Positions 1 to 64,000 of a stretch of DNA of 64,000 nt are shown in pieces. Every line of letters starts with the position of its first letter. The stretch's first letter is position 1. Made by a program: the position numbers and the translations under genes. Under the pieces are notes generated by a model. The model saw nothing but the letters and a program-made list of their open reading frames with translations, made no database searches and was not told the DNA's origin. The DNA lies in NCBI RefSeq assembly GCF_000337095.1, contig NZ_AOIV01000011.1, forward strand, positions 170,764 to 234,763, given 5' to 3'. The DNA comes from Halogeometricum pallidum JCM 14848 (GTDB taxonomy: Archaea > Halobacteriota > Halobacteria > Halobacteriales > Haloferacaceae).

Positions 1-1020
1 GAACCCCTCGCGCTCCATCGACAGCGCGTCCATGCGTTCCGTCAGGTCGCCGAGTCGCGCAGCGTAGGTGCCGTCTTCGCGCGGCGTCGCCGCATCACTG
101 AAGTGCGCCGGCGCGACCAATACGTCCTCGTCCAGCGGGGTGAGCTTCGACTGGAGGGTGTCGTACAGTTCGCCCGCCGCCGCACGGGCCTCCTCGTCGT
201 CGGCACCTTCGAGGTCGGGCCGGGCGACGCTCTCGGTGAACAGTCCGTCGCCGGTCAGGAGCACGGCGTCGTCGACGAGGTAGGAGGTCATCCCGGAGGT
301 GTGTCCGGGCGTGTGGAGCACGTCGATATCGACCGCACCGACCGAGAGCGTATCGCCGTCGGCGACCGTCTCGTAGTCGGTGTCGTACTCGACGCCGCGC
401 TCGACCGCCGATTCGGGGAGGACGACCCGTGCGCCCGTCTCGGCTGCGAGTTCGCGGACGCCGCTGACGTGGTCGGCGTGGACGTGCGTGTCGATCGCGT
501 ACTCGATGTCCGCGCCCATCATCCGCGCGTCCTGCACGTAATCGTTGACGAACGCCCGAAGCGGATCAACCACAACGGCTTCGCCGTCACTGACGACCAT
601 GTACGCCAGACAACCGCTGGAGGGGCGCTGGTACTGCGCGATCACCGCTTCGGTATCGGCGTCGAGTTCGCGGTACTCGTAGACCCGCGCCCAGCCCTTC
701 ATACCGCCTTCGAGGTTCACGGCGTTCACTCCCGCCTCCAACAGTTGGTCGGCGACGTACTCGCTGGAGCCGCCCTTCGCACAGACGACGATGGTCGGAT
801 CGCCCTCCGGGATGCGTTCGAGCTGCTCGTCGACACCGTCGAGGAGTTCGAAGTAGGGGACGTTGACGACATCGACGCTGTCGCCGTCAATACCCCACTC
901 CTCGAACTCGCTTTCGGCGCGTACGTCGAGGATGCTGACGCGCTCGCCGTCGTCGATGCGCCGTTTGACCTCTTCGGGTGCGATCGAGTCCACTTCCGCG
1001 TTCGATTCTGAATCGTCCAT
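1..1020 (-). CDS. Rhodanese-metallo-beta-lactamase fusion (persulfide dioxygenase/sulfurtransferase type), 3' end cut by window
   Basis: Read on the minus strand from an ATG at 1020, the frame is open for 340 codons and runs off the left edge. The N-terminal ~100 residues are a rhodanese domain whose active-site loop reads CAKGGS (Cys80). A metallo-beta-lactamase domain follows with the zinc motif THVHADH and a later HTPGHT. This two-domain layout is known in enzymes that oxidise or move sulfane sulfur. It is divergent from the TusA/DsrE genes, which supports a role in sulfur trafficking. A TATA-like element lies 26-34 nt before the ATG. The family is clear; the exact substrate is inferred. 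Confidence 0.9.
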   Translation of the reverse strand, partial: MDDSESNAEVDSIAPEEVKRRIDDGERVSILDVRAESEFEEWGIDGDSVDVVNVPYFELLDGVDEQLERIPEGDPTIVVCAKGGSSEYVADQLLEAGVNAVNLEGGMKGWARVYEYRELDADTEAVIAQYQRPSSGCLAYMVVSDGEAVVVDPLRAFVNDYVQDARMMGADIEYAIDTHVHADHVSGVRELAAETGARVVLPESAVERGVEYDTDYETVADGDTLSVGAVDIDVLHTPGHTSGMTSYLVDDAVLLTGDGLFTESVARPDLEGADDEEARAAAGELYDTLQSKLTPLDEDVLVAPAHFSDAATPREDGTYAARLGDLTERMDALSMEREGF

Positions 1021-1045
1021 CTGTACCTCTCGCTACCGTATCCTG

Positions 1046-1054
1046 CCATATAAG
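1046..1054 (-). promoter_or_regulatory. TATA box of the rhodanese-MBL gene
   Basis: The plus-strand string CCATATAAG (CTTATATGG on the minus strand) is centred about 30 nt before the ATG at 1020. That is the spacing of a leaderless haloarchaeal promoter. Confidence 0.55.
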
Positions 1055-1208
1055 AGTGTGTATAGTATTTCTAAGGTTGTGCAATACCGATAGGCCGTAA
1101 ACGTACCCCATGGCGCGTATAATGAATATAAGATGGGGATCGTCCGGGACCCAGTATCGGTAGTGTGGACTTGTCCCAATAACCGACACACTTTTTAGTA
1201 CCACGGCG

Positions 1209-1231
1209 GTATTGGATAATACGCCCAATAC
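1209..1231. promoter_or_regulatory. Inverted repeat over the TATA box of the TusA operon
   Basis: GTATTGG (1209-1215) and CCAATAC (1225-1231) are perfect inverted arms. The spacer contains the TATA-like GATAATAC, 28-36 nt before the tusA-like ATG at 1250, so a protein bound here would block or guide TBP. In the same divergent intergenic region TATCGGTA occurs near 1156 and its reverse complement TACCGATA near 1086. The binding protein is unknown; a redox or sulfur-responsive repressor is an inference. Confidence 0.45.
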
Positions 1232-1249
1232 AGAACGGGCAAACCAACA

Positions 1250-1495
1250 ATGAGTACGGAATACACTGTTACCGAGACGCTCGACGTGCAAGGCGAATCC
1301 TGTCCGATGCCGGTCGTGAAGACGAAGGGGGCCACTGACGACCTGAGCGAGGGCGAGGTGCTAGCGGTGCTCGCCACCGACTCCGGAAGTATGAGCGACA
1401 TCGCCGGGTGGGCGGAGACGACCGACGGCGTCGAACTCCTCGAGCAGGAAGAGGACGGAGACGTGTTCAAACACTACGTGCGCAAGACGGAGTGA
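1250..1495 (+). CDS. TusA-family sulfur carrier protein
   Basis: 81 residues, the normal TusA length. The family signature CPMP (Cys at about residue 17, preceded by LDVQGES) carries the sulfur as a cysteine persulfide in TusA/SirA proteins. It is the first gene of a plus-strand run; the DsrE-like gene starts 2 nt after its stop, so the two are very likely co-transcribed. The partner may be the divergent rhodanese or the DsrE-like protein. The sulfur-carrier call is firm; which pathway receives the sulfur (tRNA thiolation, molybdopterin or sulfane detoxification) is not visible. Confidence 0.9.
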   Translation: MSTEYTVTETLDVQGESCPMPVVKTKGATDDLSEGEVLAVLATDSGSMSDIAGWAETTDGVELLEQEEDGDVFKHYVRKTE

Positions 1496-1497
1496 AC

Positions 1498-2106
1498 ATG
1501 AGTACGAATACATCGGACACCTCGGATACTCGGGAAGCCGTCGAAGCGACCGACGTATCCGAAAACCCATCCGCGTCGGAACTGGCCGCGGAGGTCGAGG
1601 CGCTACGCGAAGAGCTCGCGGACTTGAAAGCTGACGTCGACGACGACGGGACCTCTATGGTCATCGTGTCGACGAAGGGAACGCTGGACATGGCGTACCC
1701 GCCGCTCATCCTCGCCTCGACGGCCGCCGCCTTCGGCTGGGACGTCACCGTGTTCCACACGTTTTGGGGGTTGGACATCCTCCACGAGGAGAAGTCGAAG
1801 AACCTCAAACTCTCGGCGGTCGGTAACCCGAGCATGCCGATGCCGAACGCCGTCGCGTCGCTGCCCGGGATGGACTCGATGGCGACGAAGATGATGAACA
1901 AGAAGATCGCCGACAACGGGACGGCGACCATCGAGGAACTCATCGAGGTGTCGCTCGACCAGGGCGTCGACCTGCAGGCCTGTCAGATGACCATCGACCT
2001 GATGGACTACGACGAGGAGGACTTCTACGACGGCGTCACGACCGGCGTCGGCGCCGCGACGGCGCTCCAGCGCATGGCTGACGCCGACGTGCAACTCCTC
2101 GTCTGA
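1498..2106 (+). CDS. DsrE/DsrF/DrsH-like family protein
   Basis: 202 residues from the ATG at 1498. An in-frame extension back to 1408 overlaps tusA and is rejected. The first ~50 residues are acidic and end in a short coiled-coil-like stretch (AAEVEALREELADLKADV). The DsrE-like fold follows, with VIVSTKGTLDMAYPPLILAS, a Met-rich segment (MPMPNAVASLPGMDSMATKM) and DLQACQMTIDLM, whose cysteine is the likely sulfur-relay residue. Such proteins pass persulfide sulfur or sit with sulfur-handling membrane proteins. The 2-nt spacing from the TusA gene supports a joint role. Confidence 0.88.
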   Translation: MSTNTSDTSDTREAVEATDVSENPSASELAAEVEALREELADLKADVDDDGTSMVIVSTKGTLDMAYPPLILASTAAAFGWDVTVFHTFWGLDILHEEKSKNLKLSAVGNPSMPMPNAVASLPGMDSMATKMMNKKIADNGTATIEELIEVSLDQGVDLQACQMTIDLMDYDEEDFYDGVTTGVGAATALQRMADADVQLLV

Positions 2107-2153
2107 GCACCGTTCATCGAACACACGCGAGATCAACACCTACACTCCAACCC

Positions 2154-2540
2154 ATGAGTTACACGACGCAGAAACAGATAGACGGACAGTTCGACGACGT
2201 CGTCGAACGGACGATCAGCGCACTCGAAGACGAAGGCTTCGGCGTCCTCTGTGACGTCGACGTGCAAGCGACGTTCGCGGAGAAACTGGACGAGGAGTTC
2301 CGTCAGTACCGGATCCTCGGTGCGTGCAACCCGCAACTGGCCTTTCAGGGACTCGAAGAAGAGATCGAACTCGGGGCGCTGCTCCCGTGCAACGTCGTCG
2401 TCTACGAAGGAGACGACGGGACGGTCGTGGTGAGTGCGGTCGACCCCGGTCAACTCGTCGGAATAGCCGGCAATTCCGACCTCGATTCGATCGCGGAGGA
2501 CGTCTCGGAGCGGTTCGAGCGCGTGCTCGACTCGCTATGA
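2154..2540 (+). CDS. DUF302 domain protein (copy 1)
   Basis: 128 residues covering one DUF302 domain, with the family segment YRILGACNPQLA and ELGALLPCNVVVYE. Both cysteines of the fold are kept. DUF302 proteins are small soluble alpha/beta proteins found near sulfur, redox and metal genes; no activity is established. It lies 47 nt after the DsrE-like gene, probably in the same operon. A close paralogue is at 38576-38980 in the metal island. Confidence 0.88.
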   Translation: MSYTTQKQIDGQFDDVVERTISALEDEGFGVLCDVDVQATFAEKLDEEFRQYRILGACNPQLAFQGLEEEIELGALLPCNVVVYEGDDGTVVVSAVDPGQLVGIAGNSDLDSIAEDVSERFERVLDSL

Positions 2541-2637
2541 GTGAGACGACGAACAGGTCGGTCACGACGAACGGAGAACTGGACGCCGCTACGCCACACC
2601 TAATGGGAACCCACCCATTGATTTCGTAATTCACGAT

Positions 2638-3411
2638 ATGAGCGATTCCACCTCGAACACGGCCGAAGAGGAACACTCCGGCCCCGCGAGAGACGGGTAC
2701 GACTGCGACGAGTCGTTCGACGCAGTGAGCGAGGAGGCCCGAACGATGGGTCGGGGGTTCTTCGAGGAGTCGAGCGCACCCGGGTCAGCGATGGCACACC
2801 TCTATCGGGGAGAGATTCACCGAATGACGCTGTGGCGCGAGCGTCTCGACCGCACCTCCAACTGGGCGGTGACGCTCATCGCGGCCATCCTCACCTACGC
2901 GTTCTCCAGCGCGAACCGCCCGCACTACGTCATCCTCGTCGGCGTCGTGATGGTGGCGGTGTTCCTCGTCATCGAAGCCCGTCGATACCGGGGCTACGAC
3001 ATGTGGCGCTCTCGGGTTCGAATACTCCAGCGGAACGTGTTCGCGTACTCGCTGGACCCCTCGCAGGGTATCGAAGACCCGGACTGGCGGCCCCGCCTCT
3101 CGCGTGACTACCGCGAACCCCGCGTGAAGATATCCTACGAGGAGGCCATCGCGCACCGGCTCCGCCGGGTGTATCTCCCACTGTTCACCGTGCTCCTCGG
3201 CGCGTGGCTCTTCCGCGTCCTCGTCACGGCCGACGCCGGGAGCACGTGGCCCGTAAGCGCGTCGGTCGGTGCGGTGTCCGGAACGGTCGCCACCGGCCTC
3301 GTCGGCGTGTTCTACGCGGTGCTCGTCGGGATCACGTTCCGTCCACGCGTCTGGCAGGCCACTGGCGAACTTCGGCGGAACGACATCGGTGCGTGGGACG
3401 ATATCGAGTGA
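2638..3411 (+). CDS. DUF2270 membrane protein
   Basis: 257 residues. After an acidic N-terminus comes HLYRGEIHRMTLWRERLD, a typical DUF2270 opening, then four predicted membrane segments: NWAVTLIAAILTYAFSS, YVILVGVVMVAVFLVIEA, YLPLFTVLLGAWLFRVLV and GTVATGLVGVFYAVLVGIT. Between segments 2 and 3 lies a soluble stretch with RYRGYDMWRSRVRILQRN. The function of the family is unknown. It closes the sulfur-related gene run, though a 97-nt gap allows its own promoter. Confidence 0.85.
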   Translation: MSDSTSNTAEEEHSGPARDGYDCDESFDAVSEEARTMGRGFFEESSAPGSAMAHLYRGEIHRMTLWRERLDRTSNWAVTLIAAILTYAFSSANRPHYVILVGVVMVAVFLVIEARRYRGYDMWRSRVRILQRNVFAYSLDPSQGIEDPDWRPRLSRDYREPRVKISYEEAIAHRLRRVYLPLFTVLLGAWLFRVLVTADAGSTWPVSASVGAVSGTVATGLVGVFYAVLVGITFRPRVWQATGELRRNDIGAWDDIE

Positions 3412-3751
3412 GAGACTCAGTCCTTTCGCGGCACAGTCCGCGACACTGAGCGTCGAGAAGTGGTTGAACGGCGGGTCTCTCCGTCTCGCGTCGCTCGCAC
3501 GTAGTCCAGATAGATTGACCGCAACATCCGTTACTGATTTGCTGCAAACTGAAAACATCTCATCGAGCTACGGTCACAGAGCACTGCCGAGGTAGCCGAT
3601 AGACGGCCCGTCGTTCCGCTCCAAGAAACGGTGGCGTCCGAAGCGGAAACATCGTAGGCATCGATGCCAACGATCTCAACTGCTGGAATCGAAACGAGTC
3701 GGGCTAACGGGCCATATACGTCAAATCAGCCGAAGCGGTTCCGAATGCTGC

Positions 3752-3919
3752 CTACTTGTTGTACGTATCGGGGAGCCGCACCACTCCGTGGAAGTTGAAT
3801 ACGTCGCCGACGACGTCACCGATCCGATCGAAGCTGGGCGAAACTGCAGTCGCAGGCAGATAGAAATTCGTGTTCTCCTTCTCGCTAGCGTCCGCGTCGA
3901 ACTTGGTCAGTTCACTCAT
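3752..3919 (-). CDS. Possible small hypothetical protein (55 aa)
   Basis: An ATG at 3919 opens 55 codons beginning MSELTKFDADASEKENTNFY and ending RLPDTYNK. Composition is haloarchaeal-like (acidic start). I recognise no family. TATA-like AT-rich sequence lies upstream near 3970-3990. It could equally be the tail or remnant of a longer lost gene. Confidence 0.3.
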   Translation of the reverse strand: MSELTKFDADASEKENTNFYLPATAVSPSFDRIGDVVGDVFNFHGVVRLPDTYNK

Positions 3920-4204
3920 TGCAACTACTGCTTACGGCTGTTTCTCCTTAGCCGCTAGCGCGTACAGTTACGGGCTATTTAGTATGCAAGAATTCGTATA
4001 ATTGTTACTGATGGACCAATGGGCCAACGGCCGCTTTGGCCAGCAGACCTGGGGTGGGACCCCCCGGTGCGGTGGTCGATACGGTTCCGGTTAGTTCGTT
4101 CGTGAACAACCCCGTATCGAGGGTCCGTGATCCACGTCCGTCATACGAGTTAGCACACCACCATGGCATATATCGATTGATGCGTCATATGCCACCCCTT
4201 TATC

Positions 4205-4223
4205 TCAGTCTCCGTTCGTTTCT
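4205..4223 (+). repeat. 19-nt motif shared with the BCCT upstream region
   Basis: TCAGTCTCCGTTCGTTTCT occurs here and again, identical, at 20761-20779. Both copies follow a TTTATC string that resembles a TATA box. See the second copy for context. Confidence 0.5.
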
Positions 4224-4473
4224 CTGTCGCCTCGTGGTGCCCCTCCACCAGGATGATACTCAATTGACTGGCCGTTCCGGAGTCACGAAACGACCATCCG
4301 ACGACAACATACCCCCTAATAGAAAAATTTAAGATACCAGTATATATACACATTAGTACTCACAGAAATATGTATAGAAAGACACGCAGATGCCGAGAAA
4401 CTGGAGGTAGCGTGGCTGTGAAAGAGACTCACAAGCGCAGGGTCTACCGCCGAGAGGCGAGGGCGTCACACCA

Positions 4474-5133
4474 ATGTCAATAACAGCCAAAATCCACATC
4501 AAGCACGACCGACTCGCGCTCGTTCCGACGCTACGTTCCCTCGACAACATAAAAATCAGAGTCATCTCCCAAGGAACGACCAACCCCGGGACGACCGTCT
4601 TTCCCTTTTTGGTCGAATGCGACGACCGAGAGTCACTCGAGAGGGCACTGGACGACGACCCGACGGTCGCGAGCTACAAACTCGTTGACTGGGAAGATGG
4701 AAGCGGCATCTACTACATCGAGCACGCCAGCGGAACGAAACTGATCAGCGCCGTCGTAACGGACGTCAACGGCTTCTTGGCCCACACGGAGACGAAGGGC
4801 AATGGCTGGCTGGTCCGGCTCCTCCTCCCCGATAAAGAGGCGCTCAACTCGGTGTGGCAGTACGCCCGCGAGAACGATATTTCGCTCGAGATAATAGAGA
4901 TCTACGGAAACGAGAGTGCGGACGGCGAAAGTTCGTACGGACTCACCCCCGAACAGCGGACCGCTCTCCAAACCGCCTACGAGAAGGGGCACTTTCAGGA
5001 ACCGCGGGACATCTCGCTGACCGAAGTCGCAGAGGAGATGGGGCTGTCGTCGACGGCGATGAGCGGTCGACTCCGACGCGGGATGCGGAACCTCATCGCC
5101 GCGACGATCGCCGATCCGAAAGACGAAGATTGA
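4474..5133 (+). CDS. Bat-type helix-turn-helix transcriptional regulator
   Basis: 219 residues. The N-terminal ~150 residues resemble the haloarchaeal bacterio-opsin-activator sensory fold (segments such as FPFLVECDDRESLERALDDD and WLVRLLLPDKEALNSVWQYA). The C-terminus is the HTH-10 domain: LTPEQRTALQTAYEKGHFQ followed by SLTEVAEEMGLSSTAMSGRL and LRRGMRNLI. Such proteins are DNA-binding regulators that often act on neighbouring genes. It lies directly before the one-carbon island and reads toward it, so it is a candidate regulator of the DmdA-like gene. No ligand can be assigned. Confidence 0.9.
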   Translation: MSITAKIHIKHDRLALVPTLRSLDNIKIRVISQGTTNPGTTVFPFLVECDDRESLERALDDDPTVASYKLVDWEDGSGIYYIEHASGTKLISAVVTDVNGFLAHTETKGNGWLVRLLLPDKEALNSVWQYARENDISLEIIEIYGNESADGESSYGLTPEQRTALQTAYEKGHFQEPRDISLTEVAEEMGLSSTAMSGRLRRGMRNLIAATIADPKDED

Positions 5134-5735
5134 TCCGCCCGCGCCTGAAGAGGTCCCCGGAACGCAGGGCGTTCTGGTGGGCGGACGAGACGCGACCTGG
5201 GACTGTAGAACGGGTTGACGGATTCATTCTGACGCTCGAGGACCAAGTATTCTCCTTGCTCTTCGTAAACGACTAGCTCAGAGGGGAGCGAGAACCACCA
5301 ACTGATTGGACTCGATCCGCGCCGCTTTCCTCGACTCTACGCACGATACGCCGGAAACAGGACAACAGCGCATCGACGGCTGAGACGAGCGACCGTTCCT
5401 TCGTCGCGTACCGAACTCTGATTGCTGCGACCTGAGAACGACGGTGGCCGCAGGCTCTCGCGGTGTTGTAATCTATCCGTCACCTTCTGCCCCTACGAAC
5501 GAAGGACGCGCGAGGGGCATCTCCGCGTCACTCCTCGACCGTCCGCGCGGTCGGTGACTCCCGAGGTTCCCATCAGGCGATCTACGATGGGAGGGGGCCG
5601 ACTCCACCGGTATCTCTCGACGCCACGCCCGGTCAACATGATCGTTGAGTGATGTGGGTTTCCCGGAGGGAACATAAAGGATAGACGTGTTCAACACCGT
5701 CTTTTATCTAGGTTTACCCTGTTGGATTGAATGCT
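5134..5735. other. Intergenic region of about 0.6 kb with the DmdA-like promoter
   Basis: No gene seen. TTTTATCT at about 5702-5709, 28-34 nt before the ATG at 5736, is a good TATA box for a leaderless transcript. A minor CGACCG/CGGTCG stem lies near 5536-5551. Confidence 0.55.
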
Positions 5736-7109
5736 ATGACAGAGGATACCGACCACCCCAACCATCCGGGTGTCGACCAGTCAGACCGCGTACTGCCACG
5801 GAACCTTCGCCAGAGCGGCGATCCGGGTATTCAGATGCTCGTCTCGACTCGAGTGCGGAAATCCCCGTTCTTCGATAAGTCGTTCAACGAGGAGGGCGCC
5901 TGGCGCTGTACCGTGTACAACCGAACGTACCACCCGCGCGGCCTCGTCGAGCCCGAAGATGGCGGTGCGATGGCCGAGTACGAAGCACTAACCGAGAAGG
6001 TCACCCTGTGGGACGTTGCCGTCGAGCGTCAGATTCGCGTGAAGGGGCCGGACGCCGAAGCGCTCACCGATTACGTCATCACGCGTGACGCCACCGAAAT
6101 TGACACGATGAAGGGCAAGTACGTCATCCTCTGCAACGAGGACGGCGGCGTCCTCAACGACCCGATCCTTCTCCGTGTCGAGGACGACGAGTTCTGGTTC
6201 TCGATTTCGGACTCCACGCTCATGCAGTGGCTGCAGGGCGTCAACGTCGGGAAGGACTTCGACGTCGAGATCGACGAGATCGACGTCGCCCCGATGCAGA
6301 TTCAGGGCCCACTCTCCGAGGACGTGATGATCGACGTCGTCGGCGAGGAAGTCAGCGAGATTCCCTACTACGGTCTGATGGAAGCCGAAATCAACGGCGC
6401 CGAGGTGCTGGTGAGTCAGACCGGGTTCTCGGGCGAGAAAGGCTTCGAGATATACGTCAAGGACGCGATGGAGAACGCCGAACGCGTCTGGGACCCGGTG
6501 CTCGACACCGTCAAAGAGCACGGTGGGATGCAGATCGCCCCGGGTCACCACCGCCGCATCGCGGCCGGGATCCTCTCGTGGGGTCAGGACATGGACCACG
6601 AGACCTCGCCGTTCCAAGTGAACCTGGGTTACCAAGTTCCCGACGACAAGGAGGGTGACTACATCGGCAAGGAGGCGCTCGAGCGCCAGAAAGAACAGAT
6701 CGAGAGCGGCGAGTACCCGTTCAACCTCAAGATGGTCGGCCTCAAGATGGCCGGCGAGCCGATCCGCGACTACGCACCGGACTTCTGGATCGTCTCCGAC
6801 CCCGACACGGACGAGGAGTGCGGCTACATGACGTCGCCGTGGTGGAACCCCGAACTCGAGACGAACATCGGACTCGGGTTCGTCCCCGCGGAGAAACTCC
6901 AGAACGAGACCGGAGCGGAACTCAACGACGAAATCTACGAGGAGGACCTCGACATCGAGTTCGAGGTGCACCTCCCCGAGGAGTACGCCGAAGACGGAGA
7001 AGACTCCGTCTACGCCACGGTCGCCGAGGTTCCGTTCAAGGAGTCCGTCAACCCGAGCGCCCGCGAGCAGGCGAAGCTCAGCGCGAAGCAGAAAGCCAGC
7101 GACGACTGA
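5736..7109 (+). CDS. DmdA-like / GcvT-family tetrahydrofolate-dependent demethylase
   Basis: 457 residues from ATG 5736 (an in-frame TTG at 5727 is less likely given the TATA spacing). From about residue 40 the sequence follows the dimethylsulfoniopropionate demethylase branch of the aminomethyltransferase family: STRVRKSPFFDK, TVYN, LWDVAVERQIRVKGPDA, NDPILLRVEDDEFWFSISDS, IQGPLSEDVM and SGEKGFEIYV. The C-terminal barrel ends in an acidic extension of ~60 residues not seen in bacterial DmdA (about 370 aa). The expected reaction moves a methyl from a sulfonium or quaternary amine to THF, giving 5-methyl-THF. MetF, GlyA, FolD and a BCCT transporter nearby support this. DMSP or glycine betaine could be the substrate. 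Confidence 0.85.
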   Translation: MTEDTDHPNHPGVDQSDRVLPRNLRQSGDPGIQMLVSTRVRKSPFFDKSFNEEGAWRCTVYNRTYHPRGLVEPEDGGAMAEYEALTEKVTLWDVAVERQIRVKGPDAEALTDYVITRDATEIDTMKGKYVILCNEDGGVLNDPILLRVEDDEFWFSISDSTLMQWLQGVNVGKDFDVEIDEIDVAPMQIQGPLSEDVMIDVVGEEVSEIPYYGLMEAEINGAEVLVSQTGFSGEKGFEIYVKDAMENAERVWDPVLDTVKEHGGMQIAPGHHRRIAAGILSWGQDMDHETSPFQVNLGYQVPDDKEGDYIGKEALERQKEQIESGEYPFNLKMVGLKMAGEPIRDYAPDFWIVSDPDTDEECGYMTSPWWNPELETNIGLGFVPAEKLQNETGAELNDEIYEEDLDIEFEVHLPEEYAEDGEDSVYATVAEVPFKESVNPSAREQAKLSAKQKASDD

Positions 7110-7143
7110 TCGACTGAGTCGAACCGTCGATTCCGGCCGTCCA

Positions 7144-7157
7144 TTTTCTTCTTTTTT
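7144..7157 (+). terminator. T-rich terminator after the DmdA-like gene
   Basis: TTTTCTTCTTTTTT lies 35 nt after the stop codon of the DmdA-like gene. T-tracts of this kind end archaeal transcripts without needing a hairpin. Confidence 0.5.
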
Positions 7158-7289
7158 GAGACCGTGAGCCGCGGGACTCGTCGCACTCGGTGCGTCTATC
7201 GTCAGGTCCCGATCGGCGGGAAACGGCATCGGAAACAGGGCGTCGCTCTCGCTCGGCATACGTTTGTCGAGCGTGGCCACTCGGCAGAT

Positions 7290-7499
7290 ATGGGAGACGG
7301 CTTCGCAATCGTCGACCCCGACGAGGTGACCACGGTCCGCACGTACGAGAGTCAGGAGGAGGTGCTCGTGGCGATGACCGCCGACGAAATTGAGAGCGAG
7401 AGCGACCCGCACGCCGTCCCGGCGGGCGGCGTCGTCCGGGTCGGCGACGACGTCGTCAGGAACCGCTGTAACCGCACCGGCGAGTGGACGCAGGTCTGA
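7290..7499 (+). CDS. Small hypothetical protein (69 aa)
   Basis: 69 residues from ATG 7290, beginning MGDGFAIVDPDEVTTVRTYE, strongly acidic with one cysteine (VRNRCNRTGEWTQV). No recognised domain. Codon use and acidity look like a real haloarchaeal gene. It lies between the DmdA-like gene and convergent glyA. The longer in-frame extension back to 7164 lacks these traits. Confidence 0.55.
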   Translation: MGDGFAIVDPDEVTTVRTYESQEEVLVAMTADEIESESDPHAVPAGGVVRVGDDVVRNRCNRTGEWTQV

Positions 7500-7583
7500 C
7501 TCGCGTTCGGCGCACGCCGGTGGGTTCCGTCGAGGACTTCGGCGCCTCCGCTGTCGCCGACCTCGCGATCGATGCTGCGGCGC

Positions 7584-8828
7584 TCAGTCGTACAGCGGGT
7601 GCCGCGCCGCGAGGTCGTCGACGCGGTCGCTCACGTCGGCGACGGTGTCCTCCGTCGGTGACTCGACGATCTCGGAGACGATGTCGGCCACCTCTCGGCA
7701 GGCGTCCTCGTCGAACCCGCGGGTCGTCAGGGCCGGCGTCCCCGCCCGGATTCCCGACGGGTTGAACGCCGACCGCGTCTCTCCGGGGACGGTGTTCGCG
7801 TTCAAGACGATCCCTGCCTCCTCCAGCGCGGACTCGACTTCCTTCCCCGTCGTGTCGGGATGCGACGGTCGGAGGTCCGCGAGGACGAGGTGATTGTCGG
7901 TGCCGCCGGAGACCAGACTGAGCCCGCGTTCCTGCAGTCGTTCGCCGAACGCCTTCGCGTTGTCGACGGTCTGTTGAGCGTACCGTTCGAACGCCGGATC
8001 CAACGCCTCGCCGAATCCGACGGCCTTGCCGGCGACGTTGTGCATTGCCGGTCCCCCCTGGGTGCCGGGGAAGACGGTCTTGTCGACGGCGTCGGCGTGC
8101 TCCTCGGAGGTCATGATGATCCCGCCGCGGCCGGAACGAATGGTCTTGTGCGTCGACCCCGTCACGAAGTCGGCGACGCCCACCGGGGACTCGTGCACGC
8201 CGGCGGCGACGAGCCCGGTGATGTGCGCGATGTCCGCGAGGTGGTACGCCCCGACGGCTTCGGCGGCCGCCTGGACCCGCTCGAAGTCGACTTCGCGGGG
8301 GTACGCCGAGTACCCCGAGACGATTACGTCCGGGTCGAACGACTCGGCGGTCTCTCGAAGCCCCTCGTAGTCGACGTATCCCGTCTCGGGGTCGACCTCG
8401 TACTGCTCGACTTCGTACACCTGACCGGCGAAGTTCGCGGGATGGCCGTGGCTCAGATGGCCGCCGTGCGTCAGGTCGAGCGAGAGAATCTTGTCGCCCG
8501 GGTCCAGCACGGCCAAGTAGACGGCCATGTTCGCCTGCGACCCGGAGTGAGGTTGGACGTTCACGTGCTCGGCGCCCCACAACTCCTTCGCGCGGTCGAT
8601 CGCCAACTGCTCGATGCCGTCGGCGACCTCGCAACCGCCGTAGTAGCGCTCACCCGGATACCCCTCGGCGTAGTTGTTAGTTAGCTCGGAGCTCTGCGCT
8701 TTCATCACGGCTTCCGAGACGTGGTTCTCGCTGGCGATCATCGCCAGCGTGTCGTTCTGTCTGGCTCGTTCCTGTTCGAGCAGTTCGGCGGCGGTCGAAT
8801 CCGTCTCGCGGACGGTGTCGTACGACAT
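7584..8828 (-). CDS. glyA: Serine hydroxymethyltransferase
   Basis: 414 residues from the ATG at 8828 (MSYDTVRETDS); the in-frame extension upstream is rejected. The PLP-lysine segment is GSTHKTIRSGRGG. Other hallmarks are MIASENHVSEAV, TNNYAEGYPGERYYGG, HVNVQPHSGSQANMAVY and LSHGH. The enzyme interconverts glycine plus 5,10-methylene-THF with serine plus THF. In this island it joins the glycine made by sarcosine oxidation to the one-carbon pool and feeds serine to the ammonia-lyase at 19187. MetF lies 149 nt upstream on the same strand, so the two may be co-transcribed. Confidence 0.97.
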   Translation of the reverse strand: MSYDTVRETDSTAAELLEQERARQNDTLAMIASENHVSEAVMKAQSSELTNNYAEGYPGERYYGGCEVADGIEQLAIDRAKELWGAEHVNVQPHSGSQANMAVYLAVLDPGDKILSLDLTHGGHLSHGHPANFAGQVYEVEQYEVDPETGYVDYEGLRETAESFDPDVIVSGYSAYPREVDFERVQAAAEAVGAYHLADIAHITGLVAAGVHESPVGVADFVTGSTHKTIRSGRGGIIMTSEEHADAVDKTVFPGTQGGPAMHNVAGKAVGFGEALDPAFERYAQQTVDNAKAFGERLQERGLSLVSGGTDNHLVLADLRPSHPDTTGKEVESALEEAGIVLNANTVPGETRSAFNPSGIRAGTPALTTRGFDEDACREVADIVSEIVESPTEDTVADVSDRVDDLAARHPLYD

Positions 8829-8977
8829 GCGTAGGTCTCGGAACCGGGTCCTAATAGTCTGCCCGCCGACATGACGTGACGGACAGTCGACCGGTCGTGT
8901 TTGAACCGCGCGAACGAAGAGGAAACACAGTCGTCGACGGTGGCCTGTCACTCCGCGGTTCGAGGGCGCGAGGAGCG

Positions 8978-9844
8978 CTACCGTTCGAGGCGTTCGAGCC
9001 GCCAGGACTCGAGGTCCGCCGTCTGATTGAACGCGTAGATGTGGACGCCGCGGATGTTGTACGCCTCGTTGGGAACGTAGGGTGCGAGACCATCGATCAG
9101 CTTGTCCGGCTTGTACGTTCCCCGGGAGCCGATGAGCTGGCGGATGAACCCGAAAATTCCGGTCGTCTTCTTCAGGAACTGGATCGAGTCACCGACGCCG
9201 ACCTTCTGTGATATCTCGAGCAATCGCTTGTATTTCATCACGCCCGGGATGCCGACCGCGACCGGGAGGTCGACCCCGCGGTCGCGTACCTCCGAGATCC
9301 ACTCGAGCACCGTCTCGGGGTCGTAGCAGAGCTGCGTGACGATGTAGGTCGCGTAGGGTTCCTTGCGCGCCATCGACTCCCAGAGCGTCTCGTCGTCCAA
9401 GAAGGCGTGGCCCTCGGGGTACCCCGTGATACCGACCTCCTCGAACTCGTACTCGGTCCGGTCGAGCGCCGTGAGGAGGTCGTACGCCGACTCGAACTCG
9501 CCGGCCGGTTCCTCGCGGTCGCCGCCGGGAACGAAGATGTCCGTAACGCCCGCCTCGGTGAGCCGGCGGGCGATCTCCTCCAGATGCTCCTGGTCCTCCA
9601 CGTAACGGGCGGCGACGTGCGGAACGGCCTCGTACCCCCGTTCGACCGCCATCTCGGTTTTCTCGACGGTGCGGTCGATGCCGAGTTGGGGGGACGTGGT
9701 GATGGCGATCGTCGCTCCCTCCGGAAGATGGGTTATCTCCTCGTCGAAGCTCTCGAACGGCATGAGTTCGAAGCGGGTGTTCCCGAGGAGGGTCTCAACG
9801 TTGTCTATGTCGTCGATCGTTTTCGACTCGGATTGCAAAGACAT
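8978..9844 (-). CDS. metF: Methylenetetrahydrofolate reductase
   Basis: 288 residues from ATG 9844 (MSLQSESKTIDDIDN); an upstream ATG at 9904 would add an atypical tail. It matches the MetF TIM-barrel FAD family: FELMPFESFDEEITHLP, AVPHVAARYVEDQEHLEE, DIFVPGGDREEP, GITGYPEGHAFLDD and VAVGIPGVMKYKRLLEIS. The C-terminus (about residues 230-288) is divergent. It interconverts methylene-THF and methyl-THF. Next to a methyl-transferring DmdA-like enzyme it probably runs as an oxidase of methyl-THF, as in DMSP and betaine degraders; that direction is inferred. Confidence 0.92.
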   Translation of the reverse strand: MSLQSESKTIDDIDNVETLLGNTRFELMPFESFDEEITHLPEGATIAITTSPQLGIDRTVEKTEMAVERGYEAVPHVAARYVEDQEHLEEIARRLTEAGVTDIFVPGGDREEPAGEFESAYDLLTALDRTEYEFEEVGITGYPEGHAFLDDETLWESMARKEPYATYIVTQLCYDPETVLEWISEVRDRGVDLPVAVGIPGVMKYKRLLEISQKVGVGDSIQFLKKTTGIFGFIRQLIGSRGTYKPDKLIDGLAPYVPNEAYNIRGVHIYAFNQTADLESWRLERLER

Positions 9845-9998
9845 TGCTTGTGCCAAGGATTCGTATGGAATTACTTCCCTTTGAGGGTGACTCACAGCAC
9901 CCATTTAAGTTACACCGACAACGCCGAGCGAGTGAGCGTGCGAGTTCGGGGCGTCGGGGCACAAACCGCAGTCGGTCTCGACCGAGGCCAAGGCCGGC

Positions 9999-11216
9999 CT
10001 ACGCGCTCCCCGTGCTCCGGCGGATTCGCTCGGCGACGTCGTCGTGCGATAGCTCCTGTTTTCCCCCCGGGAGCCGTCTGGGGACGAAGTCGAGCAGGTT
10101 CAGTTGCCGCAGGAGCTCCCGCGCGTCCTCCTGTTCGAGGTCGAGTCGCCGTGCAAACCCGTACAGGGTCACCGAGGTGACGACCGCGTCGACTACGTCC
10201 GGGATCTGAACTCTGTTCGGCAGTCCGATACCGTCGGTGACGAGTTTCTCTGCGCCGACCGTATCGGGGGACGGTTCGGGAGACGGCTCGGGCGTCGGTT
10301 CGGACGGAGAATCGTCCTCCGATTCTCGTCGTTCGTCGGGGTCCGTCTCTGACGAGTCGGCGTCCGCGCCGTGCGCTGTGGACGAATCAGTGTCGGGCTT
10401 CCGGCCGCTTGGCTCGCCGGCATCGGGTTTTTCGAGCCGAGGCTCCTCGCTCTCCGGCTCCCGGGTCTGGGGGGCCGTGTCGTAGGAGGTCGGGGTGTGA
10501 ACACCGGCCTCGATCATGTAGCGCCTGACAGTCTCAGAGGAGACGTCCATCTCGATTAGCCGGGTCATCTCCGTGAACGTCTCACAGCGCTCGTAGAGCT
10601 GCTCTAGGTAGTCGATATCCTCGTACGGCGGGACCGACTCGTCCCGAACCGCCGCGAGCCCCTCGGTCACGGACGACGACGGCGTCGGTTCCCCACCGGC
10701 GCACCCGGCCGTCTCAGGTCGGTCTCCGTCCGTCTCGTCGCCACCGTCGAACGCCTCGACGCCGTTCTCGGTCGGCTTCTCGTCACCATCCGAACCCTCC
10801 CCCGCCGCTAACAGAGCCTCGTCCGTGTCGGCGTCGTCCGCCGTGGTCACCTCCGAAGCATCGCTCGGCGCTCCGATAACGACCTCTACGGTGAGCACGA
10901 GTTCGCCGTCGTCGGTGCTCGACGCCCCCCGAACTTCGGCGTTGACGGACGCTTCGGACCGCTCCATGACGTCGATGAGGTGCGATGCGGAGAACGAAAC
11001 CTCGACGCCACCCTCGTCGTTGACCGACGCTGACTCGGCGACGAGCGTCGGTTCGCGTCCAGTGTCCGAGCCGGGAACTGCAGCCGAAACGGTGATCATC
11101 GCCCGAACCGCCTGGTTATCGTCCGTCGTCACCTCGACCGCTCGTACTGACCCTCCTTCCGACTCGTACTGCTCGACAATTTGAGAGAGGAGGTCGAAGC
11201 AGGTTCCGAGTGACAT
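9999..11216 (-). CDS. Haloarchaeal protein with two HTH-like segments and a long acidic linker
   Basis: 405 residues. The first ~120 residues form a compact domain of unknown type (MSLGTCFDLLSQIVEQYESE; LIDVMERSEASVNAEVRG). An acidic Ser/Glu/Asp-rich linker follows. The segment DYLEQLYERCETFTEMTRLI with VSSETVRRYMIEAGV looks like a winged HTH. A second low-complexity linker contains PSEPTPEPSPEPSPDT. The C-terminus (VTLYGFARRLDLEQEDAREL, LLRQLNLLDFVPRRL) looks like a second HTH. A DNA-binding regulator of the surrounding genes is plausible. I do not recognise a named family. Confidence 0.75.
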   Translation of the reverse strand: MSLGTCFDLLSQIVEQYESEGGSVRAVEVTTDDNQAVRAMITVSAAVPGSDTGREPTLVAESASVNDEGGVEVSFSASHLIDVMERSEASVNAEVRGASSTDDGELVLTVEVVIGAPSDASEVTTADDADTDEALLAAGEGSDGDEKPTENGVEAFDGGDETDGDRPETAGCAGGEPTPSSSVTEGLAAVRDESVPPYEDIDYLEQLYERCETFTEMTRLIEMDVSSETVRRYMIEAGVHTPTSYDTAPQTREPESEEPRLEKPDAGEPSGRKPDTDSSTAHGADADSSETDPDERRESEDDSPSEPTPEPSPEPSPDTVGAEKLVTDGIGLPNRVQIPDVVDAVVTSVTLYGFARRLDLEQEDARELLRQLNLLDFVPRRLPGGKQELSHDDVAERIRRSTGSA

Positions 11217-11831
11217 GCGTTGCTAGGTCGTAACACACTATCAAGCATAATCGTACGTGGGGAATAGCTCACCCTTTTAATAGCTCGTCTAAGGAGAGAA
11301 TCTCGCCGCGTATCGCGGGAGCGAATCCGACACTACTCGTGGACCCACTGACGCCCCTCAGGCAGTTCCATACTAATTCGCTCGCTTCGGTCAGCGTTGC
11401 TTCCATCGGAGATTAGCGACAGGTCGGGAGGACCGAGGCTCACCCGGGTCTACATCCGGAGAAGACGAGTTCAGACACGGCACGAAGAACGACAGGATTC
11501 GCCTCTCGAAAGGTCGAAACCCGAGAGAACACTGGTCGAACATCGTCACTGCGAAATCAAAACTCGACCAGACGTAGATGGAGAGAACGTCCGCCGAGTC
11601 CGAGCCATCGATGACGAAACCACCGGCATCGACCTCGTCATCTCGAACCGCGCCGTTATCTCCCGCCTCGCGGACCACGAGTTGTATCCGAGGAGCGCGC
11701 TGAGACCGCAGAACGGAACTTCGTCACGGAGATTACGGAGTACAACCTCCCCTCGATACACCTTCCGGTCGAGGAAGCGCGTCATCCGAGTCTCCCCTTC
11801 GGAACCCTCGCCCGTGAGAGTGTAGAGGACG
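11217..11831. pseudogene. Non-coding stretch with a possible decayed regulator fragment
   Basis: About 0.6 kb without an intact gene. On the plus strand near 11590-11690 the reading GIDLVISNRAVISRLADHE resembles the middle (FilR1-like) domain of haloarchaeal HTH regulators. A different frame near 11728-11815 gives FVTEITEYNLPSIHLPVEEA and LPFGTLARESV, which would continue such a domain after a frameshift. This may be an eroded regulator; the match is by eye only. Confidence 0.3.
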
Positions 11832-14234
11832 TCAACGGTCCACGCCGTTGACCTCGCGTTGTGTTCGGACCGCAGCGGCGTTCTCCGCGACGTCGTGAGC
11901 GCGAACGATGTCCGCTCCTCGCTCGGCCGCTATCGTCGTGGTCGCTATCGTCGGTGGGAGCCGCTCGGTGGAACTGCAGTCGACGCGCTCGAACATGGAC
12001 TTTCGCGAATGGCCGACCAGAACGGGGCACCCGAGAGCGCGTAGCTCCCCCAACCGATCGATCAGCTCGAAACATTCTGCGGCGGATTTCCCGAAGCCTA
12101 ACCCGGGGTCGACGATGATCTGATCGCGACTAAGTCCCGCCTTTTCGGCGAGCAACACTCGTTCGTTGAGCTCTCGGGTGACGTCTTCGACGACATCGTC
12201 GTACGCTACGGTCTGGTTCGGATTCACGGGGGCGTCGACGCTGTGCGTGATGATGATCGGCGCGTCGTGATCGGCGGCGACGAACCGCATGCCCGGATCC
12301 GCCAGCCCGGAGACGTCGTTGATCATGTCCGCACCCGCATCTAAGGCAGCGTCTGCGACGGCGGCCCGCCTCGTATCGACGGAGATTGGCACCTCCACGT
12401 CCGAAATACGCTCGATGACCGGGACGACGCGTTCGATTTCCTCTTCGACGGTGATTGGCTCGGCCCCGGGTCGAGTGCTCTCGCCGCCAACATCGACGAT
12501 GTCTGCACCCGAAGAAACCATATCGTGGACTCGCCGAACAGCGTCTTCGACGCCGGTGTACCGACCGCCGTCGTAGAAACTGTCCGGAGTCGCGTTCAGA
12601 ATGCCCATGACTGCCGTATCGGCGTCCCACGGGCGTCCGTCCGCCCCTTCTCCACCGTCGATGACTTCTCTCAACCGGTCCGACGTATGTGAAAGCCCCA
12701 GATCGCCGCTACGCACCTCGTCGGCCAGACGCTCGTACTGGGCGGTGGTTCCGGACAGGACGGTGGGGACGTGTCTGCCGGGAGAATCGGTCTTCGGGAG
12801 GACGCACGTTCCACCGATCCGTTTCATCAGCCGCTGTAGATACTCCGCTTGTTCGTCATACAGCCAGGTCTTGAACGTGTGCGTAGTGATGTCTCCGGTG
12901 AACTCCTCGGAGAGAGACGCCCCTGTGAGAACGGAGCGTGCAGCGTCGAGCGTCTCCACCCGCTTCGGGATCTGAAGCCGCGTCCAGCGATTGCGCGCTT
13001 CGGCGACGACGTACAGCGAACCCGTGATTAACACGCAATCGTCCTCGTCCGCCGCGTCGAGTGCCCGCTCGACAGCCGTCTGAACTGTTCGGTCCCGTGC
13101 GGTTTCGGCCGAACGCGACGCGAACGCGTCCGAGAGTGCGTCGAAGGAGGCGGCCCGACTTACGTCCGGCCGACAGAAGCGAATCACGTCCGCTTCGGGA
13201 AGTGCTTCTGCCATCTCTGCGTGGTCTTTTTCCTTCATAGCTCCGAAGACGAGGTGCGCCTCGTCGAACTCGTATCGGTCGAGGAGATCCGCGACGGTTC
13301 GACACGCGGCCGGGTTGTGGGCACCATCGAGGACCACGAGCGGGTCAGTAGACATTATCTCGAACCGACCCGGCCAGTGAGTGCTGCGAAGACCGCGCTC
13401 GATAACCGGAGTACCGACGTCCGATACCCGCCGGGCGAGAGTCGCCGCGACTCCGGCATTCGTCGCTTGGTGCTTGCCGAGCAACGGAAGGTTCGCGGTG
13501 ACGTCCCAGTCTGAGCCGGCGATGGAGACGGACGATTCGATCCGCGAGGACATCTCCCCCTCTCGAGCGACGACATCAGCGTCCGTCTCGCCCACTGTGA
13601 CAACCTCCGTTTCCGATCGGATCGCTTCGAGCGCTTCACCGTCCGCACTAGTCACGAGTGGTTTCCCATCCGGTGCGACCTGTGCCTTGTCTCGAGCGAT
13701 TTCCTGAACGGTCTCACCGAGGATGTCGGTGTGCTCCAGACTCACGCTCGTGACCGCACTCGCCACCGGGTCTACCACGCTCGTCGCATCGTACCGACCT
13801 CCGATACCCACCTCTAGAACCGCCACGTCGACATCTTCGTTTCCGAAGTACTGGAGTGCGAGTACGGTGAGCACCTCGAAGTACGTGGGACAGTCGCCTT
13901 CGTCGCGTAGACGAGAGATAGCCGGTTTGATCTCCTCGACGAACGACTCGACGCGGTCTTTCGGTACTTTCCGCCCGTTGATCCGAACGCGTTCGCGGAC
14001 GTCGTTCAGGTCTGGCGAGGTGTAGAGTCCGACGTCCAGACCCGCCTCTCGAAGTATGCGTTCGAGCATCACCGCCGTGCTTCCTTTTCCGTTCGACCCC
14101 GCTATCTGGACGTGGTCGACCCGTTCGTGAGGATCATCGAGAGCAGACAGCATTCTGGCGGTTGTCTCCGTTCCGAGTTTCGGACTGGAGCAGTCCAGAT
14201 TTTCTAGATAGTCGACCGCCTCGTGGTACTCCAT
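11832..14234 (-). CDS. folCP: FolC-FolP fusion: dihydrofolate/folylpolyglutamate synthase plus dihydropteroate synthase
   Basis: 800 residues. Residues ~1-420 are a Mur-ligase-like FolC with P-loop AGSNGKGS (45-52), YTSPDLNDVRERVRING and the VLDGAHNPAA motif. A ~110-residue linker follows. From about residue 530 a dihydropteroate synthase TIM barrel has MGILNATPDSFYDGG, IVDVGGESTRPGAE, VDTRRAAVADAALDAG, MINDVSG and VGHSRKSMF. The protein makes dihydropteroate from pABA and the pterin, then adds glutamate. This fusion is known from haloarchaea. Its place among PabAB, FolE and FolD makes the island partly self-sufficient for folate. Confidence 0.95.
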   Translation of the reverse strand: MEYHEAVDYLENLDCSSPKLGTETTARMLSALDDPHERVDHVQIAGSNGKGSTAVMLERILREAGLDVGLYTSPDLNDVRERVRINGRKVPKDRVESFVEEIKPAISRLRDEGDCPTYFEVLTVLALQYFGNEDVDVAVLEVGIGGRYDATSVVDPVASAVTSVSLEHTDILGETVQEIARDKAQVAPDGKPLVTSADGEALEAIRSETEVVTVGETDADVVAREGEMSSRIESSVSIAGSDWDVTANLPLLGKHQATNAGVAATLARRVSDVGTPVIERGLRSTHWPGRFEIMSTDPLVVLDGAHNPAACRTVADLLDRYEFDEAHLVFGAMKEKDHAEMAEALPEADVIRFCRPDVSRAASFDALSDAFASRSAETARDRTVQTAVERALDAADEDDCVLITGSLYVVAEARNRWTRLQIPKRVETLDAARSVLTGASLSEEFTGDITTHTFKTWLYDEQAEYLQRLMKRIGGTCVLPKTDSPGRHVPTVLSGTTAQYERLADEVRSGDLGLSHTSDRLREVIDGGEGADGRPWDADTAVMGILNATPDSFYDGGRYTGVEDAVRRVHDMVSSGADIVDVGGESTRPGAEPITVEEEIERVVPVIERISDVEVPISVDTRRAAVADAALDAGADMINDVSGLADPGMRFVAADHDAPIIITHSVDAPVNPNQTVAYDDVVEDVTRELNERVLLAEKAGLSRDQIIVDPGLGFGKSAAECFELIDRLGELRALGCPVLVGHSRKSMFERVDCSSTERLPPTIATTTIAAERGADIVRAHDVAENAAAVRTQREVNGVDR

Positions 14235-14847
14235 ACCAAATAGGGATGCTGTCCCTGTATTAATTTGTTGCCACCCTGTTAGCTGGATGAAAGCATACCG
14301 GAAGACGCCGCGACGAAACCGTTCACTCGACGCCCAATCGCCTCTAACTCACTCCACAATGACGCGATGTACTTCGTATCTCACCATCCTGTCTACGGAT
14401 AGTCTCGCCGGCACGAGGTCGCTTTCCGCTTCCTTAGCATACGACGCCAGAGTTTGGGATTTCCGTCAGGGCGGTCGATTCGACGACGAACCTGCGACCG
14501 CCGCCGAATACGTGCGGAGTGCGTGAATCGGTTCGGGGCACGTCGTCCGGGCGATCGGCCGTCTGTCGCACCGCTACGAAGGGTGCGTCGCACTGTCCGG
14601 CATCTCGTATGTATCAGCTCCGTTATGTACTGTGGCTACGAAGCACAACGTATTCCAGTTCTAGCAGGAGAAACAAGGTTAATTACCGGAGAAGCAGAAA
14701 TCTGGCTTGAATGCCCAACATTGAGACTCGGAGGTCCGTGTCGATGGACCACGATCCGCTGCACGGTGAGCGTACGGATTCCCCCTCCGACAGATCGATC
14801 CCTCGGAGGAGTGAAACGGATGATAGCGGTTGTCGGAGGGACCCGGT
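14235..14847. other. Intergenic region of about 0.6 kb before purU
   Basis: No gene I can support. A 79-codon plus-strand frame from 14287 has an un-haloarchaeal basic composition and is probably chance. AT-rich GGTTAATTACC near 14680 could be a distal promoter for the deformylase gene. The TTG at 14830 in frame with purU is not needed, because an ATG follows at 14848. Confidence 0.5.
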
Positions 14848-15822
14848 ATGAGTCGTGAGTGGACCGAGATAACCGTCATCGGGGAGGACGACACTGGCCT
14901 CATCGCCGAAGTAACCTCCTTCCTGTTCAAGCGCAACGTCAATATCCTCGACATCGACCAAGCCGTCCGAGAGGGTACGTTCCGGATGATGATGCAGGTC
15001 GATACGTCGGAGATGGTCACTGCTCAACCGAAGTTCCGAGAGGACCTCGAAGACCTCGGCGACGACTTCGGAGTCGAGATGCAGATAGAGTTCCCCTCCG
15101 ACAGTCAGAACCAGTCTATCGCTGTACTCGTTACCAAGGAGAGCCACTGTCTCGAAAGGCTGCTCGAGGCCCAGAACAACGGTGAACTCGGTGCGGATAT
15201 CGAGGTGGTTATCGGTAATCACGACCATCTTCAACCGCTCGCGGAGGAGTACGACGTTCCCTTCCACGACGTCGGCGACGAAAAAGGGACTCCCGACGAA
15301 GAGAGACTGCTCGACCTGCTCGGCGAATACGGCGTCGACGTGATCGCGCTGGCGCGCTTTATCCGCATTCTCTCGCCCGAGGTCGTCTTCCGCTATGAGA
15401 CCCAGATAATCAACGTTCACCCGAGCCTGCTCCCCGCGTTCCCCGGCGCCGCCGCGTACAGACAGGCTCTCGAAGAGGGTGCTCGTATCGCCGGTGTCAC
15501 CGCCCATTACGTGACGACGGACCTCGACCAAGGGCCGATCATCACGCAACGCGCGTTCAACGTCCCGTCGAACGCCACGGAGGAAGATATGAAGCGGCTC
15601 GGGCAACCGCTCGAAGCCGAGGCGCTCCTCGAGGCGATCAAGCTCCATCTGAACGACGAACTCTCCGTACAGTTCGGCCGGACGGAGTTAGAAAACCCCG
15701 ACGAGACCGACGCGCAACTCGGCGCTCCCGACGAACTCAACCGGATCATCCCAGACGGACCGACCGATGGTTTCGACAAGGCGACCATCGACTTAGACGA
15801 GACGGCGACCGCGGACGACTGA
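14848..15822 (+). CDS. purU: Formyltetrahydrofolate deformylase
   Basis: 324 residues. Residues ~1-85 are an ACT regulatory domain (TEITVIGEDDTGLIAEVTSF; NILDIDQAVREGTFRMMM). The rest is a formyltransferase fold with VLVTKESHCLERLL, VIGNHDHLQPLAEEY, INVHPSLLPAFPGA and AGVTAHYVTTDLDQGPII, which hold the Asn/His/Asp catalytic set. PurU hydrolyses 10-formyl-THF to formate and THF. In a methyl-oxidising island it recycles THF after FolD has oxidised methylene-THF; the formate would go to a formate dehydrogenase not present in this window. Confidence 0.95.
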   Translation: MSREWTEITVIGEDDTGLIAEVTSFLFKRNVNILDIDQAVREGTFRMMMQVDTSEMVTAQPKFREDLEDLGDDFGVEMQIEFPSDSQNQSIAVLVTKESHCLERLLEAQNNGELGADIEVVIGNHDHLQPLAEEYDVPFHDVGDEKGTPDEERLLDLLGEYGVDVIALARFIRILSPEVVFRYETQIINVHPSLLPAFPGAAAYRQALEEGARIAGVTAHYVTTDLDQGPIITQRAFNVPSNATEEDMKRLGQPLEAEALLEAIKLHLNDELSVQFGRTELENPDETDAQLGAPDELNRIIPDGPTDGFDKATIDLDETATADD

Positions 15823-16535
15823 TTCCACGTACCGTAGAGCCACTTCATCAGTTCGGTCGCGACGGTGAGCGCTCCTCTCGCGCGTCCGCCACGCTCGAGT
15901 TCTCGTGTTCGTGGTTGATTCCATCGCAGTGTTCTTCGGCCAGTTCGCGGTACGCACACGGAGCCGAGGACGGACACCGGCGCCGACTTTGCATCCGGCG
16001 CCGGAGACGGCATCAACTCGACCGACGCGGCCGCCGTAGAGAGCCCCAGACTCGCTCAGTTCGAGGGTGACGAACTCGAACCACGCGGCCGGCGAGGCGC
16101 TCGCGGGCGGTGCGAACGAACGCTCGGATTCGTTCCGGTTCGGAGACTCACGTGCGCTGAAACCGGCACGCGAAGTCCCGCGCTCGGCTCGTCACCCCTG
16201 AGACGGTCTCCCGCGACGCGGCCGTATGCGCTGCCGACGAATCCGGAGTCACGGTCGAGATTTCGGGAAGGGTGGAGACACGTCGATACCGCCGCTTAGG
16301 TGCCACCTTTCGGTTCGTGACCGGTGACCGACGTGCGACCGCCGCTCTGTCGAAACATCACACATCCGTCAGTTTGTGGTTGGTCGTCCGCTGCAGCCGC
16401 GAATGAGATGTTCACAAGTAACGAATCAGGGCGATATCGGTGATAGAGGCACTCTACTAACCGGTCTGTGGCAAGAGGTTGTAGAGGGCACCGGTGTATT
16501 TAACATACTGACGGAAAGAACCGGCTGTAATAGAG
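15823..16535. other. Intergenic region of about 0.7 kb, possible minus-strand gene remnant, promoter at right
   Basis: No intact gene. On the minus strand around 15847-16000 an open stretch reads CPSSAPCAYRELAEEHCDGI and stops; near 16060-16110 WFEFVTLELSESGALYGGRV appears in another frame. These look like pieces of one lost coding region. At 16497-16504 TATTTAAC, 32-39 nt before the next ATG, is a TATA-box candidate. Confidence 0.4.
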
Positions 16536-19088
16536 ATGAATGCCACAGACGTTCCTGCTGAATCGACGACTGTCATTATCGGTGCGGGCGCCGTCGGGTG
16601 CAGCGTCGCGTACCACCTGACGGAACTCGGTGCCGAAGACGTCACCGTCGTTGACCAGGGCCCGCTTCCCGTCACCGGCGGGTCGTCGGTTCACGCACCG
16701 GGGATCATGTTTCAGACGTCGCCATCGAAGATACAGACGAAGGCTGCCCACTACACCAGTCAATTTCTCTCGGACATCGGCACGTACGACGAGGTCGGTG
16801 GCATCGAGACCGCGCGCAGCGAGGAACGTATGGACTTCCTCAAACGCCGCTTCGAGTGGGCAACCTCCTACGGACTGCCCGAACCCGAACTCCTCTCACC
16901 GGAGGAGGTCGGTGAGCGTCTCCCGTTGGTGAACGAGGACGAAATTCTCGGAGGCTACTACTCTCCGACCGACGGCCGGGTTGACGGTATCGAGACGCTT
17001 CAATGGTACATCGAGAACACGCCGGCAAACTTCGTCGGCGACACGGAGGTGACAGACCTGGAAGTGACGAACGGCGAGATAACGTCGGTCGTCACCGATA
17101 AGGGGCGTATCGATTGCGATCGCTGCGTGATTGCGACGAACAACTGGGGGTACCAAACCGGCCAGCTCGCCGGGCTCGATCTCCCCATCGCGCCGGTCGA
17201 ACACCAGTACGTCGTCACCGAACCGATGGAAGAGCTCTCCGGTGCCGACTCGGCCGTCGGCGACAACACGGCCGGGCTCGACGTCCCCGGCGACCGCGCC
17301 ATACAGGAGTACATGAGCGAGGGACCCAACCGACCCGTGGGCCGCGATCAGGATCACTCGCTGTACTTCCGAACCCACGGCGACGCGCTCGGCATGGGAT
17401 CGTACAATCACGAGTCGCTGTCAGTCGATCCGGAGATGATGGGTCGAAACAGCGAGGACCGCCAAGCGTCGGTTCGCGGGTTCACGAAGGAGCACTGGGA
17501 GCGTCCGACCCACCCGAACCGGGACAAATCCGCGAAGCAGGCGTTCGACGAACTGCTCCCGGCCAGCGCGGACAAAGAGTACGCCGTCACCGAGAACGGA
17601 ATCTTCGTGTTCACGCCGGACGGGATGCCCGCCGTCGGCCCGACGGCGCAGGTGGACGGGCTCTGGACCGCCCTCGCCATCTGGTGGACCCACTCCGCCG
17701 GCTACGGTCGAATCGTCGCCGAGTGGATGGAGAACGGCGTCCCGCGGCTTCCGTCGGGACCGGTCGACACCGGCGGCATCCACGTCCGACGCTTCGAGCC
17801 CCACGCCGGCGAGAAGGACTTCTTCGTCGACCGCGGCGCGAAGCGCTACGAACAAGTGTACAGCATCGTCGAACCGCGCTGGCAGCCCGACGACCATCGC
17901 GGGCTGCGGACCAGTCCGTTCTACGAGCAGCAGCGAGACCTCGGCGCGGAGTTCGTCCAGAGCGGCGGCTGGGAGTCCGCGCAGTACTACGAGTCCAACG
18001 CCGACCTCGTCGACCAGTACGAGGACCGCATCCCCGAGCAGGACGGCTGGGGGGGAATCAACCGCTCGCCGATCGAGGGCGCCGAGCACATCCACACCCG
18101 CGAGCACGTGTCGATGTTCGACATGACCACCTTCAGCTCGATCATGGTCTCGGGCGAGGGGAGCGGCGAGTTCCTCCAGCGGGTGTGTAGCAACGACATG
18201 GATATCGAGGAAGGCAAAGTGCGCTACTCGCTCCTGCTGAACGAGGGCGGTGGCATCCTCGCCGACGTCACCGTCGTCCGCCTCGCTGAGGACGAGTACA
18301 TGGTGACGACCGGCGGCGGCAACTCCCCGCGAATCCACGGCTCGTGGCTGGAGGAGCACGCTCCAGAGACGGTTTCCGTCCACGTCGAGGAGGGCGCGAA
18401 GTCCACGATCGGCCTCTGGGGCCCGAAGTCCCGCCTCCTGCTCCAGCGCTGTACCGACGCCGACGTCACGAACGACGGCTTCCCGTATTTCAGCGCGAAG
18501 CAGATGTACGTCGGCGAGGTACCGGTGATCGCCCTGCGCGTTTCGTACGTCGGCGAACTCGGCTGGGAGCTGTGGACGCCCAGCGAGTACGGCCGGCGCC
18601 TCTGGGAGACGCTGTGGGAGGCAGGTCAGGACCTCGACGTGCGGCCGATGGGCGGCGGCGCCCTCGAGTCGATGCGCCTCGAGAAGGGGTTCCGCCTCTG
18701 GGGGACCGACATCGACACCGACTCCAACCCGTTCGAGGCCGGCCTCCCGTTCGCCGTCGACATGGAGACCGACTTCATCGGCAAGGAGGCCCTCGAAGCC
18801 GCGAAGGACGAGGGAATCGACTCACGCATCACTCCCGTCACGCTCGATGACTCGACCGACATCGCCCTGAGCGGACGACCGGTACTGAAGAACGGCGAGG
18901 CAATCGGCTACGTACAGGCCGGCGACTACGGATACACGATCGGCGAGTCGATTGCGTACACGTACGTTCCGAGCCAGTGGGCGGAGGCCGGAACGGACGT
19001 GCAGATTCGGTGCGAGGGCGAACTGTACGACGCAACCGTGCGCGAGGAACCGCTGTTCGACCCCGGCCGGGAGAAGATCATCCGGTAA
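16536..19088 (+). CDS. Dimethylglycine/sarcosine dehydrogenase-like FAD oxidoreductase with C-terminal aminomethyltransferase domain
   Basis: 850 residues, the size of DMGDH/SarDH. An N-terminal DAO-type FAD domain has GAGAVG (16-21) and TGGSSVHAPG, whose His53 aligns by eye with the histidine carrying covalent FAD in mitochondrial dimethylglycine dehydrogenase. From about residue 430 a GcvT-like folate domain follows (GLWGPKSRLLLQ, SYVGELGWELWTP, MRLEKGFRLWGTDIDTDSNP, FIGKEALEAA). The reaction removes N-methyl groups, passing formaldehyde to THF as methylene-THF and electrons to an ETF-type acceptor not seen here. Between BCCT import and GlyA it fits dimethylglycine to sarcosine to glycine. 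Exact substrate is inferred. Confidence 0.9.
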   Translation: MNATDVPAESTTVIIGAGAVGCSVAYHLTELGAEDVTVVDQGPLPVTGGSSVHAPGIMFQTSPSKIQTKAAHYTSQFLSDIGTYDEVGGIETARSEERMDFLKRRFEWATSYGLPEPELLSPEEVGERLPLVNEDEILGGYYSPTDGRVDGIETLQWYIENTPANFVGDTEVTDLEVTNGEITSVVTDKGRIDCDRCVIATNNWGYQTGQLAGLDLPIAPVEHQYVVTEPMEELSGADSAVGDNTAGLDVPGDRAIQEYMSEGPNRPVGRDQDHSLYFRTHGDALGMGSYNHESLSVDPEMMGRNSEDRQASVRGFTKEHWERPTHPNRDKSAKQAFDELLPASADKEYAVTENGIFVFTPDGMPAVGPTAQVDGLWTALAIWWTHSAGYGRIVAEWMENGVPRLPSGPVDTGGIHVRRFEPHAGEKDFFVDRGAKRYEQVYSIVEPRWQPDDHRGLRTSPFYEQQRDLGAEFVQSGGWESAQYYESNADLVDQYEDRIPEQDGWGGINRSPIEGAEHIHTREHVSMFDMTTFSSIMVSGEGSGEFLQRVCSNDMDIEEGKVRYSLLLNEGGGILADVTVVRLAEDEYMVTTGGGNSPRIHGSWLEEHAPETVSVHVEEGAKSTIGLWGPKSRLLLQRCTDADVTNDGFPYFSAKQMYVGEVPVIALRVSYVGELGWELWTPSEYGRRLWETLWEAGQDLDVRPMGGGALESMRLEKGFRLWGTDIDTDSNPFEAGLPFAVDMETDFIGKEALEAAKDEGIDSRITPVTLDDSTDIALSGRPVLKNGEAIGYVQAGDYGYTIGESIAYTYVPSQWAEAGTDVQIRCEGELYDATVREEPLFDPGREKIIR

Positions 19089-19186
19089 CTCAGGTTCCGG
19101 CCGTCACCCCGCCGACCCAGAACCACCCCTTCATTCACGAGCGATCCACACTTACGAACGATCCATCCCCACCTTACCTACTAATC

Positions 19187-20434
19187 ATGACCGACGACGA
19201 CACGGACGGGCTCCCCGTCCAATACGTAGATATCGAACGAGCCTCCGAACGCCTCGACGACGACACCGTCGTAAAGCACACGCCGGTCGAGCGGAGCACC
19301 TCGCTCGGCGAGTTCGTCGACGCGGAGGTGTATCTGAAGATGGAACACCTCCAGTGGACCGGCTCGTTCAAGACCCGAGGAGCGTACAACAAGATCAGTC
19401 AGGACGTCGACCGCGGCGTCGATAGCTTCATCGCGGCGAGTGCCGGCAACCACGCCCAGGGCGTCGCGTTGGCGGCGACCAAGTGCGGGGCGAAGTCGAC
19501 AGTGTATATGCCGGAGAACGCCCCACAGACGAAGGTTGACGCGACGCGCGGCTACGGCGCCACCGTCGAACTGGTCGGAAAGGACTTCCAAGATACCATG
19601 GAGCGGGCCCAAGCGGCCGTCGAGGGGACCGACGCAGAGTTCGTCCACGCCTACGACGACACGGACATCATCGCCGGCCAGGGGACGCTCGGCGCCGAGA
19701 TGTATCACGACTGCCCCGACGTCGATACCGTGATCGTCCCCATCGGCGGCGGCGGACTGATATCCGGCGTCTCCACGGCGATCAAACATCTCTCCCCGGA
19801 TACGCGCGTCGTCGGCGTGCAGGCGACCGGGGCCGAGACGGTCCACGAGAGCTTAGACAAGGGAATCCCGGTGACGCTCGATGAGGTCGACACCATCGCG
19901 GACGGCATCGCGACCGGCGGTATCTCGCGAACGACGCTCGATATCATCCAGCGCAACGTCGACGAGGTGGTCACCGTCTCGGACACCGAAATCGCCCGCG
20001 CCATCCTCATCCTCCTCGAACGGGCCAAACAGGTCGTTGAGGGAGCGGGCGCCGCGTCGGTCGCGGCGCTTCTGAGCGACAAACTGGACGTGACGGGCGA
20101 GACGGTGATGCCGTTGCTCTGCGGCGGGAACTTGGACATGACGCAGTTACAGACGGTGTTGGTCCACGCGCTCACGGAGCGCCGACAGCTCCTCCAGCTC
20201 AGGGTGCACATCGACGATCAGCCGGGGAAGATGGAGGAGATATCCGGCCACATCGCCACCCACGGGGCGAACATCCGCAACGTCCGCCACGACCGGTCCA
20301 TCCAGGATCTCGAAGTCGGCGAAGCGTACCTCGTGTTCGACGTCGAGACCAGCGGCGTAGAGCACGCGGCGTCGATCATCGACTCGCTCGAGGAGGCTGG
20401 CTACCCCGTCGCCGACGTGACGAAAGCCCGGTAA
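19187..20434 (+). CDS. Threonine/serine ammonia-lyase with C-terminal ACT domain
   Basis: 415 residues from ATG 19187; the in-frame extension to 18977 overlaps the upstream gene. PLP-lysine motif GSFKTRGAYNKI (Lys62), AASAGNHAQGVALAATKCG, the glycine-rich phosphate loop PIGGGGLISGV and a C-terminal ACT domain (LLQLRVHIDDQPGKMEEISG). It is the short single-ACT type seen in catabolic or dual threonine/serine deaminases. In this island serine from GlyA is the likely substrate, giving pyruvate and ammonia through 2-aminoacrylate, which RidA (23611-23991) deaminates. It lies 98 nt after the dehydrogenase, probably in one operon. Confidence 0.93.
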   Translation: MTDDDTDGLPVQYVDIERASERLDDDTVVKHTPVERSTSLGEFVDAEVYLKMEHLQWTGSFKTRGAYNKISQDVDRGVDSFIAASAGNHAQGVALAATKCGAKSTVYMPENAPQTKVDATRGYGATVELVGKDFQDTMERAQAAVEGTDAEFVHAYDDTDIIAGQGTLGAEMYHDCPDVDTVIVPIGGGGLISGVSTAIKHLSPDTRVVGVQATGAETVHESLDKGIPVTLDEVDTIADGIATGGISRTTLDIIQRNVDEVVTVSDTEIARAILILLERAKQVVEGAGAASVAALLSDKLDVTGETVMPLLCGGNLDMTQLQTVLVHALTERRQLLQLRVHIDDQPGKMEEISGHIATHGANIRNVRHDRSIQDLEVGEAYLVFDVETSGVEHAASIIDSLEEAGYPVADVTKAR

Positions 20435-20922
20435 GGAACCCCTCGGCGGGAGTCACACCACCGCGACCGGCGCGACATCGGATGCGAAACGGACGTGTGG
20501 TGCGAACAGCCAGCGGCGAGGTTTCGACTACGCCGGGGCGGACGAGACCGACGCGATCGTAACCGGGTCGGCTTACTCAGGGTCGGCTCGCGTTTCCGGG
20601 AAACGACAGACGAAGCGGTCCGCAGTGTGCGGCCGTACTCATCCTCTCACATCGAGTCTCAGAATATCATCCGACAACCGAATCGGGATCAGCGAGAAAT
20701 CGTCCTGCTCCGCCCGTCATCCACAACTAGACACTATTACAAACTGTACGTAAAGGTTTATCAGTCTCCGTTCGTTTCTTCAGTGTGAGGTTGTGTATCA
20801 TGCGACATCACGACCAGACGAGGCGCTGGACGACTCGACCGCTACAACTTGGAGGATAATGAACATGAGATCAAACGACAGACTGCACCGTGCTCGACCA
20901 GTAAACTACCGAGAGGAATCCC
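20435..20922. other. Intergenic region of about 0.5 kb before the BCCT gene
   Basis: No gene seen. The AT-rich stretch at 20725-20760 ending in GGTTTATC is a likely promoter, followed by the 19-nt motif at 20761-20779 and a leader of about 150 nt. AGAGGAA about 9 nt before the ATG at 20923 resembles a ribosome binding site, unusual beside the mostly leaderless genes. Confidence 0.5.
20761..20779 (+). repeat. 19-nt motif identical to 4205-4223
   Basis: TCAGTCTCCGTTCGTTTCT directly follows TTTA within TTTATCAG. The other copy lies 250 nt before the Bat-type regulator. In both places it sits where a transcript would begin, suggesting a shared 5' leader or regulator site for the regulator-proximal region and the transporter. 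Confidence 0.5.
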
Positions 20923-22716
20923 ATGCCAGACGATGACCAAGCGACGGGGGAGCTGTCCGAGGGGTTACAAGTAGAGCTGTTCCACCCGGACTCCGACCGA
21001 GCCCCCGGCGACACTAACATCGAAAAGTTCGGCTTCGACGTTCATCCGGTCGTATTCCCGGTTTCGCTGGTGGTCATCGCCGCGTTCGTCGCAGCGACCA
21101 TTCTCCTTGGCGACCAGGCGTCCGAGGTCTACGGCGCGGTGTTCACATTTATCAACACGAACTTCGGCTGGTTCTACATCTTAGCGGTAAACCTGTTCAT
21201 CGTCACCATCCTCTACTTCGCCTTCAGTAAGTACGGCACCATCCGCATCGGTGGCGTCAAGGCGGAGAAGGAGTTCAGCGACTTTGCGTGGATGGCGATG
21301 CTGTTCAGCGCCGGGATGGGAATCGGCTTGATGTTCTTCAGCGTCGCCGAACCGATGTGGCACTTCGGCAGCGGAGCCTCCGAGTTCATGGTCGTCCCAC
21401 CCGCGTTCACGGCGGACGGCGGGACGTCCGGGGCTGCCACCGCCGCGATGGCTCAGACGTTCTTCCACTGGGGGTTCCACCCCTGGGCCATCTACGGCCT
21501 AGTCGGACTCGGACTCGCCTTCTTCTCGTTCAACCGCGGCCTGCCGCTGACGTTCCGGTCGATCTTCTGGCCGCTGCTCGGGGACCGAATCTACGGGTGG
21601 CCGGGTCACATGATCGACCTGGTGACCGTGTTCGCGACGCTGTTCGGCCTCTCGACCTCGCTCGGCCTGGGGGTCGCACAGATCAACACGGGGCTCTCGT
21701 ACGTCGGCGGCGACATCCTCGGCCTCGTGAGCATTCCGACCGGGACGATCCCGCAGGTGATACTCATCGCCGCGATCACCGCGATCGCGACGGCCTCCGT
21801 CGCGGCCGGCCTCGAGAACGGCGTCAAGCGGCTGAGCACGGCGAACCTCTACCTGATGCTCACCATGCTCGTGTTCCTCTTCGTCATCGGGCCGACGCTG
21901 TACATCCTCGGGACGCTCTCGGGCGGACTCGGCGCCTTCCTCGGCAACCTCTTCCAACTGAGCTTCTTCACCGGCATCGTCGGCGGAGGTGCGGAGCTCG
22001 GCGGGTACACCGTCCAGGGGTGGATGGGGAGCTGGACCGTCTTCTACTGGGGCTGGTGGATCGCGTGGTCGCCGTTCGTCGGCATGTTCATCGCGCGGAT
22101 TTCGAAGGGCCGCACCGTCCGGGAGTTCGTCCTGGGCGTGCTGTTCCTGCCCGCGCTGTTCTCGTTCGTCTGGCTCGCCACCTTCGGCGGCTCGGCCCTG
22201 TGGGTCGAACTCACGGGCGGCGGCGGCATCGCGACCGCCGTCGCCGAGCAGGGTCAGACCATCGCGATGTTCGCCATGCTGAACCAGTTCCCGCTGGGCG
22301 CCCTCTCCGGGCTCCTGGCGACGTTGCTCGTCGTCACGTTCTTCGTCACGTCCTCCGACTCGGGGTCGCTGGTTGTCGACCACCTGACCTCCGGCGGGAA
22401 GCACGACGTGCCGAAGGTTCAGCGTATCTTCTGGGCCGTCACCGAGGGCGCCGTCGCGGCCACCCTGCTCATCGGAGGAGGCCTGGGCGCACTGCAGACC
22501 GCCGTCATCACGACGGGGCTCCCGTTCGCGGTCATCCTCGTCCTAATGTGTTACACGGTGTACCTCGGGCTCGACAACGAGTACGAGATACTCCGTTCCG
22601 AACAGTTCGCCGACCGAATCGACCATCTGACCGCCGAAGGGGACGTGGACGTCGTCACCAACGATAGCGAACTCGTTACCGAGGTGAGAAGTTCCGACGC
22701 GGAAGGAAGCGACTGA
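20923..22716 (+). CDS. BCCT-family transporter (glycine betaine/choline/carnitine/DMSP type)
   Basis: 597 residues with the twelve-helix BCCT layout. The MGIGLMFFSVAEPMWHFG segment carries the glycine-rich GMGIG substrate/sodium motif. Helix-8 tryptophan-box sequence is FYWGWWIAWSPFVGMFIARI, then SKGRTVREFVLGVL. Sodium-binding ser/thr residues in FFVTSSDSGSLVVDHL are kept. BCCT proteins import betaine-like solutes with sodium or protons, for osmoprotection or as carbon source. The surrounding demethylases argue that here the solute can be catabolised. Confidence 0.95.
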   Translation: MPDDDQATGELSEGLQVELFHPDSDRAPGDTNIEKFGFDVHPVVFPVSLVVIAAFVAATILLGDQASEVYGAVFTFINTNFGWFYILAVNLFIVTILYFAFSKYGTIRIGGVKAEKEFSDFAWMAMLFSAGMGIGLMFFSVAEPMWHFGSGASEFMVVPPAFTADGGTSGAATAAMAQTFFHWGFHPWAIYGLVGLGLAFFSFNRGLPLTFRSIFWPLLGDRIYGWPGHMIDLVTVFATLFGLSTSLGLGVAQINTGLSYVGGDILGLVSIPTGTIPQVILIAAITAIATASVAAGLENGVKRLSTANLYLMLTMLVFLFVIGPTLYILGTLSGGLGAFLGNLFQLSFFTGIVGGGAELGGYTVQGWMGSWTVFYWGWWIAWSPFVGMFIARISKGRTVREFVLGVLFLPALFSFVWLATFGGSALWVELTGGGGIATAVAEQGQTIAMFAMLNQFPLGALSGLLATLLVVTFFVTSSDSGSLVVDHLTSGGKHDVPKVQRIFWAVTEGAVAATLLIGGGLGALQTAVITTGLPFAVILVLMCYTVYLGLDNEYEILRSEQFADRIDHLTAEGDVDVVTNDSELVTEVRSSDAEGSD

Positions 22717-22821
22717 CTCGACGCCGCCCGTCCCCGTCCTCGTCCTCAGCACCAATTCGGACTGACGCCGCCACGTTCCGGTTTTTGTGGTCTGTCCGGC
22801 CCGGAATGCATCGAGAGTTGT

Positions 22822-23556
22822 TCAGAACACGTCGGGAGTCCAGCCGCTGTCTCGAACCGACTCGCGGAATCGCTCGTGGTCCGTCGACGATAGCTCGCCG
22901 ACAGACTCGTGCGTCGTCGTCGCAGTCGCTGTCTCGACGCCCCGCATCGCCTCGCACATGTGCGTTGCAGTAATCTCGACGACGACCCCCTCGGCTTCGA
23001 GTTCGTCGGCCAGACCCGTCGCAACACCGCTCGTCAACGCTTCCTGTGTGGTGAGCCGCCGCGACCGCCACCGGACGTAACGGACGAGCTTCGAGAGTCC
23101 GACCATCGACTCCCCGGGTTTGTACGCGACGTGTGCGGCCCCGTAGAAGGGGAGCAAGTGGTGCTCGCACATGCTGTACACCGGGATTCCCGTCTTGATG
23201 ACGAGTCCGTCGGTCTCCGACTCGAAGGTTCGCATGGTCGGCTTCGCCGCCTCGCGCCGGCCCTCGGTGAGCGTCTCGAACATCGCCGGCACGCGGCGCG
23301 TCCACGTGTCGGAGACGCCGCGCGCGTCGGGGTCGCGGCCGACCGCCTCGAGCAGCAGTCGCGCGCCCTCGCGCGCCTTCTCGTGGTCGAACTCCTCCGC
23401 TTCGGTCGAACCGGTCGATCCGGTCACCTCGGCCGCCCCGGTGGCCTCGGTTGTCGGAGTCGCCTCCTCTGACTCGGTCACGCCGGTCGGGACCGTCGGT
23501 GACGTACCGTTTCCGGCGTCGTAGCCGCTGTCGCGCTGCTTATCGTGCGAATCCAT
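22822..23556 (-). CDS. folE: GTP cyclohydrolase I (FolE type)
   Basis: 244 residues. An acidic 60-residue N-terminal region rich in TEATGAAEVTG repeats-like sequence precedes the catalytic domain: RVPAMFETLTEGRREAAKP, the zinc/active-site motif SMCEHHLLPFYGAAHVAY, SKLVRYVRWRSRRLTTQEAL and THMCEAMRGVET. All zinc ligands (Cys, His, Cys) are present. It converts GTP to dihydroneopterin triphosphate, the entry to folate and to 7-deazaguanine tRNA bases. Placement in the folate island favours folate, but a role in archaeosine synthesis cannot be excluded. It is convergent with the BCCT gene. Confidence 0.95.
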   Translation of the reverse strand: MDSHDKQRDSGYDAGNGTSPTVPTGVTESEEATPTTEATGAAEVTGSTGSTEAEEFDHEKAREGARLLLEAVGRDPDARGVSDTWTRRVPAMFETLTEGRREAAKPTMRTFESETDGLVIKTGIPVYSMCEHHLLPFYGAAHVAYKPGESMVGLSKLVRYVRWRSRRLTTQEALTSGVATGLADELEAEGVVVEITATHMCEAMRGVETATATTTHESVGELSSTDHERFRESVRDSGWTPDVF

Positions 23557-23610
23557 TACTCCGTATTAGGTTGTCTGCGTGCAAAAAAGTACGGTCCGAA
23601 AGGGGTCGCC

Positions 23611-23991
23611 CTACTCGGTCGTCGCGATAGCCTCGATTTCGACCGCCGCACCTTTCGGTACGGCACCGGCCTCGACGGCGCTGCGCGCCGGCGGGTCCTC
23701 GTCAAAGTACTCGCTGTAGGCCTCGTTGAACGCGTCGAAGTCGTCGATATCGTCGAGGAACACCGTCGTCTTGAGTACGTCGTTCAGCGAAAGTCCCTCG
23801 GACTCGAGGATGGCCGCGACGTTGTCGAGACACTGCTCGGTCTGTCGGCCCACGGACTCCTCGTCGAGCAGTTCTCCGTCCGTCGTCAGCGGAAGCTGAC
23901 CGGCCGTGATGAGTATGTCGCCGTTCGTCGTCGCCTGACTGTACGCTCCGACCGCCGCCGGTGCGTCGTCGGTGCTGATGGTTCGCTTCAC
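23611..23991 (-). CDS. ridA: RidA-family 2-iminobutanoate/2-iminopropanoate deaminase
   Basis: 126 residues from a GTG start at 23991 (MKRTISTDDAPAAVGAYSQA), the normal RidA length. Diagnostic segments are AVGAYSQATTNGDILITAGQ, LDNVAAILESEGLSLNDVLK, TTVFLDDIDDFDAFNEAYSE and PPARSAVEAGAVPKGAAVEI, with the catalytic arginine in PARS. RidA hydrolyses reactive enamine/imine products of PLP deaminases. The ammonia-lyase at 19187 makes exactly such a product, so both probably serve one flux. Confidence 0.95.
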   Translation of the reverse strand: MKRTISTDDAPAAVGAYSQATTNGDILITAGQLPLTTDGELLDEESVGRQTEQCLDNVAAILESEGLSLNDVLKTTVFLDDIDDFDAFNEAYSEYFDEDPPARSAVEAGAVPKGAAVEIEAIATTE

Positions 23992-24166
23992 GTGAGACCG
24001 TACCGACCGGGATCGCCTTAAATCCCGGCCGCGGGGCCGACGGTCGCCACATCGTGACAGCTTCCGTATCGGTCGTGGATCCGCCAGCGACGACCGGATC
24101 CGTAGGAGGGAGAGCGAGTGACGGAGGGCGACGGAGGGCGCCGACGGCGAGTCGAGAGGAACCGCC

Positions 24167-24739
24167 TCAGGCGCTCGCAATCGACGAGCAGAAGTTCTCG
24201 ACGATGCGCTTGCCCGCGTCGGTGAGGATGCTCTCGGGGTGGAACTGGACGCCGAGATGCGGCCGGTCGACGTGGCGCACGCCCATCACGACGCCCTGTT
24301 CGTCGTTCGTGTACGCCGTCTTGACGAGGTCGGCGGGTAGGTCGCCGTCCTCGACTGCCAGCGAGTGGTAGCGCCCCACCTCGAACGGGTCGTCGACGCC
24401 GTCGTACAGCGCCGACCCGTCGTGGCGGATCTCGGAGGGTTTTCCGTGGACGACCTCGGGGGCGTGGACGACCGACGCCCCGTTGGCGGCACACAGTGCC
24501 TGGTGGCCGAGACAGACCCCCAGCGTGGGGTACTCGAGGTCGCGGAACACGGGGACGGAGACGCCGGCGTCGGCGGGGGTCCCCGGGCCGGGCGAGACGA
24601 CGATCCCGTCGGGGTCGAGGTCCGAGATCCCGGCGGCGTCGATCGCGTCGTTGCGCCTGACGACGACGTCGTCGAACTCGCCGACGTACTGGACGAGGTT
24701 GTACGCGAACGAGTCGTAGTTGTCGACGATGAGTATCAT
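24167..24739 (-). CDS. pabA: Aminodeoxychorismate (or anthranilate) synthase glutamine amidotransferase subunit
   Basis: 190 residues of class-I glutamine amidotransferase: ILIVDNYDSFAYNLVQYVGE, VSPGPGTPADAG, the nucleophile elbow GVCLGHQAL and HPESILT with the catalytic His-Glu. It supplies ammonia to its synthase partner. It follows the pabB-like gene with one base between stop and start, so the subunits are translated together. Sequence alone cannot separate PabA from TrpG; the folate context favours pABA. Confidence 0.92.
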   Translation of the reverse strand: MILIVDNYDSFAYNLVQYVGEFDDVVVRRNDAIDAAGISDLDPDGIVVSPGPGTPADAGVSVPVFRDLEYPTLGVCLGHQALCAANGASVVHAPEVVHGKPSEIRHDGSALYDGVDDPFEVGRYHSLAVEDGDLPADLVKTAYTNDEQGVVMGVRHVDRPHLGVQFHPESILTDAGKRIVENFCSSIASA

Positions 24740-24740
24740 C

Positions 24741-26255
24741 TCACCGGACCTCCTCCAGTGTGTCCGCGGCGGACTCGACGGCGAACGACCCCTGCTCGCC
24801 GAGTGCCTCGTCGACGGCGTCGACGAGCGCTTGGGCCTTGTCCAGCGTCTCTTCGTACTCCGCGGCCGGGTCGGAGTCGTGGACGACGCCGGCGCCGACG
24901 CGCAGGCGGTACTCGCCGCCGTGGCGGACGAGCGTCCGGATCGTGATGTTCAGCGTCGCCCGGTCGTCGAAGCCGAACACGCCGATGCTCCCCGTGTAGG
25001 GACCCCGGCGGGTTTCCTCCACCTCGTCGATGATCCCCATCGTCCGGGGCTTGGGCGCGCCGGTGATCGTCCCGCCCGGGAACACGGCCGCGACGGCGTC
25101 GGCGACGCTCACGCCCTCGCGGCGACGGCCCTCCACGAGCGAGACGAGGTGCATCACCTTCGAGTAGCGGTCGACCCGGCGGTACTCGGTGACGTCAACG
25201 CTGCCGTACTCGCTGACCTTCCCGAGGTCGTTGCGCTCGAGGTCGACCAACATCGCGTGCTCGGCGCGTTCCTTGTCGTCGCTCGTGAGGTCGCGCTCCA
25301 GTTCGGCGTCGGCCTCGGGGGTGTCGGCGCGCGGTCGCGTGCCCGCGATGGGCTCCGTCAACAGACGATCGCCCTCGACGTCTAACAGCAGTTCGGGGCT
25401 GGCGCTGACGAGATCGACCCCCGGGAACTCGAGCAGCCCGGAGTACGGCGCCGGGTTCACGCGTCGCACAGCGTCGTACGTCTCGACGGGGTGGACGGCG
25501 GCGGGGGCGACCAGTCGGTGCGAGACGTTCGCCTGAAAGGTGTCGCCGTCGCGGATATACTCCTTCACCCGGCGCACCCGGTCGGCGAACGCCGACTCGC
25601 CGCACTCGCTCTCGAACGTCGCCTGTCGGTTCGCGACCGGCGGGGAGCCGACGGCCGGGTCCCCGTGGAGCGCGGATTCGGCCAACTCGGTCGCCATTTC
25701 CACGCCGGCCTCGTAGGCTGCCGCGGGCGACTCGTGCTCGTCGACGACGGGACAGGCGGTCACTCGGAGTCGCACGTCGCCCTCGGTCGGCGCCTCCCAG
25801 GCGGCGACGCGGTCGAACACGCCGAGTTGGAGCCGCGGGAGCCCGTCCGGGGCCGTCGTCGCCGGCAGGTCCTCCAATTCCCGGGCGACATCGTAGGAGA
25901 GCCAGCCAAACGCGCCGCAGGGGTACGGAACCTCGCAGTCCCCGCGGACGAGTTCCTCGCGGTCGAGCAGCGAGTCGATCGCGCCGACGGTCGGACTCTC
26001 CCCGTCCGGCGAGGCCGCGTCGGCGGCCACTTGTAGGCGCTCGACCGGGTCGACCGCGAAGTATCCCCAGCCGGACTGCCCGCCGGTCGTCTCGAGGAAC
26101 GTTCCACCCGTATTGCCGTCGCGGGCTCGGCGGTAGGCCTCGAAGGGGTCCGAGACGGTGACTCTCACCTCGACCGGGACCCGGGCCCCGGGCGGAGCCG
26201 AGGCTGCGGTCCCGACGAACGATGCGCACTCCGTGACGACTGATGGCTGGCTCAT
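24741..26255 (-). CDS. pabB: Aminodeoxychorismate synthase component I-like (PabB/TrpE family)
   Basis: 504 residues from ATG 26255 ([17 protein letters not shown]); a long upstream in-frame extension is antisense to folD and rejected. The chorismate-binding C-terminus has [52 protein letters not shown]-like sequence, [13 protein letters not shown] and GSIGVFGFD. The PIAGT loop has alanine where many PabB enzymes have the lysine of PIKGT, as in anthranilate synthases. The folate island argues for pABA synthesis, but anthranilate synthase is the alternative. No aminodeoxychorismate lyase (PabC) gene is adjacent. Confidence 0.88.
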
Positions 26256-26594
26256 GTGAGACGAGGACTTCAGGGGGACCGCCGGTCGATCCCAATCGTT
26301 ACTCGGACCGAGGCGCTCGTCCTCAAAAAAACCTTCCGCGTTGGCGCCTCCTGCCGGAGTTCCCTGGGTCGGCGGCGCGTCGTCCCCGGACAGACCGGTC
26401 AGGGGAGGCTTCAACGGGTGGAACATACCCCACGATGGCTTATTACGATGGGTGAAAAGGTTGGGAGAGAGAGCCCGTGCGCGACGTTCACTGGCACATC
26501 GGCGCGCCCCCGCCGCAGGAATGTGGGACGCAAGCGGCGCGGCGCATCCGGACCGGGGCCGGGCCGAACGTCGACGACGGCGCCACCACCGACC
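26256..26594. other. Divergent promoter region between pabB and folD
   Basis: No gene seen in 339 bases. GCTTATTACG near 26428-26437 may be the folD-side promoter with a long leader, and a run of seven A at about 26324-26330 lies on the pabB side. Confidence 0.45.
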
Positions 26595-27488
26595 ATGACA
26601 ACGATTATCGACGGAAACGAGATTGCGGACCGGATAAGAGCAGACGTATCGAACTGTGCGGCGCAACTCGCCGACGAAGGTGTGACTCCAGGACTCGCGA
26701 CGGTGCTGATGAGCGACGACGGAGCCAGCGAGACCTACGTGTCGATGAAACAGCGGGCCTGCGAGGAGACCGGAATCGAAGGGATTCACCAGGTGATCGA
26801 CCCCGAGGCCTCGGCCGAGACCCTGCTCCAACAGATCGACGACTTCAACGACGACCCCAGTGTACACGGCATCCTCGTTCAGATGCCGGTGCCAGACCAC
26901 GTCGACTCGCAGGTCGTGCTGGAACGCATTGATCCGATGAAAGACGTCGACGGGTTCCATCCCGAAAACGTCGGCCGCACTGTCACCGGGAACGCCCGGT
27001 ACAAACCGTGTACGCCCCTCGGAATTCAAAAACTCCTCGAAGCCGCCGACGTCGAGACCGAAGGGAAGGACGCGGTCGTCGTCGGCCGGTCCAACATCGT
27101 GGGGAAGCCGATGGCAAACCTTCTCATCCAGAAGGCACCGTGGGGCAACGCCACGACGACGGTTTGTCACTCTCGCACCGACGATCTCGCAGCGAAGACT
27201 CGAACGGCCGACATCGTGATCGCCGCGGCTGGCGTCCCCGAGATGATCACCGGCGACATGCTCTCGGAGGACTGTACGGTCATCGACGTCGGCGTCAACA
27301 GAGTCGACGCAGACAACGAGAAGGGGTACGAACTCGTCGGCGACGTAGAGTTTGAGAGCGCGAGCGAGAAAGCGGACGCCATCACCCCCGTTCCCGGTGG
27401 TGTCGGCCCCATGACTATCGCGATGCTGATGTACAACACAGTCAAGGCGGCGAGCCTGCAGTCGGGTGTGGACGTTGACCTCCCCTGA
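26595..27488 (+). CDS. folD: Bifunctional methylene-THF dehydrogenase / methenyl-THF cyclohydrolase
   Basis: 297 residues from ATG 26595. It has the catalytic lysine segment [51 protein letters not shown], the nucleotide motif [17 protein letters not shown] and [14 protein letters not shown]. FolD oxidises 5,10-methylene-THF to 10-formyl-THF. It joins the methylene-THF made by the DmdA/MetF and dimethylglycine branches to PurU, completing oxidation to formate, or provides formyl-THF for purines. The in-frame region upstream of the ATG is not haloarchaeal in composition. Confidence 0.97.
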
Positions 27489-28620
27489 ATAGAGGCATTC
27501 AGGCATCCTCGAGGCGTCCGAGAGTCGGCGACGGCCTGTCACGTCACGTCAAACTGGTTCGTGCTCCGAGGGACGATACCAACTCCACCTCGAACGCCGG
27601 ATCTACCTCGCCCACTGCGCACGCTGACGACCGACTCCGCCTGCACCTTTTTGGTCGCTATTCCTCGATAGGATGATCGACTAACAGTTGTTCGGGCGCC
27701 TCGACAAATTGTCATGTCGAGTTTTGCGACTGATAGGTACCGCTAATTTCCATCCCGTCTCAGTCAGTGTGAGACTCGCGTCGGGAATCTGAGGCAATCT
27801 TGTATTTCAGTTTAGCCGCTTATTATAATAACAAGGGACTGTCAAGTGTATTTGGTTTTACGCTCTCAGTCGGGCTCAGCGGTCCGTGCTCGTACAGCCA
27901 CAAACGAGACACGGCAATCCTCGCAAAGACAGCTAAATGATATTACGAGTTGTTGACTCGGCGCGTCGTCCGCAGATACCGCGGAGAAGTTTCTCTCGCG
28001 GTGTATCGTCGACTAGGGCGGCGCGTACAGTCGGTGGGACCACATCCTTGACCAGCCTGGTTGAAGTTGTCTGGCGAGAGGAATGATTTGTTTCGACGGG
28101 GAACAAGGTGTTCTCATTTCGAAGAGCTTCGGGTTCGAGAATCGCGTTTCGAGTGACTGCGTAGACCTTGTTCGGTCGCCTGCTGAACTCTGTAAGCAGC
28201 AGAACAGGGAACTGGTCGGAGAACGCTTGATTCGCGATAGAGGAGAGCGAACCGGATTTCGGTTGGTGACTGCCTCTACCGTTCGGAAGGGTTACGAAAC
28301 TATGGGTGTAACACCCACGGTATTCGGTCGACGCTGAGAATCCGCGAACAGGCCGTAACCCGCCGTCTATTTTTCATTGCACCTCGCGACTCGTGAACTC
28401 GATTTGCACTCTTGTGCGCGGGGGCGCAGCCTATCTTTAATTATTTATTATCCTATGTATCGCGGGGAGACGGTCTAGCTAACCCCTCCTCGGCACTGTA
28501 CAGTGAGGGAGTGAACGGGTCGAAGAGTCGTGCGTCACTGCGGCCCTGCGGATTCCGAGACACCGGAACGGCTTCGCCGTTCTAGGGATATCCGTCAGGG
28601 CGTTCGTCGTCCGCTTTCAC
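27489..28620. other. Intergenic region of about 1.1 kb
   Basis: No gene I can support; an 84-codon frame at 28083-28337 has no family look. Stretches near 27815-27850 and 28435-28460 are AT-rich. A perfect palindrome CACTGTACAGTG lies at 28494-28505 and a stem-loop at 28566-28582. Its erosion resembles that of the IS remnant that follows. Confidence 0.5.
28566..28582. repeat. Stem-loop GAACGGC-TTC-GCCGTTC
   Basis: Seven-base perfect arms with a three-base loop, about 50 nt left of the decayed IS6 transposase. It could be a leftover of an insertion-sequence end or a transcription structure. Confidence 0.4.
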
Positions 28621-28627
28621 GCGACCA

Positions 28628-29245
28628 AGTGTTCACTCGGGAGAATAGCTCGATTCCTCGCTGAATGAGGTGTCGAACGCTCTCACCGAGTAGTTTTTCA
28701 GTGACTTCAGTAGTTTTCCGACAGATTCTCGGACCCGCCGGCGCTTGCGAGAGCTCCGTCTCGTGCGGCCGATCAGAACGCCTCGCGTTCGGGTGACGGC
28801 GCGGCCGTCGCGGGTCGCCGGCGACGAGACCGCTGTCAAGATCACCGGCAGGTAGTCTTGGTTGTACGCTGCAATAGTAAAGATACAACGCTGATTCTCG
28901 ACGTGCAGTTGTTCGAACGATATGGGGTTGGTTCGGCGGCCGCGTTCCTTCACCGCGTCGTCGAGAAACGCGATTTCGAGGAGACGGTTTCTCGTCGGTC
29001 GGTTCGGCTATAGGACTGTAGTCTCTCGGTTAAGTCTAAGCGGCCGGGCTGATTGTACCGACCGAACCCCCATCGAAACGTGGTTTCATACGTTTAAGCT
29101 GAGTGTTGATGTTCCCATAGTTCACGGGTGGGCAGTCGGTCGAATATCCGCAGTAGTATTGTGGCTTTATTTCATTATTGTAGATTCTCAACGACCGCAC
29201 CGAGCCACAACGGACGAACACCAGCCGAGGAGGTTAACAGGCAGT
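28628..29245 (+). mobile_element. Decayed IS6-family transposase, nearly full length
   Basis: Translating piecewise on the plus strand gives a broken haloarchaeal IS6 transposase: ARFLAE*GVERSH, RVAGDETAVKITGR*SWLYAAI, LILDVQLFERYGVGSAAAFLH, RVVEKRDFEETVS, RTPIETWFHTFKLSVD and, at the end, HNGRTPAEEVN, the usual C-terminus. Stops and frame changes occur throughout, so it is inactive. A related fragment lies on the opposite strand at 34057-34372. Confidence 0.75.
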
Positions 29246-29379
29246 GTCCAAACATCTATTACCTATCGCGGGGTAGCGATTCAACCAGTAATGAGCGCCA
29301 CTCTCGCTTCGGGACCGCAGCATAGCTTGGTGCAACGCTGCATCGACCTACGTTGCCGCTGGCACGCAGGTATCGACTG

Positions 29380-32253
29380 ATGCCGTCCTCGCCGAGCATC
29401 CTTGATTCGTCCTCCGTTCTGCTCGTCGGGACGAATGAATGGCTCACCCAGTTCGCCACAACGCTCGAATCACGAACGGACGCGACTGTACAGCGAGCGA
29501 GAACTAAATCGAAGGCGGTCGGTATCGTCCAGAAGGGGACCGTGGACTGTCTCATCACCGAGTACGCGCTCGGAGAGACGACCGGACTCGACCTGTTGAG
29601 GGAGATCCGCGCCGAAACCACCGCGCTCCCCGTGATCGTTGGTACCGCGTCCGGAAGCGAAGCGATCGCTAGTGAGGCTATCGAGGCCGGAGTAACTGAT
29701 TACGTCGCACTGACGGACTCGGCCGAACAGACAGGAGCGGAGCTGTTGGATCGAACCGAGCGGGCGGTTCGGTCCGCACAGCGGACGACTGCACAGCGGG
29801 AGCGGGCCAGACAGTTCGACGCCATCTTCAGCGATTCGCGGACGGCGACCTGGGTGCTCGATCCGAATGGCTCGCTCGCTCGCGTGAACCAGACCGCACG
29901 GGAGATGATCGACGAAGACGTCGAAACGGTCATCGGCGAACCGTTCTGGACGCTTCCGTGGTGGTCACAGTCGGAGGCGACGGAGACGGACGTTCACCAA
30001 ATCGTAGAGAACGCACTCGACGGTACGTTCGGAAACGTCGTCATCCCACAACCACCTCACGTCGAGGACCCGCGCGTCATCGATCTCTCTGTACGCCCCG
30101 TCGAGAACGAACGCGGCGATCTGGTTTCGATACTCATCGAGGGAGTCGATATCACCGAGCGGGTGGCGCTCGAACGAAGTCTCCGTCGATCGGAGGAGCT
30201 TCATCGCGTCACGCTCAACAACATGACCGATACCGTCCTCATGACGGACGAACACGGCGAGTACACCTACGTCTGTCCCAACGTACACTTCATTTTCGGC
30301 TACACGGTCGAAGAGATCCGAGAGCTCGGTACGATCGACGCCCTCCTTGGAGAGGACCTCTTCGACCGCGACGAACTCGCAGCAGAAGGCGTCCTCAAAA
30401 ACATCGAGACGACGGCGATCGACAAAGCCGGGCGAGAACACACGCTGTTGGTCAACGTTCGAGAAGTGTCGATTCAGGACGGAACACTGCTGTTCAGCTG
30501 TCGAGAGATCACGAAACGCAAGCAACGCGAGGAAGCGCTGGCGACGCTCCACGAAACTGCCCGGGATTTCCTCTACGCCGAAACCCACCAAGAGATCGCA
30601 CAACACGTCGTCGACGACACACCCGGTGTTCTCAATCTCGATGCGAGTGCCGTCTATCTCTTCGATGCCGACGCCAACGAACTCCGACCTGCGGCGCACT
30701 CCGCGACGATGAAGGAACTGAACGGTCCGCTCCCGACCGTGCACGTCAACGGCGAAACCCTCCCGAGTTACAGTTTCGTCGAGGACGAGGCGCTGTTCTT
30801 CGACGACGTCCACGACGCAGACCGGCTCGAGAACCGAGCGACGGACCTCCGAAGTGGGACCTATATTCCCCTCGGCGATCACGGTGTGTTCTTTGCGGGC
30901 TCGGATCAGATCGGTGCCTTCGACGACGTGACTCGTGAACTGGCCGATCTCCTCGCGGCAACGGCTGAAGCGGCCCTCGACCGCGTCACTCGCGAGTCAC
31001 GACTCCGCGAGCAAGACCGCACACTGCAGCAACAGAACGAACAGCTCACCGCGTTGAACCGCATCAACGAGACGATTCGCGAGATCGACCAAGCGCTCGT
31101 CCAGGCGGAAACACGAGAAGAGATCGACCGTGCCGTCTGTGAGTTGTTGACCGCCGACGACCGATTCAGGTTCGCCTGGATCGGGACGATCGACCCGACG
31201 ACCGACACCGTCGACCCGCGGGCCTGGGCCGGCACTGAACGGGGATATCTGGATAGCCAGTCGTTCGCCGTCGCTCCGTCGGATACGGAGCCGGCCGGGC
31301 AAGCCGCCGCGACCGGTGAGGTGACGACGGTGCCGAACGTCGCCGCCGGTCTCCGCGACGAACCGTGGCGAAAGGACGCCCTCGCCCGTGACTACCTCTC
31401 GGTGTTGAGTATCCCGCTCGTGTACAACGACCTGACGCACGGTGTGCTGACGGTCTACGCACCGACACAGGGTGCGTTCGATGACACCGGAGGGGTCGTC
31501 CTGGCCGAACTCGGGGAGACCATCGCCTCCGCACTCAGCGCGATCGAACGGAAGAACGCGCTTCTCACGACGTCAGTGACGCGCGTCGAGTTCTCCGTCG
31601 ACGACCCCACGTTCGTCCTCTCGCGTCTCGCACGGGACGCAGCGTGTACGCTCTCATATCAGGGAGGGGTTCAGCAGTCGACGGAGGGGAGTTACGTGTT
31701 CATAACCGTCGAAGACGCATCGCCGACGGATGTCGCCGAAGCGGCATCTCGGCTCGTCGCGATCGACGACGTCCAGCAGATCAGCGCGGACGGCGAAGGC
31801 GGCGTCTTGCGGTTGCGACTCACGCAACCGTTTTTGGCCTTAGAACTCGCCGATCACGGTGCCGTCTTTCGAGAAGCGACTGCCGGTCCGACCGCCACGA
31901 CGCTCGTCATCGATATCCCGGATAGTATCGACGTCCGAACGATTACACGCCTCGTCCGAGAGACGTTCTCCACCGTCGAACTCCGCTCGAAGCAAACGCT
32001 CGATCAGTCGATAGAGCGCGACCTCTACGCGACGTTCCTCGAGAAGTTGACCGAGCGACAACTAGAGGTGATCCAGACGGCCTACTATAGCGGGTTCTTC
32101 GAATCGCCGCGCGAACGTACGGGCGAAGAGGTCGCGGAGACACTCGGAATCTCCCCGCCCGCGTTCTACAAGCATGCTCGCACCGTCCAGCGGAAACTGT
32201 TCGAGACGCTCTTCGAGAAGAACAACCTCTCCGTCACGGTTCCCGCCGAGTAG
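29380..32253 (+). CDS. Large Bat-like sensor-regulator: pseudo-receiver, PAS, GAF, bacterio-opsin activator and HTH domains
   Basis: 957 residues from ATG 29380 (a TTG at 29353 is the alternative). Order: receiver-like domain (~10-125), PAS (~150-270), a second PAS (~280-385; EELHRVTLNNMTDTVLMTDE, NVREVSIQDGTLLFSCREIT), GAF (~395-545), coiled-coil (REQDRTLQQQNEQLTALNRI), a second GAF-like domain (~560-715), the bacterio-opsin activator domain and C-terminal HTH-10 (LTERQLEVIQTAYYSGFFES; GEEVAETLGISPPAFYKHAR). The receiver lacks its acidic pocket (VLLVGTN) and has Glu in place of the phospho-Asp (CLITEYALG), so it is probably not phosphorylated. Signal unknown; redox, light or small-molecule sensing is typical. 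Target could be the glutamate dehydrogenase downstream. Confidence 0.9.
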   Translation: MPSSPSILDSSSVLLVGTNEWLTQFATTLESRTDATVQRARTKSKAVGIVQKGTVDCLITEYALGETTGLDLLREIRAETTALPVIVGTASGSEAIASEAIEAGVTDYVALTDSAEQTGAELLDRTERAVRSAQRTTAQRERARQFDAIFSDSRTATWVLDPNGSLARVNQTAREMIDEDVETVIGEPFWTLPWWSQSEATETDVHQIVENALDGTFGNVVIPQPPHVEDPRVIDLSVRPVENERGDLVSILIEGVDITERVALERSLRRSEELHRVTLNNMTDTVLMTDEHGEYTYVCPNVHFIFGYTVEEIRELGTIDALLGEDLFDRDELAAEGVLKNIETTAIDKAGREHTLLVNVREVSIQDGTLLFSCREITKRKQREEALATLHETARDFLYAETHQEIAQHVVDDTPGVLNLDASAVYLFDADANELRPAAHSATMKELNGPLPTVHVNGETLPSYSFVEDEALFFDDVHDADRLENRATDLRSGTYIPLGDHGVFFAGSDQIGAFDDVTRELADLLAATAEAALDRVTRESRLREQDRTLQQQNEQLTALNRINETIREIDQALVQAETREEIDRAVCELLTADDRFRFAWIGTIDPTTDTVDPRAWAGTERGYLDSQSFAVAPSDTEPAGQAAATGEVTTVPNVAAGLRDEPWRKDALARDYLSVLSIPLVYNDLTHGVLTVYAPTQGAFDDTGGVVLAELGETIASALSAIERKNALLTTSVTRVEFSVDDPTFVLSRLARDAACTLSYQGGVQQSTEGSYVFITVEDASPTDVAEAASRLVAIDDVQQISADGEGGVLRLRLTQPFLALELADHGAVFREATAGPTATTLVIDIPDSIDVRTITRLVRETFSTVELRSKQTLDQSIERDLYATFLEKLTERQLEVIQTAYYSGFFESPRERTGEEVAETLGISPPAFYKHARTVQRKLFETLFEKNNLSVTVPAE

Positions 32254-32376
32254 GTTGAATAACTAACCCCCCTATTCGAAAGCGGTTTGATAATCAACCA
32301 CCGAATATTCCCTAATACACTTATTACATCTATGCAGAGTGCCCCGGATTCCCCCGTCGGCGCTCACGAACTCACT

Positions 32377-32520
32377 ATGAGAGACGTTAACCCCAAATCG
32401 GGCGAGGAAACGGCATACGAGTGCTTCCAGTGTGGCAATATCATCATCAAAGAGCACAGCCCCGGACGATGTCCCGACTGTAGCGGACCGATGCGAAATC
32501 GGCAGACACCGCTCGAATAA
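32377..32520 (+). CDS. Small rubrerythrin-like zinc-ribbon protein
   Basis: 47 residues from ATG 32377 ([20 protein letters not shown]); an in-frame ATG at 32332 would give 62 residues and fits a leaderless promoter. Two CxxC knuckles (CFQCG and CPDCSG) and the ending MRNRQTPLE are typical of a haloarchaeal rubrerythrin-like family. It binds zinc or iron; the role is unknown. It ends 2 nt before the glutamate dehydrogenase start and is probably co-transcribed. Confidence 0.8.
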
Positions 32521-32522
32521 CC

Positions 32523-33824
32523 ATGGCATCCCACACCGAGGTTACGCACGACGAGTCAGGCGAACCGACGACGGACTCGGCTGAGCCCGAATCGGCGCTC
32601 GAAACGGCTCGTCGACAACTGTACCACGCCGCTACTCATCTCGATATCGACCCCAGTGTCGTTGAGCGACTCAAATATCCGAAGAAGGTCCACGAGGTGA
32701 CGGTCCCCATTAGACGGGACGACGGAACCGTTGAGGTGTTCACGGGCTACCGAGCCCAACACGATAGCGTCAGAGGCCCCTTCAAGGGCGGACTCCGATA
32801 TCACCCCGACGTAACGAGAGACGAATGCGTCGGACTCGGGATGTGGATGACCTGGAAATGTGCGGTCATGGACCTTCCGTTCGGTGGTGCCAAGGGAGGT
32901 ATCGCGGTCAATCCGAAGGAACTGAGTCCGGGCGAGAAAGAACGCCTCACCCGGCGGTTCACACAGGAGATACGCGACGTTATCGGGCCCAATCAAGATA
33001 TCCCGGCTCCGGATATGGGAACGGATCCCCAGACGATGGCGTGGTTGATGGACGCCTACTCGATGCAGGAAGGGGAAACGATACCGGGCGTCGTCACCGG
33101 CAAGCCGCCGGTCATCGGCGGCAGTAAAGGTCGCGAAGAGGCCCCCGGGCGGAGCGTCGCGACCATCACGCAGTTGGTTTGCGAGTACTACGATCGGCAA
33201 CTCGAGGAAACGACGGTTGCGGTCCAAGGATACGGAAGCGTCGGTGCTAATGCCGCTCGACTCCTCGATGAATGGGGAGCGACGATCGTTGCGATTAGTG
33301 ACGTGAACGGCGCCATGTACGATCCAGCGGGTATCGATACGGCTGCCGTTCCGTCTCACGACGAAGAACCGGAAGCCGTCACGACGTACGCAGATGACGT
33401 TATCTCGAACGAGGAGTTGCTTACACTCGACGTTGACGTCCTTATCCCCGCGGCACTCGGGAACGTGATCACCGAAGAGAACGCAGAAGCCATCGCTGCG
33501 GATTTCGTCGTCGAAGGTGCCAACGGACCGATGACGTCAGCGGCTGATTCGATCCTTACGGACGGAGATATCGCTGTGATTCCAGATATTCTCGCCAACG
33601 CTGGCGGAGTCACAGTGAGTTACTTCGAGTGGCTTCAAGATATCAATCGGCGAGCGTGGTCGCTCGAACGGGTGAACGACGAACTCGAAGCGGAGATGCA
33701 GACCGCCTGGGAGTCGGTTAGAACGGAATTTGAGCGGCGCGACGTGACATGGCGTGATGCGGCGTACATCGTTGCGCTCTCTCGCATCTCGGAAGCGCAC
33801 GAGGCTCGGGGATTGTGGCCATAA
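32523..33824 (+). CDS. Glutamate dehydrogenase (Glu/Leu/Phe/Val family)
   Basis: 433 residues. After an acidic 35-residue tail come [20 protein letters not shown], the catalytic PFGGAKGGI lysine loop, [40 protein letters not shown], the Rossmann motif [12 protein letters not shown] and [20 protein letters not shown]. It interconverts glutamate with 2-oxoglutarate and ammonia. The coupling to the zinc-ribbon gene and the large regulator upstream suggests local control. IS6 remnants on both sides suggest this block was mobile. Confidence 0.96.
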
Positions 33825-34458
33825 CGGACTGTCTGCTTCCCCCCTGAGCCGACGTTCGAAGGCCGGATTCGCGGGAGCGCTGAAAAGTATAGTACTGAAC
33901 TTTTATTGCAATTCTCCGGCGGATACTCAGCCGACTGCCTACCCGTGAACTCTGGAAACGGTAACTCTCAGTTTGGGTGTGTGAAACCACGCTTCACGAG
34001 GTTCGGTCGATATAGTCGATCCGGCGATTACTCCTAATCGGGATAATGAAGCCCGTTACCCGAAGGTGTCGGTCAAAAGCATAGTCTCTGAACAATCGCG
34101 TTTCTCAGCGGCGCCGTAAAGGAATACAGTCGCCAGACCGGTTCCGTGTCGCTTAAAATCGGTACATCGAGGAGTAACGCTGTATCGCGTTTATTGCACG
34201 TTATAACCAATACCACTCGCCGTTGATCTCGACAGCAGTTTCATCGACCGCAACCCGCTTCGACCGCGCCGTCACCAGAACGCGAGGCGTTCCGGTCGGC
34301 CGCACGAGAGTTTGCTCCCGTGAACGAAGGCGGGTCGGAAACGCTGTCAGTCGGTCGGTGAACCCATTGGAAGATCGCCTGGTAGGAGCGATTTCCGCCG
34401 ATCAGATGCGGAATCGACTCTGGCCACGTGGGGTGTGCGCATCACCCTCTCAGTATCG
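33825..34458. other. Intergenic region with an IS remnant
   Basis: 634 bases without an intact gene. The left half (33825-34050) shows nothing recognisable except AT-rich sequence near 33885-33910; the right half holds the minus-strand IS6 fragment listed separately. Confidence 0.55.
34057..34372 (-). mobile_element. Decayed IS6-family transposase fragment
   Basis: On the minus strand, pieces in shifting frames read AIFQWVHRPTDSVSDPPS, RVAVDETAVEINGEWYWL*, LLLDVPILSDTEPVWRL and EKRDCSETMLLTDTFG, the middle part of the same transposase type as 28628-29245. The N- and C-terminal coding parts are not recognisable. Orientation is opposite to the other copy. Confidence 0.7.
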
Positions 34459-36873
34459 TCATGCCGAGAGATCGACCCCCTTGAGCCGTCGTGCGTTAAT
34501 TGCGACGATGACCGTCGACAGCGACATGAACACCGCACCGATAGCGGGTGACAGGAGGATGCCGACCGGCGCTAGCACCCCCGCGGCGAGGGGGAGGGCG
34601 AAGACGTTGTACCCCGTCGCCCACACGAGGTTCTCCTGCATCTTCCGATAGCTCGCCTTCGAAAGTTTGACCAGCCGAATGACGTCGAGCGGGTTGTTCT
34701 CGACGAGAATGATATCGCCCGACTCGATGGCGACGTCCGTCCCGGACCCGATGGCGATGCCGACGTCCGCGCGAGTCAGCGCAGGCGCGTCGTTGACGCC
34801 GTCGCCGACCATCGCGACCAGTTTGCCCTCCGACTGCAGCCGTTCGACCTTTGTATCCTTTTCTTCTGGTAAGACCTCCGCGAAGTACTGATCGATACCC
34901 AGTTCCCCGGCGACGGCCTTCGCGACGTCCTCGGAGTCCCCGGTCAGCATCGCTACTTCGATACCCATCTCGTGGAGCGCTTCGATAGTCCGGCGACTCT
35001 CCTCGCGGACGACGTCGGCGAGGGCGAACGCGGCCACGACCTCAGACTCGTCGTGAATCAGATAGATGACCGTCTGCGCGTTCGAGCCCGCTTGGTCGGC
35101 GAACGAGGCTATCGCTTCGGACCGTTCGACGCCGAGCTTTTCGATAAGGTTGGGACCGCCGAGGTGGACCGTCTCGCTGTCTCGCGGGTCGCTCCGCTCC
35201 CCGCTCGACCGTTCCGAGACGCGAGGCAGTTCCCCGTCGACGGTGGCTCTGACGCCGAGGCCGCGAAGGTTCTCGAAATCGGAGACCTTCGCCCGCCGAA
35301 TTCCTCGTTCGTCGGCGGCATCTCGGATGGCGCGAGCGATCATGTGTTCGGAGTCGCCCTCCACGCCGGCGGCCACCGCGAACGCTTGCGTCTCGTCCCA
35401 CTCACCCGCCGTTTCGACCCCGACGATGCCCTGTTCGCCCTTCGTGAGCGTACCGGTTTTGTCGAACATCACCGTGTCGAGGTTACGGGCCTCCTCCATG
35501 GCGATGCGGTCCCGAATCAGTATCCCGTTCTGTGCGGCGGTGGAGGTGTTGATGGCGACGACGAGGGGGACGGCGAGGCCGAGCGCGTGGGGGCAGGCGA
35601 TGACGAGGACGGTGACGACCCGTTCGAGGACGGCGATTTCGAATCCGACGGCGGCGACCCACGCCACGGCTGTGAGAGCGGCGACGGCGAGAGCGACGTA
35701 GAACAGCCACCCTGCCGCCCGGTCAGCCAGGAGTTGGGTGCGGGACTTCGACTTCTGTGCCTCGTCGACGAGGCGCATGATCCCCGCCAGCGTCGTCTCG
35801 TCGCCGGTCTTCGTCACGCGGACGCGGAGGCTGCCGTCCTGATTCACGGTCCCGGCGACGACTTCCACCCCGGGTTCCTTGTCGACGGGCTTCGATTCGC
35901 CCGTTATCATCGACTCGTCCACCGACGAATCCCCCTCGACGACTTCGCCGTCGGCGGGGACGCTGGCGCCCGGACGGACGAGGACGACGTCGCCCTCCGA
36001 GAGGTCGGTTACTGGCACCTCCTCGGTATCCCCGCCCTCGGTCACTCGCTCGGCGGTGTCGGGCATGAGTTTCGCCAGTTCGTCGAGCGCTCCGGATGCC
36101 TGCCTGACCGAGCGCATCTCCATCCAGTGGCCCAACAGCATGATGTCGATGAGCGTGACGAGTTCCCAGAAGAACGGCGTCGTGCCTTCGAGGAACAGGC
36201 TCGCGACGGAGTAGACGAACGCCACCGTGATGGCTAAGGAGATAAGCATCATCATCCCCGGTTCGCGGTTCGTCAGTTCAGTACGGGCCATCGAGAGGAA
36301 TGGCAGACCGCCGTACGCGAAGACGACGACGGAGAGGACAGGAGTTATCCAGACGCTGCCGGGGAACGTCGGCGCGGTGTACCCGACCACGCCTTGGATG
36401 AACTCGCTGAAGAAGATGACGGGAATCGAGAGCACCAGCGACACCCAGAACCGACGCCGGAACATCTGTTCGTGGCCGGTGTGATCGGTGTGCGCCGTGT
36501 GGTTCCCGTGGTCCCCGTCGTGACTTCCGCCGCGGCCTTCGTGGTCGTCTCTCTGTTCGTGTGGTTCGCGACCGGTCTCGGTCTCTGCGTGATGAACGTG
36601 GTCGGCCGTCGTCGGGTGGTCGTGTCCCCGTTCGCCACCGCGGGAATGGTCGTGAGACGAGTGATCGTCCGTCGCAGCCGTTGTCCCTTCCGCGGGTTTC
36701 CCGTGGTCGGATGAGCGTACGCTGGGGTCCGCGGTCGCTTTTGCTGACTCTCGTGTGTCGGTACTCGAGTCTAGCTGACAGATCCGACAGCACTGTATCC
36801 TCCCAGCCCTAGCCTGAGGGGCACGCTCCGCCGATGATTCCTCCCGCGACCCGTCGTAATTTGAATGCTCCAT
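34459..36873 (-). CDS. CopB-type P1B ATPase (CPH motif), copper/silver export
   Basis: 804 residues. The N-terminal ~135 residues are His-rich ([13 protein letters not shown] and many more) with a CCRIC cluster near residue 28, a cytosolic metal-binding tail. Eight membrane segments and the P-type machinery follow: MITGES, CPH in [35 protein letters not shown] and [15 protein letters not shown] plus the His-rich tail is typical of CopB (P1B-3). The usual SEHP nucleotide-binding motif reads SEHM here. It lies with a CopZ-like remnant, a multicopper oxidase and a YHS permease, so copper is the likely ion. Confidence 0.93.
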
Positions 36874-36993
36874 CGTTTAATTGTCGACGTAGTTATACAT
36901 GGTTCTGTTCCATACCGGACGTGAGTCGTCCCTTCTACGATTCGAGTCCAGAGGACGGTCGGTGCGGTCGGACGCCCATCCCGGTCGCTCCGC

Positions 36994-37192
36994 TCAGGCG
37001 GTGGCCGAGTACCCGGCGTCCCTGACGGCGGCGGCGAGGGCGTCGACATCGGCGTCACCGGCGACGCTCGCGGTCTCACGTTCGCGGTCGACGGTCGCGT
37101 CTGTTACGCCGTCTACGCCTCGAAGCGCGTCCTCAACGGTCTGCTCGCAGTATTTACACATCATCCCCTTCGACGCTTATGGTTGTCGTCAT
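36994..37192 (-). pseudogene. copZ: CopZ-like heavy-metal-associated (HMA) chaperone with a one-base frameshift
   Basis: From ATG 37192 the minus strand reads MTTTISVEG, then hits a stop after D-D-V. Dropping one G from the GGGG run (plus-strand CCCC at 37165-37168) restores a normal 65-residue HMA protein: GMMCKYCEQTVEDALRGVDG and the C-terminus AVRDAGYSATA. The metal motif GMxCxxC lies exactly at the break. It is either a recent pseudogene or a homopolymer sequencing error. Such chaperones pass Cu(I) to P1B ATPases; the CopB gene is 120 nt downstream on the same strand. Confidence 0.85.
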
Positions 37193-37381
37193 ACGATATC
37201 ACGTACGCGAGCGGCTCTTATGCGGGTTTCTCTTTCGATTAGTTGGTTCGGTGGTCGATATCCCTTCGCTAGCAAGATTGGACGCTGACTTCGCCTGTGG
37301 CAGTTCGATGACGGCTGCTGTGGGACAGGATGCCTGCCCGTCCCCATCTGCCGAATGGTTTCTTGAGCGTTCGTCGTTCCC

Positions 37382-37936
37382 TCAGCCGAGTAGGTACCGC
37401 GTCCACGGATATCGGTCGATGAGCGGCTGTCCGTTCACCTCGTACTGTTCGAGCTTCGCGTCGAGACCCAGAATGCGGCCCGCGCCGAAGGCGGCGACGG
37501 CGAGGAACACGAGCATGTACGCGAAGTCGCCGTTGATATATCCGTGTGCGATATCCCAGTTTCCGAAGTAGAACATGAGCATCATGAACGCTCCCCAGAA
37601 CGCGGCCAGTCGAGTCAACGCGCCGACGAGGAGTCCGAGTCCGATGAGTATCTCTCCCCAAGGAACGGCGACGTTCACGAATTCGACGAACCAGGGGGTC
37701 TCCCCCATCGCAACGAAGAGACCGGCGAGCGGGCTTCCGGTGTTCGGGACTGCGCCCGTCAGGTAACCGCCCGCGCTGAAACTCCCGGAGAGGACCTTGT
37801 CGAGTCCGCTCTGAAAGAAAGCGATACCCATCATCAGGCGGAGCGCGAGAATGAACCACACGCTCAGCGTGTGGAGTCTCCCACTGGCCGTGAATCCGCC
37901 GACGGTACTTTCCAGTCGTACTTCTTGTGACGTCAT
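37382..37936 (-). CDS. DoxX-family membrane protein
   Basis: 184 residues from ATG 37936 (MTSQEVRLESTVGGFTASGR); the frame stays open upstream but lacks coding character. Four membrane segments with the DoxX hallmarks LRLMMGIAFFQSGLDKVL, VPWGEILIGLGLLVGALTRL and FWGAFMMLMFYFGNW. DoxX/DoxD-like proteins are linked to quinone reduction with thiosulfate or sulfane and to redox stress. A palindromic operator candidate lies just upstream of its TATA box, and it precedes copZ and copB on the same strand. Confidence 0.88.
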   Translation of the reverse strand: MTSQEVRLESTVGGFTASGRLHTLSVWFILALRLMMGIAFFQSGLDKVLSGSFSAGGYLTGAVPNTGSPLAGLFVAMGETPWFVEFVNVAVPWGEILIGLGLLVGALTRLAAFWGAFMMLMFYFGNWDIAHGYINGDFAYMLVFLAVAAFGAGRILGLDAKLEQYEVNGQPLIDRYPWTRYLLG

Positions 37937-37969
37937 GGTACGAGCTATTTTCTCGGAAGACGTTAAATC

Positions 37970-37988
37970 TACCACACTTCTTGTGGTA
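37970..37988. promoter_or_regulatory. Palindromic operator candidate upstream of the DoxX gene
   Basis: TACCACA-CTTCT-TGTGGTA is a perfect 7+7 inverted repeat 34-52 nt before the ATG at 37936. The TATA-like GATTTAACG (minus strand, about 37961-37969) abuts it, so the palindrome covers the BRE/upstream side of the promoter, where archaeal activators or repressors bind. Confidence 0.6.
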
Positions 37989-38575
37989 TCGATAGGTTCC
38001 CGTGCGGCTCCAACCGGAAAATCGAGGCGGCTCTGGTCTCTTCTCGGTCGTCGGATTCCCTCCAGCCTTCGTCGCATCGCGCTCCCTCGAAAAGACTCAT
38101 TTATATGTTCACCACTTTCGATACGGGGGCAGGTAATCGTCGGTTTCTCTCGCATATACACCCGATTCTCACACATCAAGTCAGCGATGTGAAGCGCCGG
38201 CCTTGGTAGGAAAAGAAATCGAGTATAGAAACATGCAGCTCGTGTGTATGTTACGACCTTACTACTGTAATACCGAAGCAAAGTGAGTATAAAAACGATC
38301 TCTCGAGCATTCTATTTCGAAGCAGAGCGGAGTAGAAAAGAACGCATCGAAGGGCGCAGAGAAATCTGGTATTTTCCCGTGTGAGAGTCTACCCGTCCGG
38401 AACGAACCCGAACAGCGTCCTCTCAATGAGCGCACCGTGTCGATCGGTCTGCATCTCATCGTGTTGGTTCACCGGTGCCAAGGCTTTCATCCTCGCTCAG
38501 TCGGGCGTACTCGATCACCCCGCGACCGGCGTACGACGCAATCTTTATCCCGCTATCGGGTCAATATTGTATAGA
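37989..38575. other. Intergenic region of about 0.6 kb between DoxX and DUF302
   Basis: No gene seen. The sequence is AT-richer than its surroundings at 38255-38350. CTTTATC at 38543-38549, 27-33 nt before the ATG at 38576, is a clear TATA box for a leaderless DUF302 transcript. Confidence 0.55.
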
Positions 38576-38980
38576 ATGTCCTATACTATGCAGAAAAGCG
38601 CCGGCGGGGAGTTCGACGCCGTCGTCGAGACGACTATCGAATCGCTCGAAGGCGAAGAGTTCGGCGTGCTGTGCGACATCGACGTGCAGCAGACGCTCGA
38701 GAAGAAGCTCAACGAGGACTTCCGAAGGTACCGCATCCTCGGTGCGTGCAATCCCGCACTGGCGCACCGCTCCCTCCAAGAGGAGATCGAGTTGGGAGCC
38801 CTCCTGCCCTGTAACGTCATCGTCTACGAGGACAACGACGGCGGAGTCACCGTGAGCGCCGTCGACCCCGAGCAGTTGGTCGGCATAGCTGACAACTCCG
38901 CGCTCGATTCCGTCGCCGAAGAGGTACACGAACGGTTCGAACGAGTCTTGGACGCCGTGGAAGCGGCGGCGAGGGACTGA
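38576..38980 (+). CDS. DUF302 domain protein (copy 2)
   Basis: 134 residues from ATG 38576. Very similar to the copy at 2154-2540: YRILGACNPALAHRSLQEEI, ELGALLPCNVIVYEDNDG and SAVDPEQLVGIADNSALDS, with both cysteines kept. It is followed 2 nt later by a SHOCT membrane protein, so they form an operon. Its presence in the metal island suggests a role in thiol/metal or redox defence, but no activity is established for this family. Confidence 0.88.
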   Translation: MSYTMQKSAGGEFDAVVETTIESLEGEEFGVLCDIDVQQTLEKKLNEDFRRYRILGACNPALAHRSLQEEIELGALLPCNVIVYEDNDGGVTVSAVDPEQLVGIADNSALDSVAEEVHERFERVLDAVEAAARD

Positions 38981-38982
38981 TA

Positions 38983-39336
38983 ATGGCGGATCCGAGCGGG
39001 CGCGACTGGACGACTATCCTCCTCGTCGTCCTCGCCGTCCTCGTTCTCTGGCCCGTGCTCATGATGCTGGGCTTCGGTGGGATGGGGATGGGATACGGCG
39101 GGATGATGGGCGGGTCCTACGGGGGCAGCACTGGCTTCGGATGGGTCGGGCTCGGAATCCAGTTGCTGTTCCTGCTCGCCATCCTAGGCGGCGGCTACTT
39201 CGTCGTTCGCCGTCTCCTCGACCAACGCGAGTCGAACGACGCAGCGTTGGAAGAACTCCGCCACGCGTACGCCCGCGGTGACCTCTCGGACGAGGAGTTC
39301 GAGACGCGACGGGCCAAGCTTCGGTCCGACGAGTGA
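38983..39336 (+). CDS. SHOCT-domain membrane protein (copy 1)
   Basis: 117 residues: membrane segment TILLVVLAVLVLWPVLMML, a Gly/Met-rich loop (GGMGMGYGGMMGGSYGGS), a second segment WVGLGIQLLFLLAILGGGYF and the C-terminal SHOCT motif LEELRHAYARGDLSDEEFET. SHOCT is a short oligomerisation-type domain. Met/Gly loops can hold Cu(I), but this is only suggestive. A similar protein is at 46757-47125. Confidence 0.85.
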   Translation: MADPSGRDWTTILLVVLAVLVLWPVLMMLGFGGMGMGYGGMMGGSYGGSTGFGWVGLGIQLLFLLAILGGGYFVVRRLLDQRESNDAALEELRHAYARGDLSDEEFETRRAKLRSDE

Positions 39337-39697
39337 GGCGTGACGATTGCGTCATTTCGACCTCGGGACCACGGTCGAGCTCGCCGGGTTCAACACGACC
39401 GCCGACCGCACTATCGAGCGGCTTCCGACCGCGGTCCGCGAGGCCGCCCCCGGGCACGAGGAGTTAGAAGAACGAAACGAAGAGATAGGTTCATCGCCCG
39501 ACACCGGTGAGTTCCGTCCAGCGTACCGGCCACCCATTTCAGTGTTCTTTATCGCAGTTCTCGCTAGACGCTCACGACGGATCGCTGGCTCTAGTGAGGA
39601 CAAAATCAGCGTCGCTCTCACTTTGGATTGTGGATTCCAGCGGCGCTCGGATTCACTATTCGTAGCCAGAAAGGGCATGAATTCACCTCCCGTATGA
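39337..39697. other. Intergenic region of about 0.36 kb
   Basis: A 116-codon frame covers most of it (HFDLGTTVELAGFNTTADRT and PTAVREAAPGHEELEERNEE are the best parts). No start with a promoter and no family is apparent, so I leave it unannotated. It may contain a decayed coding piece in its first ~150 bases. Confidence 0.45.
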
Positions 39698-41032
39698 ATG
39701 AGTACAACCATGGATCGCTGGGAATACGCGCTTCTTACGATACTCGGCTTGGCGGTGGTTGGCGTCGGGGTTGTGACTACCAATCAACCACTCGCACAGT
39801 TCTTCGTCGAGAGTACGAAACAGGCGGCGACCACGACGGTCTCTATGGCGTGGATCACGTGGTGGGCGCTGGTCATCGGGTTCGCCATCGCCGGCGGCGT
39901 CGAGGCGTGGACCTCCGACGAACAGATCGCCGACCTCATGGCCGGTCATGGCCCGCGCGAACTGGGCGCCGGCACCTTCTTCGGATTCGTCTCCTCGTCG
40001 TGTTCTTACAGCGCCATCGCCACGGCGAAGAACCTCTTCAAGAAGGGCGCCTCCGCGGCCGCCTCGCTCGGGGCGTTCATGTTCGCCTCGACGAACCTCG
40101 TCATCGAGATCGGCGCCGTCATCTGGATCCTGCTCGGCTGGCAGTTCCTGGTTGCGGACCTCGTCGGCGGCCTCATACTCATCGTCCTGATGGCGCTCGG
40201 CCTCACCTACCTCGTCCCCGACCACATCGTCGAAACCGCCCGTGAGAACGTGACCGACGACGAGCAGACCGCTCAGGACCCGGTCTGCGGGATGGAGGTG
40301 AACCCCGATGAGACCGAGCACTCGACCGAGCACGACGGAACCACGTACTACTTCTGCTCGCAGTCGTGCAAGGAGAGCTTCGATCCGAGCGAGGCCGAAA
40401 CTTCGATCTCGGAACAGGCCACCTCGCGGCAGGGGTGGAAAGCGCTGGCCGACAAGCAGTGGTCCGAGTGGGGGATGCTGTGGGACGAGATCGCCATCGG
40501 ATTCGTCTTCGCCGGCCTCATCGCCGGCTTCATCCCGCAGTCGGTCTGGACGAGCATCTTCTCTAGCGGTTCCTCCGGCACCCCCGTCTACATCCTCTGG
40601 ACGGCCGCGCTCGGTGCCGTCATCGGGATCGCCACGTTCGTCTGCTCGGTCGGAAACGTCCCCTTCGGGACGGTGCTCTGGACGAGGGGGCTTCCCTTCG
40701 GATCGGTGCTGTCGTACATCTACGCCGACCTGATCGTGCCGCCGATCATGGACGCCTACCGAGAGTACTACGGGACGACGTTCGCTGCTATCCTCTCCGC
40801 GATGATCTTCGTCGCCGCCGTCGTCGTCGGGGTCGTCGTCCACTTCCTCTTTTTCGCCCTGGGCTGGATCCCGGATCCATCGACCGCGCAGGTGGCCGAG
40901 GTGAAGATCGAGATGAACTACAAACTCGTACTGAACGTCCTCGCGACGGCGTTGTTCCTCGGCCTCTACTGGCTCCACCGCCAAGACTCGATGGGCAGTG
41001 ACGGAGACGGTCACGCTCATACCGCCGATTAA
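39698..41032 (+). CDS. Eight-helix permease (YraQ/DUF318 type) with an internal YHS metal-binding domain
   Basis: 444 residues. Two sets of about four membrane helices, with the family motif FFGFVSSSCSYSAIATAKNL in the first half and TFVCSVGNVPFGTVLWTRGL in the second. Between them, at about residues 190-235, lies a YHS/TRASH-like domain: DPVCGMEVNPDETEHSTEHD then YYFCSQSCKESFD, with CxxxC-type metal ligands. YHS domains bind or sense soft metals. The permease family is linked to export or uptake of metals and arsenicals. With CopB and a multicopper oxidase nearby, metal export gated by the YHS domain is a fair inference. Confidence 0.88.
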   Translation: MSTTMDRWEYALLTILGLAVVGVGVVTTNQPLAQFFVESTKQAATTTVSMAWITWWALVIGFAIAGGVEAWTSDEQIADLMAGHGPRELGAGTFFGFVSSSCSYSAIATAKNLFKKGASAAASLGAFMFASTNLVIEIGAVIWILLGWQFLVADLVGGLILIVLMALGLTYLVPDHIVETARENVTDDEQTAQDPVCGMEVNPDETEHSTEHDGTTYYFCSQSCKESFDPSEAETSISEQATSRQGWKALADKQWSEWGMLWDEIAIGFVFAGLIAGFIPQSVWTSIFSSGSSGTPVYILWTAALGAVIGIATFVCSVGNVPFGTVLWTRGLPFGSVLSYIYADLIVPPIMDAYREYYGTTFAAILSAMIFVAAVVVGVVVHFLFFALGWIPDPSTAQVAEVKIEMNYKLVLNVLATALFLGLYWLHRQDSMGSDGDGHAHTAD

Positions 41033-41053
41033 TCCTCCCCCTCGACAGGGTAT

Positions 41054-41290
41054 ATGTATGGTACGGTCCCTTTCGTTGAGCGAGCGACTATCCGCTCTGA
41101 ACGACCGGTTCGATCGAAACCCGCAAAGAGCGACATCTACCGTTGCGTGCAGTTCGCGGCTGATAACATGGTACTCGAGAATCTTCACCGAACCGAACGC
41201 CGGAGTCTCGTCAGCGGAATCACCCGCGAGATCGAACGAACGAATCGGCTCGATTCCTCGACCAACCTCCTACGGGGGACGCTAACGTGA
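41054..41290 (+). CDS. Small hypothetical protein translationally coupled to the channel gene
   Basis: 78 residues from ATG 41054. Its best part is SDIYRCVQFAADNMVLENLH followed by SGITREIERTNRL. Its stop overlaps the GTG start of the channel gene (GTGA at 41287-41290), the usual sign of coupled genes. The basic N-terminal ~25 residues are less convincing, so a later start is possible. No family recognised. Confidence 0.45.
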   Translation: MYGTVPFVERATIRSERPVRSKPAKSDIYRCVQFAADNMVLENLHRTERRSLVSGITREIERTNRLDSSTNLLRGTLT

Positions 41291-42285
41291 ATTTCCCGTA
41301 TGCCGTACTCGGTCTGATCGTGCTGGGTGGGACGATCACCGACCTCCTGTGGACCACGCTCTGGGTCGAAGGGGGCGCGGGGCCCCTCACAGATCGGCTG
41401 ATGGGCGGCATCTGGAGCGGGCTCCGTCGGACCGCAGACCGTCATTCGCGGCGTCTCACCCTGGCGGGGCCGCTGATTCTCGTCGTCAGCCTCTCCACGT
41501 GGATCGCGCTGCTGTGGTTCGGGTGGACGCTCCTCTTCGCTAGCGCGGCGAACGCCGTAATCGAAGTCAACGGACCGACGACCGTCACGTGGGTCGAGAA
41601 ATTCTACTTCACCGGTTACTCGCTGTTTACGCTCGGAAACGGCGGATTCGCCCCGGGCGGGGGCATCTGGAAAATCGCCACCGTGCTCATGACGGCCAGC
41701 GGGATGCTGTTCATCACGCTCATCGTCACGTACGTCCTCTCCATCCTCGGCGTGGTCACGCAGAAACAGCAGTTCGCCAGCAACGTCAGCGGACTCGGAA
41801 CGTACAGCGAAGCCTTCGTCGAAGCCGGGTGGAACGGGCGCGAACTCGACGGGTTCGACCTCCCGATCGAGACGATCACGACCGAACTCAATCAGTTGAC
41901 CGTGAACCACATGGCCTACCCTATCCTCCACTACTTCTACACGCAGCGACGGCAGTACTCCGCCGTCGTCAGCGTCGCCATCCTCGACGACTCGCTCACG
42001 CTACTGCGATTCGGTGTCCCGCAAGAACACCGTCCGAGCAGCGCGATTCTCAAGAACGCGCGTTCGAGCGTCGAGAACTACCTGGAGATGGTCAGCGACA
42101 CGTTCGCGCAGTCGGACGGCACCCCGCCCGAACCGGACTTGAACAGACTCCGCGAGAACGGAATTCCGACGACGTCCGAGGAGGACTTCACCGATGCGCT
42201 GGAGGAACTGAAGATGCGTCGGCGAAAGCTACACGGACTGACCGACGCCGACGCCCGATACTGGCCACGACCCGAGGACGAATGA
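41287..42285 (+). CDS. Two-helix ion-channel-like membrane protein
   Basis: 332 residues from GTG 41287. Membrane segments at about 5-25, 55-80 and 125-150 surround a pore loop reading FTGYSLFTLGNGGFAPGGG. TLGNGG stands where potassium channels have TVGYG, so the pore layout is channel-like but selectivity is unclear. A soluble C-terminal part (~residues 155-332) contains ETITTELNQLTVNHMAYPIL and ends DADARYWPRPEDE. Neighbouring metal genes suggest a role in ion balance during metal stress. Confidence 0.8.
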   Translation: MNFPYAVLGLIVLGGTITDLLWTTLWVEGGAGPLTDRLMGGIWSGLRRTADRHSRRLTLAGPLILVVSLSTWIALLWFGWTLLFASAANAVIEVNGPTTVTWVEKFYFTGYSLFTLGNGGFAPGGGIWKIATVLMTASGMLFITLIVTYVLSILGVVTQKQQFASNVSGLGTYSEAFVEAGWNGRELDGFDLPIETITTELNQLTVNHMAYPILHYFYTQRRQYSAVVSVAILDDSLTLLRFGVPQEHRPSSAILKNARSSVENYLEMVSDTFAQSDGTPPEPDLNRLRENGIPTTSEEDFTDALEELKMRRRKLHGLTDADARYWPRPEDE

Positions 42286-42483
42286 CGAGGTGGTGTAGAC
42301 TGTTCGTATTTCTTCTCCCTGCAGGACGGACCCGAAATACCTATTCGGCGGCGGAAACTACCCGTTAGTATAACCTCCACAATATGATGCAATACTACTC
42401 GCACGAACTGTGGAGCTAGTCGATTCGAGCCTCGCGGTCCGACCAGCAAACACTCACCACGGCCGCGAAGAGCGGAATCGGCG

Positions 42484-43965
42484 ATGAACTCGAAAACGAT
42501 GAAATCCGACAACTCTCACGCGCGCGGAGACGGTACCGCAGGCGGCGACCAATCGCGGCGTCTCTCTCGCCGGACGCTCCTTCACTCGGCACAGTTAGCC
42601 GCGGTCGGTGCGCTCGCGGGATGCGCCGGCGAACTCCCCGACGTCGGTTCGAGCGGTCGCGAAGTCACGCCACGGTCGACAGTTACCGACGACCCGAATG
42701 AGTCGGTCACTCTCACCGCAGCCCCCGGGGTGGAATCCGAGGCTATCGATTCGTCCGCGACGTGGGCGTACGACGGCCAGACTCCGGGACCGGAACTCCG
42801 TGTTCGAGAAGGCGACGTGCTCGGGGTCAAAGTCGCCAACGACCTCTCCGAAGAAACGACCGTCCACTGGCACGGCGTCCCCGTCCCGAATCCCGTCGAC
42901 GGCGTTCCGGGCGTGACGCAGGAGCCGATTTCGCCCGGCGAGACGTTTGACTACAAGTTCCGTGCGGAACCCGCGGGGACGTACTTCTACCACAGCCACG
43001 TCGGACTACAACTCGACCGCGGGTTGCTCGGTCCGCTCATCGTCGAGGAACGCGACCCGCACGTCGAGTACGACCGCGACGTCGTCGTCGTGTTCGACGA
43101 CTACCTCGCCGGCGAACCGCGGCTTCCCGCGGACACCGGAACAGGCGGCGGGATGGGAGGCGGCATGGGCGGCGGGATGATGGGCGACGTTCGCCCGCCG
43201 TACGAGGGCCATCTCGTCAACGGCCGACTCCCGAGCGACCCGACGCGGTTCGAGGTGACCGAGGGCGAGCGGGTTCGGTTCCGGTTCGTGAACGCCGCCA
43301 GCGCGACCGTGTACGGCGTTCGGATGGCCGGTCACGAGATGACGATCACGCACGCCGACGGGCGTCCGGTCGAACCCGTCGACGCGGACTCGTTCGCCTT
43401 CGGTGCGGGTGAGCGATACGACGCCGTGGTCGAAGCGACCAACCCCGGCACGTGGGTCCTGCAGGCGGACGCCCTCGACGGGAACGAACCGCCGGCGAGA
43501 GCGGTTCTCGCGTACGACGGCATCGACGAATCGTCGACCCCGGCGTCGCCGTCGTCACCCACGACCCGACTCGGTTACGGCGACCTGCACGCCGTCTCGT
43601 CACTCGACGGAATCGGCGGGAGCCCGGACCGAACCTTCGACTTGACTCTGTCCCAGGGCAGTGGAGCGTACGTGTGGACCATCGACGGGCAGGCGTACCC
43701 GGACGCGGACCCCCTCCAGATCCGTCCGGACGAACACGTTCGAATCCGGATGACGAATCGGAGTCCGGTCGTCCATCCGATGCACCTCCACGGACACTTC
43801 TTCCGCGTCGGCGACGCCGTCAAGGACACCGTCCTCGTGCCGGGGCACATGGGACAGGTGACGATAGACTTCCACGCGGACAACCCCGGTCGGTGGCTGT
43901 TCCACTGCCACAACCTCTACCACCTCGACGCGGGGATGGCGCGCGTCCTCAGATACGTCGAGTGA
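42484..43965 (+). CDS. Secreted multicopper oxidase
   Basis: 493 residues. A twin-arginine signal with lipobox (RRLSRRTLLHSAQLAAVGAL followed by AGC) sends it out as a lipoprotein. Copper ligand motifs are all present: HWHG, YHSH, HPMHLHGH and HCHNLYHLDAGM, giving one type-1 and a trinuclear centre. A Met-rich insert (TGGGMGGGMGGGMMGD, about residue 220) resembles the Met-rich loops of cuprous oxidases such as CueO. Probable job: oxidising Cu(I) outside the cell; laccase-like activity on organics is the alternative. Confidence 0.95.
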   Translation: MNSKTMKSDNSHARGDGTAGGDQSRRLSRRTLLHSAQLAAVGALAGCAGELPDVGSSGREVTPRSTVTDDPNESVTLTAAPGVESEAIDSSATWAYDGQTPGPELRVREGDVLGVKVANDLSEETTVHWHGVPVPNPVDGVPGVTQEPISPGETFDYKFRAEPAGTYFYHSHVGLQLDRGLLGPLIVEERDPHVEYDRDVVVVFDDYLAGEPRLPADTGTGGGMGGGMGGGMMGDVRPPYEGHLVNGRLPSDPTRFEVTEGERVRFRFVNAASATVYGVRMAGHEMTITHADGRPVEPVDADSFAFGAGERYDAVVEATNPGTWVLQADALDGNEPPARAVLAYDGIDESSTPASPSSPTTRLGYGDLHAVSSLDGIGGSPDRTFDLTLSQGSGAYVWTIDGQAYPDADPLQIRPDEHVRIRMTNRSPVVHPMHLHGHFFRVGDAVKDTVLVPGHMGQVTIDFHADNPGRWLFHCHNLYHLDAGMARVLRYVE

Positions 43966-44079
43966 ACCGGGCGGCCCGCTTCTACTACCGCAGTCTCTCT
44001 CGGGGTCTGCAGACGGTGTAACCGAGGTATGTCTCCACGAGATAACGAAAATCCGCATACGAACGAAACGATGAGCGGG

Positions 44080-44823
44080 TTAGTCGGCCGCCTGTGCCTG
44101 CGAACTGCTGCTATCGTCGCCGCCCATCTCGGAGGGGTCGCTCATCCCCTCCTTAACGCCGTACTTCACGAGTGCAACGTTGACGGGCCAGGCGACGAGG
44201 AACCCGATGGACAGCGAGAACACCAGCGCCATCCAAAACAGTATTTGGCCCATGTGGGCTTGGCTGGCGAGCAGAAGATCGGTCCCGATGGCGAAAATCT
44301 CCATGATCGTGATCGAGGGCGTCTCGCTCAGAAGCGCATCCCACGTCGCCTCTGTGAACCCGACGCCGTCCTGCATGAGCGGACCGATCGTGAGCGCGTA
44401 GCCGAAGAGATACGCGAATCCGAAGGTGACCGCCGCGACCCACCCGATGCTGAGTGCGAGGATGCCTTGTGCGAGCGTGATCCCGACAATCTCACCTGCG
44501 CCACATCCCGAGTAGCAGTGGGCAGTCGAGCGGAGGCCGCGGCGCCCCACCGAGTCGTGCGGGATCTGCGTGCGTCCGGAGTACCAGTAGATAGCGAGGC
44601 CGAACGGACCCGAATAGAGGACGACGAACGTCCAGACGGCCTTCATCATCGACGGGAGCGCTTGGTTCCGATTCCGAAGGTCCCACCAGAGCGTCCCGAC
44701 GGACGCGACGACGAAGAGCGTCCAGACGCCCAGCACGGTGGGGCTAGAGAGGATCGGTTTCAAGACCTGACGGATCGGTGCGAACGCGTGTTCGATCTGC
44801 TTGGCGAGTTGTTGAAGTGGCAT
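44080..44823 (-). CDS. DUF4396 membrane protein
   Basis: 247 residues from ATG 44823. Six or so membrane segments with the family sequence VVLYSGPFGLAIYWYSGRTQ, then a cysteine-containing loop (STAHCYSGCGAGEIVGITLA), FAYLFGYALTIGPLMQDGV and SIGFLVAWPVNVALVKYGVK. DUF4396 proteins are found near copper oxidases and metal genes; function unknown. The Met/His/Cys in helices are consistent with a metal or redox membrane role. Confidence 0.87.
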   Translation of the reverse strand: MPLQQLAKQIEHAFAPIRQVLKPILSSPTVLGVWTLFVVASVGTLWWDLRNRNQALPSMMKAVWTFVVLYSGPFGLAIYWYSGRTQIPHDSVGRRGLRSTAHCYSGCGAGEIVGITLAQGILALSIGWVAAVTFGFAYLFGYALTIGPLMQDGVGFTEATWDALLSETPSITIMEIFAIGTDLLLASQAHMGQILFWMALVFSLSIGFLVAWPVNVALVKYGVKEGMSDPSEMGGDDSSSSQAQAAD

Positions 44824-45120
44824 GTATCGTTGTGGCGTTGTCGGCGACGGCACGTACTGGAGTTTCGAGCGTGCTGTGTTGTTCGGAATCCGCTTCACCG
44901 CCCAATTTTCACGGAAAGCATTAGACCGTTGTGGCCCCTTTCTCTCTAACACCGCAGATGGGTTGTTTCTCCACCTTCTCGAGTTCGTTGTAGATGAACG
45001 AGCTGCCTCAGAAGAGACGGTTGGGACGTCCTATGAATGCTTTCGAAGGTTCTCTACACTGTAGACACATCAGTGGAGATAACGTCTGAACCGGCGTACG
45101 ACTAATCGAGGAGAAAGACC

Positions 45121-45417
45121 ATGACGACCATGAGAATCGGACGTTGGCTGCTCGCAATGCTCGCAATCGTCGGACTCGCGTTCGCTGCGCCCGTGGTCAG
45201 CGCACACGGCACCGACACGACTGCTGACGACGCGCCCCCGTACGACGAGACCGCTAACGACTGGGCGGCCTGGATGGAGGCGCACATGACCGAGCACATG
45301 GGCCCTGGTAGCGTCGAATGGATGGAGTCGCACATGGGTGTGACCGTCGACGAGATGGCCCAGGACATGGCTGACGACGACTACGACGGCGGAATGTACG
45401 GGCAGGGTCACTGCTGA
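45121..45417 (+). CDS. Exported Met/His-rich small protein
   Basis: 98 residues. A Sec signal peptide (MRIGRWLLAMLAIVGLAFAA, cleavage near VSA-HG) is followed by an acidic mature part with repeated Met-His pairs (WMEAHMTEHMG, WMESHMG, MYGQGHC). Such spacing suits Cu(I)/Ag(I) binding. GGAGAAAG 5-12 nt upstream is a Shine-Dalgarno-like site. Periplasm-like or surface copper buffering next to the multicopper oxidase is inferred; no named family recognised. Confidence 0.75.
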   Translation: MTTMRIGRWLLAMLAIVGLAFAAPVVSAHGTDTTADDAPPYDETANDWAAWMEAHMTEHMGPGSVEWMESHMGVTVDEMAQDMADDDYDGGMYGQGHC

Positions 45418-45732
45418 CGGACCCTGACCGTACCGAACGCACCGAACGAACACTGAGACGCACCATCCGACTCACGATCATGACCCGATGCACTACGCAG
45501 TTCGGATTCCTCACACCGCTGGAGGCCTCGATAGCACGGCGAATCATCAACGTTCAACCGAACAGCCGCCTCCTACTCGCCGACGATGGCGTACCCAACT
45601 ACTTTGATAGCTGATGCTGAAGTATATCTCTAGATGGGACAGCCATTTCCCGACCACGAATGATGAAACAGTATCGATTGACCAGACACCACAGTGTGAA
45701 GTGCGAGATTGACCGATAAATCACGTGATACA
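45418..45732. other. Short intergenic region
   Basis: 315 bases with no supported gene. A 44-codon frame from about 45480 (MTRCTTQFGFLTPLEASIAR) is probably chance. AGTATATCTC near 45621-45630 is a promoter candidate for the next gene with a leader of about 100 nt. Confidence 0.4.
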
Positions 45733-46053
45733 ATGAGAAAGAACACAGCGACACGGACCGTTATCCGCTTCGCAATCGTCATCGCGGTCGCAACGACGCT
45801 CACGTCAGGTATGGTTGGCGCCGTAGCGGGCGCAGAACATCAAAGCGGGGAGACAGAGAACGTCGAGGTTTGCCACGTTCCTGCAGGGAACCCCAGCAAT
45901 GCGCAATTGGTTACAGTTTCCGAGCGGGGATGGGAGAACGGCCACTCGAACCACGGAAATGATATCCGCATAGACGAGCATCGCTCGCACCATCCGGACC
46001 ACCACCATAGCGCGGAAACGATGTGTGAGCACCACGGGGAGCACGTCGCATAG
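45733..46053 (+). CDS. Exported His-rich small protein with a CHVPAGNP motif
   Basis: 106 residues from ATG 45733. A signal peptide (about residues 1-34) is followed by VEVCHVPAGNPSNAQLVTVS and ENGHSNHGND, which resemble a small secreted domain of bacteria that reads CHxPPGNPxNAHTITV and ends in a HGD-type motif. The C-terminus is His-rich (SHHPDHHHSAETMCEHHGEH), fitting zinc or copper binding outside the cell. The role is inferred from composition and neighbours. Confidence 0.7.
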   Translation: MRKNTATRTVIRFAIVIAVATTLTSGMVGAVAGAEHQSGETENVEVCHVPAGNPSNAQLVTVSERGWENGHSNHGNDIRIDEHRSHHPDHHHSAETMCEHHGEHVA

Positions 46054-46134
46054 GTACCCCGCTTTGCGAGAAACCGAGTGCCAGGAACCGAGCACAGCGA
46101 TGTATGCCGAGAGTTACCGTACGTTCTACGAACC

Positions 46135-46305
46135 ATGGTTCGGTGCGACATCTGTGATTCAGCGTGTGAAAGCGACGACGGGGTGCGAGAGTTCGTCTGC
46201 GAGCGCTGCGGGATCTCGTGCCACTGGCATTGTCCGGAGGAATACGACACCGATGTCTGCCCGAAGTGCGTCAGCGAGCCGGTGATTGGAGCGATCGAGT
46301 TTTAG
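46135..46305 (+). CDS. Small zinc-finger protein
   Basis: 56 residues from ATG 46135 (an in-frame start at 46078 is possible). Eight Cys/His ligands in RING/PHD-like order: CDICDSAC, FVCERCGISCHWHC and VCPKC. It probably binds two zinc ions. No DNA-binding element is visible; protein interaction is the usual role. It sits in the string of small metal-binding genes. Confidence 0.65.
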   Translation: MVRCDICDSACESDDGVREFVCERCGISCHWHCPEEYDTDVCPKCVSEPVIGAIEF

Positions 46306-46404
46306 TCGCTTCGTGTCACGCCTACACCGGGGATAGCCCGATGGCGGAGTATATGGACGGTCAGACGGCGAAATGCGTTTTTGACTCGAGCCCGTAGCGC
46401 AGAT

Positions 46405-46626
46405 ATGTCTACGACCATCGAGCGTCCCGACATCGACGAGGCCTGTGTGTACTGCGGGTCGCGTATCTTCGACCACGACCCGATCTGTGTGCGCGACTGT
46501 ACCGACGACTGCGGGTCACCGACGTACTTCTGCAACTTCGCGTGTCTCTCGACCTACGTGGACGAAAACGGCTTAATGACGGGCGACGCGTGCGAGTGGT
46601 CGCCCGACGAAAACGACTGCTGCTGA
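46405..46626 (+). CDS. Small TRASH/MYM-like zinc-finger protein
   Basis: 73 residues from ATG 46405. CVYCGSRIFDHDPICVRDC precedes YFCNFACLSTYVDENG, which has the FCxxxC-x-x-F/Y look of TRASH/YHS metal-binding fingers, and the C-terminus is NDCC. TRASH-like domains bind heavy metals in archaeal copper regulators, so this may be a metal sensor or carrier. No HTH is attached. Confidence 0.7.
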   Translation: MSTTIERPDIDEACVYCGSRIFDHDPICVRDCTDDCGSPTYFCNFACLSTYVDENGLMTGDACEWSPDENDCC

Positions 46627-46756
46627 GTGGACTCATCTCGGTGAATATACGGAACGACGTGTCCGCTGTCCATCTCTGTCGGGGGCCTTACTAGAGCGGT
46701 ACCGGCAGCCGCCCAACTTTATGCACTCCGTCGACGAATCTATCTAGTGGTTCATC

Positions 46757-47125
46757 ATGTCTACTGAGCGCACGTCCGACGGCCCACTCCGCATCGTCCT
46801 GATCGTCCTGGCGGTAATCGTCCTGTTCCCGCTATTGATGATGATGCTCGCGATGCCGATGATGGGGATGATGGGCTGGTGGTGGGGCGGTCGGATGGCC
46901 GGAGGCCTCTCGTCGCTGTGGGGCATCGAGATGATGCTCGTCTGGCTCGTCGTCCTCGTCGGCATCGGCTACCTCCTCTATCGCGGCCTCGTCGGCGGTT
47001 TCGGGTCGTCGCTGACCGGCGATAGGGCACTCGAAGAGCTCCGAGTAGCGTACGCTCGCGGTGATCTCTCCGAGGAAGAGTTCGAGGAACGTCGCGCGAA
47101 TCTCCGCCGCGAGGAGTCGCGGTAA
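46757..47125 (+). CDS. SHOCT-domain membrane protein (copy 2)
   Basis: 122 residues. First membrane segment IVLIVLAVIVLFPLLMMMLA, a Met/Trp-rich loop (MPMMGMMGWWWGG), second segment MMLVWLVVLVGIGYLLYRGL and the SHOCT end LEELRVAYARGDLSEEEFEE. It shares layout and C-terminus with the protein at 38983-39336, so the metal island carries two paralogues. Confidence 0.85.
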   Translation: MSTERTSDGPLRIVLIVLAVIVLFPLLMMMLAMPMMGMMGWWWGGRMAGGLSSLWGIEMMLVWLVVLVGIGYLLYRGLVGGFGSSLTGDRALEELRVAYARGDLSEEEFEERRANLRREESR

Positions 47126-47360
47126 GTCGCAGACGGGTCGCAAAAGAACAGCGGCGAAAATTCCGACGCGCTCGGCGCCGAGACGACAACTCTCTCAACT
47201 CCGGCACGAACACCAGCATGCTCGATGGCGTACCTTCCCGGAGCTAAATCGCGGCTCCGATAGACAGACGTTGCGGCGGTTGAGACGACGCCAGTGACGC
47301 TTCGTCGTCGGCACGGCGAACTGCAGGTGGTGATAGAAGAGCTCTGTCCGTTGTCTGTGT

Positions 47361-47610
47361 TCAGCCAGGCGGAGAGTTCTCAAAGCGGGCGGGTGTGACG
47401 TACTTAGAGGGGCACCCTACGCAGAGGAAGTCGTCCTCATCACCGTCCTTGCGGCAGGGACGAGTCTCGCCCTGAATCGAGTGAGAGGTTGATGGCGACA
47501 GTCTCGACTGAGAGGCGCTGACAGTTGCTGGGAACGCGGTACGCACGCGCCCCGTATCCAACACAGCCTCGGCAAATGATCAGCGACTGAAGATTGTAAT
47601 AGAGCCACGT
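47361..47610 (-). pseudogene. Possible broken Cys-rich small protein
   Basis: Two minus-strand frames join across a likely one-base shift near 47457: LIICRGCVGYGARAYRVPS upstream and CRKDGDEDDFLCVGCPSKYV then TPARFENSPPG downstream. The CRGC and CVGC pairs would make a zinc finger. This is by eye and uncertain. Confidence 0.3.
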
Positions 47611-47641
47611 GAGTGTCTTCCTCGTCTCTGGTTGGGGCGCG

Positions 47642-48102
47642 TTATTTTTTGGCGATATCGGCCCAGACCAGTCGGTGATCCGAGGCCGTTTGGATCTCAT
47701 CCGGGAGACCGCGTTTCCTCGCGTTGGGGTTCGGCCAGACTACCGACGACGAGCGTAACGAGAAGTCCGGTGAGGGAACACCCAATCAACCTGTGATCCA
47801 TCGCCGAAAACGGCCGTCGCTTCGGGGTTCCCGAGCCGTGCTCCACCGGGGCTCGTGGGCAGTCTCCGCGTGTTGAAATCCTCGTTTTCGATGAAGTACG
47901 TCGTCGCCGGATCGAGTGGACGATCGGTCTTCGGTCCAGCGTTCATATCGCCCATCAGGACATACGAGGCGTCCTCGTCCAGCCCTCCGTGGACTCCGCT
48001 GTCATCGTAGATATACCCGGCATCGTCGACGTAATCCGCGAAGAAGCGAATCTCATCGTGGTTCCAGCGGCCGTTGAAGTTGTTCGGGCCATCGAGCCAC
48101 CA
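47642..48102 (-). pseudogene. Truncated and frameshifted endonuclease/exonuclease/phosphatase-family gene
   Basis: The minus strand gives the C-terminal half of the family: WWLDGPNNFNGRWNHDEIRF, YVLMGDMNAGPKTDRPLDPA and VDWVFP. One base is then missing in a C-run (plus-strand GGG at 47773-47775), after which the true frame resumes as PSPDFSLRSSSVVWPNPNAR and ends ASDHRLVWADIAKK. The active-site motifs GDMNAGP and SDHR are present, but the N-terminal half is absent because a stop precedes WWLD. Confidence 0.75.
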
Positions 48103-48198
48103 TCAACGGTCTCGTTGACTACAAAACCGTGACACTCAGGGAGGCGTTCATCGGAGTCTCACGTCTTTGAGCGCGAGAAGGTTGCCACCGAGCGCGCG

Positions 48199-48498
48199 TT
48201 TCCGCTGTATGGACGAACTGCTTCGGACCCGGTCGTTGGTCAAGAGGCTATGCGCGGGTTTCCGCTGTATAGCGTGAGCGCTAGCTAGTGCAAGACGCAG
48301 TATGGATCAATCATATTAGATCGTCCTTTAACTTGAGGGGTTGTTTAAACACTATAATAATAAATCTTTCTGAGCTAGTACTAGCTTCGAGATAGGTTGT
48401 CGAGTTCGTCTTTACGACGTTTACAGCGGAAACACGCGCTGACTCTCGACCACTACAGCGGAAACGTGCGCTCGCATCTGCGTGCATTTCCGCTGTAT
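48199..48498. repeat. Origin-box repeat family A, upstream cluster (5 copies)
   Basis: TTTCCGCTGTAT occurs on the plus strand at 48199-48210, 48259-48270 and 48487-48498. One-mismatch inverted copies are at 48421-48432 and 48453-48464. Flanks are also shared (GCGCR before the core), giving a ~17-20 bp element. Copies on opposite strands enclose an AT-rich stretch, the usual layout of Orc1/Cdc6 binding boxes around an unwinding element. Confidence 0.8.
48300..48375. other. AT-rich candidate unwinding element
   Basis: A markedly AT-rich stretch (for example CACTATAATAATAAATC) lies between the plus- and minus-strand family A repeats, just upstream of the first orc1/cdc6 gene. This is where the duplex would open in an archaeal origin. 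Confidence 0.6.
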
Positions 48499-48593
48499 AA
48501 CCCCCTGAGATGGCCTAATTGCGTTGTTTATAGGCTTTTTCATCGGAAACTCGCTTGCGAACCTTTATGCTGGGCCGGAATCACGCCGGGTGT

Positions 48594-49823
48594 ATGAGTG
48601 GGGGCACGAACTACTTCGACTCGGTCGGATCTATCTTCTCAAACAAAGATCTCCTCCGAATCGAGACAGTTCCAGAATCCGATGACCGAATCATCGGTCG
48701 AGGCGACCAGCTATCTGAATTGGCGAGCGAACTTGGATCGGCTATCGAGGGTCAAAAACCGAACAACGTGTTCATCTTCGGCAAACCCGGCGTCGGGAAG
48801 TCGATGTGCGCGAAGTTCCTCGGGCGACAACTCGTTGAGCGGGGCGCTGCCAACGGCGTCAGCATCGGAGTTGCTTACGTAGACTGTATGCAGAACTCTT
48901 CGGAGACGCAGGTCGTCGTCCGGGCGGGCGAACTCGTCAACGACCCCGATGAGACTGACATCACCTTCCCTTCGGGAGGGGTTTCACGGTCACGCCTCTA
49001 CGACCGACTCTGGAACGCCTTTGACCAGTTCTACGACGTGGGCGTCATCATCCTCGACGAAATCGACAAGCTAGATTCCCCGAACGAGACACTGGGAACG
49101 CTCTCACGGGCCGGAGAATCCGAGAAACTCTCTGATTGTCACCTTGGAGTCGTCGGCATCAGCAACAAGGCTCGCTTCGAGAATCGACTGACCTCAGAGG
49201 TGCGGTCGAGCCTCACCCAGAACGAACTGGTGTTCCCACCTTACAACATCAACGAACTGTTCAACATACTCAAGGCCCGCCGCGATGCGTTCAATCCTGA
49301 CGTACTCCCCAGTGACGCACGGGCACTTGACGATATTTTCGCGACCGCCGCCAAGTTCGCCGCACAGGAGTACGGTGACGCGCGTCAGGCTATCGATATT
49401 CTCCGGAAGACTGGTGAGATAGCCGAACGTGAAGGTGCGGACGTACTGACCACCTCCCACGTCGAACGCGCCCTCGACAAAGCAGAGGAGGACAAACTCG
49501 TCAAGATGATGCAGACGCAACCGGTGCAGTCCCAATACGTGATGCAGTCGGTCGCACTCACTACCGACGATGCCGACCCGGGCGAGGACGTGAAGTCACA
49601 CGACGTTTACTCCAAGTACGAGCAAATCACTCAGTACGAGGATACGAATACGCTTTCGTGGCGACGTGTGCGCGACTTGCTCGACGAACTCGAAGACCTC
49701 GACGTGCTCGACCAGCGGCGCAAGGGTGCTGGGAAGGGGAAAGGGACGTACCGCTCCATCTATCTCGCGGATTCCCCGGAAACCGTTCTCCGTGCCTGTG
49801 AATCTGTCACCGACGGTGGGTGA
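48594..49823 (+). CDS. Orc1/Cdc6 replication initiator (first copy)
   Basis: 409 residues from ATG 48594, with TTTATG about 27 nt upstream as TATA box. AAA+ core: Walker A GKPGVGKS (63-70), Walker B VIILDEIDKL, sensor-1 region LGVVGISNKARFENRL and arginine-containing sensor-2 GDARQAIDILRKTGEIAERE. A C-terminal winged helix follows (VYSKYEQITQYEDTNTLSWR; RVRDLLDELEDLDVLDQRRK). It binds origin boxes and loads MCM. Family A repeats lie on both sides of the gene, so these are its likely binding sites. Confidence 0.95.
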   Translation: MSGGTNYFDSVGSIFSNKDLLRIETVPESDDRIIGRGDQLSELASELGSAIEGQKPNNVFIFGKPGVGKSMCAKFLGRQLVERGAANGVSIGVAYVDCMQNSSETQVVVRAGELVNDPDETDITFPSGGVSRSRLYDRLWNAFDQFYDVGVIILDEIDKLDSPNETLGTLSRAGESEKLSDCHLGVVGISNKARFENRLTSEVRSSLTQNELVFPPYNINELFNILKARRDAFNPDVLPSDARALDDIFATAAKFAAQEYGDARQAIDILRKTGEIAEREGADVLTTSHVERALDKAEEDKLVKMMQTQPVQSQYVMQSVALTTDDADPGEDVKSHDVYSKYEQITQYEDTNTLSWRRVRDLLDELEDLDVLDQRRKGAGKGKGTYRSIYLADSPETVLRACESVTDGG

Positions 49824-49835
49824 GCCAAGCGCACA

Positions 49836-49847
49836 TTTCCGCTGTAT
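49836..49847 (+). repeat. Origin-box repeat family A, downstream copy
   Basis: TTTCCGCTGTAT, flanked by AGCGCACA as in the upstream copies, lies 12 nt after the first initiator's stop codon. The gene is therefore bracketed by family A boxes. Confidence 0.75.
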
Positions 49848-50014
49848 AGCCCGCCCGAGAACGCTCGTGTGACTCAGATGCTGTCGACGGTATCGTAGAC
49901 GACGCGATACCCCGTCTCCATTCGTTCTTTCGTATTGAGGAGGATCTCTCGCGCGCGAACGTATCTCGACTTTGATTTGGTCTCGGTCTTCAGTCGGGGC
50001 TGAAAGACGGCGCT

Positions 50015-50826
50015 TTTACTGGAAATGGTGGTGTGGTGGCTGGCGATACTGGTCTCGGCAGTTCGTCGTCCCGAGTGAAAGTTGTTCTACTCACGATAGG
50101 AAATTAACAACGGGTGAACGGAATCTCGCTTCACGCCAGGTAACCGATCGGGAATGTCTGACGGATGTCAGACCCCACTATTTCCACTAATACGGTTACA
50201 TGACGAGAACCGGCGGCTACACCCATCCACTCTCCCCCCACCATTTCCAGTAAAACTAGCGACGAAGGTCTCCCGAACTCTCTCGTTATTTTCTTTCACT
50301 AGAACCAACCCCAACCGCAACCGTTCTCTAGCTCTCCTGCGGACTAGCTCGAACGCTATTGATATAAACTTTCCCCAAATTTAGAGTTCTCGCTCACGAG
50401 GTGGGTCTCTTTCGTGGTGCTTTACTGGAAATAGTGGGGAGGGGGTGTCCCACCGTTCTCAGTAACCGACCCCCTCCGCCGTCTGTCGGTTCGTATTCAA
50501 GCCGAGTATACTGGAAACGATGGTGTCTATAGTGTATATAAAGAACCGTTTACTGGAAATACTGGAACCCCATGGTTCGTTCTTTCGGAACCAACCACCT
50601 GGAGTCACCGCGAATTACTGGAAACGATGGGGTGGTTCGATCATTCGTGATCTGATGGCTTTACTGGAAATAGTGGGGTGAAGTTGTTCATCGAGAGTTG
50701 GATTATGGGATGTCTTTGCGATACCTCTCTCGACGCTCACCGATTAGACTGGAAGCGGTGGGGTCGATATCAATTAGTGGAAATCACACCCTACAGTGGT
50801 TATACTGGAAATAGCGGAAACGGTGG
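50015..50826. repeat. Origin-box repeat family B (about 11 copies)
   Basis: Consensus TTTACTGGAAATAGTGGGG. Plus-strand copies: 50015, 50421, 50507, 50549, 50614, 50660, 50745, 50773 (partial) and 50800, with a partial second unit at 50813. Minus-strand copies: 50173-50190 and 50236-50254. The ACTGGAAA core followed by a G-string matches the general form of haloarchaeal origin recognition boxes. Spacing is irregular (about 40-170 nt), unlike CRISPR. All lie upstream of the second orc1/cdc6 gene. Confidence 0.85.
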
Positions 50827-50868
50827 TCGAAACAGTTATCATTCCAGCCTGAATCAGTCGAGCACAAT

Positions 50869-52107
50869 ATGACTCCCCGATTCCAGCCCGACGATACGCT
50901 GTACAAACGTCGGAATACGCTCAAAGTCGAGTATGTACCAGACGACATCGTCGGGCGGGACAACGAAATCGAGGAGTACGAAGCGGCCCTACAGCCGATC
51001 ATCAACGGCGAATACCCCGACAACATCTTCATCTACGGGAAAACCGGCGTCGGAAAGACCGCCGTGACGAACTTCCTGCTGAACGAACTTCTAGAATCGG
51101 CGGAACATTTCGAGGTCGACCTCTCTGTCATCTCGCTCAACTGCGACGGTCTCAGCACGAGCTACCAGGCCGCGATTAGCCTGGTGAACAATCTTCGAGA
51201 ACCCGAACACCACATCGCCGAAACCGGCCATCCCCAATCCAAAGTCTATCGTCTGCTCTGGGACGAACTCAACAAGCTCTCTGGGACCGTGATCATCGTT
51301 CTCGACGAGATCGACCATATTACGGACGACACGTTCCTCTACCAGATCTCTCGTGCAGACAACAACGGATACATCGACAACATTCAACTCGGCCTCATCG
51401 GAATCAGCAACGATTCGACGTTCCGAGAACAACTCGACGCGAAGGTTCAATCGTCTCTGTGTGAGACCGAGATTTCGTTCCCGCCGTACGGCACGGAAGA
51501 GCTTCAAAAAGTCCTCGAACAGCGGGCAGAGATCGCGTTTCACCAGAGGGCGCTCGAAGCGGGCGTGATCCCGCTGTGTGCGGCCCTCGGTCGCCAGGAT
51601 GGTGGTGACGCCCGACGAGCGATTACGCTCCTTCGGAAGGCTGGCGATCTCGCACGTACGGAAAACGCGAATTCGGTTACGACCGACCACGTCGAACGTG
51701 CCCAGGAGAAACTCGAGGCGCAGCAGAGCATGGACATCATGCGCGACCTCACCGAACACGAGCAACTCACACTCTACGCGCTGACCACGCTCGCTGCAGA
51801 GAATGCGACACCGGCTCGGTCACGAATCGTCTACCAGCGCTACAAAGAACTCTGCGAGTTTCAAGGTCGGGATCCGCGTACCGCTCGGCGGATGCGCAGT
51901 TTCCTCTCTGATTTCGAGATTCTCAATCTAACGCTCTCGTACATGGAGCACCGTGGTCAGGACGGTGGAACGTACCGTGAACACGAACTCAACCGCGATA
52001 TCGCGACGGTCGTCGACGCGCTACAGACGATCATCAGCGAATTCGGTGCCCACCAAAGCATCATCGAGTACCTTCCCGACTCCGGCGAGGAGTTCACTGC
52101 GATGTAG
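50869..52107 (+). CDS. Orc1/Cdc6 replication initiator (second copy)
   Basis: 412 residues. Walker A GKTGVGKT (57-64), Walker B VIIVLDEIDHI, sensor-1 LGLIGISNDSTFREQL, sensor-2 GDARRAITLLRKAGDLART and a C-terminal winged helix (SRIVYQRYKELCEFQGRDPR; RRMRSFLSDFEILNLTLSYM). Sequence differs widely from the first copy, and its upstream boxes belong to a different family, so the two initiators probably use separate sites. A second origin, or one acquired by integration of a replicon, is implied. Confidence 0.95.
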   Translation: MTPRFQPDDTLYKRRNTLKVEYVPDDIVGRDNEIEEYEAALQPIINGEYPDNIFIYGKTGVGKTAVTNFLLNELLESAEHFEVDLSVISLNCDGLSTSYQAAISLVNNLREPEHHIAETGHPQSKVYRLLWDELNKLSGTVIIVLDEIDHITDDTFLYQISRADNNGYIDNIQLGLIGISNDSTFREQLDAKVQSSLCETEISFPPYGTEELQKVLEQRAEIAFHQRALEAGVIPLCAALGRQDGGDARRAITLLRKAGDLARTENANSVTTDHVERAQEKLEAQQSMDIMRDLTEHEQLTLYALTTLAAENATPARSRIVYQRYKELCEFQGRDPRTARRMRSFLSDFEILNLTLSYMEHRGQDGGTYREHELNRDIATVVDALQTIISEFGAHQSIIEYLPDSGEEFTAM

Positions 52108-52604
52108 CGATCCGGACTGAGGGATGGGCCGTTGTTGTCGGTGAGGGAGTCTCTGTCAGAACAGACATCCGGAGTCGTGCAACAACCACGACTGAAATGG
52201 TGTCCTGTGAACGCTTGGATTGAAACGTGGCATATCCTGCCGTGTCATTGTAAAGATATCAACCCGGCATACACAACCACTCTACGACAAACAAGATTAA
52301 ACGAGCCCTCGAAGCGCCTTTGGAGGCATATTTTGGTTCAAATAGAAGCGAACTAGCTTCGAAACACCATTACAACGTTCAAACGAGCGTAATCCACTAT
52401 TCAACCACGAGATATCTCTCCTCTTGATATCTATCTGTAGGCTTTGACCGGGTACATAGAACCGGTTCTACGGACGCATCTACGCTCTCGTCGGAGTGCT
52501 TATTAGCTCCGATGAAAACCGTGACGTATGCCTCGTAGTGACGACGCGGTTCTCCGACTGTCAGATAGGTCCAACCACAGCGTATCGCTCGGAGGGACTG
52601 TACG
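52108..52604. other. Intergenic region of about 0.5 kb
   Basis: No gene seen. AT-richer sequence lies at 52250-52400. GGAGGGACTG about 10 nt before the ATG at 52605 resembles a ribosome binding site for glucose dehydrogenase. I found no origin-type repeats in it. Confidence 0.5.
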
Positions 52605-53681
52605 ATGAAGGCTATCGCTGTCGAACGAGGGAGTTCCCGACCGACGCTTCTCGATGTTTCTGAACCGGACCCCGATGCGGGAGAGGCCCTCCTCCGAACA
52701 CTCCGCGTCGGCATCGACGGCACCGATCACGAGGTCGTTCGCGGCAACCACGGGGGCTACCCGGTGGGAGACGACTATCAGATTCTCGGTCACGAGGCCG
52801 TCGCGGCCGTCGAAGATCCGAACGGCACCGGTTTGGAATCGGGACAGCTCGTCGTGCCGACGGTCCGCCGTCCGTCCACTGAGACGGAGAGTAACGAATA
52901 CTTCGAGCGCGGCGAACCGGATATGGCCCCCGACGGCGCCTACGTCGAACGTGGAATCGTCGGCGCGCACGGTTACATGTCGGAGTTCTTCGTGAGTCCG
53001 CCCGAGTTTCTCGTCCCCGTTCCCGATTCGTACGCGGAACACGGGTTTCTCGTCGAACCGATCTCGAACTCCGAGAAGGCGTTCGAGCACGCGTTCGCCG
53101 CCCGGTCCGCGTTCGAGTGGACGCCCGAGAGCGCTCTCGTCCTCGGCAACGGACCGCTCGGGTTGCTCACGCTCGCCATGCTGGAGACGGACTCCTCGCC
53201 GTTCGAACGGAACTACTGTCTCGGCCGGCGGGACAGGCCCGACCCCTCCATCGACATCATCGAGCGACTCGGCAGTACCTACGTCGACTCCCGCGAGACG
53301 CCCGTTGACGGGGTGGCCGAGGCGTTCGAGCCGATGGATTTCGTCTACGAGGCGACGGGCTACGCCAAGCACGCCTTCCAGACCGTCGACGCCCTCGCGC
53401 CGAACGGCGTCGGCGCCCTCCTCGGCATCCCGAACGACTGGGCGTTCGAGGTGGACGGTGGACGACTCCACCGCGAACTCGTCTTGGAGAACAAGGCGCT
53501 GTTCGGCAGCGTCAACTCCAACGTCGGGCAGTACGAGGCCGCGAGGGACCGACTCGCCGAACTCCCCGACTGGTTCCTCGACGCGTTCGTCACCGGCGTC
53601 TACGCGCCCGACGAGGCCGAATCGGCCTTCGAGGCGAGCGACGACGCGATAAAGACGGTCATCGAGTTCGACACGCCGTGA
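52605..53681 (+). CDS. gdh: Glucose 1-dehydrogenase (zinc, medium-chain)
   Basis: 358 residues closely matching the haloarchaeal enzyme: LRTLRVGIDGTDHEVVRGNH, ILGHEAVAAVEDPNG, VVPTVRRPSTETES, MAPDGAYVERGIVGAHGYMS, VEPISNSEKAFEHA and ALVLGNGPLGLLTLAML (nucleotide motif GNGPLG). Catalytic zinc ligands in the IDGTD, GHEAV and VEPIS segments are present. It oxidises glucose, or another aldose, with NAD(P)+ as the first step of the semi-phosphorylative Entner-Doudoroff path. The MFS gene overlaps its stop, so sugar uptake and oxidation are coupled. Confidence 0.95.
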   Translation: MKAIAVERGSSRPTLLDVSEPDPDAGEALLRTLRVGIDGTDHEVVRGNHGGYPVGDDYQILGHEAVAAVEDPNGTGLESGQLVVPTVRRPSTETESNEYFERGEPDMAPDGAYVERGIVGAHGYMSEFFVSPPEFLVPVPDSYAEHGFLVEPISNSEKAFEHAFAARSAFEWTPESALVLGNGPLGLLTLAMLETDSSPFERNYCLGRRDRPDPSIDIIERLGSTYVDSRETPVDGVAEAFEPMDFVYEATGYAKHAFQTVDALAPNGVGALLGIPNDWAFEVDGGRLHRELVLENKALFGSVNSNVGQYEAARDRLAELPDWFLDAFVTGVYAPDEAESAFEASDDAIKTVIEFDTP

Positions 53682-54850
53682 CCGTCCGCGAGGCGCTGCG
53701 CGGGATGGACGAAGGGAGCTACTTCAAGGCGTTCTACTTCCTCTACTTCGCCGCCTGGAGCGGGTTCGTCGTGTTCCGCAACGCATACTTCGAGGACCTC
53801 GGCATGACCGGCGCCGAGATGGGGACCATCGGATTCCTGCTCCGCACGGCGGGCATTCTTGCGCTTCCCGCGTGGGGACTGCTCGGTGACCGATACGGCG
53901 CACAGAAGACGATTCTGCTCGCCAGCGTCGTCGCTTCGGGTGCGCTCGGAGCGATCTATCCGCGTGCCGCGTCGGTGTTTCCCCTCCTCGCTCTCGTCTC
54001 CGTCGCGTTCGCCGCGTTCCGCGCGCCGGTCAAGCCCGTCGCCAACGCGATGGTGCTCTCGACGGGTGTGCCGTACGGGACCGTCCGCGCCTACGGGAGC
54101 ATCGCGTTCGGCGTCGCCGCCCTCGGACTCGGCCTCGCCAGTTCCCGCGTCGGCACCGTCGTCGTCTTCTACGGCTTCGGCGTCGGGATGGCCGTTCTCG
54201 CTGCGATCCTCCTGCGTATCCCCGTTGAGAACCGCCCGCCGACGGAGAGCGTCGGTCTCCGCGCAGTCTCGCTCGTGCGGAATCGGAACTTCGCCGCGTT
54301 GGTGGTCGCTGCCTTTCTCATGGGCGCGATGTTCCCGGCGGGGAGCGCATACCTCTCCGTTCTCGTGCGGAGCCTCGGGGGAACCGACGCGGTAACCGGC
54401 CTCTCCGTCGCCGCGAAGACGGCCGGCGAGGCCGTCGTCTTCCTCTACGCCGCGCGCTTCGCGACGACGTACCGCCGCCTGCTCGTCGTCGGGGCGGGGT
54501 GTCACGTCCTCACGTTCGCGTTCTACGCTACCGCGCCCCCGCCGGCGTTCGTCGTTGGCGCGCAACTGTTCCTCGGCGTTGGATACGCCGCGTTCATGCT
54601 CGCGGCGGTGAATCTCGCGGCCGAACTTGCTCCCGTCTCGCTCGGATCGACGGCGCAGACGTTCCTCACCGGATTCGGCTTCGCCGCCGGGGCCGCGCTG
54701 GGCGAACTCGCCTCGGGTCGTCTGTTGGACCTCGTCGGCGTCCAGTCGATGTACCAGTACGTCGCCGCCGTCGGTCTGGTCGTCGTCGCGGTGACCGGAC
54801 TGGTCGACGGGTCGCTCGGAACCGGACCGTTACTACCGGCGGACGACTGA
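53678..54850 (+). CDS. MFS transporter, probable sugar permease
   Basis: 390 residues from a GTG at 53678 that overlaps the upstream stop (GTGA), so translation is coupled. Twelve hydrophobic segments; the loop after helix 2 reads GLLGDRYGAQKTI, a variant of the MFS A-motif. LYFAAWSGFVVFRNAYFEDL at the start and PAGSAYLSVLVRSLGGTDAV in the second half fit the MFS_1-like group. A sugar or nucleoside substrate is likely from coupling to glucose dehydrogenase. Confidence 0.85.
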   Translation: MTVREALRGMDEGSYFKAFYFLYFAAWSGFVVFRNAYFEDLGMTGAEMGTIGFLLRTAGILALPAWGLLGDRYGAQKTILLASVVASGALGAIYPRAASVFPLLALVSVAFAAFRAPVKPVANAMVLSTGVPYGTVRAYGSIAFGVAALGLGLASSRVGTVVVFYGFGVGMAVLAAILLRIPVENRPPTESVGLRAVSLVRNRNFAALVVAAFLMGAMFPAGSAYLSVLVRSLGGTDAVTGLSVAAKTAGEAVVFLYAARFATTYRRLLVVGAGCHVLTFAFYATAPPPAFVVGAQLFLGVGYAAFMLAAVNLAAELAPVSLGSTAQTFLTGFGFAAGAALGELASGRLLDLVGVQSMYQYVAAVGLVVVAVTGLVDGSLGTGPLLPADD

Positions 54851-54860
54851 CTCGCCGGCG

Positions 54861-56309
54861 TCACTCTCGCCGCGCCGTCCGGGGGGACCACTCCGCGTCC
54901 TCGTCTAGCGGATAGGTCGGCCGCGGCACGTGCTCGTACGGCAGGTCCGCGAGTCGCTGGTTCGTCTCGCCGGGTGTCAGCGCGAACAGTCGACGCGCGG
55001 CGACGCCTTTCCACGCCGGGCTGAGGTAGCCGCTCTTCACCGCGATTACGGCTCGTTCCGTCGGGTCGACGCCCAGTCGCCGGACGAACTCGGGATCCCG
55101 ATGGGCGTTCGTCCGCCGGTCCGCGACGACGACGTCCGCGCCGTCCAGCGATACGAGGACCGTCCGTGCGCCGTCGGCGTCGAGAAACCGAACGGGGACG
55201 CCGGCGACTTCCAGCGGCGTTCCGCCGGGGTACTCCTGGCCCAAGGAGAGGTTTACCTCCGTCCCCTCGCCCGCCTCGCGGCACGTCTCGTAGCTCTCGG
55301 CGTCGGCGACGACGGCGACGAACGGTCTCCCGAGGTCCTCGCGGGCCAGCATCGCCGACAGCAGGTTCGTCGTGTTCTCGCCGGCGCCCGCGCCGGGGAT
55401 GTCGCCCGTGTCGGCGACGACGACGGGCCGGCCGTCCGTCGCGGCGGCCGCCTCCAACGCCCCCTCGGGGTCGTACGCCTCCGTCGTGAAGCCGAACTCC
55501 GCGCGGCGGTCCCAGAACGCATCGGCGAGTTCGGCCGCCGTTCCCTCGACGACGGATCGCGCCCCGGCGTCGCCGGTAACGAGAGCGTGGCACCCCGCGT
55601 GCGGCGAGTCGGCCCACGGGAACCCGAGGAAGTAGTTCGCGTCGTACACCCCGTCTCGCTCGTCGGCGTTCTCCAGCGACTCGACGAGCGTTCGCATCGG
55701 TTCGGCCTCGGTCTCGGACTGTTCGCCCGCGAGGAGCATCGGAAGCGGTTCCCACCCCAGGGTAAGCGAAGCGTCGCCGTTGAGGGCGTCGAGAAGCAGG
55801 GTCGCGGCGCGAACGCCCGTCTCGGCGACGTCGGTGTGCGGCGCGGTGCGGTAGCCCGCGACGCCGTCGAGCGATTCGACCATCCGCTCGGTCACCGTCG
55901 CGTGCATGTCCAAGGCGGCGGTCATCGGCGTGTCCGGGCCGACGGCGTCGCGGACCGCGGCGAGCAAGTCGCCCTCCGGGTCGGGTTCATCCGCGACGAA
56001 CATCGAACCGTGCAAGTCGAGGCAGACGCCGTCGACGGATTCGCCCGCCAGGCGGTCCAGCAGCTCCTCTCTCAGCCACTGGTACGTCTCGGGTTCGACC
56101 GCGGGGCCGGGAAGCGCGCTGGCGCCAGCGGTCGGGTACACCTCGACGCCCGCGTCGTCTAACGCCTCGACGATACCGCCGATGGACCGCCCGACGTGGT
56201 CAGTCTCCAGTACCCCGTCGCCGACGGCGGTGGCGAACGCATCGATGTCTGTCGTTCCCGCCGCGAACGTGTTCGTCTCGTGGCTCATCGCGCCGACTGC
56301 GACCTTCAT
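54861..56309 (-). CDS. M81 family metallopeptidase (MlrC type)
   Basis: 482 residues from ATG 56309. The start MKVAVGAMSHETNTFAAGTT is the M81/MlrC signature. It is followed by DGVCLDLHGSMFVADEPDPE, MTAALDMHATVTERMVESL (Asp/His zinc ligands) and VADTGDIPGAGAGENTTNLL. The C-terminal domain ends TAWKG-like and KSGYLSPAWKGVAARRLF. MlrC was described in microcystin breakdown, but most members have unknown amidohydrolase-type roles and often sit with ABC transporters, as here. Confidence 0.92.
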   Translation of the reverse strand: MKVAVGAMSHETNTFAAGTTDIDAFATAVGDGVLETDHVGRSIGGIVEALDDAGVEVYPTAGASALPGPAVEPETYQWLREELLDRLAGESVDGVCLDLHGSMFVADEPDPEGDLLAAVRDAVGPDTPMTAALDMHATVTERMVESLDGVAGYRTAPHTDVAETGVRAATLLLDALNGDASLTLGWEPLPMLLAGEQSETEAEPMRTLVESLENADERDGVYDANYFLGFPWADSPHAGCHALVTGDAGARSVVEGTAAELADAFWDRRAEFGFTTEAYDPEGALEAAAATDGRPVVVADTGDIPGAGAGENTTNLLSAMLAREDLGRPFVAVVADAESYETCREAGEGTEVNLSLGQEYPGGTPLEVAGVPVRFLDADGARTVLVSLDGADVVVADRRTNAHRDPEFVRRLGVDPTERAVIAVKSGYLSPAWKGVAARRLFALTPGETNQRLADLPYEHVPRPTYPLDEDAEWSPRTARRE

Positions 56310-56406
56310 GAGGACACCTATGCGAGGAGTCCTCATGAATCGTCCCCTGACGGTAGTCTCTCGACGACCGGTCGGCCGACCGAGTGACCGAACGAGCGCC
56401 GAGGAG

Positions 56407-57387
56407 CTACAGACCGAGCGCGCGTCGACCCATCGTCGACCGGCGGAGGAGGTAGGCGAACGCGACGGGCGGGAGCAGGACCGCGGTCAGGTAGAGGTAC
56501 CGCGTCGGCCCCCACTCGAACCCGTAGTCGGCGAGGGCGGCGAGGTCGAAGTAGATCATCGGGAGGAGGGCGATACCGAACGGCAGCCACAGGAACGCGG
56601 CTACCCGCCCTAACCCGATGGCGAGGAGTCCGGGCGTACCGCCGAGGACGACGAACAGGAGGAAGTAGACGGCGCTCGCGAGCGCGATGCGGCGGTACCA
56701 CGGCGAGGGGACCGGCGGAATCGGCTCGGCGTCGACGCCGAGGAGTTCGACGGCGTCCGGGTCGTTGGTCTCCTCGAACTCGGTGCGTCGGCGGACGAGA
56801 TAGACCGCACCGACAACGACGTTCACGACGGGGACGGCGAGACCGACGAGCCAGAACCGCAGCGACGGATTCCAGTGGGTGTGTCCGCGCACGTGCTCGG
56901 CGTCGAGGTAGAACGACGCTGGACAACCGACGAGCGCAACGAGGACTAGCGGTCCCGAGAGGACCGTGCCGACCGCGCCGGTCGAAATCACCCCCGAAAC
57001 GAGGTTGACGAGGACGAGACTCGCCCAGAAGGCGAGTCCCCCGACGACCCCGTACACCCACTGCCCGGACGGGACCGTGTTCCGGAGCGCGCTCTCGCGG
57101 CGGAGACAGTAGGCGGCCCCCGCGGCGGCGTTGGCGAGCCAGATGACCGAGACGAGCAGCCACGGACCGATGGCGGGGTTCCACGGAACGTCGTCCCGGA
57201 TGCGACGCCAGTCGAGGGCGACGAATATCGGGAGCAGGAACCAGAGGACGAACAGGAGTCCGCGGAGACCGAGGCCGACTTCGGATGTCGACAGCAGTGC
57301 GACGAGGTCGGTCGACCGACCTAAAAGGAGATAGAGGGCCCAGACGAGCGACGTCGCCGCGACGCCGTACCACCATCGTGCGTTCAT
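56407..57387 (-). CDS. Polytopic membrane protein of unknown function
   Basis: 326 residues with about nine hydrophobic segments (for example SLVWALYLLLGRSTDLVALL, GLLFVLWFLLPIFVALDW, FWLVGLAVPVVNVVVGAVYL). Two short repeats, ALDWRRIRDDVPWNPAIGPW and YLDAEHVRGHTHWNPSLRFW, show an internal duplication typical of a haloarchaeal membrane family. No enzyme motif. Placement between the M81 gene and the ABC operon may be incidental. Confidence 0.75.
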   Translation of the reverse strand: MNARWWYGVAATSLVWALYLLLGRSTDLVALLSTSEVGLGLRGLLFVLWFLLPIFVALDWRRIRDDVPWNPAIGPWLLVSVIWLANAAAGAAYCLRRESALRNTVPSGQWVYGVVGGLAFWASLVLVNLVSGVISTGAVGTVLSGPLVLVALVGCPASFYLDAEHVRGHTHWNPSLRFWLVGLAVPVVNVVVGAVYLVRRRTEFEETNDPDAVELLGVDAEPIPPVPSPWYRRIALASAVYFLLFVVLGGTPGLLAIGLGRVAAFLWLPFGIALLPMIYFDLAALADYGFEWGPTRYLYLTAVLLPPVAFAYLLRRSTMGRRALGL

Positions 57388-57451
57388 GCCAGTCGGATAA
57401 GGGGGAGGGAGATAAAATACCCCGTGAAAGCGAAGGAAACGCCCGTCGCGG

Positions 57452-57685
57452 TCAGTGTGGCCAGGGGCGACTCGGCCAGAAGTACGACAGCAGCGTCAGG
57501 AGGAACAGTAGAACCGTCCCCAATTTCAGGACGATTCCCGCGCCGAACTCCCGCCTCACGAACGCGAGGTAGCCGATGGCGAGGGTGACGAAGCCGAAGA
57601 CGATAACGCCGGTCCAGACCGGCTCGTTGAGTCCCGCGGTACCGATTTTGAGCGGGACGATCGCCAGGGTGGCAGGAGATATCAT
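57452..57685 (-). CDS. Small membrane protein at the end of the ABC operon
   Basis: 77 residues from ATG 57685; its start overlaps the stop of the permease gene by four bases (ATGA). Two membrane segments: PVWTGVIVFGFVTLAIGYLA and GTVLLFLLTLLSYFWPS. Translational coupling suggests it belongs to the transporter, perhaps as an accessory subunit, but no family is recognised. Confidence 0.65.
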   Translation of the reverse strand: MISPATLAIVPLKIGTAGLNEPVWTGVIVFGFVTLAIGYLAFVRREFGAGIVLKLGTVLLFLLTLLSYFWPSRPWPH

Positions 57686-58563
57686 CCCTTCGACCCCGTG
57701 AGGGCGATGCCCTCCATGAACGTCTTCTGCGCGAGCAGGTAGGCGGTGATGACCGGAAGCGCGGCGATGATGGCCGCGGCCATCAGCTGTCCCCACTGCG
57801 AGCTGTACTGACCGGTGAGGCCGGCGAGACCGACCTGTAAGGGATACATGGCGCTGTCCGAGAGAATGATGAGCGGCCAGAGGAACGCCCCCCAGATGAA
57901 CGTGAAGGTGAACACGGCCAGCGAAGAGAGCGCCGGCTTCGCCATGGGAAGCATGATGCGGGTGTATATCTGCAGGGTGCTACAGCCGTCCATCCGTGCC
58001 GCCTCCAGGTAGGAGTCCGGCACCGAGAGGAAGAACTGCCGCATCATGAACACCCCGAACGGGTTGGCGATGTAGAGGAACATCACCGCCCAGTAGGTGT
58101 TGACGAGCTTGAACTGCGACATCTCGATGTACAGTGGGACGACGATGGCCTGCGGCGGCACGATGAGCGTCCCGACGACGAGGAGGTAGACGAACCGCTG
58201 TCCCTTGAAGTCGCCCTTCGCAAGGGCGTACCCTGCGAGACTGTCCAAGAGGAGCGTGAAGAAGACCACGCCCGCGGAGAGGAGCAGGCTGTTGAATATC
58301 CACCGGTCGAGCGGGTTCTGCATCCAGATGTTGACGTAGTTCATCACCGTCGGCTCGGCCGGGATGATCTGCGCCATCGTACTGAATATCTTCTCTTCGG
58401 GCTTCAGCGACGTCAACAAGGCGTACGCGAACGGGATGATGGCGAGTGCGCTCGCGACGATCAAGATACCGTGGGCGAGTGCCTTGACGACGTACTGACC
58501 GGTGCCGGTCGCGCGGCCCGTCCCCGTCCGATCCTCGCCGCTGAGGTCGAGGTCAGTACTCAA
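57682..58563 (-). CDS. Carbohydrate ABC transporter permease (MalG type)
   Basis: 293 residues, six membrane helices. The EAA loop reads EAARMDGCSTLQIYTRIMLP and contacts the ATPase. ILSDSAMYPLQVGLAGLTGQ near the C-terminus is typical of the MalG/UgpE group. It overlaps the upstream permease by 11 bases. With the partner permease, binding protein and ATPase it forms a full CUT1-type sugar importer. Confidence 0.95.
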   Translation of the reverse strand: MSTDLDLSGEDRTGTGRATGTGQYVVKALAHGILIVASALAIIPFAYALLTSLKPEEKIFSTMAQIIPAEPTVMNYVNIWMQNPLDRWIFNSLLLSAGVVFFTLLLDSLAGYALAKGDFKGQRFVYLLVVGTLIVPPQAIVVPLYIEMSQFKLVNTYWAVMFLYIANPFGVFMMRQFFLSVPDSYLEAARMDGCSTLQIYTRIMLPMAKPALSSLAVFTFTFIWGAFLWPLIILSDSAMYPLQVGLAGLTGQYSSQWGQLMAAAIIAALPVITAYLLAQKTFMEGIALTGSKG

Positions 58564-59488
58564 CGTCGGTCCCCCACGTGCGCTGCTGCAGGATGCTCAA
58601 TCCGAACACGATCACCAGGAGTACGACCGCCATCGCGCTGGCGTAGCCGTAGTTGAACCGCCCGAAGCCCTGCTCCCAGAAGTAGTACATCAGCGTGTAC
58701 GTCGCGTGCACCGGGCCGCCGTTCGTCATGACGTACACCTGCGTGTACACGCGGAACGAGAATATCATCGTGACGATGATGACGAAGAACGCCGTCGGTT
58801 TGAGGAGCGGCAGGGTGATGTACCGGAAGCGCTGCCAGCGGTTCGCGCCGTCGATGATGGCGGCCTCGTAGTAGTGGTCCGGTATTCCGCCGAGGCCGGC
58901 GAGAAAGATGACCATGTTGAACCCGATGTGTTTCCAGATGCTCATCGCGGTGACGGCGGGCATCGCGAGGGCGCGGTTCCCGAGCCAATCGAACGTCGGG
59001 AGGCCGAGCGACGCGAGAGAGATGTTCAGAATGCCGTTCGTCGGGCTGTATATCCACGTCCAGATGAGCGAGACGACGACCCACGAGGTAACGACCGGCA
59101 GGAAGATGGCTGCCGAGTAGAACCGCGTTCCTCTGAGCTTCATGTTGAGCAGCAGCGCTAATCCGAGCGCGATAGGCACGTCGAACAGCAACAGCATCGC
59201 GGCGTAGAAGACGGTGTTCTGCAGCGACTTCCAGAACACCTTGTCGTGGAGCAACTGCACGTAGTTATCGAGTCCGATGAACGGATGCGTCTGTGCGAGC
59301 GGCGCCCACTCGTGCAAGCTCACGTAGAACGCCCCGAGGAACGGAACGATCATGATGAGTCCGAACAGCAGCACCTTCGGGACGACGATGAAGTACCACG
59401 CCGGGTTCGTCTGCGCGTCTACGAGGCCGGCATTTGTCAGCCATTCTGACAATTGCTTCGGAATCTCCCGCACTGATTGCGTGCTCAT
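58553..59488 (-). CDS. Sugar ABC transporter permease (MalF/UgpA type)
   Basis: 311 residues, six membrane helices. EAA loop EAAIIDGANRWQRFRYITLP; start FGLIMIVPFLGAFYVSLHEW; a further family segment is WEQGFGRFNYGYASAMAVVL. It follows the binding-protein gene with a 15-nt gap and overlaps the next permease, so the genes are one operon. Confidence 0.95.
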   Translation of the reverse strand: MSTQSVREIPKQLSEWLTNAGLVDAQTNPAWYFIVVPKVLLFGLIMIVPFLGAFYVSLHEWAPLAQTHPFIGLDNYVQLLHDKVFWKSLQNTVFYAAMLLLFDVPIALGLALLLNMKLRGTRFYSAAIFLPVVTSWVVVSLIWTWIYSPTNGILNISLASLGLPTFDWLGNRALAMPAVTAMSIWKHIGFNMVIFLAGLGGIPDHYYEAAIIDGANRWQRFRYITLPLLKPTAFFVIIVTMIFSFRVYTQVYVMTNGGPVHATYTLMYYFWEQGFGRFNYGYASAMAVVLLVIVFGLSILQQRTWGTDVEY

Positions 59489-59503
59489 GATGGTTCGAGC
59501 GGG

Positions 59504-60817
59504 TTAGAGGACACTCTTTATTTCCTTCGCGGCGTCGTCGAGCGCCTTCTGCGGCTCGGTCCCCGTCCAGAGTGCCTGCGCCGAGGTGTGGACTGCGGAC
59601 CACATCGTGCTGACCTCCGGGTGGTCCGGGAAGGCGATGGTGTTCTCCATCTCCTGCTCGATCGTCTTGAGCTTCGGGTGCTCCTCGATGTAGTTGTTGA
59701 AGTAGTCGGTCTCGTACGCCGCTTTGAGTCCGGGGAAGCCGCCGACGGCGTCGACTACTTTCTTCTGCGTCTCCTCCGACGCGATGTATTCGAGGAACCG
59801 GAGACCGGCCTCTTTGTTGGCCCCGCCCCGGGCCGGGGCGGTGTAGTACACCCCTGCGCTCCACGTGTGGCTGGTGTCGATCTGCGGTCCGCTCGGGTGG
59901 GGAACGTACTGCCAGTCGATGCCGGAGTCCTCCATCCGGCCGTAGTCCCAGGACCCGGCGTAGTACATCGGGATGTTCTTCGATTCGAACTGCGCGCCCG
60001 CCGTCGTCGCGCCGCCGCCGGTGAACGTCTGTATCTTCCCGTCCATCGCCAGCGGTTGGAGGAATTCGGCCGCTTCGAGCGCAGCCTTGTTGTTGATGAT
60101 GGCCTTCGTGCCGTCGTCGTTGATGTAGCCGCCGCCGTTCGAGAGCACGAAGCCGTCGAATCCCTCTCCGGCCGGCATCCCGTACCCCGCGTCGTGCTCC
60201 TTCGCCAGCGTGGTGACCCACGACTTCCATTCCTCCCAGGAGGGGCGCTTCATCGGGTCGGGCACCTCCAACCCGGCGTCTTTGAACATCGTCTTGTTGA
60301 TTGCGAGCGCCCGGCAGTCGGCGTACCACGGGATGCTGTACAGCGACCCGTTCGACATCGCGTTGCGCTTCGCGCCGGCGACGTAGTCGTCGGCGTTGAA
60401 CCCCTCCTTTTCGAGGTCGAGGATGACCTCCTGCGACGCGTAGCGCGGCACCCATAGCACGGACAGGGCGGTCGCGTCGGGCGCGTTACCGCCCTGGAGC
60501 GCGGAGGTGAACTTAGCCGTGAAGTTCTCGAACGGGAACGTCTGCCAGTTGATGGACGTCCCCGTCATCTTCTTGAACTCGGCCGCCTGTTGCTCGCGGA
60601 CCGGTTGGAGCGAGGGGTCGTTCCACGCCCAGTTCGTCATCGAATCCGGGAGGTCGCTCGACGAGTTGCTGGATCCGTCGCTTTGCGTCGAGTCGCCTCC
60701 CGAACTGCTCCCTTCCGTGGAGTCCCCGCCGCCGGATCCGCTACTGCACCCTGCGAGACCGGCGATACCGGCCGATCCAACCGCTCCGAGGAGCGTCCGC
60801 CTATTGACTCTAGTCAT
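59504..60817 (-). CDS. Extracellular sugar-binding lipoprotein of the ABC importer
   Basis: 437 residues. Twin-arginine type signal RRTLLGAVGSAGIAGLAGC with a lipobox, then a Ser/Gly/Asp linker and a family-1 solute-binding domain (VREQQAAEFKKMTGTSINWQ, PDATALSVLWVPRYASQEVI, MYYAGSWDYGRMEDSGI, LEYIASEETQKKVVDAVGGF). It traps a sugar or glycerophosphodiester outside the cell. Specificity cannot be read from sequence; the Gfo/Idh/MocA and isomerase genes nearby suggest a sugar acid, inositol-like or unusual sugar. Confidence 0.93.
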   Translation of the reverse strand: MTRVNRRTLLGAVGSAGIAGLAGCSSGSGGGDSTEGSSSGGDSTQSDGSSNSSSDLPDSMTNWAWNDPSLQPVREQQAAEFKKMTGTSINWQTFPFENFTAKFTSALQGGNAPDATALSVLWVPRYASQEVILDLEKEGFNADDYVAGAKRNAMSNGSLYSIPWYADCRALAINKTMFKDAGLEVPDPMKRPSWEEWKSWVTTLAKEHDAGYGMPAGEGFDGFVLSNGGGYINDDGTKAIINNKAALEAAEFLQPLAMDGKIQTFTGGGATTAGAQFESKNIPMYYAGSWDYGRMEDSGIDWQYVPHPSGPQIDTSHTWSAGVYYTAPARGGANKEAGLRFLEYIASEETQKKVVDAVGGFPGLKAAYETDYFNNYIEEHPKLKTIEQEMENTIAFPDHPEVSTMWSAVHTSAQALWTGTEPQKALDDAAKEIKSVL

Positions 60818-60839
60818 ACGTTCACATGACCTATTTCAG

Positions 60840-60850
60840 AGTACATAATA
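60840..60850 (-). promoter_or_regulatory. Shared promoter element of the binding-protein operon
   Basis: AGTACATAATA (TATTATGTACT on the coding strand) is centred 28 nt before the ATG at 60817, in TATA-box position. The same 11 bases occur before the ATPase gene at 62109-62119. Two identical non-consensus TATA-region elements suggest common control. Confidence 0.5.
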
Positions 60851-60931
60851 TTTTTGTATATCATCAAAAATCATAACAGTCTCCCAGTTTCCGCGACTCC
60901 GTCCACGACTCGCGGCGGCTCGCGTCGGGTC

Positions 60932-62080
60932 TCAGACGCTCTGTTGGTCCAGCGCCATCTCCTTCGGCGCGGTCCGGTTCTTGATGGCAGTCCCCGTCTT
61001 GCCGTCGAAGAGGTGGATTTTGTCCTCGGGGAATTCGATGTGAACGGTCGTTCCCTCCTCGATGAGCACGTCCCCGTCGACGCTCACGGTGTAGGTCGTG
61101 CCGTCGCCGAGGTTGAAGTAGACGTAGCTCACCTCGCCGAGCGGTTCCACCACCTGCACCGTCACCGGGAACGACGACGCCGTCTCCTCGACGACGACGC
61201 CGATATCCTCCGGTCGGATGCCGAGGGTGAGTCGGTCGCTCGCGCCGGCGTCCGCTATCAGCGACTGCGTCTCCGGGCTCAGCGGGTACGTGAACCGGTC
61301 GTGGACGAGTTCTTCCGTGTCGCTCCGCATCGAGACGTCGATGAAGTTCATCGAGGGAGAGCCGATGAACCCCGCGACGAACTCGTTTGCCGGCTCGTGG
61401 TAGCACTCGAGCGGCGTCCCTATCTGCTGGAGTCTCCCGTCGTTCAGGATGGCGACCCGGTCGCCCATCGTCATCGCCTCCGTCTGGTCGTGAGTGACGT
61501 AGATGGTCGTGACGCCGAGGCGCTGCTGGAGCTCCTGTAGTTCGGTCCGCATCGTCGTCCGGAGCTTCGCGTCGAGATTCGAGAGCGGTTCGTCCATCAG
61601 GAACACCTCGGGCTCGCGGACGATGGACCGACCGAGGGCGACGCGCTGTTGCTGCCCACCGGAGAGTTCGCCGGGGTGCTTCTCCAATAGCTCCTCGATG
61701 CCCATCATCTCGGCCGTGTCCTGCACCCGCTCGTTTATCTCGTCCTTCGGGAGGTCGGTCCCCATCCGGAGGCCGAACGACATGTTCTCCCGCGCCGTCA
61801 TGTGGGGATACAGCGCGTAGTTCTGGAACACCATCGCCATGTCCCGATTGGTCGCGCTCTGGTTCGTGATGTCGTCGTCGTTGAGTAGGATAGTGCCGCT
61901 CGTCGGCAGTTCGAGGCCGGCGATACAGCGCAGCGTGGTCGACTTCCCGCACCCGGACGGGCCGACGAACACGATGAACTCGCCGTCTTTGACGTCGATA
62001 TTGAGGTCGTCCACCGCGACGATGACGTTGTCGCTGTCCGAGAACTCCTTCCGGAGGTCGCGGATATCTAACTTACCCAT
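60932..62080 (-). CDS. Sugar ABC transporter ATP-binding protein (MalK/UgpC type)
   Basis: 382 residues. Walker A GPSGCGKST, Q-loop FQNYALYPHMTA, signature LSGGQQQRVALGRSIVREPE, Walker B VFLMDEPLSNLDAKLR and switch THDQTEAMTM. A C-terminal TOBE-type regulatory domain has LTLGIRPEDIGVV. It energises the permease pair. It has its own promoter element, shared with the binding-protein gene, so the importer is transcribed from at least two points. Confidence 0.96.
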   Translation of the reverse strand: MGKLDIRDLRKEFSDSDNVIVAVDDLNIDVKDGEFIVFVGPSGCGKSTTLRCIAGLELPTSGTILLNDDDITNQSATNRDMAMVFQNYALYPHMTARENMSFGLRMGTDLPKDEINERVQDTAEMMGIEELLEKHPGELSGGQQQRVALGRSIVREPEVFLMDEPLSNLDAKLRTTMRTELQELQQRLGVTTIYVTHDQTEAMTMGDRVAILNDGRLQQIGTPLECYHEPANEFVAGFIGSPSMNFIDVSMRSDTEELVHDRFTYPLSPETQSLIADAGASDRLTLGIRPEDIGVVVEETASSFPVTVQVVEPLGEVSYVYFNLGDGTTYTVSVDGDVLIEEGTTVHIEFPEDKIHLFDGKTGTAIKNRTAPKEMALDQQSV

Positions 62081-62108
62081 GGGAACTCACTACGTGCCGA
62101 ATCGGGAT

Positions 62109-62119
62109 AGTACATAATA
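62109..62119 (-). promoter_or_regulatory. Shared promoter element of the ATPase gene
   Basis: AGTACATAATA, identical to 60840-60850, lies 29-39 nt before the ATG at 62080 in TATA position. Confidence 0.5.
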
Positions 62120-62161
62120 AATTCACAGGGCGACTTCGAAACCTGACGGACCGTCTCGGAG

Positions 62162-63163
62162 TTACTCGAACGTCACCCTCCGGTTCGACTCCGCCGCCTC
62201 GCGCGCCCCGAGCGTCAGCGCCAGCGTCTCCGTCGCGTCCGCGAAGTCCGACCGGACGTCGCCGCCCGACGCGCCGCCGGCCGCCGCGCGGAGGAACGAC
62301 TCGAACTCCCGGCGGTACCAGTCGCCGTCGCCCTCGAACGACACCGTCTCGCGGTCGACGGTGCCCGAGAGGGAGTGCGAGAAGTAGTCGAGTTCGAGGA
62401 AGGCGTCCTCCGCGGCGATTCGCACCTCGAAGCGCGATTCGGGGGACGCACACGTCGAGGAGACGTGGGAGACGGCGCCCGAGTCGTGGTCCATCGTCAC
62501 CGACGTCGAGTCCTGAAAGTCGACGCCGTCTTCGAGTAGCCCGTCCGTTCCGCTCCCCGTCGCCGCCCGCACGTCGCCCGCGAGGTATCGGTGCAGGTCG
62601 TAGACGTGCGTCGACTGTTCGACTATCTGGCCCCCGGACCGCGCGCGTTCGCGCCACCACGGCGTCTCCGGTAGCGACACCCAGTAGGTGCTGTCGACGT
62701 GTCCGACGCCGCGGCCGTCGAGCAGTTCCAGCGCCCGTTCGGTTATCCGCGCGTAGCGGCAGACGTAGCCCGCCTGCGCGAGGACTCCCGCCTCCTCGAC
62801 GCCGCGACCCGTCTCGCGCACGGCCTCGACGTCGAGTCCGAGCGGTTTCTCCACGAAGAGGTCGACGCCCTCCTCTGCCGCCGCGCGTTCGTACTCGCCG
62901 TGGGCGAACGGCGGCACAGCGACGACGACGGCGTCGACCGACTCCGATTCGAGGAGTTCGACGCCGTCCGCGTACGTCGTCGCCCCCCGCGGATCCGCCG
63001 CCGCCGCCGCCCGCGATTCGTCCACGTCGGCGACGGCGGCCAGTTCGACGTCCACCGCCTCGTCGTCGAGGCCGGTCAATCCGCCGTCGACGGCGGCGTC
63101 CAGCGTCTCCAAGTGAACGGAGGCGATACCTCCCGCACCGATGAATCCGACCGAGAGCGTCAC
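62162..63163 (-). CDS. Gfo/Idh/MocA-family oxidoreductase
   Basis: 333 residues. N-terminal Rossmann fold (VGFIGAGGIASVHLETLDA), the VDAVVVAVPPFAHGEYERAA strand-loop, the catalytic EKPLGLD motif and a C-terminal domain with RSGGQIVEQSTHVYDLHRYL holding the His of the family active site. These enzymes oxidise or reduce sugars, sugar acids or inositols with NAD(P). It is divergent from the isomerase gene at 63280 and downstream neighbours import a sugar, so together they are probably a sugar catabolic set. Confidence 0.93.
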   Translation of the reverse strand: MTLSVGFIGAGGIASVHLETLDAAVDGGLTGLDDEAVDVELAAVADVDESRAAAAADPRGATTYADGVELLESESVDAVVVAVPPFAHGEYERAAAEEGVDLFVEKPLGLDVEAVRETGRGVEEAGVLAQAGYVCRYARITERALELLDGRGVGHVDSTYWVSLPETPWWRERARSGGQIVEQSTHVYDLHRYLAGDVRAATGSGTDGLLEDGVDFQDSTSVTMDHDSGAVSHVSSTCASPESRFEVRIAAEDAFLELDYFSHSLSGTVDRETVSFEGDGDWYRREFESFLRAAAGGASGGDVRSDFADATETLALTLGAREAAESNRRVTFE

Positions 63164-63279
63164 GGGTTCTCACTCTCCATCGCACCGTGTTAAGCGTACT
63201 TGCCCGCGGGGGTTCGACCGCCGTTCCGGTCCGACGGCCACGCGAAGCTATAACACGGACCGGCGGCGAAGCGGTACGC

Positions 63280-64000
63280 ATGCGGTTCGCACTCAATCAG
63301 ATGGGATTCCCCGCGGAGGGGCTCGAATCGAACGCGGAACTGCTCGCCGAGGCCGGATACGACGGCATCGAACCGAATCTGACCGCTGACGGCCCACTGT
63401 GGGACGACGGCGCCGTCGACGCCTTCGCCGACCTGACCGACGAACTCGGGTTAGACGTGCCCGCGGTGTCGACGACGCTCCACTGGGACCGACCGCTGTC
63501 GAGTCCCGACGAGGAGACGCGCGCGGCCGGCGTCGAGGCGGGTGAACGGATGATCGCCGTCGCGGACGCACTCGACGCCGGAGCCATCCTCGTCGTCCCC
63601 GCCGTCGTGGACGAGGGGACGCCCTACGACGAGGCGTACGACCGCGCTCTCGACTCGGTCCGCGAACTCGCCGCCGTCGGCGCCGAGGCCGGCGTCACCG
63701 TCTGCGTGGAGAACGTCTGGAACGACTTTCTCCTCTCGCCGCTGGAGTTCGCCGAGTTCGTCGACGAGGCGGCGGAGGCGGGCCCGGTCGGAGCGTACTT
63801 CGACGTCGGCAACGTCCGGCGGTTCGGCCGCCCCGAGCAGTGGATTCGTATCCTCGGCGACCGAATCGAACGCATTCACGTGAAGGACTACCGGACCGAC
63901 GTCGACACGATAGACGCCTTCACCTACCCGTTGGAGGGCGACGTCGACTGGGACGCAGTCGCGGGCGCTCTCGGGGATATCGACTACGACGGGTGGGTGA
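63280..64000 (+). CDS. Sugar phosphate isomerase/epimerase-like TIM barrel, cut by right edge
   Basis: 240 complete codons are visible from ATG 63280; the C-terminus is outside the window. Typical xylose-isomerase-like TIM-barrel sequence: RFALNQMGFPAEGLESNAEL, LLAEAGYDGIEPNLTA, GVTVCVENVWNDFLLSPLEF, YFDVGNVRRFG and ERIHVKDYR, with the Glu/Asp/His metal ligands. CTATAAC at about 63248-63254 is a TATA box for leaderless expression. It isomerises or epimerises a sugar or keto-acid; the exact substrate is unknown. Confidence 0.9.
   Translation, partial: MRFALNQMGFPAEGLESNAELLAEAGYDGIEPNLTADGPLWDDGAVDAFADLTDELGLDVPAVSTTLHWDRPLSSPDEETRAAGVEAGERMIAVADALDAGAILVVPAVVDEGTPYDEAYDRALDSVRELAAVGAEAGVTVCVENVWNDFLLSPLEFAEFVDEAAEAGPVGAYFDVGNVRRFGRPEQWIRILGDRIERIHVKDYRTDVDTIDAFTYPLEGDVDWDAVAGALGDIDYDGWV

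Follow-up and report, generated by a model that had tools for sequence, protein, structure and literature searches.

The tandem pair of orc1/cdc6 genes in the window, a 64-kb stretch of DNA whose numbering is used below unless a contig or locus is named, most probably represents two complete origins of separate descent, each with its own boxes, which came to stand next to each other stepwise and of which one would be dominant and the other a backup or dormant. The first-pass annotation had proposed two such genes in tandem, and both are indeed present: orcA (48594..49823, plus strand, ATG start) codes for an Orc1/Cdc6 initiator of 409 aa whose nearest relatives are 50–51% identical, and orcB (50869..52107, plus strand) codes for one of 412 aa which recurs with 91–97% identity in many genera. 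Both proteins score above the TIGR02928 (orc1/cdc6) cut-off of 181 bits (344 bits for OrcA and 462 bits for OrcB) and contain AAA+, lid, and winged-helix domains, placing them among the archaeal Orc1/Cdc6 proteins, and both genes are intact, with Walker and sensor motifs present. As had been claimed, the two proteins are widely diverged, sharing 32% identity over 403 columns. In a tree of 108 proteins, a quick one with long branches in which our claim rests on the starred clades and not on the deep order, OrcA falls into a supported clade of 18 rows and OrcB into a different supported clade of 20 rows. The nearest kin of OrcA come from three Halogranum-group genomes, with about 50% identity and identical A boxes, and close relatives of OrcB occur on plasmids.

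The 4.38-Mb genome, assembled into 45 contigs, contains twelve orc1/cdc6 genes, three of which are located on the 280-kb contig C11: orcA, orcB, and a third at C11:235926–237032. The tandem pair occupies 219–222 kb of this contig, whose ends do not overlap, so that it is not closed. Because searches detected neither a tRNA on C11 nor an Rfam family within the 64-kb window, and because close OrcB relatives are carried by plasmids of about 99–572 kb, C11 is most likely an extrachromosomal replicon or part of one. GC skew along C11 gave no informative signal. The two modules are arranged head to tail, with 168 nt from the last A box to the first B box, and because the junction sequence between them is single-copy, an assembly error at the joint is unlikely. 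The region 3' of orcB holds a gene for glucose dehydrogenase, a transporter cluster of sugar type, and also the third orc, which lies 1.2 kb beyond the window end inside the sugar-gene cluster (L097:5908–7053). This third gene is 41% identical to OrcA and keeps its syntenic position in congeners, in Haloprofundus pMHR1-3, and in Halegenticoccus; searches of its surroundings revealed no box family. To the left of the pair, positions 47652–48098 hold a gene remnant broken across frames, which by eye resembles a gene of the endonuclease/exonuclease/phosphatase family and has a 69% similar copy at C11:247272–247740.

Because a de novo motif search returned uninformative codon repeats at some loci (e.g., L095 and L097), we located the boxes by pattern and matrix searches instead. 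Family A had been described as six copies on both strands around the first initiator, and this was borne out, with five boxes preceding orcA and one following it. The motif TTTCCGCTGTA occurs at 48199, 48259, 48487, and 49836 and on the minus strand at 48421 and 48453. At up to one mismatch, 0.11 copies of the A 12-mer are expected per window, and six were reached in none of 100 shuffles; the A 11-mer is absent elsewhere in the 4.38 Mb (control pattern, 0). The consensus of the six copies, TTACAGCGGAAACrCGCrCT, is restricted to this locus within the genome. Boxes 1 (48192..48209, TACAGCGGAAACGCGCGC) and 2 (48252..48269), both on the minus strand, are followed by an AT-rich stretch (48300..48379), which is the third least stable 80-nt stretch in the 64-kb window and, lying between inverted boxes, a candidate unwinding element. 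Then come boxes 3 (48422..48439) and 4 (48454..48471) on the plus strand, box 5 (48480..48497) on the minus strand, orcA, and finally box 6 (49829..49846, minus strand) 3' of the gene.

Upstream of orcB, where about eleven copies of family B had been reported, matrix searches recovered 11 good copies of the consensus TTTACTGGAAAYRGTGGGG and one degenerate copy. The family includes two exact 19-mers and six copies at up to three mismatches, versus 0 in 100 shuffles, and TACTGGAAAYRGTGG has nine matches in the genome at up to one mismatch, all at this locus. The genome-wide motif search that had been recommended showed both families to be unique to the locus, with no family B elsewhere. The outermost box 1 (50015..50032, plus strand) is followed by boxes 2 (50174..50191) and 3 (50237..50254) on the minus strand, a box-free gap (50255..50420), and eight plus-strand boxes ahead of orcB, namely boxes 4 (50421..50438), 5 (50507..50524), 6 (50549..50566), 7 (50614..50631), 8 (50660..50677), 9 (50745..50762), 10 (50801..50818), and 11 (50810..50827). 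Boxes 1–4, 6, and 8 were detected by pattern and matrix and boxes 5, 7, 9, and 10 by the matrix. The degenerate box (TACTGAGAACGGTGG, 50450..50464, minus strand) is weak, with a matrix score of 4.0, and box 11, which overlaps box 10, combines an A-like AGCGGAAAC core with a B-like tail, scoring 20.0 with the B matrix and -2.2 with the A matrix. The gap between the inverted B boxes is moderately AT-rich (54% over 50281–50400) and may be the unwinding region, an uncertain assignment for which 50505–50584, the 80-nt stretch of lowest stability in module B, is an alternative candidate. Both modules show the repeated inverted boxes next to an orc gene by which a haloarchaeal origin is recognized, and the AT-rich stretch between inverted boxes is clear in module A and weaker in module B.

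The first-pass annotation also held that the two repeat families share no core, which proved incorrect: aligned on the same strand, the A (TACAGCGGAAACrCGCGC) and B (TTTACTGGAAAYRGTGGGG) boxes both contain GGAAA and differ on either side of it. The A and B matrices each score the boxes of the opposite family below zero. When matrices were built from relatives alone, the best matches on the 280 kb were exactly the six A boxes for the Halogranum-group relatives and exactly the eleven B boxes for the OrcB relatives. Judged from the letters, the two box sets are orthogonal. Among the loci checked, exact A boxes are confined to OrcA-type loci (six at the studied locus, four at L025, and seven each at L026 and L027), and B boxes occur at OrcB-type genes in 4–10 copies each; two loci with an Orc 52–57% identical to OrcB have 1–2 B boxes each, and the OrcB clade is associated with TACTGGAAAYRGTGG boxes. 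Because box type tracks initiator clade in the relatives, these data argue for separate specificities of OrcA and OrcB. Of the earlier suggestion of one origin under two initiators with separate specificity, it is the specificity that gains support, the units themselves being two and separately descended. In haloarchaea, an origin is specified by the Cdc6 encoded next to it (PMC3936714). Each Orc1/Cdc6 would bind its own box family exclusively, open the AT-rich DNA flanked by the inverted boxes, and recruit the replicative helicase.

The B boxes end with the G-string GTGGGG, which is missing from the A boxes, both those of the studied locus and those of the Halogranum group. OrcA and its three kin form a group with CGCGC or CGCAC in place of the G-string, and the sister group keeps GTGGGG. 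The other 14 members of OrcA's 18-row clade have TTACAGCGGCAACGTGGGGTG-like boxes, whose full sequence was read at four members; in the sister clade (L028–L040), these TTACAGCGGCAACGTGGGGTG boxes carry GGCAA for GGAAA, with the G-string kept. Haloarchaeal ORBs were recognized by their G-string by Wu et al. (PMC3528665), and the G-string is essential at oriC1 of H. hispanica (PMC3936714). We file module A as a putative variant, not as a standard G-string origin. More tentatively, it may represent a class of haloarchaeal origins whose initiator clade has lost the G-string and reads TTACAGCGGAAACrCGCrCT, and haloarchaeal plasmids might build compound origins by stacking cassettes of about 2 kb with orthogonal specificity, with a spare letting the older one decay, as in the congener G041; we regard this as possible and would not yet rely on it. 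Searches requiring a G-string would miss the class of module A, and the A boxes offer a test of whether the G-string is generally required in halophiles.

Module B (50002..52109, plus strand, left limit 50002/50014) comprises the box array and orcB and is delimited by cross-species DNA homology. At all 20 loci from other species, homology to the window never extends to the left of 50002 nor to the right of 52114; it starts with the box array or within it and stops at the orcB stop codon, and the flanking genes vary. The module is thus a discrete cassette of about 2 kb, old and widely shared on megaplasmids. Because the dN/dS of orcB is about 0.02 at dS values of 0.5–1.6 across species, the gene is an old unit under strong purifying selection. 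A recent horizontal transfer, hinted at by 94–97% protein identity across genera, is tempered by the high synonymous divergence, since constraint would explain much of the protein identity. A second orc within about 4 kb of an OrcB-type module was found at five of the 21 loci examined, namely the studied locus and those of Salinigranum marinum, Halegenticoccus tardaugens, Haladaptatus pallidirubidus, and Halogranum amylolyticum, so close pairing recurs. The earlier view of the arrangement as less usual needs qualification in this respect, with a different partner each time, as seen from its different tree position in each of the five loci. In Salinigranum marinum, the partner orc lies upstream in the same orientation and has its own box type in ten copies. 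Close orc pairs were also seen in Haladaptatus pallidirubidus (G171; L157, L158, and L160) at C7:592938/595254, C4:35354-/37801+, and C6:1690/6931.

The congener G041 has the gene order seen 3' of orcB at 89% identity, with module B at the syntenic place and orcA absent. This module B is a relic (L180:14118–15205, on G041:C5) in which eight B boxes are kept and deletions have left two fragments of orcB, and no OrcB of at least 90% identity was found elsewhere in the G041 genome. The congeners G040 and G038 have the sugar cluster and the third orc with neither module, and congeners without modules have other left flanks. Because B stands alone in G041 and neither module is present in G040 and G038, the two independent cassettes appear to have been juxtaposed secondarily and stepwise, which, within limits, makes the locus an unusually clear case of the known shuffling of origins. 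In the simplest order, module B would have been gained upstream of the sugar-gene cluster, module A would later have been placed beside it here, and module B would have decayed in G041; alternatively, module A may have been lost in G041. Two further observations concern G041: contig C5 contains a tandem orc pair (178339–180666) with 163 bases between the genes and one in-frame stop in the second, and a few kb to the left of the relic module, a frame (L180:9796–12072) resembles by eye a phage tail-sheath protein. Gain and loss of haloarchaeal origins have mostly been deduced from scattered origins. The stages would be legible here within one genus, from no module via module B with a broken initiator and retained boxes to an intact module B with a new module A.

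The pair may therefore be read as a snapshot of origin turnover, with one dominant origin and one backup or dormant origin as the likely working state, rather than as a single origin requiring both initiators. At such a compound origin, both initiators would cooperate and firing would need, or be tuned by, both arrays; the closeness and common orientation of the modules and the A-like core of the overlapping B box 11 would fit, and oriC2 of H. hispanica is regulated by a neighboring ORB-rich region (PMC3936714). However, the modules occur singly in relatives (B at most of the 20 loci, A in three genomes), the partner near B varies by species, and the A matrix gives box 11 a negative score; we consider a compound origin very unlikely. 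Internal duplication of one origin with subsequent divergence, despite the like order (boxes, then orc) and orientation of both units, is ruled out by the 108-protein tree, because each protein is nearer to genes of other genera and sits in a different supported clade, and is practically impossible.

The annotation had also considered a fusion of two origins by integration of a replicon. In such a fusion, two whole replicons would each have brought an origin with its neighboring genes. The joint does fall between a left flank with relatives on other congener contigs (G041:C6) and a right flank common to other plasmids, but homology to module B ends at the module's own edges amid varied flanks, pointing to a moving unit the size of a cassette, and a scan of nearby genes and a repeat search revealed no integrase, transposase, or flanking repeat. 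Likewise, no target duplication or mobile element marking the A–B joint, no empty A site, and no integrated replicon was seen. Secondary joining is what stands of this proposal, and integration of a replicon is highly improbable. It is also unlikely that one or both modules are relics and that C11 replicates from another origin: module B of G041 is such a relic, the counterpart in wild-type H. mediterranei is dormant (PMC4595724), and C11 has a third orc, but the intact motifs of both initiators, the strong constraint on orcB across species, and the lack of a box family at the third orc speak against it. With two separately descended origins as the preferred reading, box sets orthogonal in sequence and 2 kb apart would provide a natural experiment on the choice between neighboring origins and on dormancy.

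Among the closest known systems is that of Haloferax mediterranei, where oriP1-cdc6L and oriP2-cdc6M both replicate autonomously (Yang et al. 2015; PMC4595724). In the wild type, oriP2-cdc6M is active and oriP1-cdc6L dormant, the latter being essential without oriP2 (PMC4595724). Plasmid pHM500 (pHME505) has two orc genes. The one at 334757 shares 97–98% identity with genes carried by other Haloferax plasmids and fits cdc6M, for which 98% identity to H. volcanii Orc3 has been reported. The second gene is the orthologue of orcB, with 95% protein identity and nine B boxes at L113. By elimination, this orthologue would be cdc6L, and because of this assignment module B is very probably of the oriP1-cdc6L type and hence of a type with demonstrated origin function. 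OrcB matches the type in having an initiator identity of at least 80% (Wu 2012) together with identical boxes. On pHM500, oriP2-cdc6M is more than 230 kb away and has another orc type, whereas OrcA is 2 kb away at the studied locus. On sequence grounds, the locus seems to combine two origins of an established kind, and what is new is a class of A boxes breaking the G-string rule of halophiles. It resembles other haloarchaeal cdc6-adjacent origins (PMC3528665, PMC3936714) in the orc1/cdc6 gene beside inverted boxes flanking an AT-rich stretch, in the tracking of initiator family by box type, and in that a genome has several origins, many of them on megaplasmids, but differs in that two full modules abut in tandem and that the A boxes are without the hallmark G-string. 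Hlac_3512 and HQ2959A (PMC3528665) also have two distinct box sets together, and their TAACAGCGGAAACAGTGGGG box has an A-like core, but they have one orc gene instead of two and this box retains the G-string. Finally, gain and loss of origins as replicator-initiator units is shared with the system described in 2014 (PMC4441112), with the difference that the unit is here a sharp-edged cassette of about 2 kb on a plasmid-type contig and not a chromosome-captured element.
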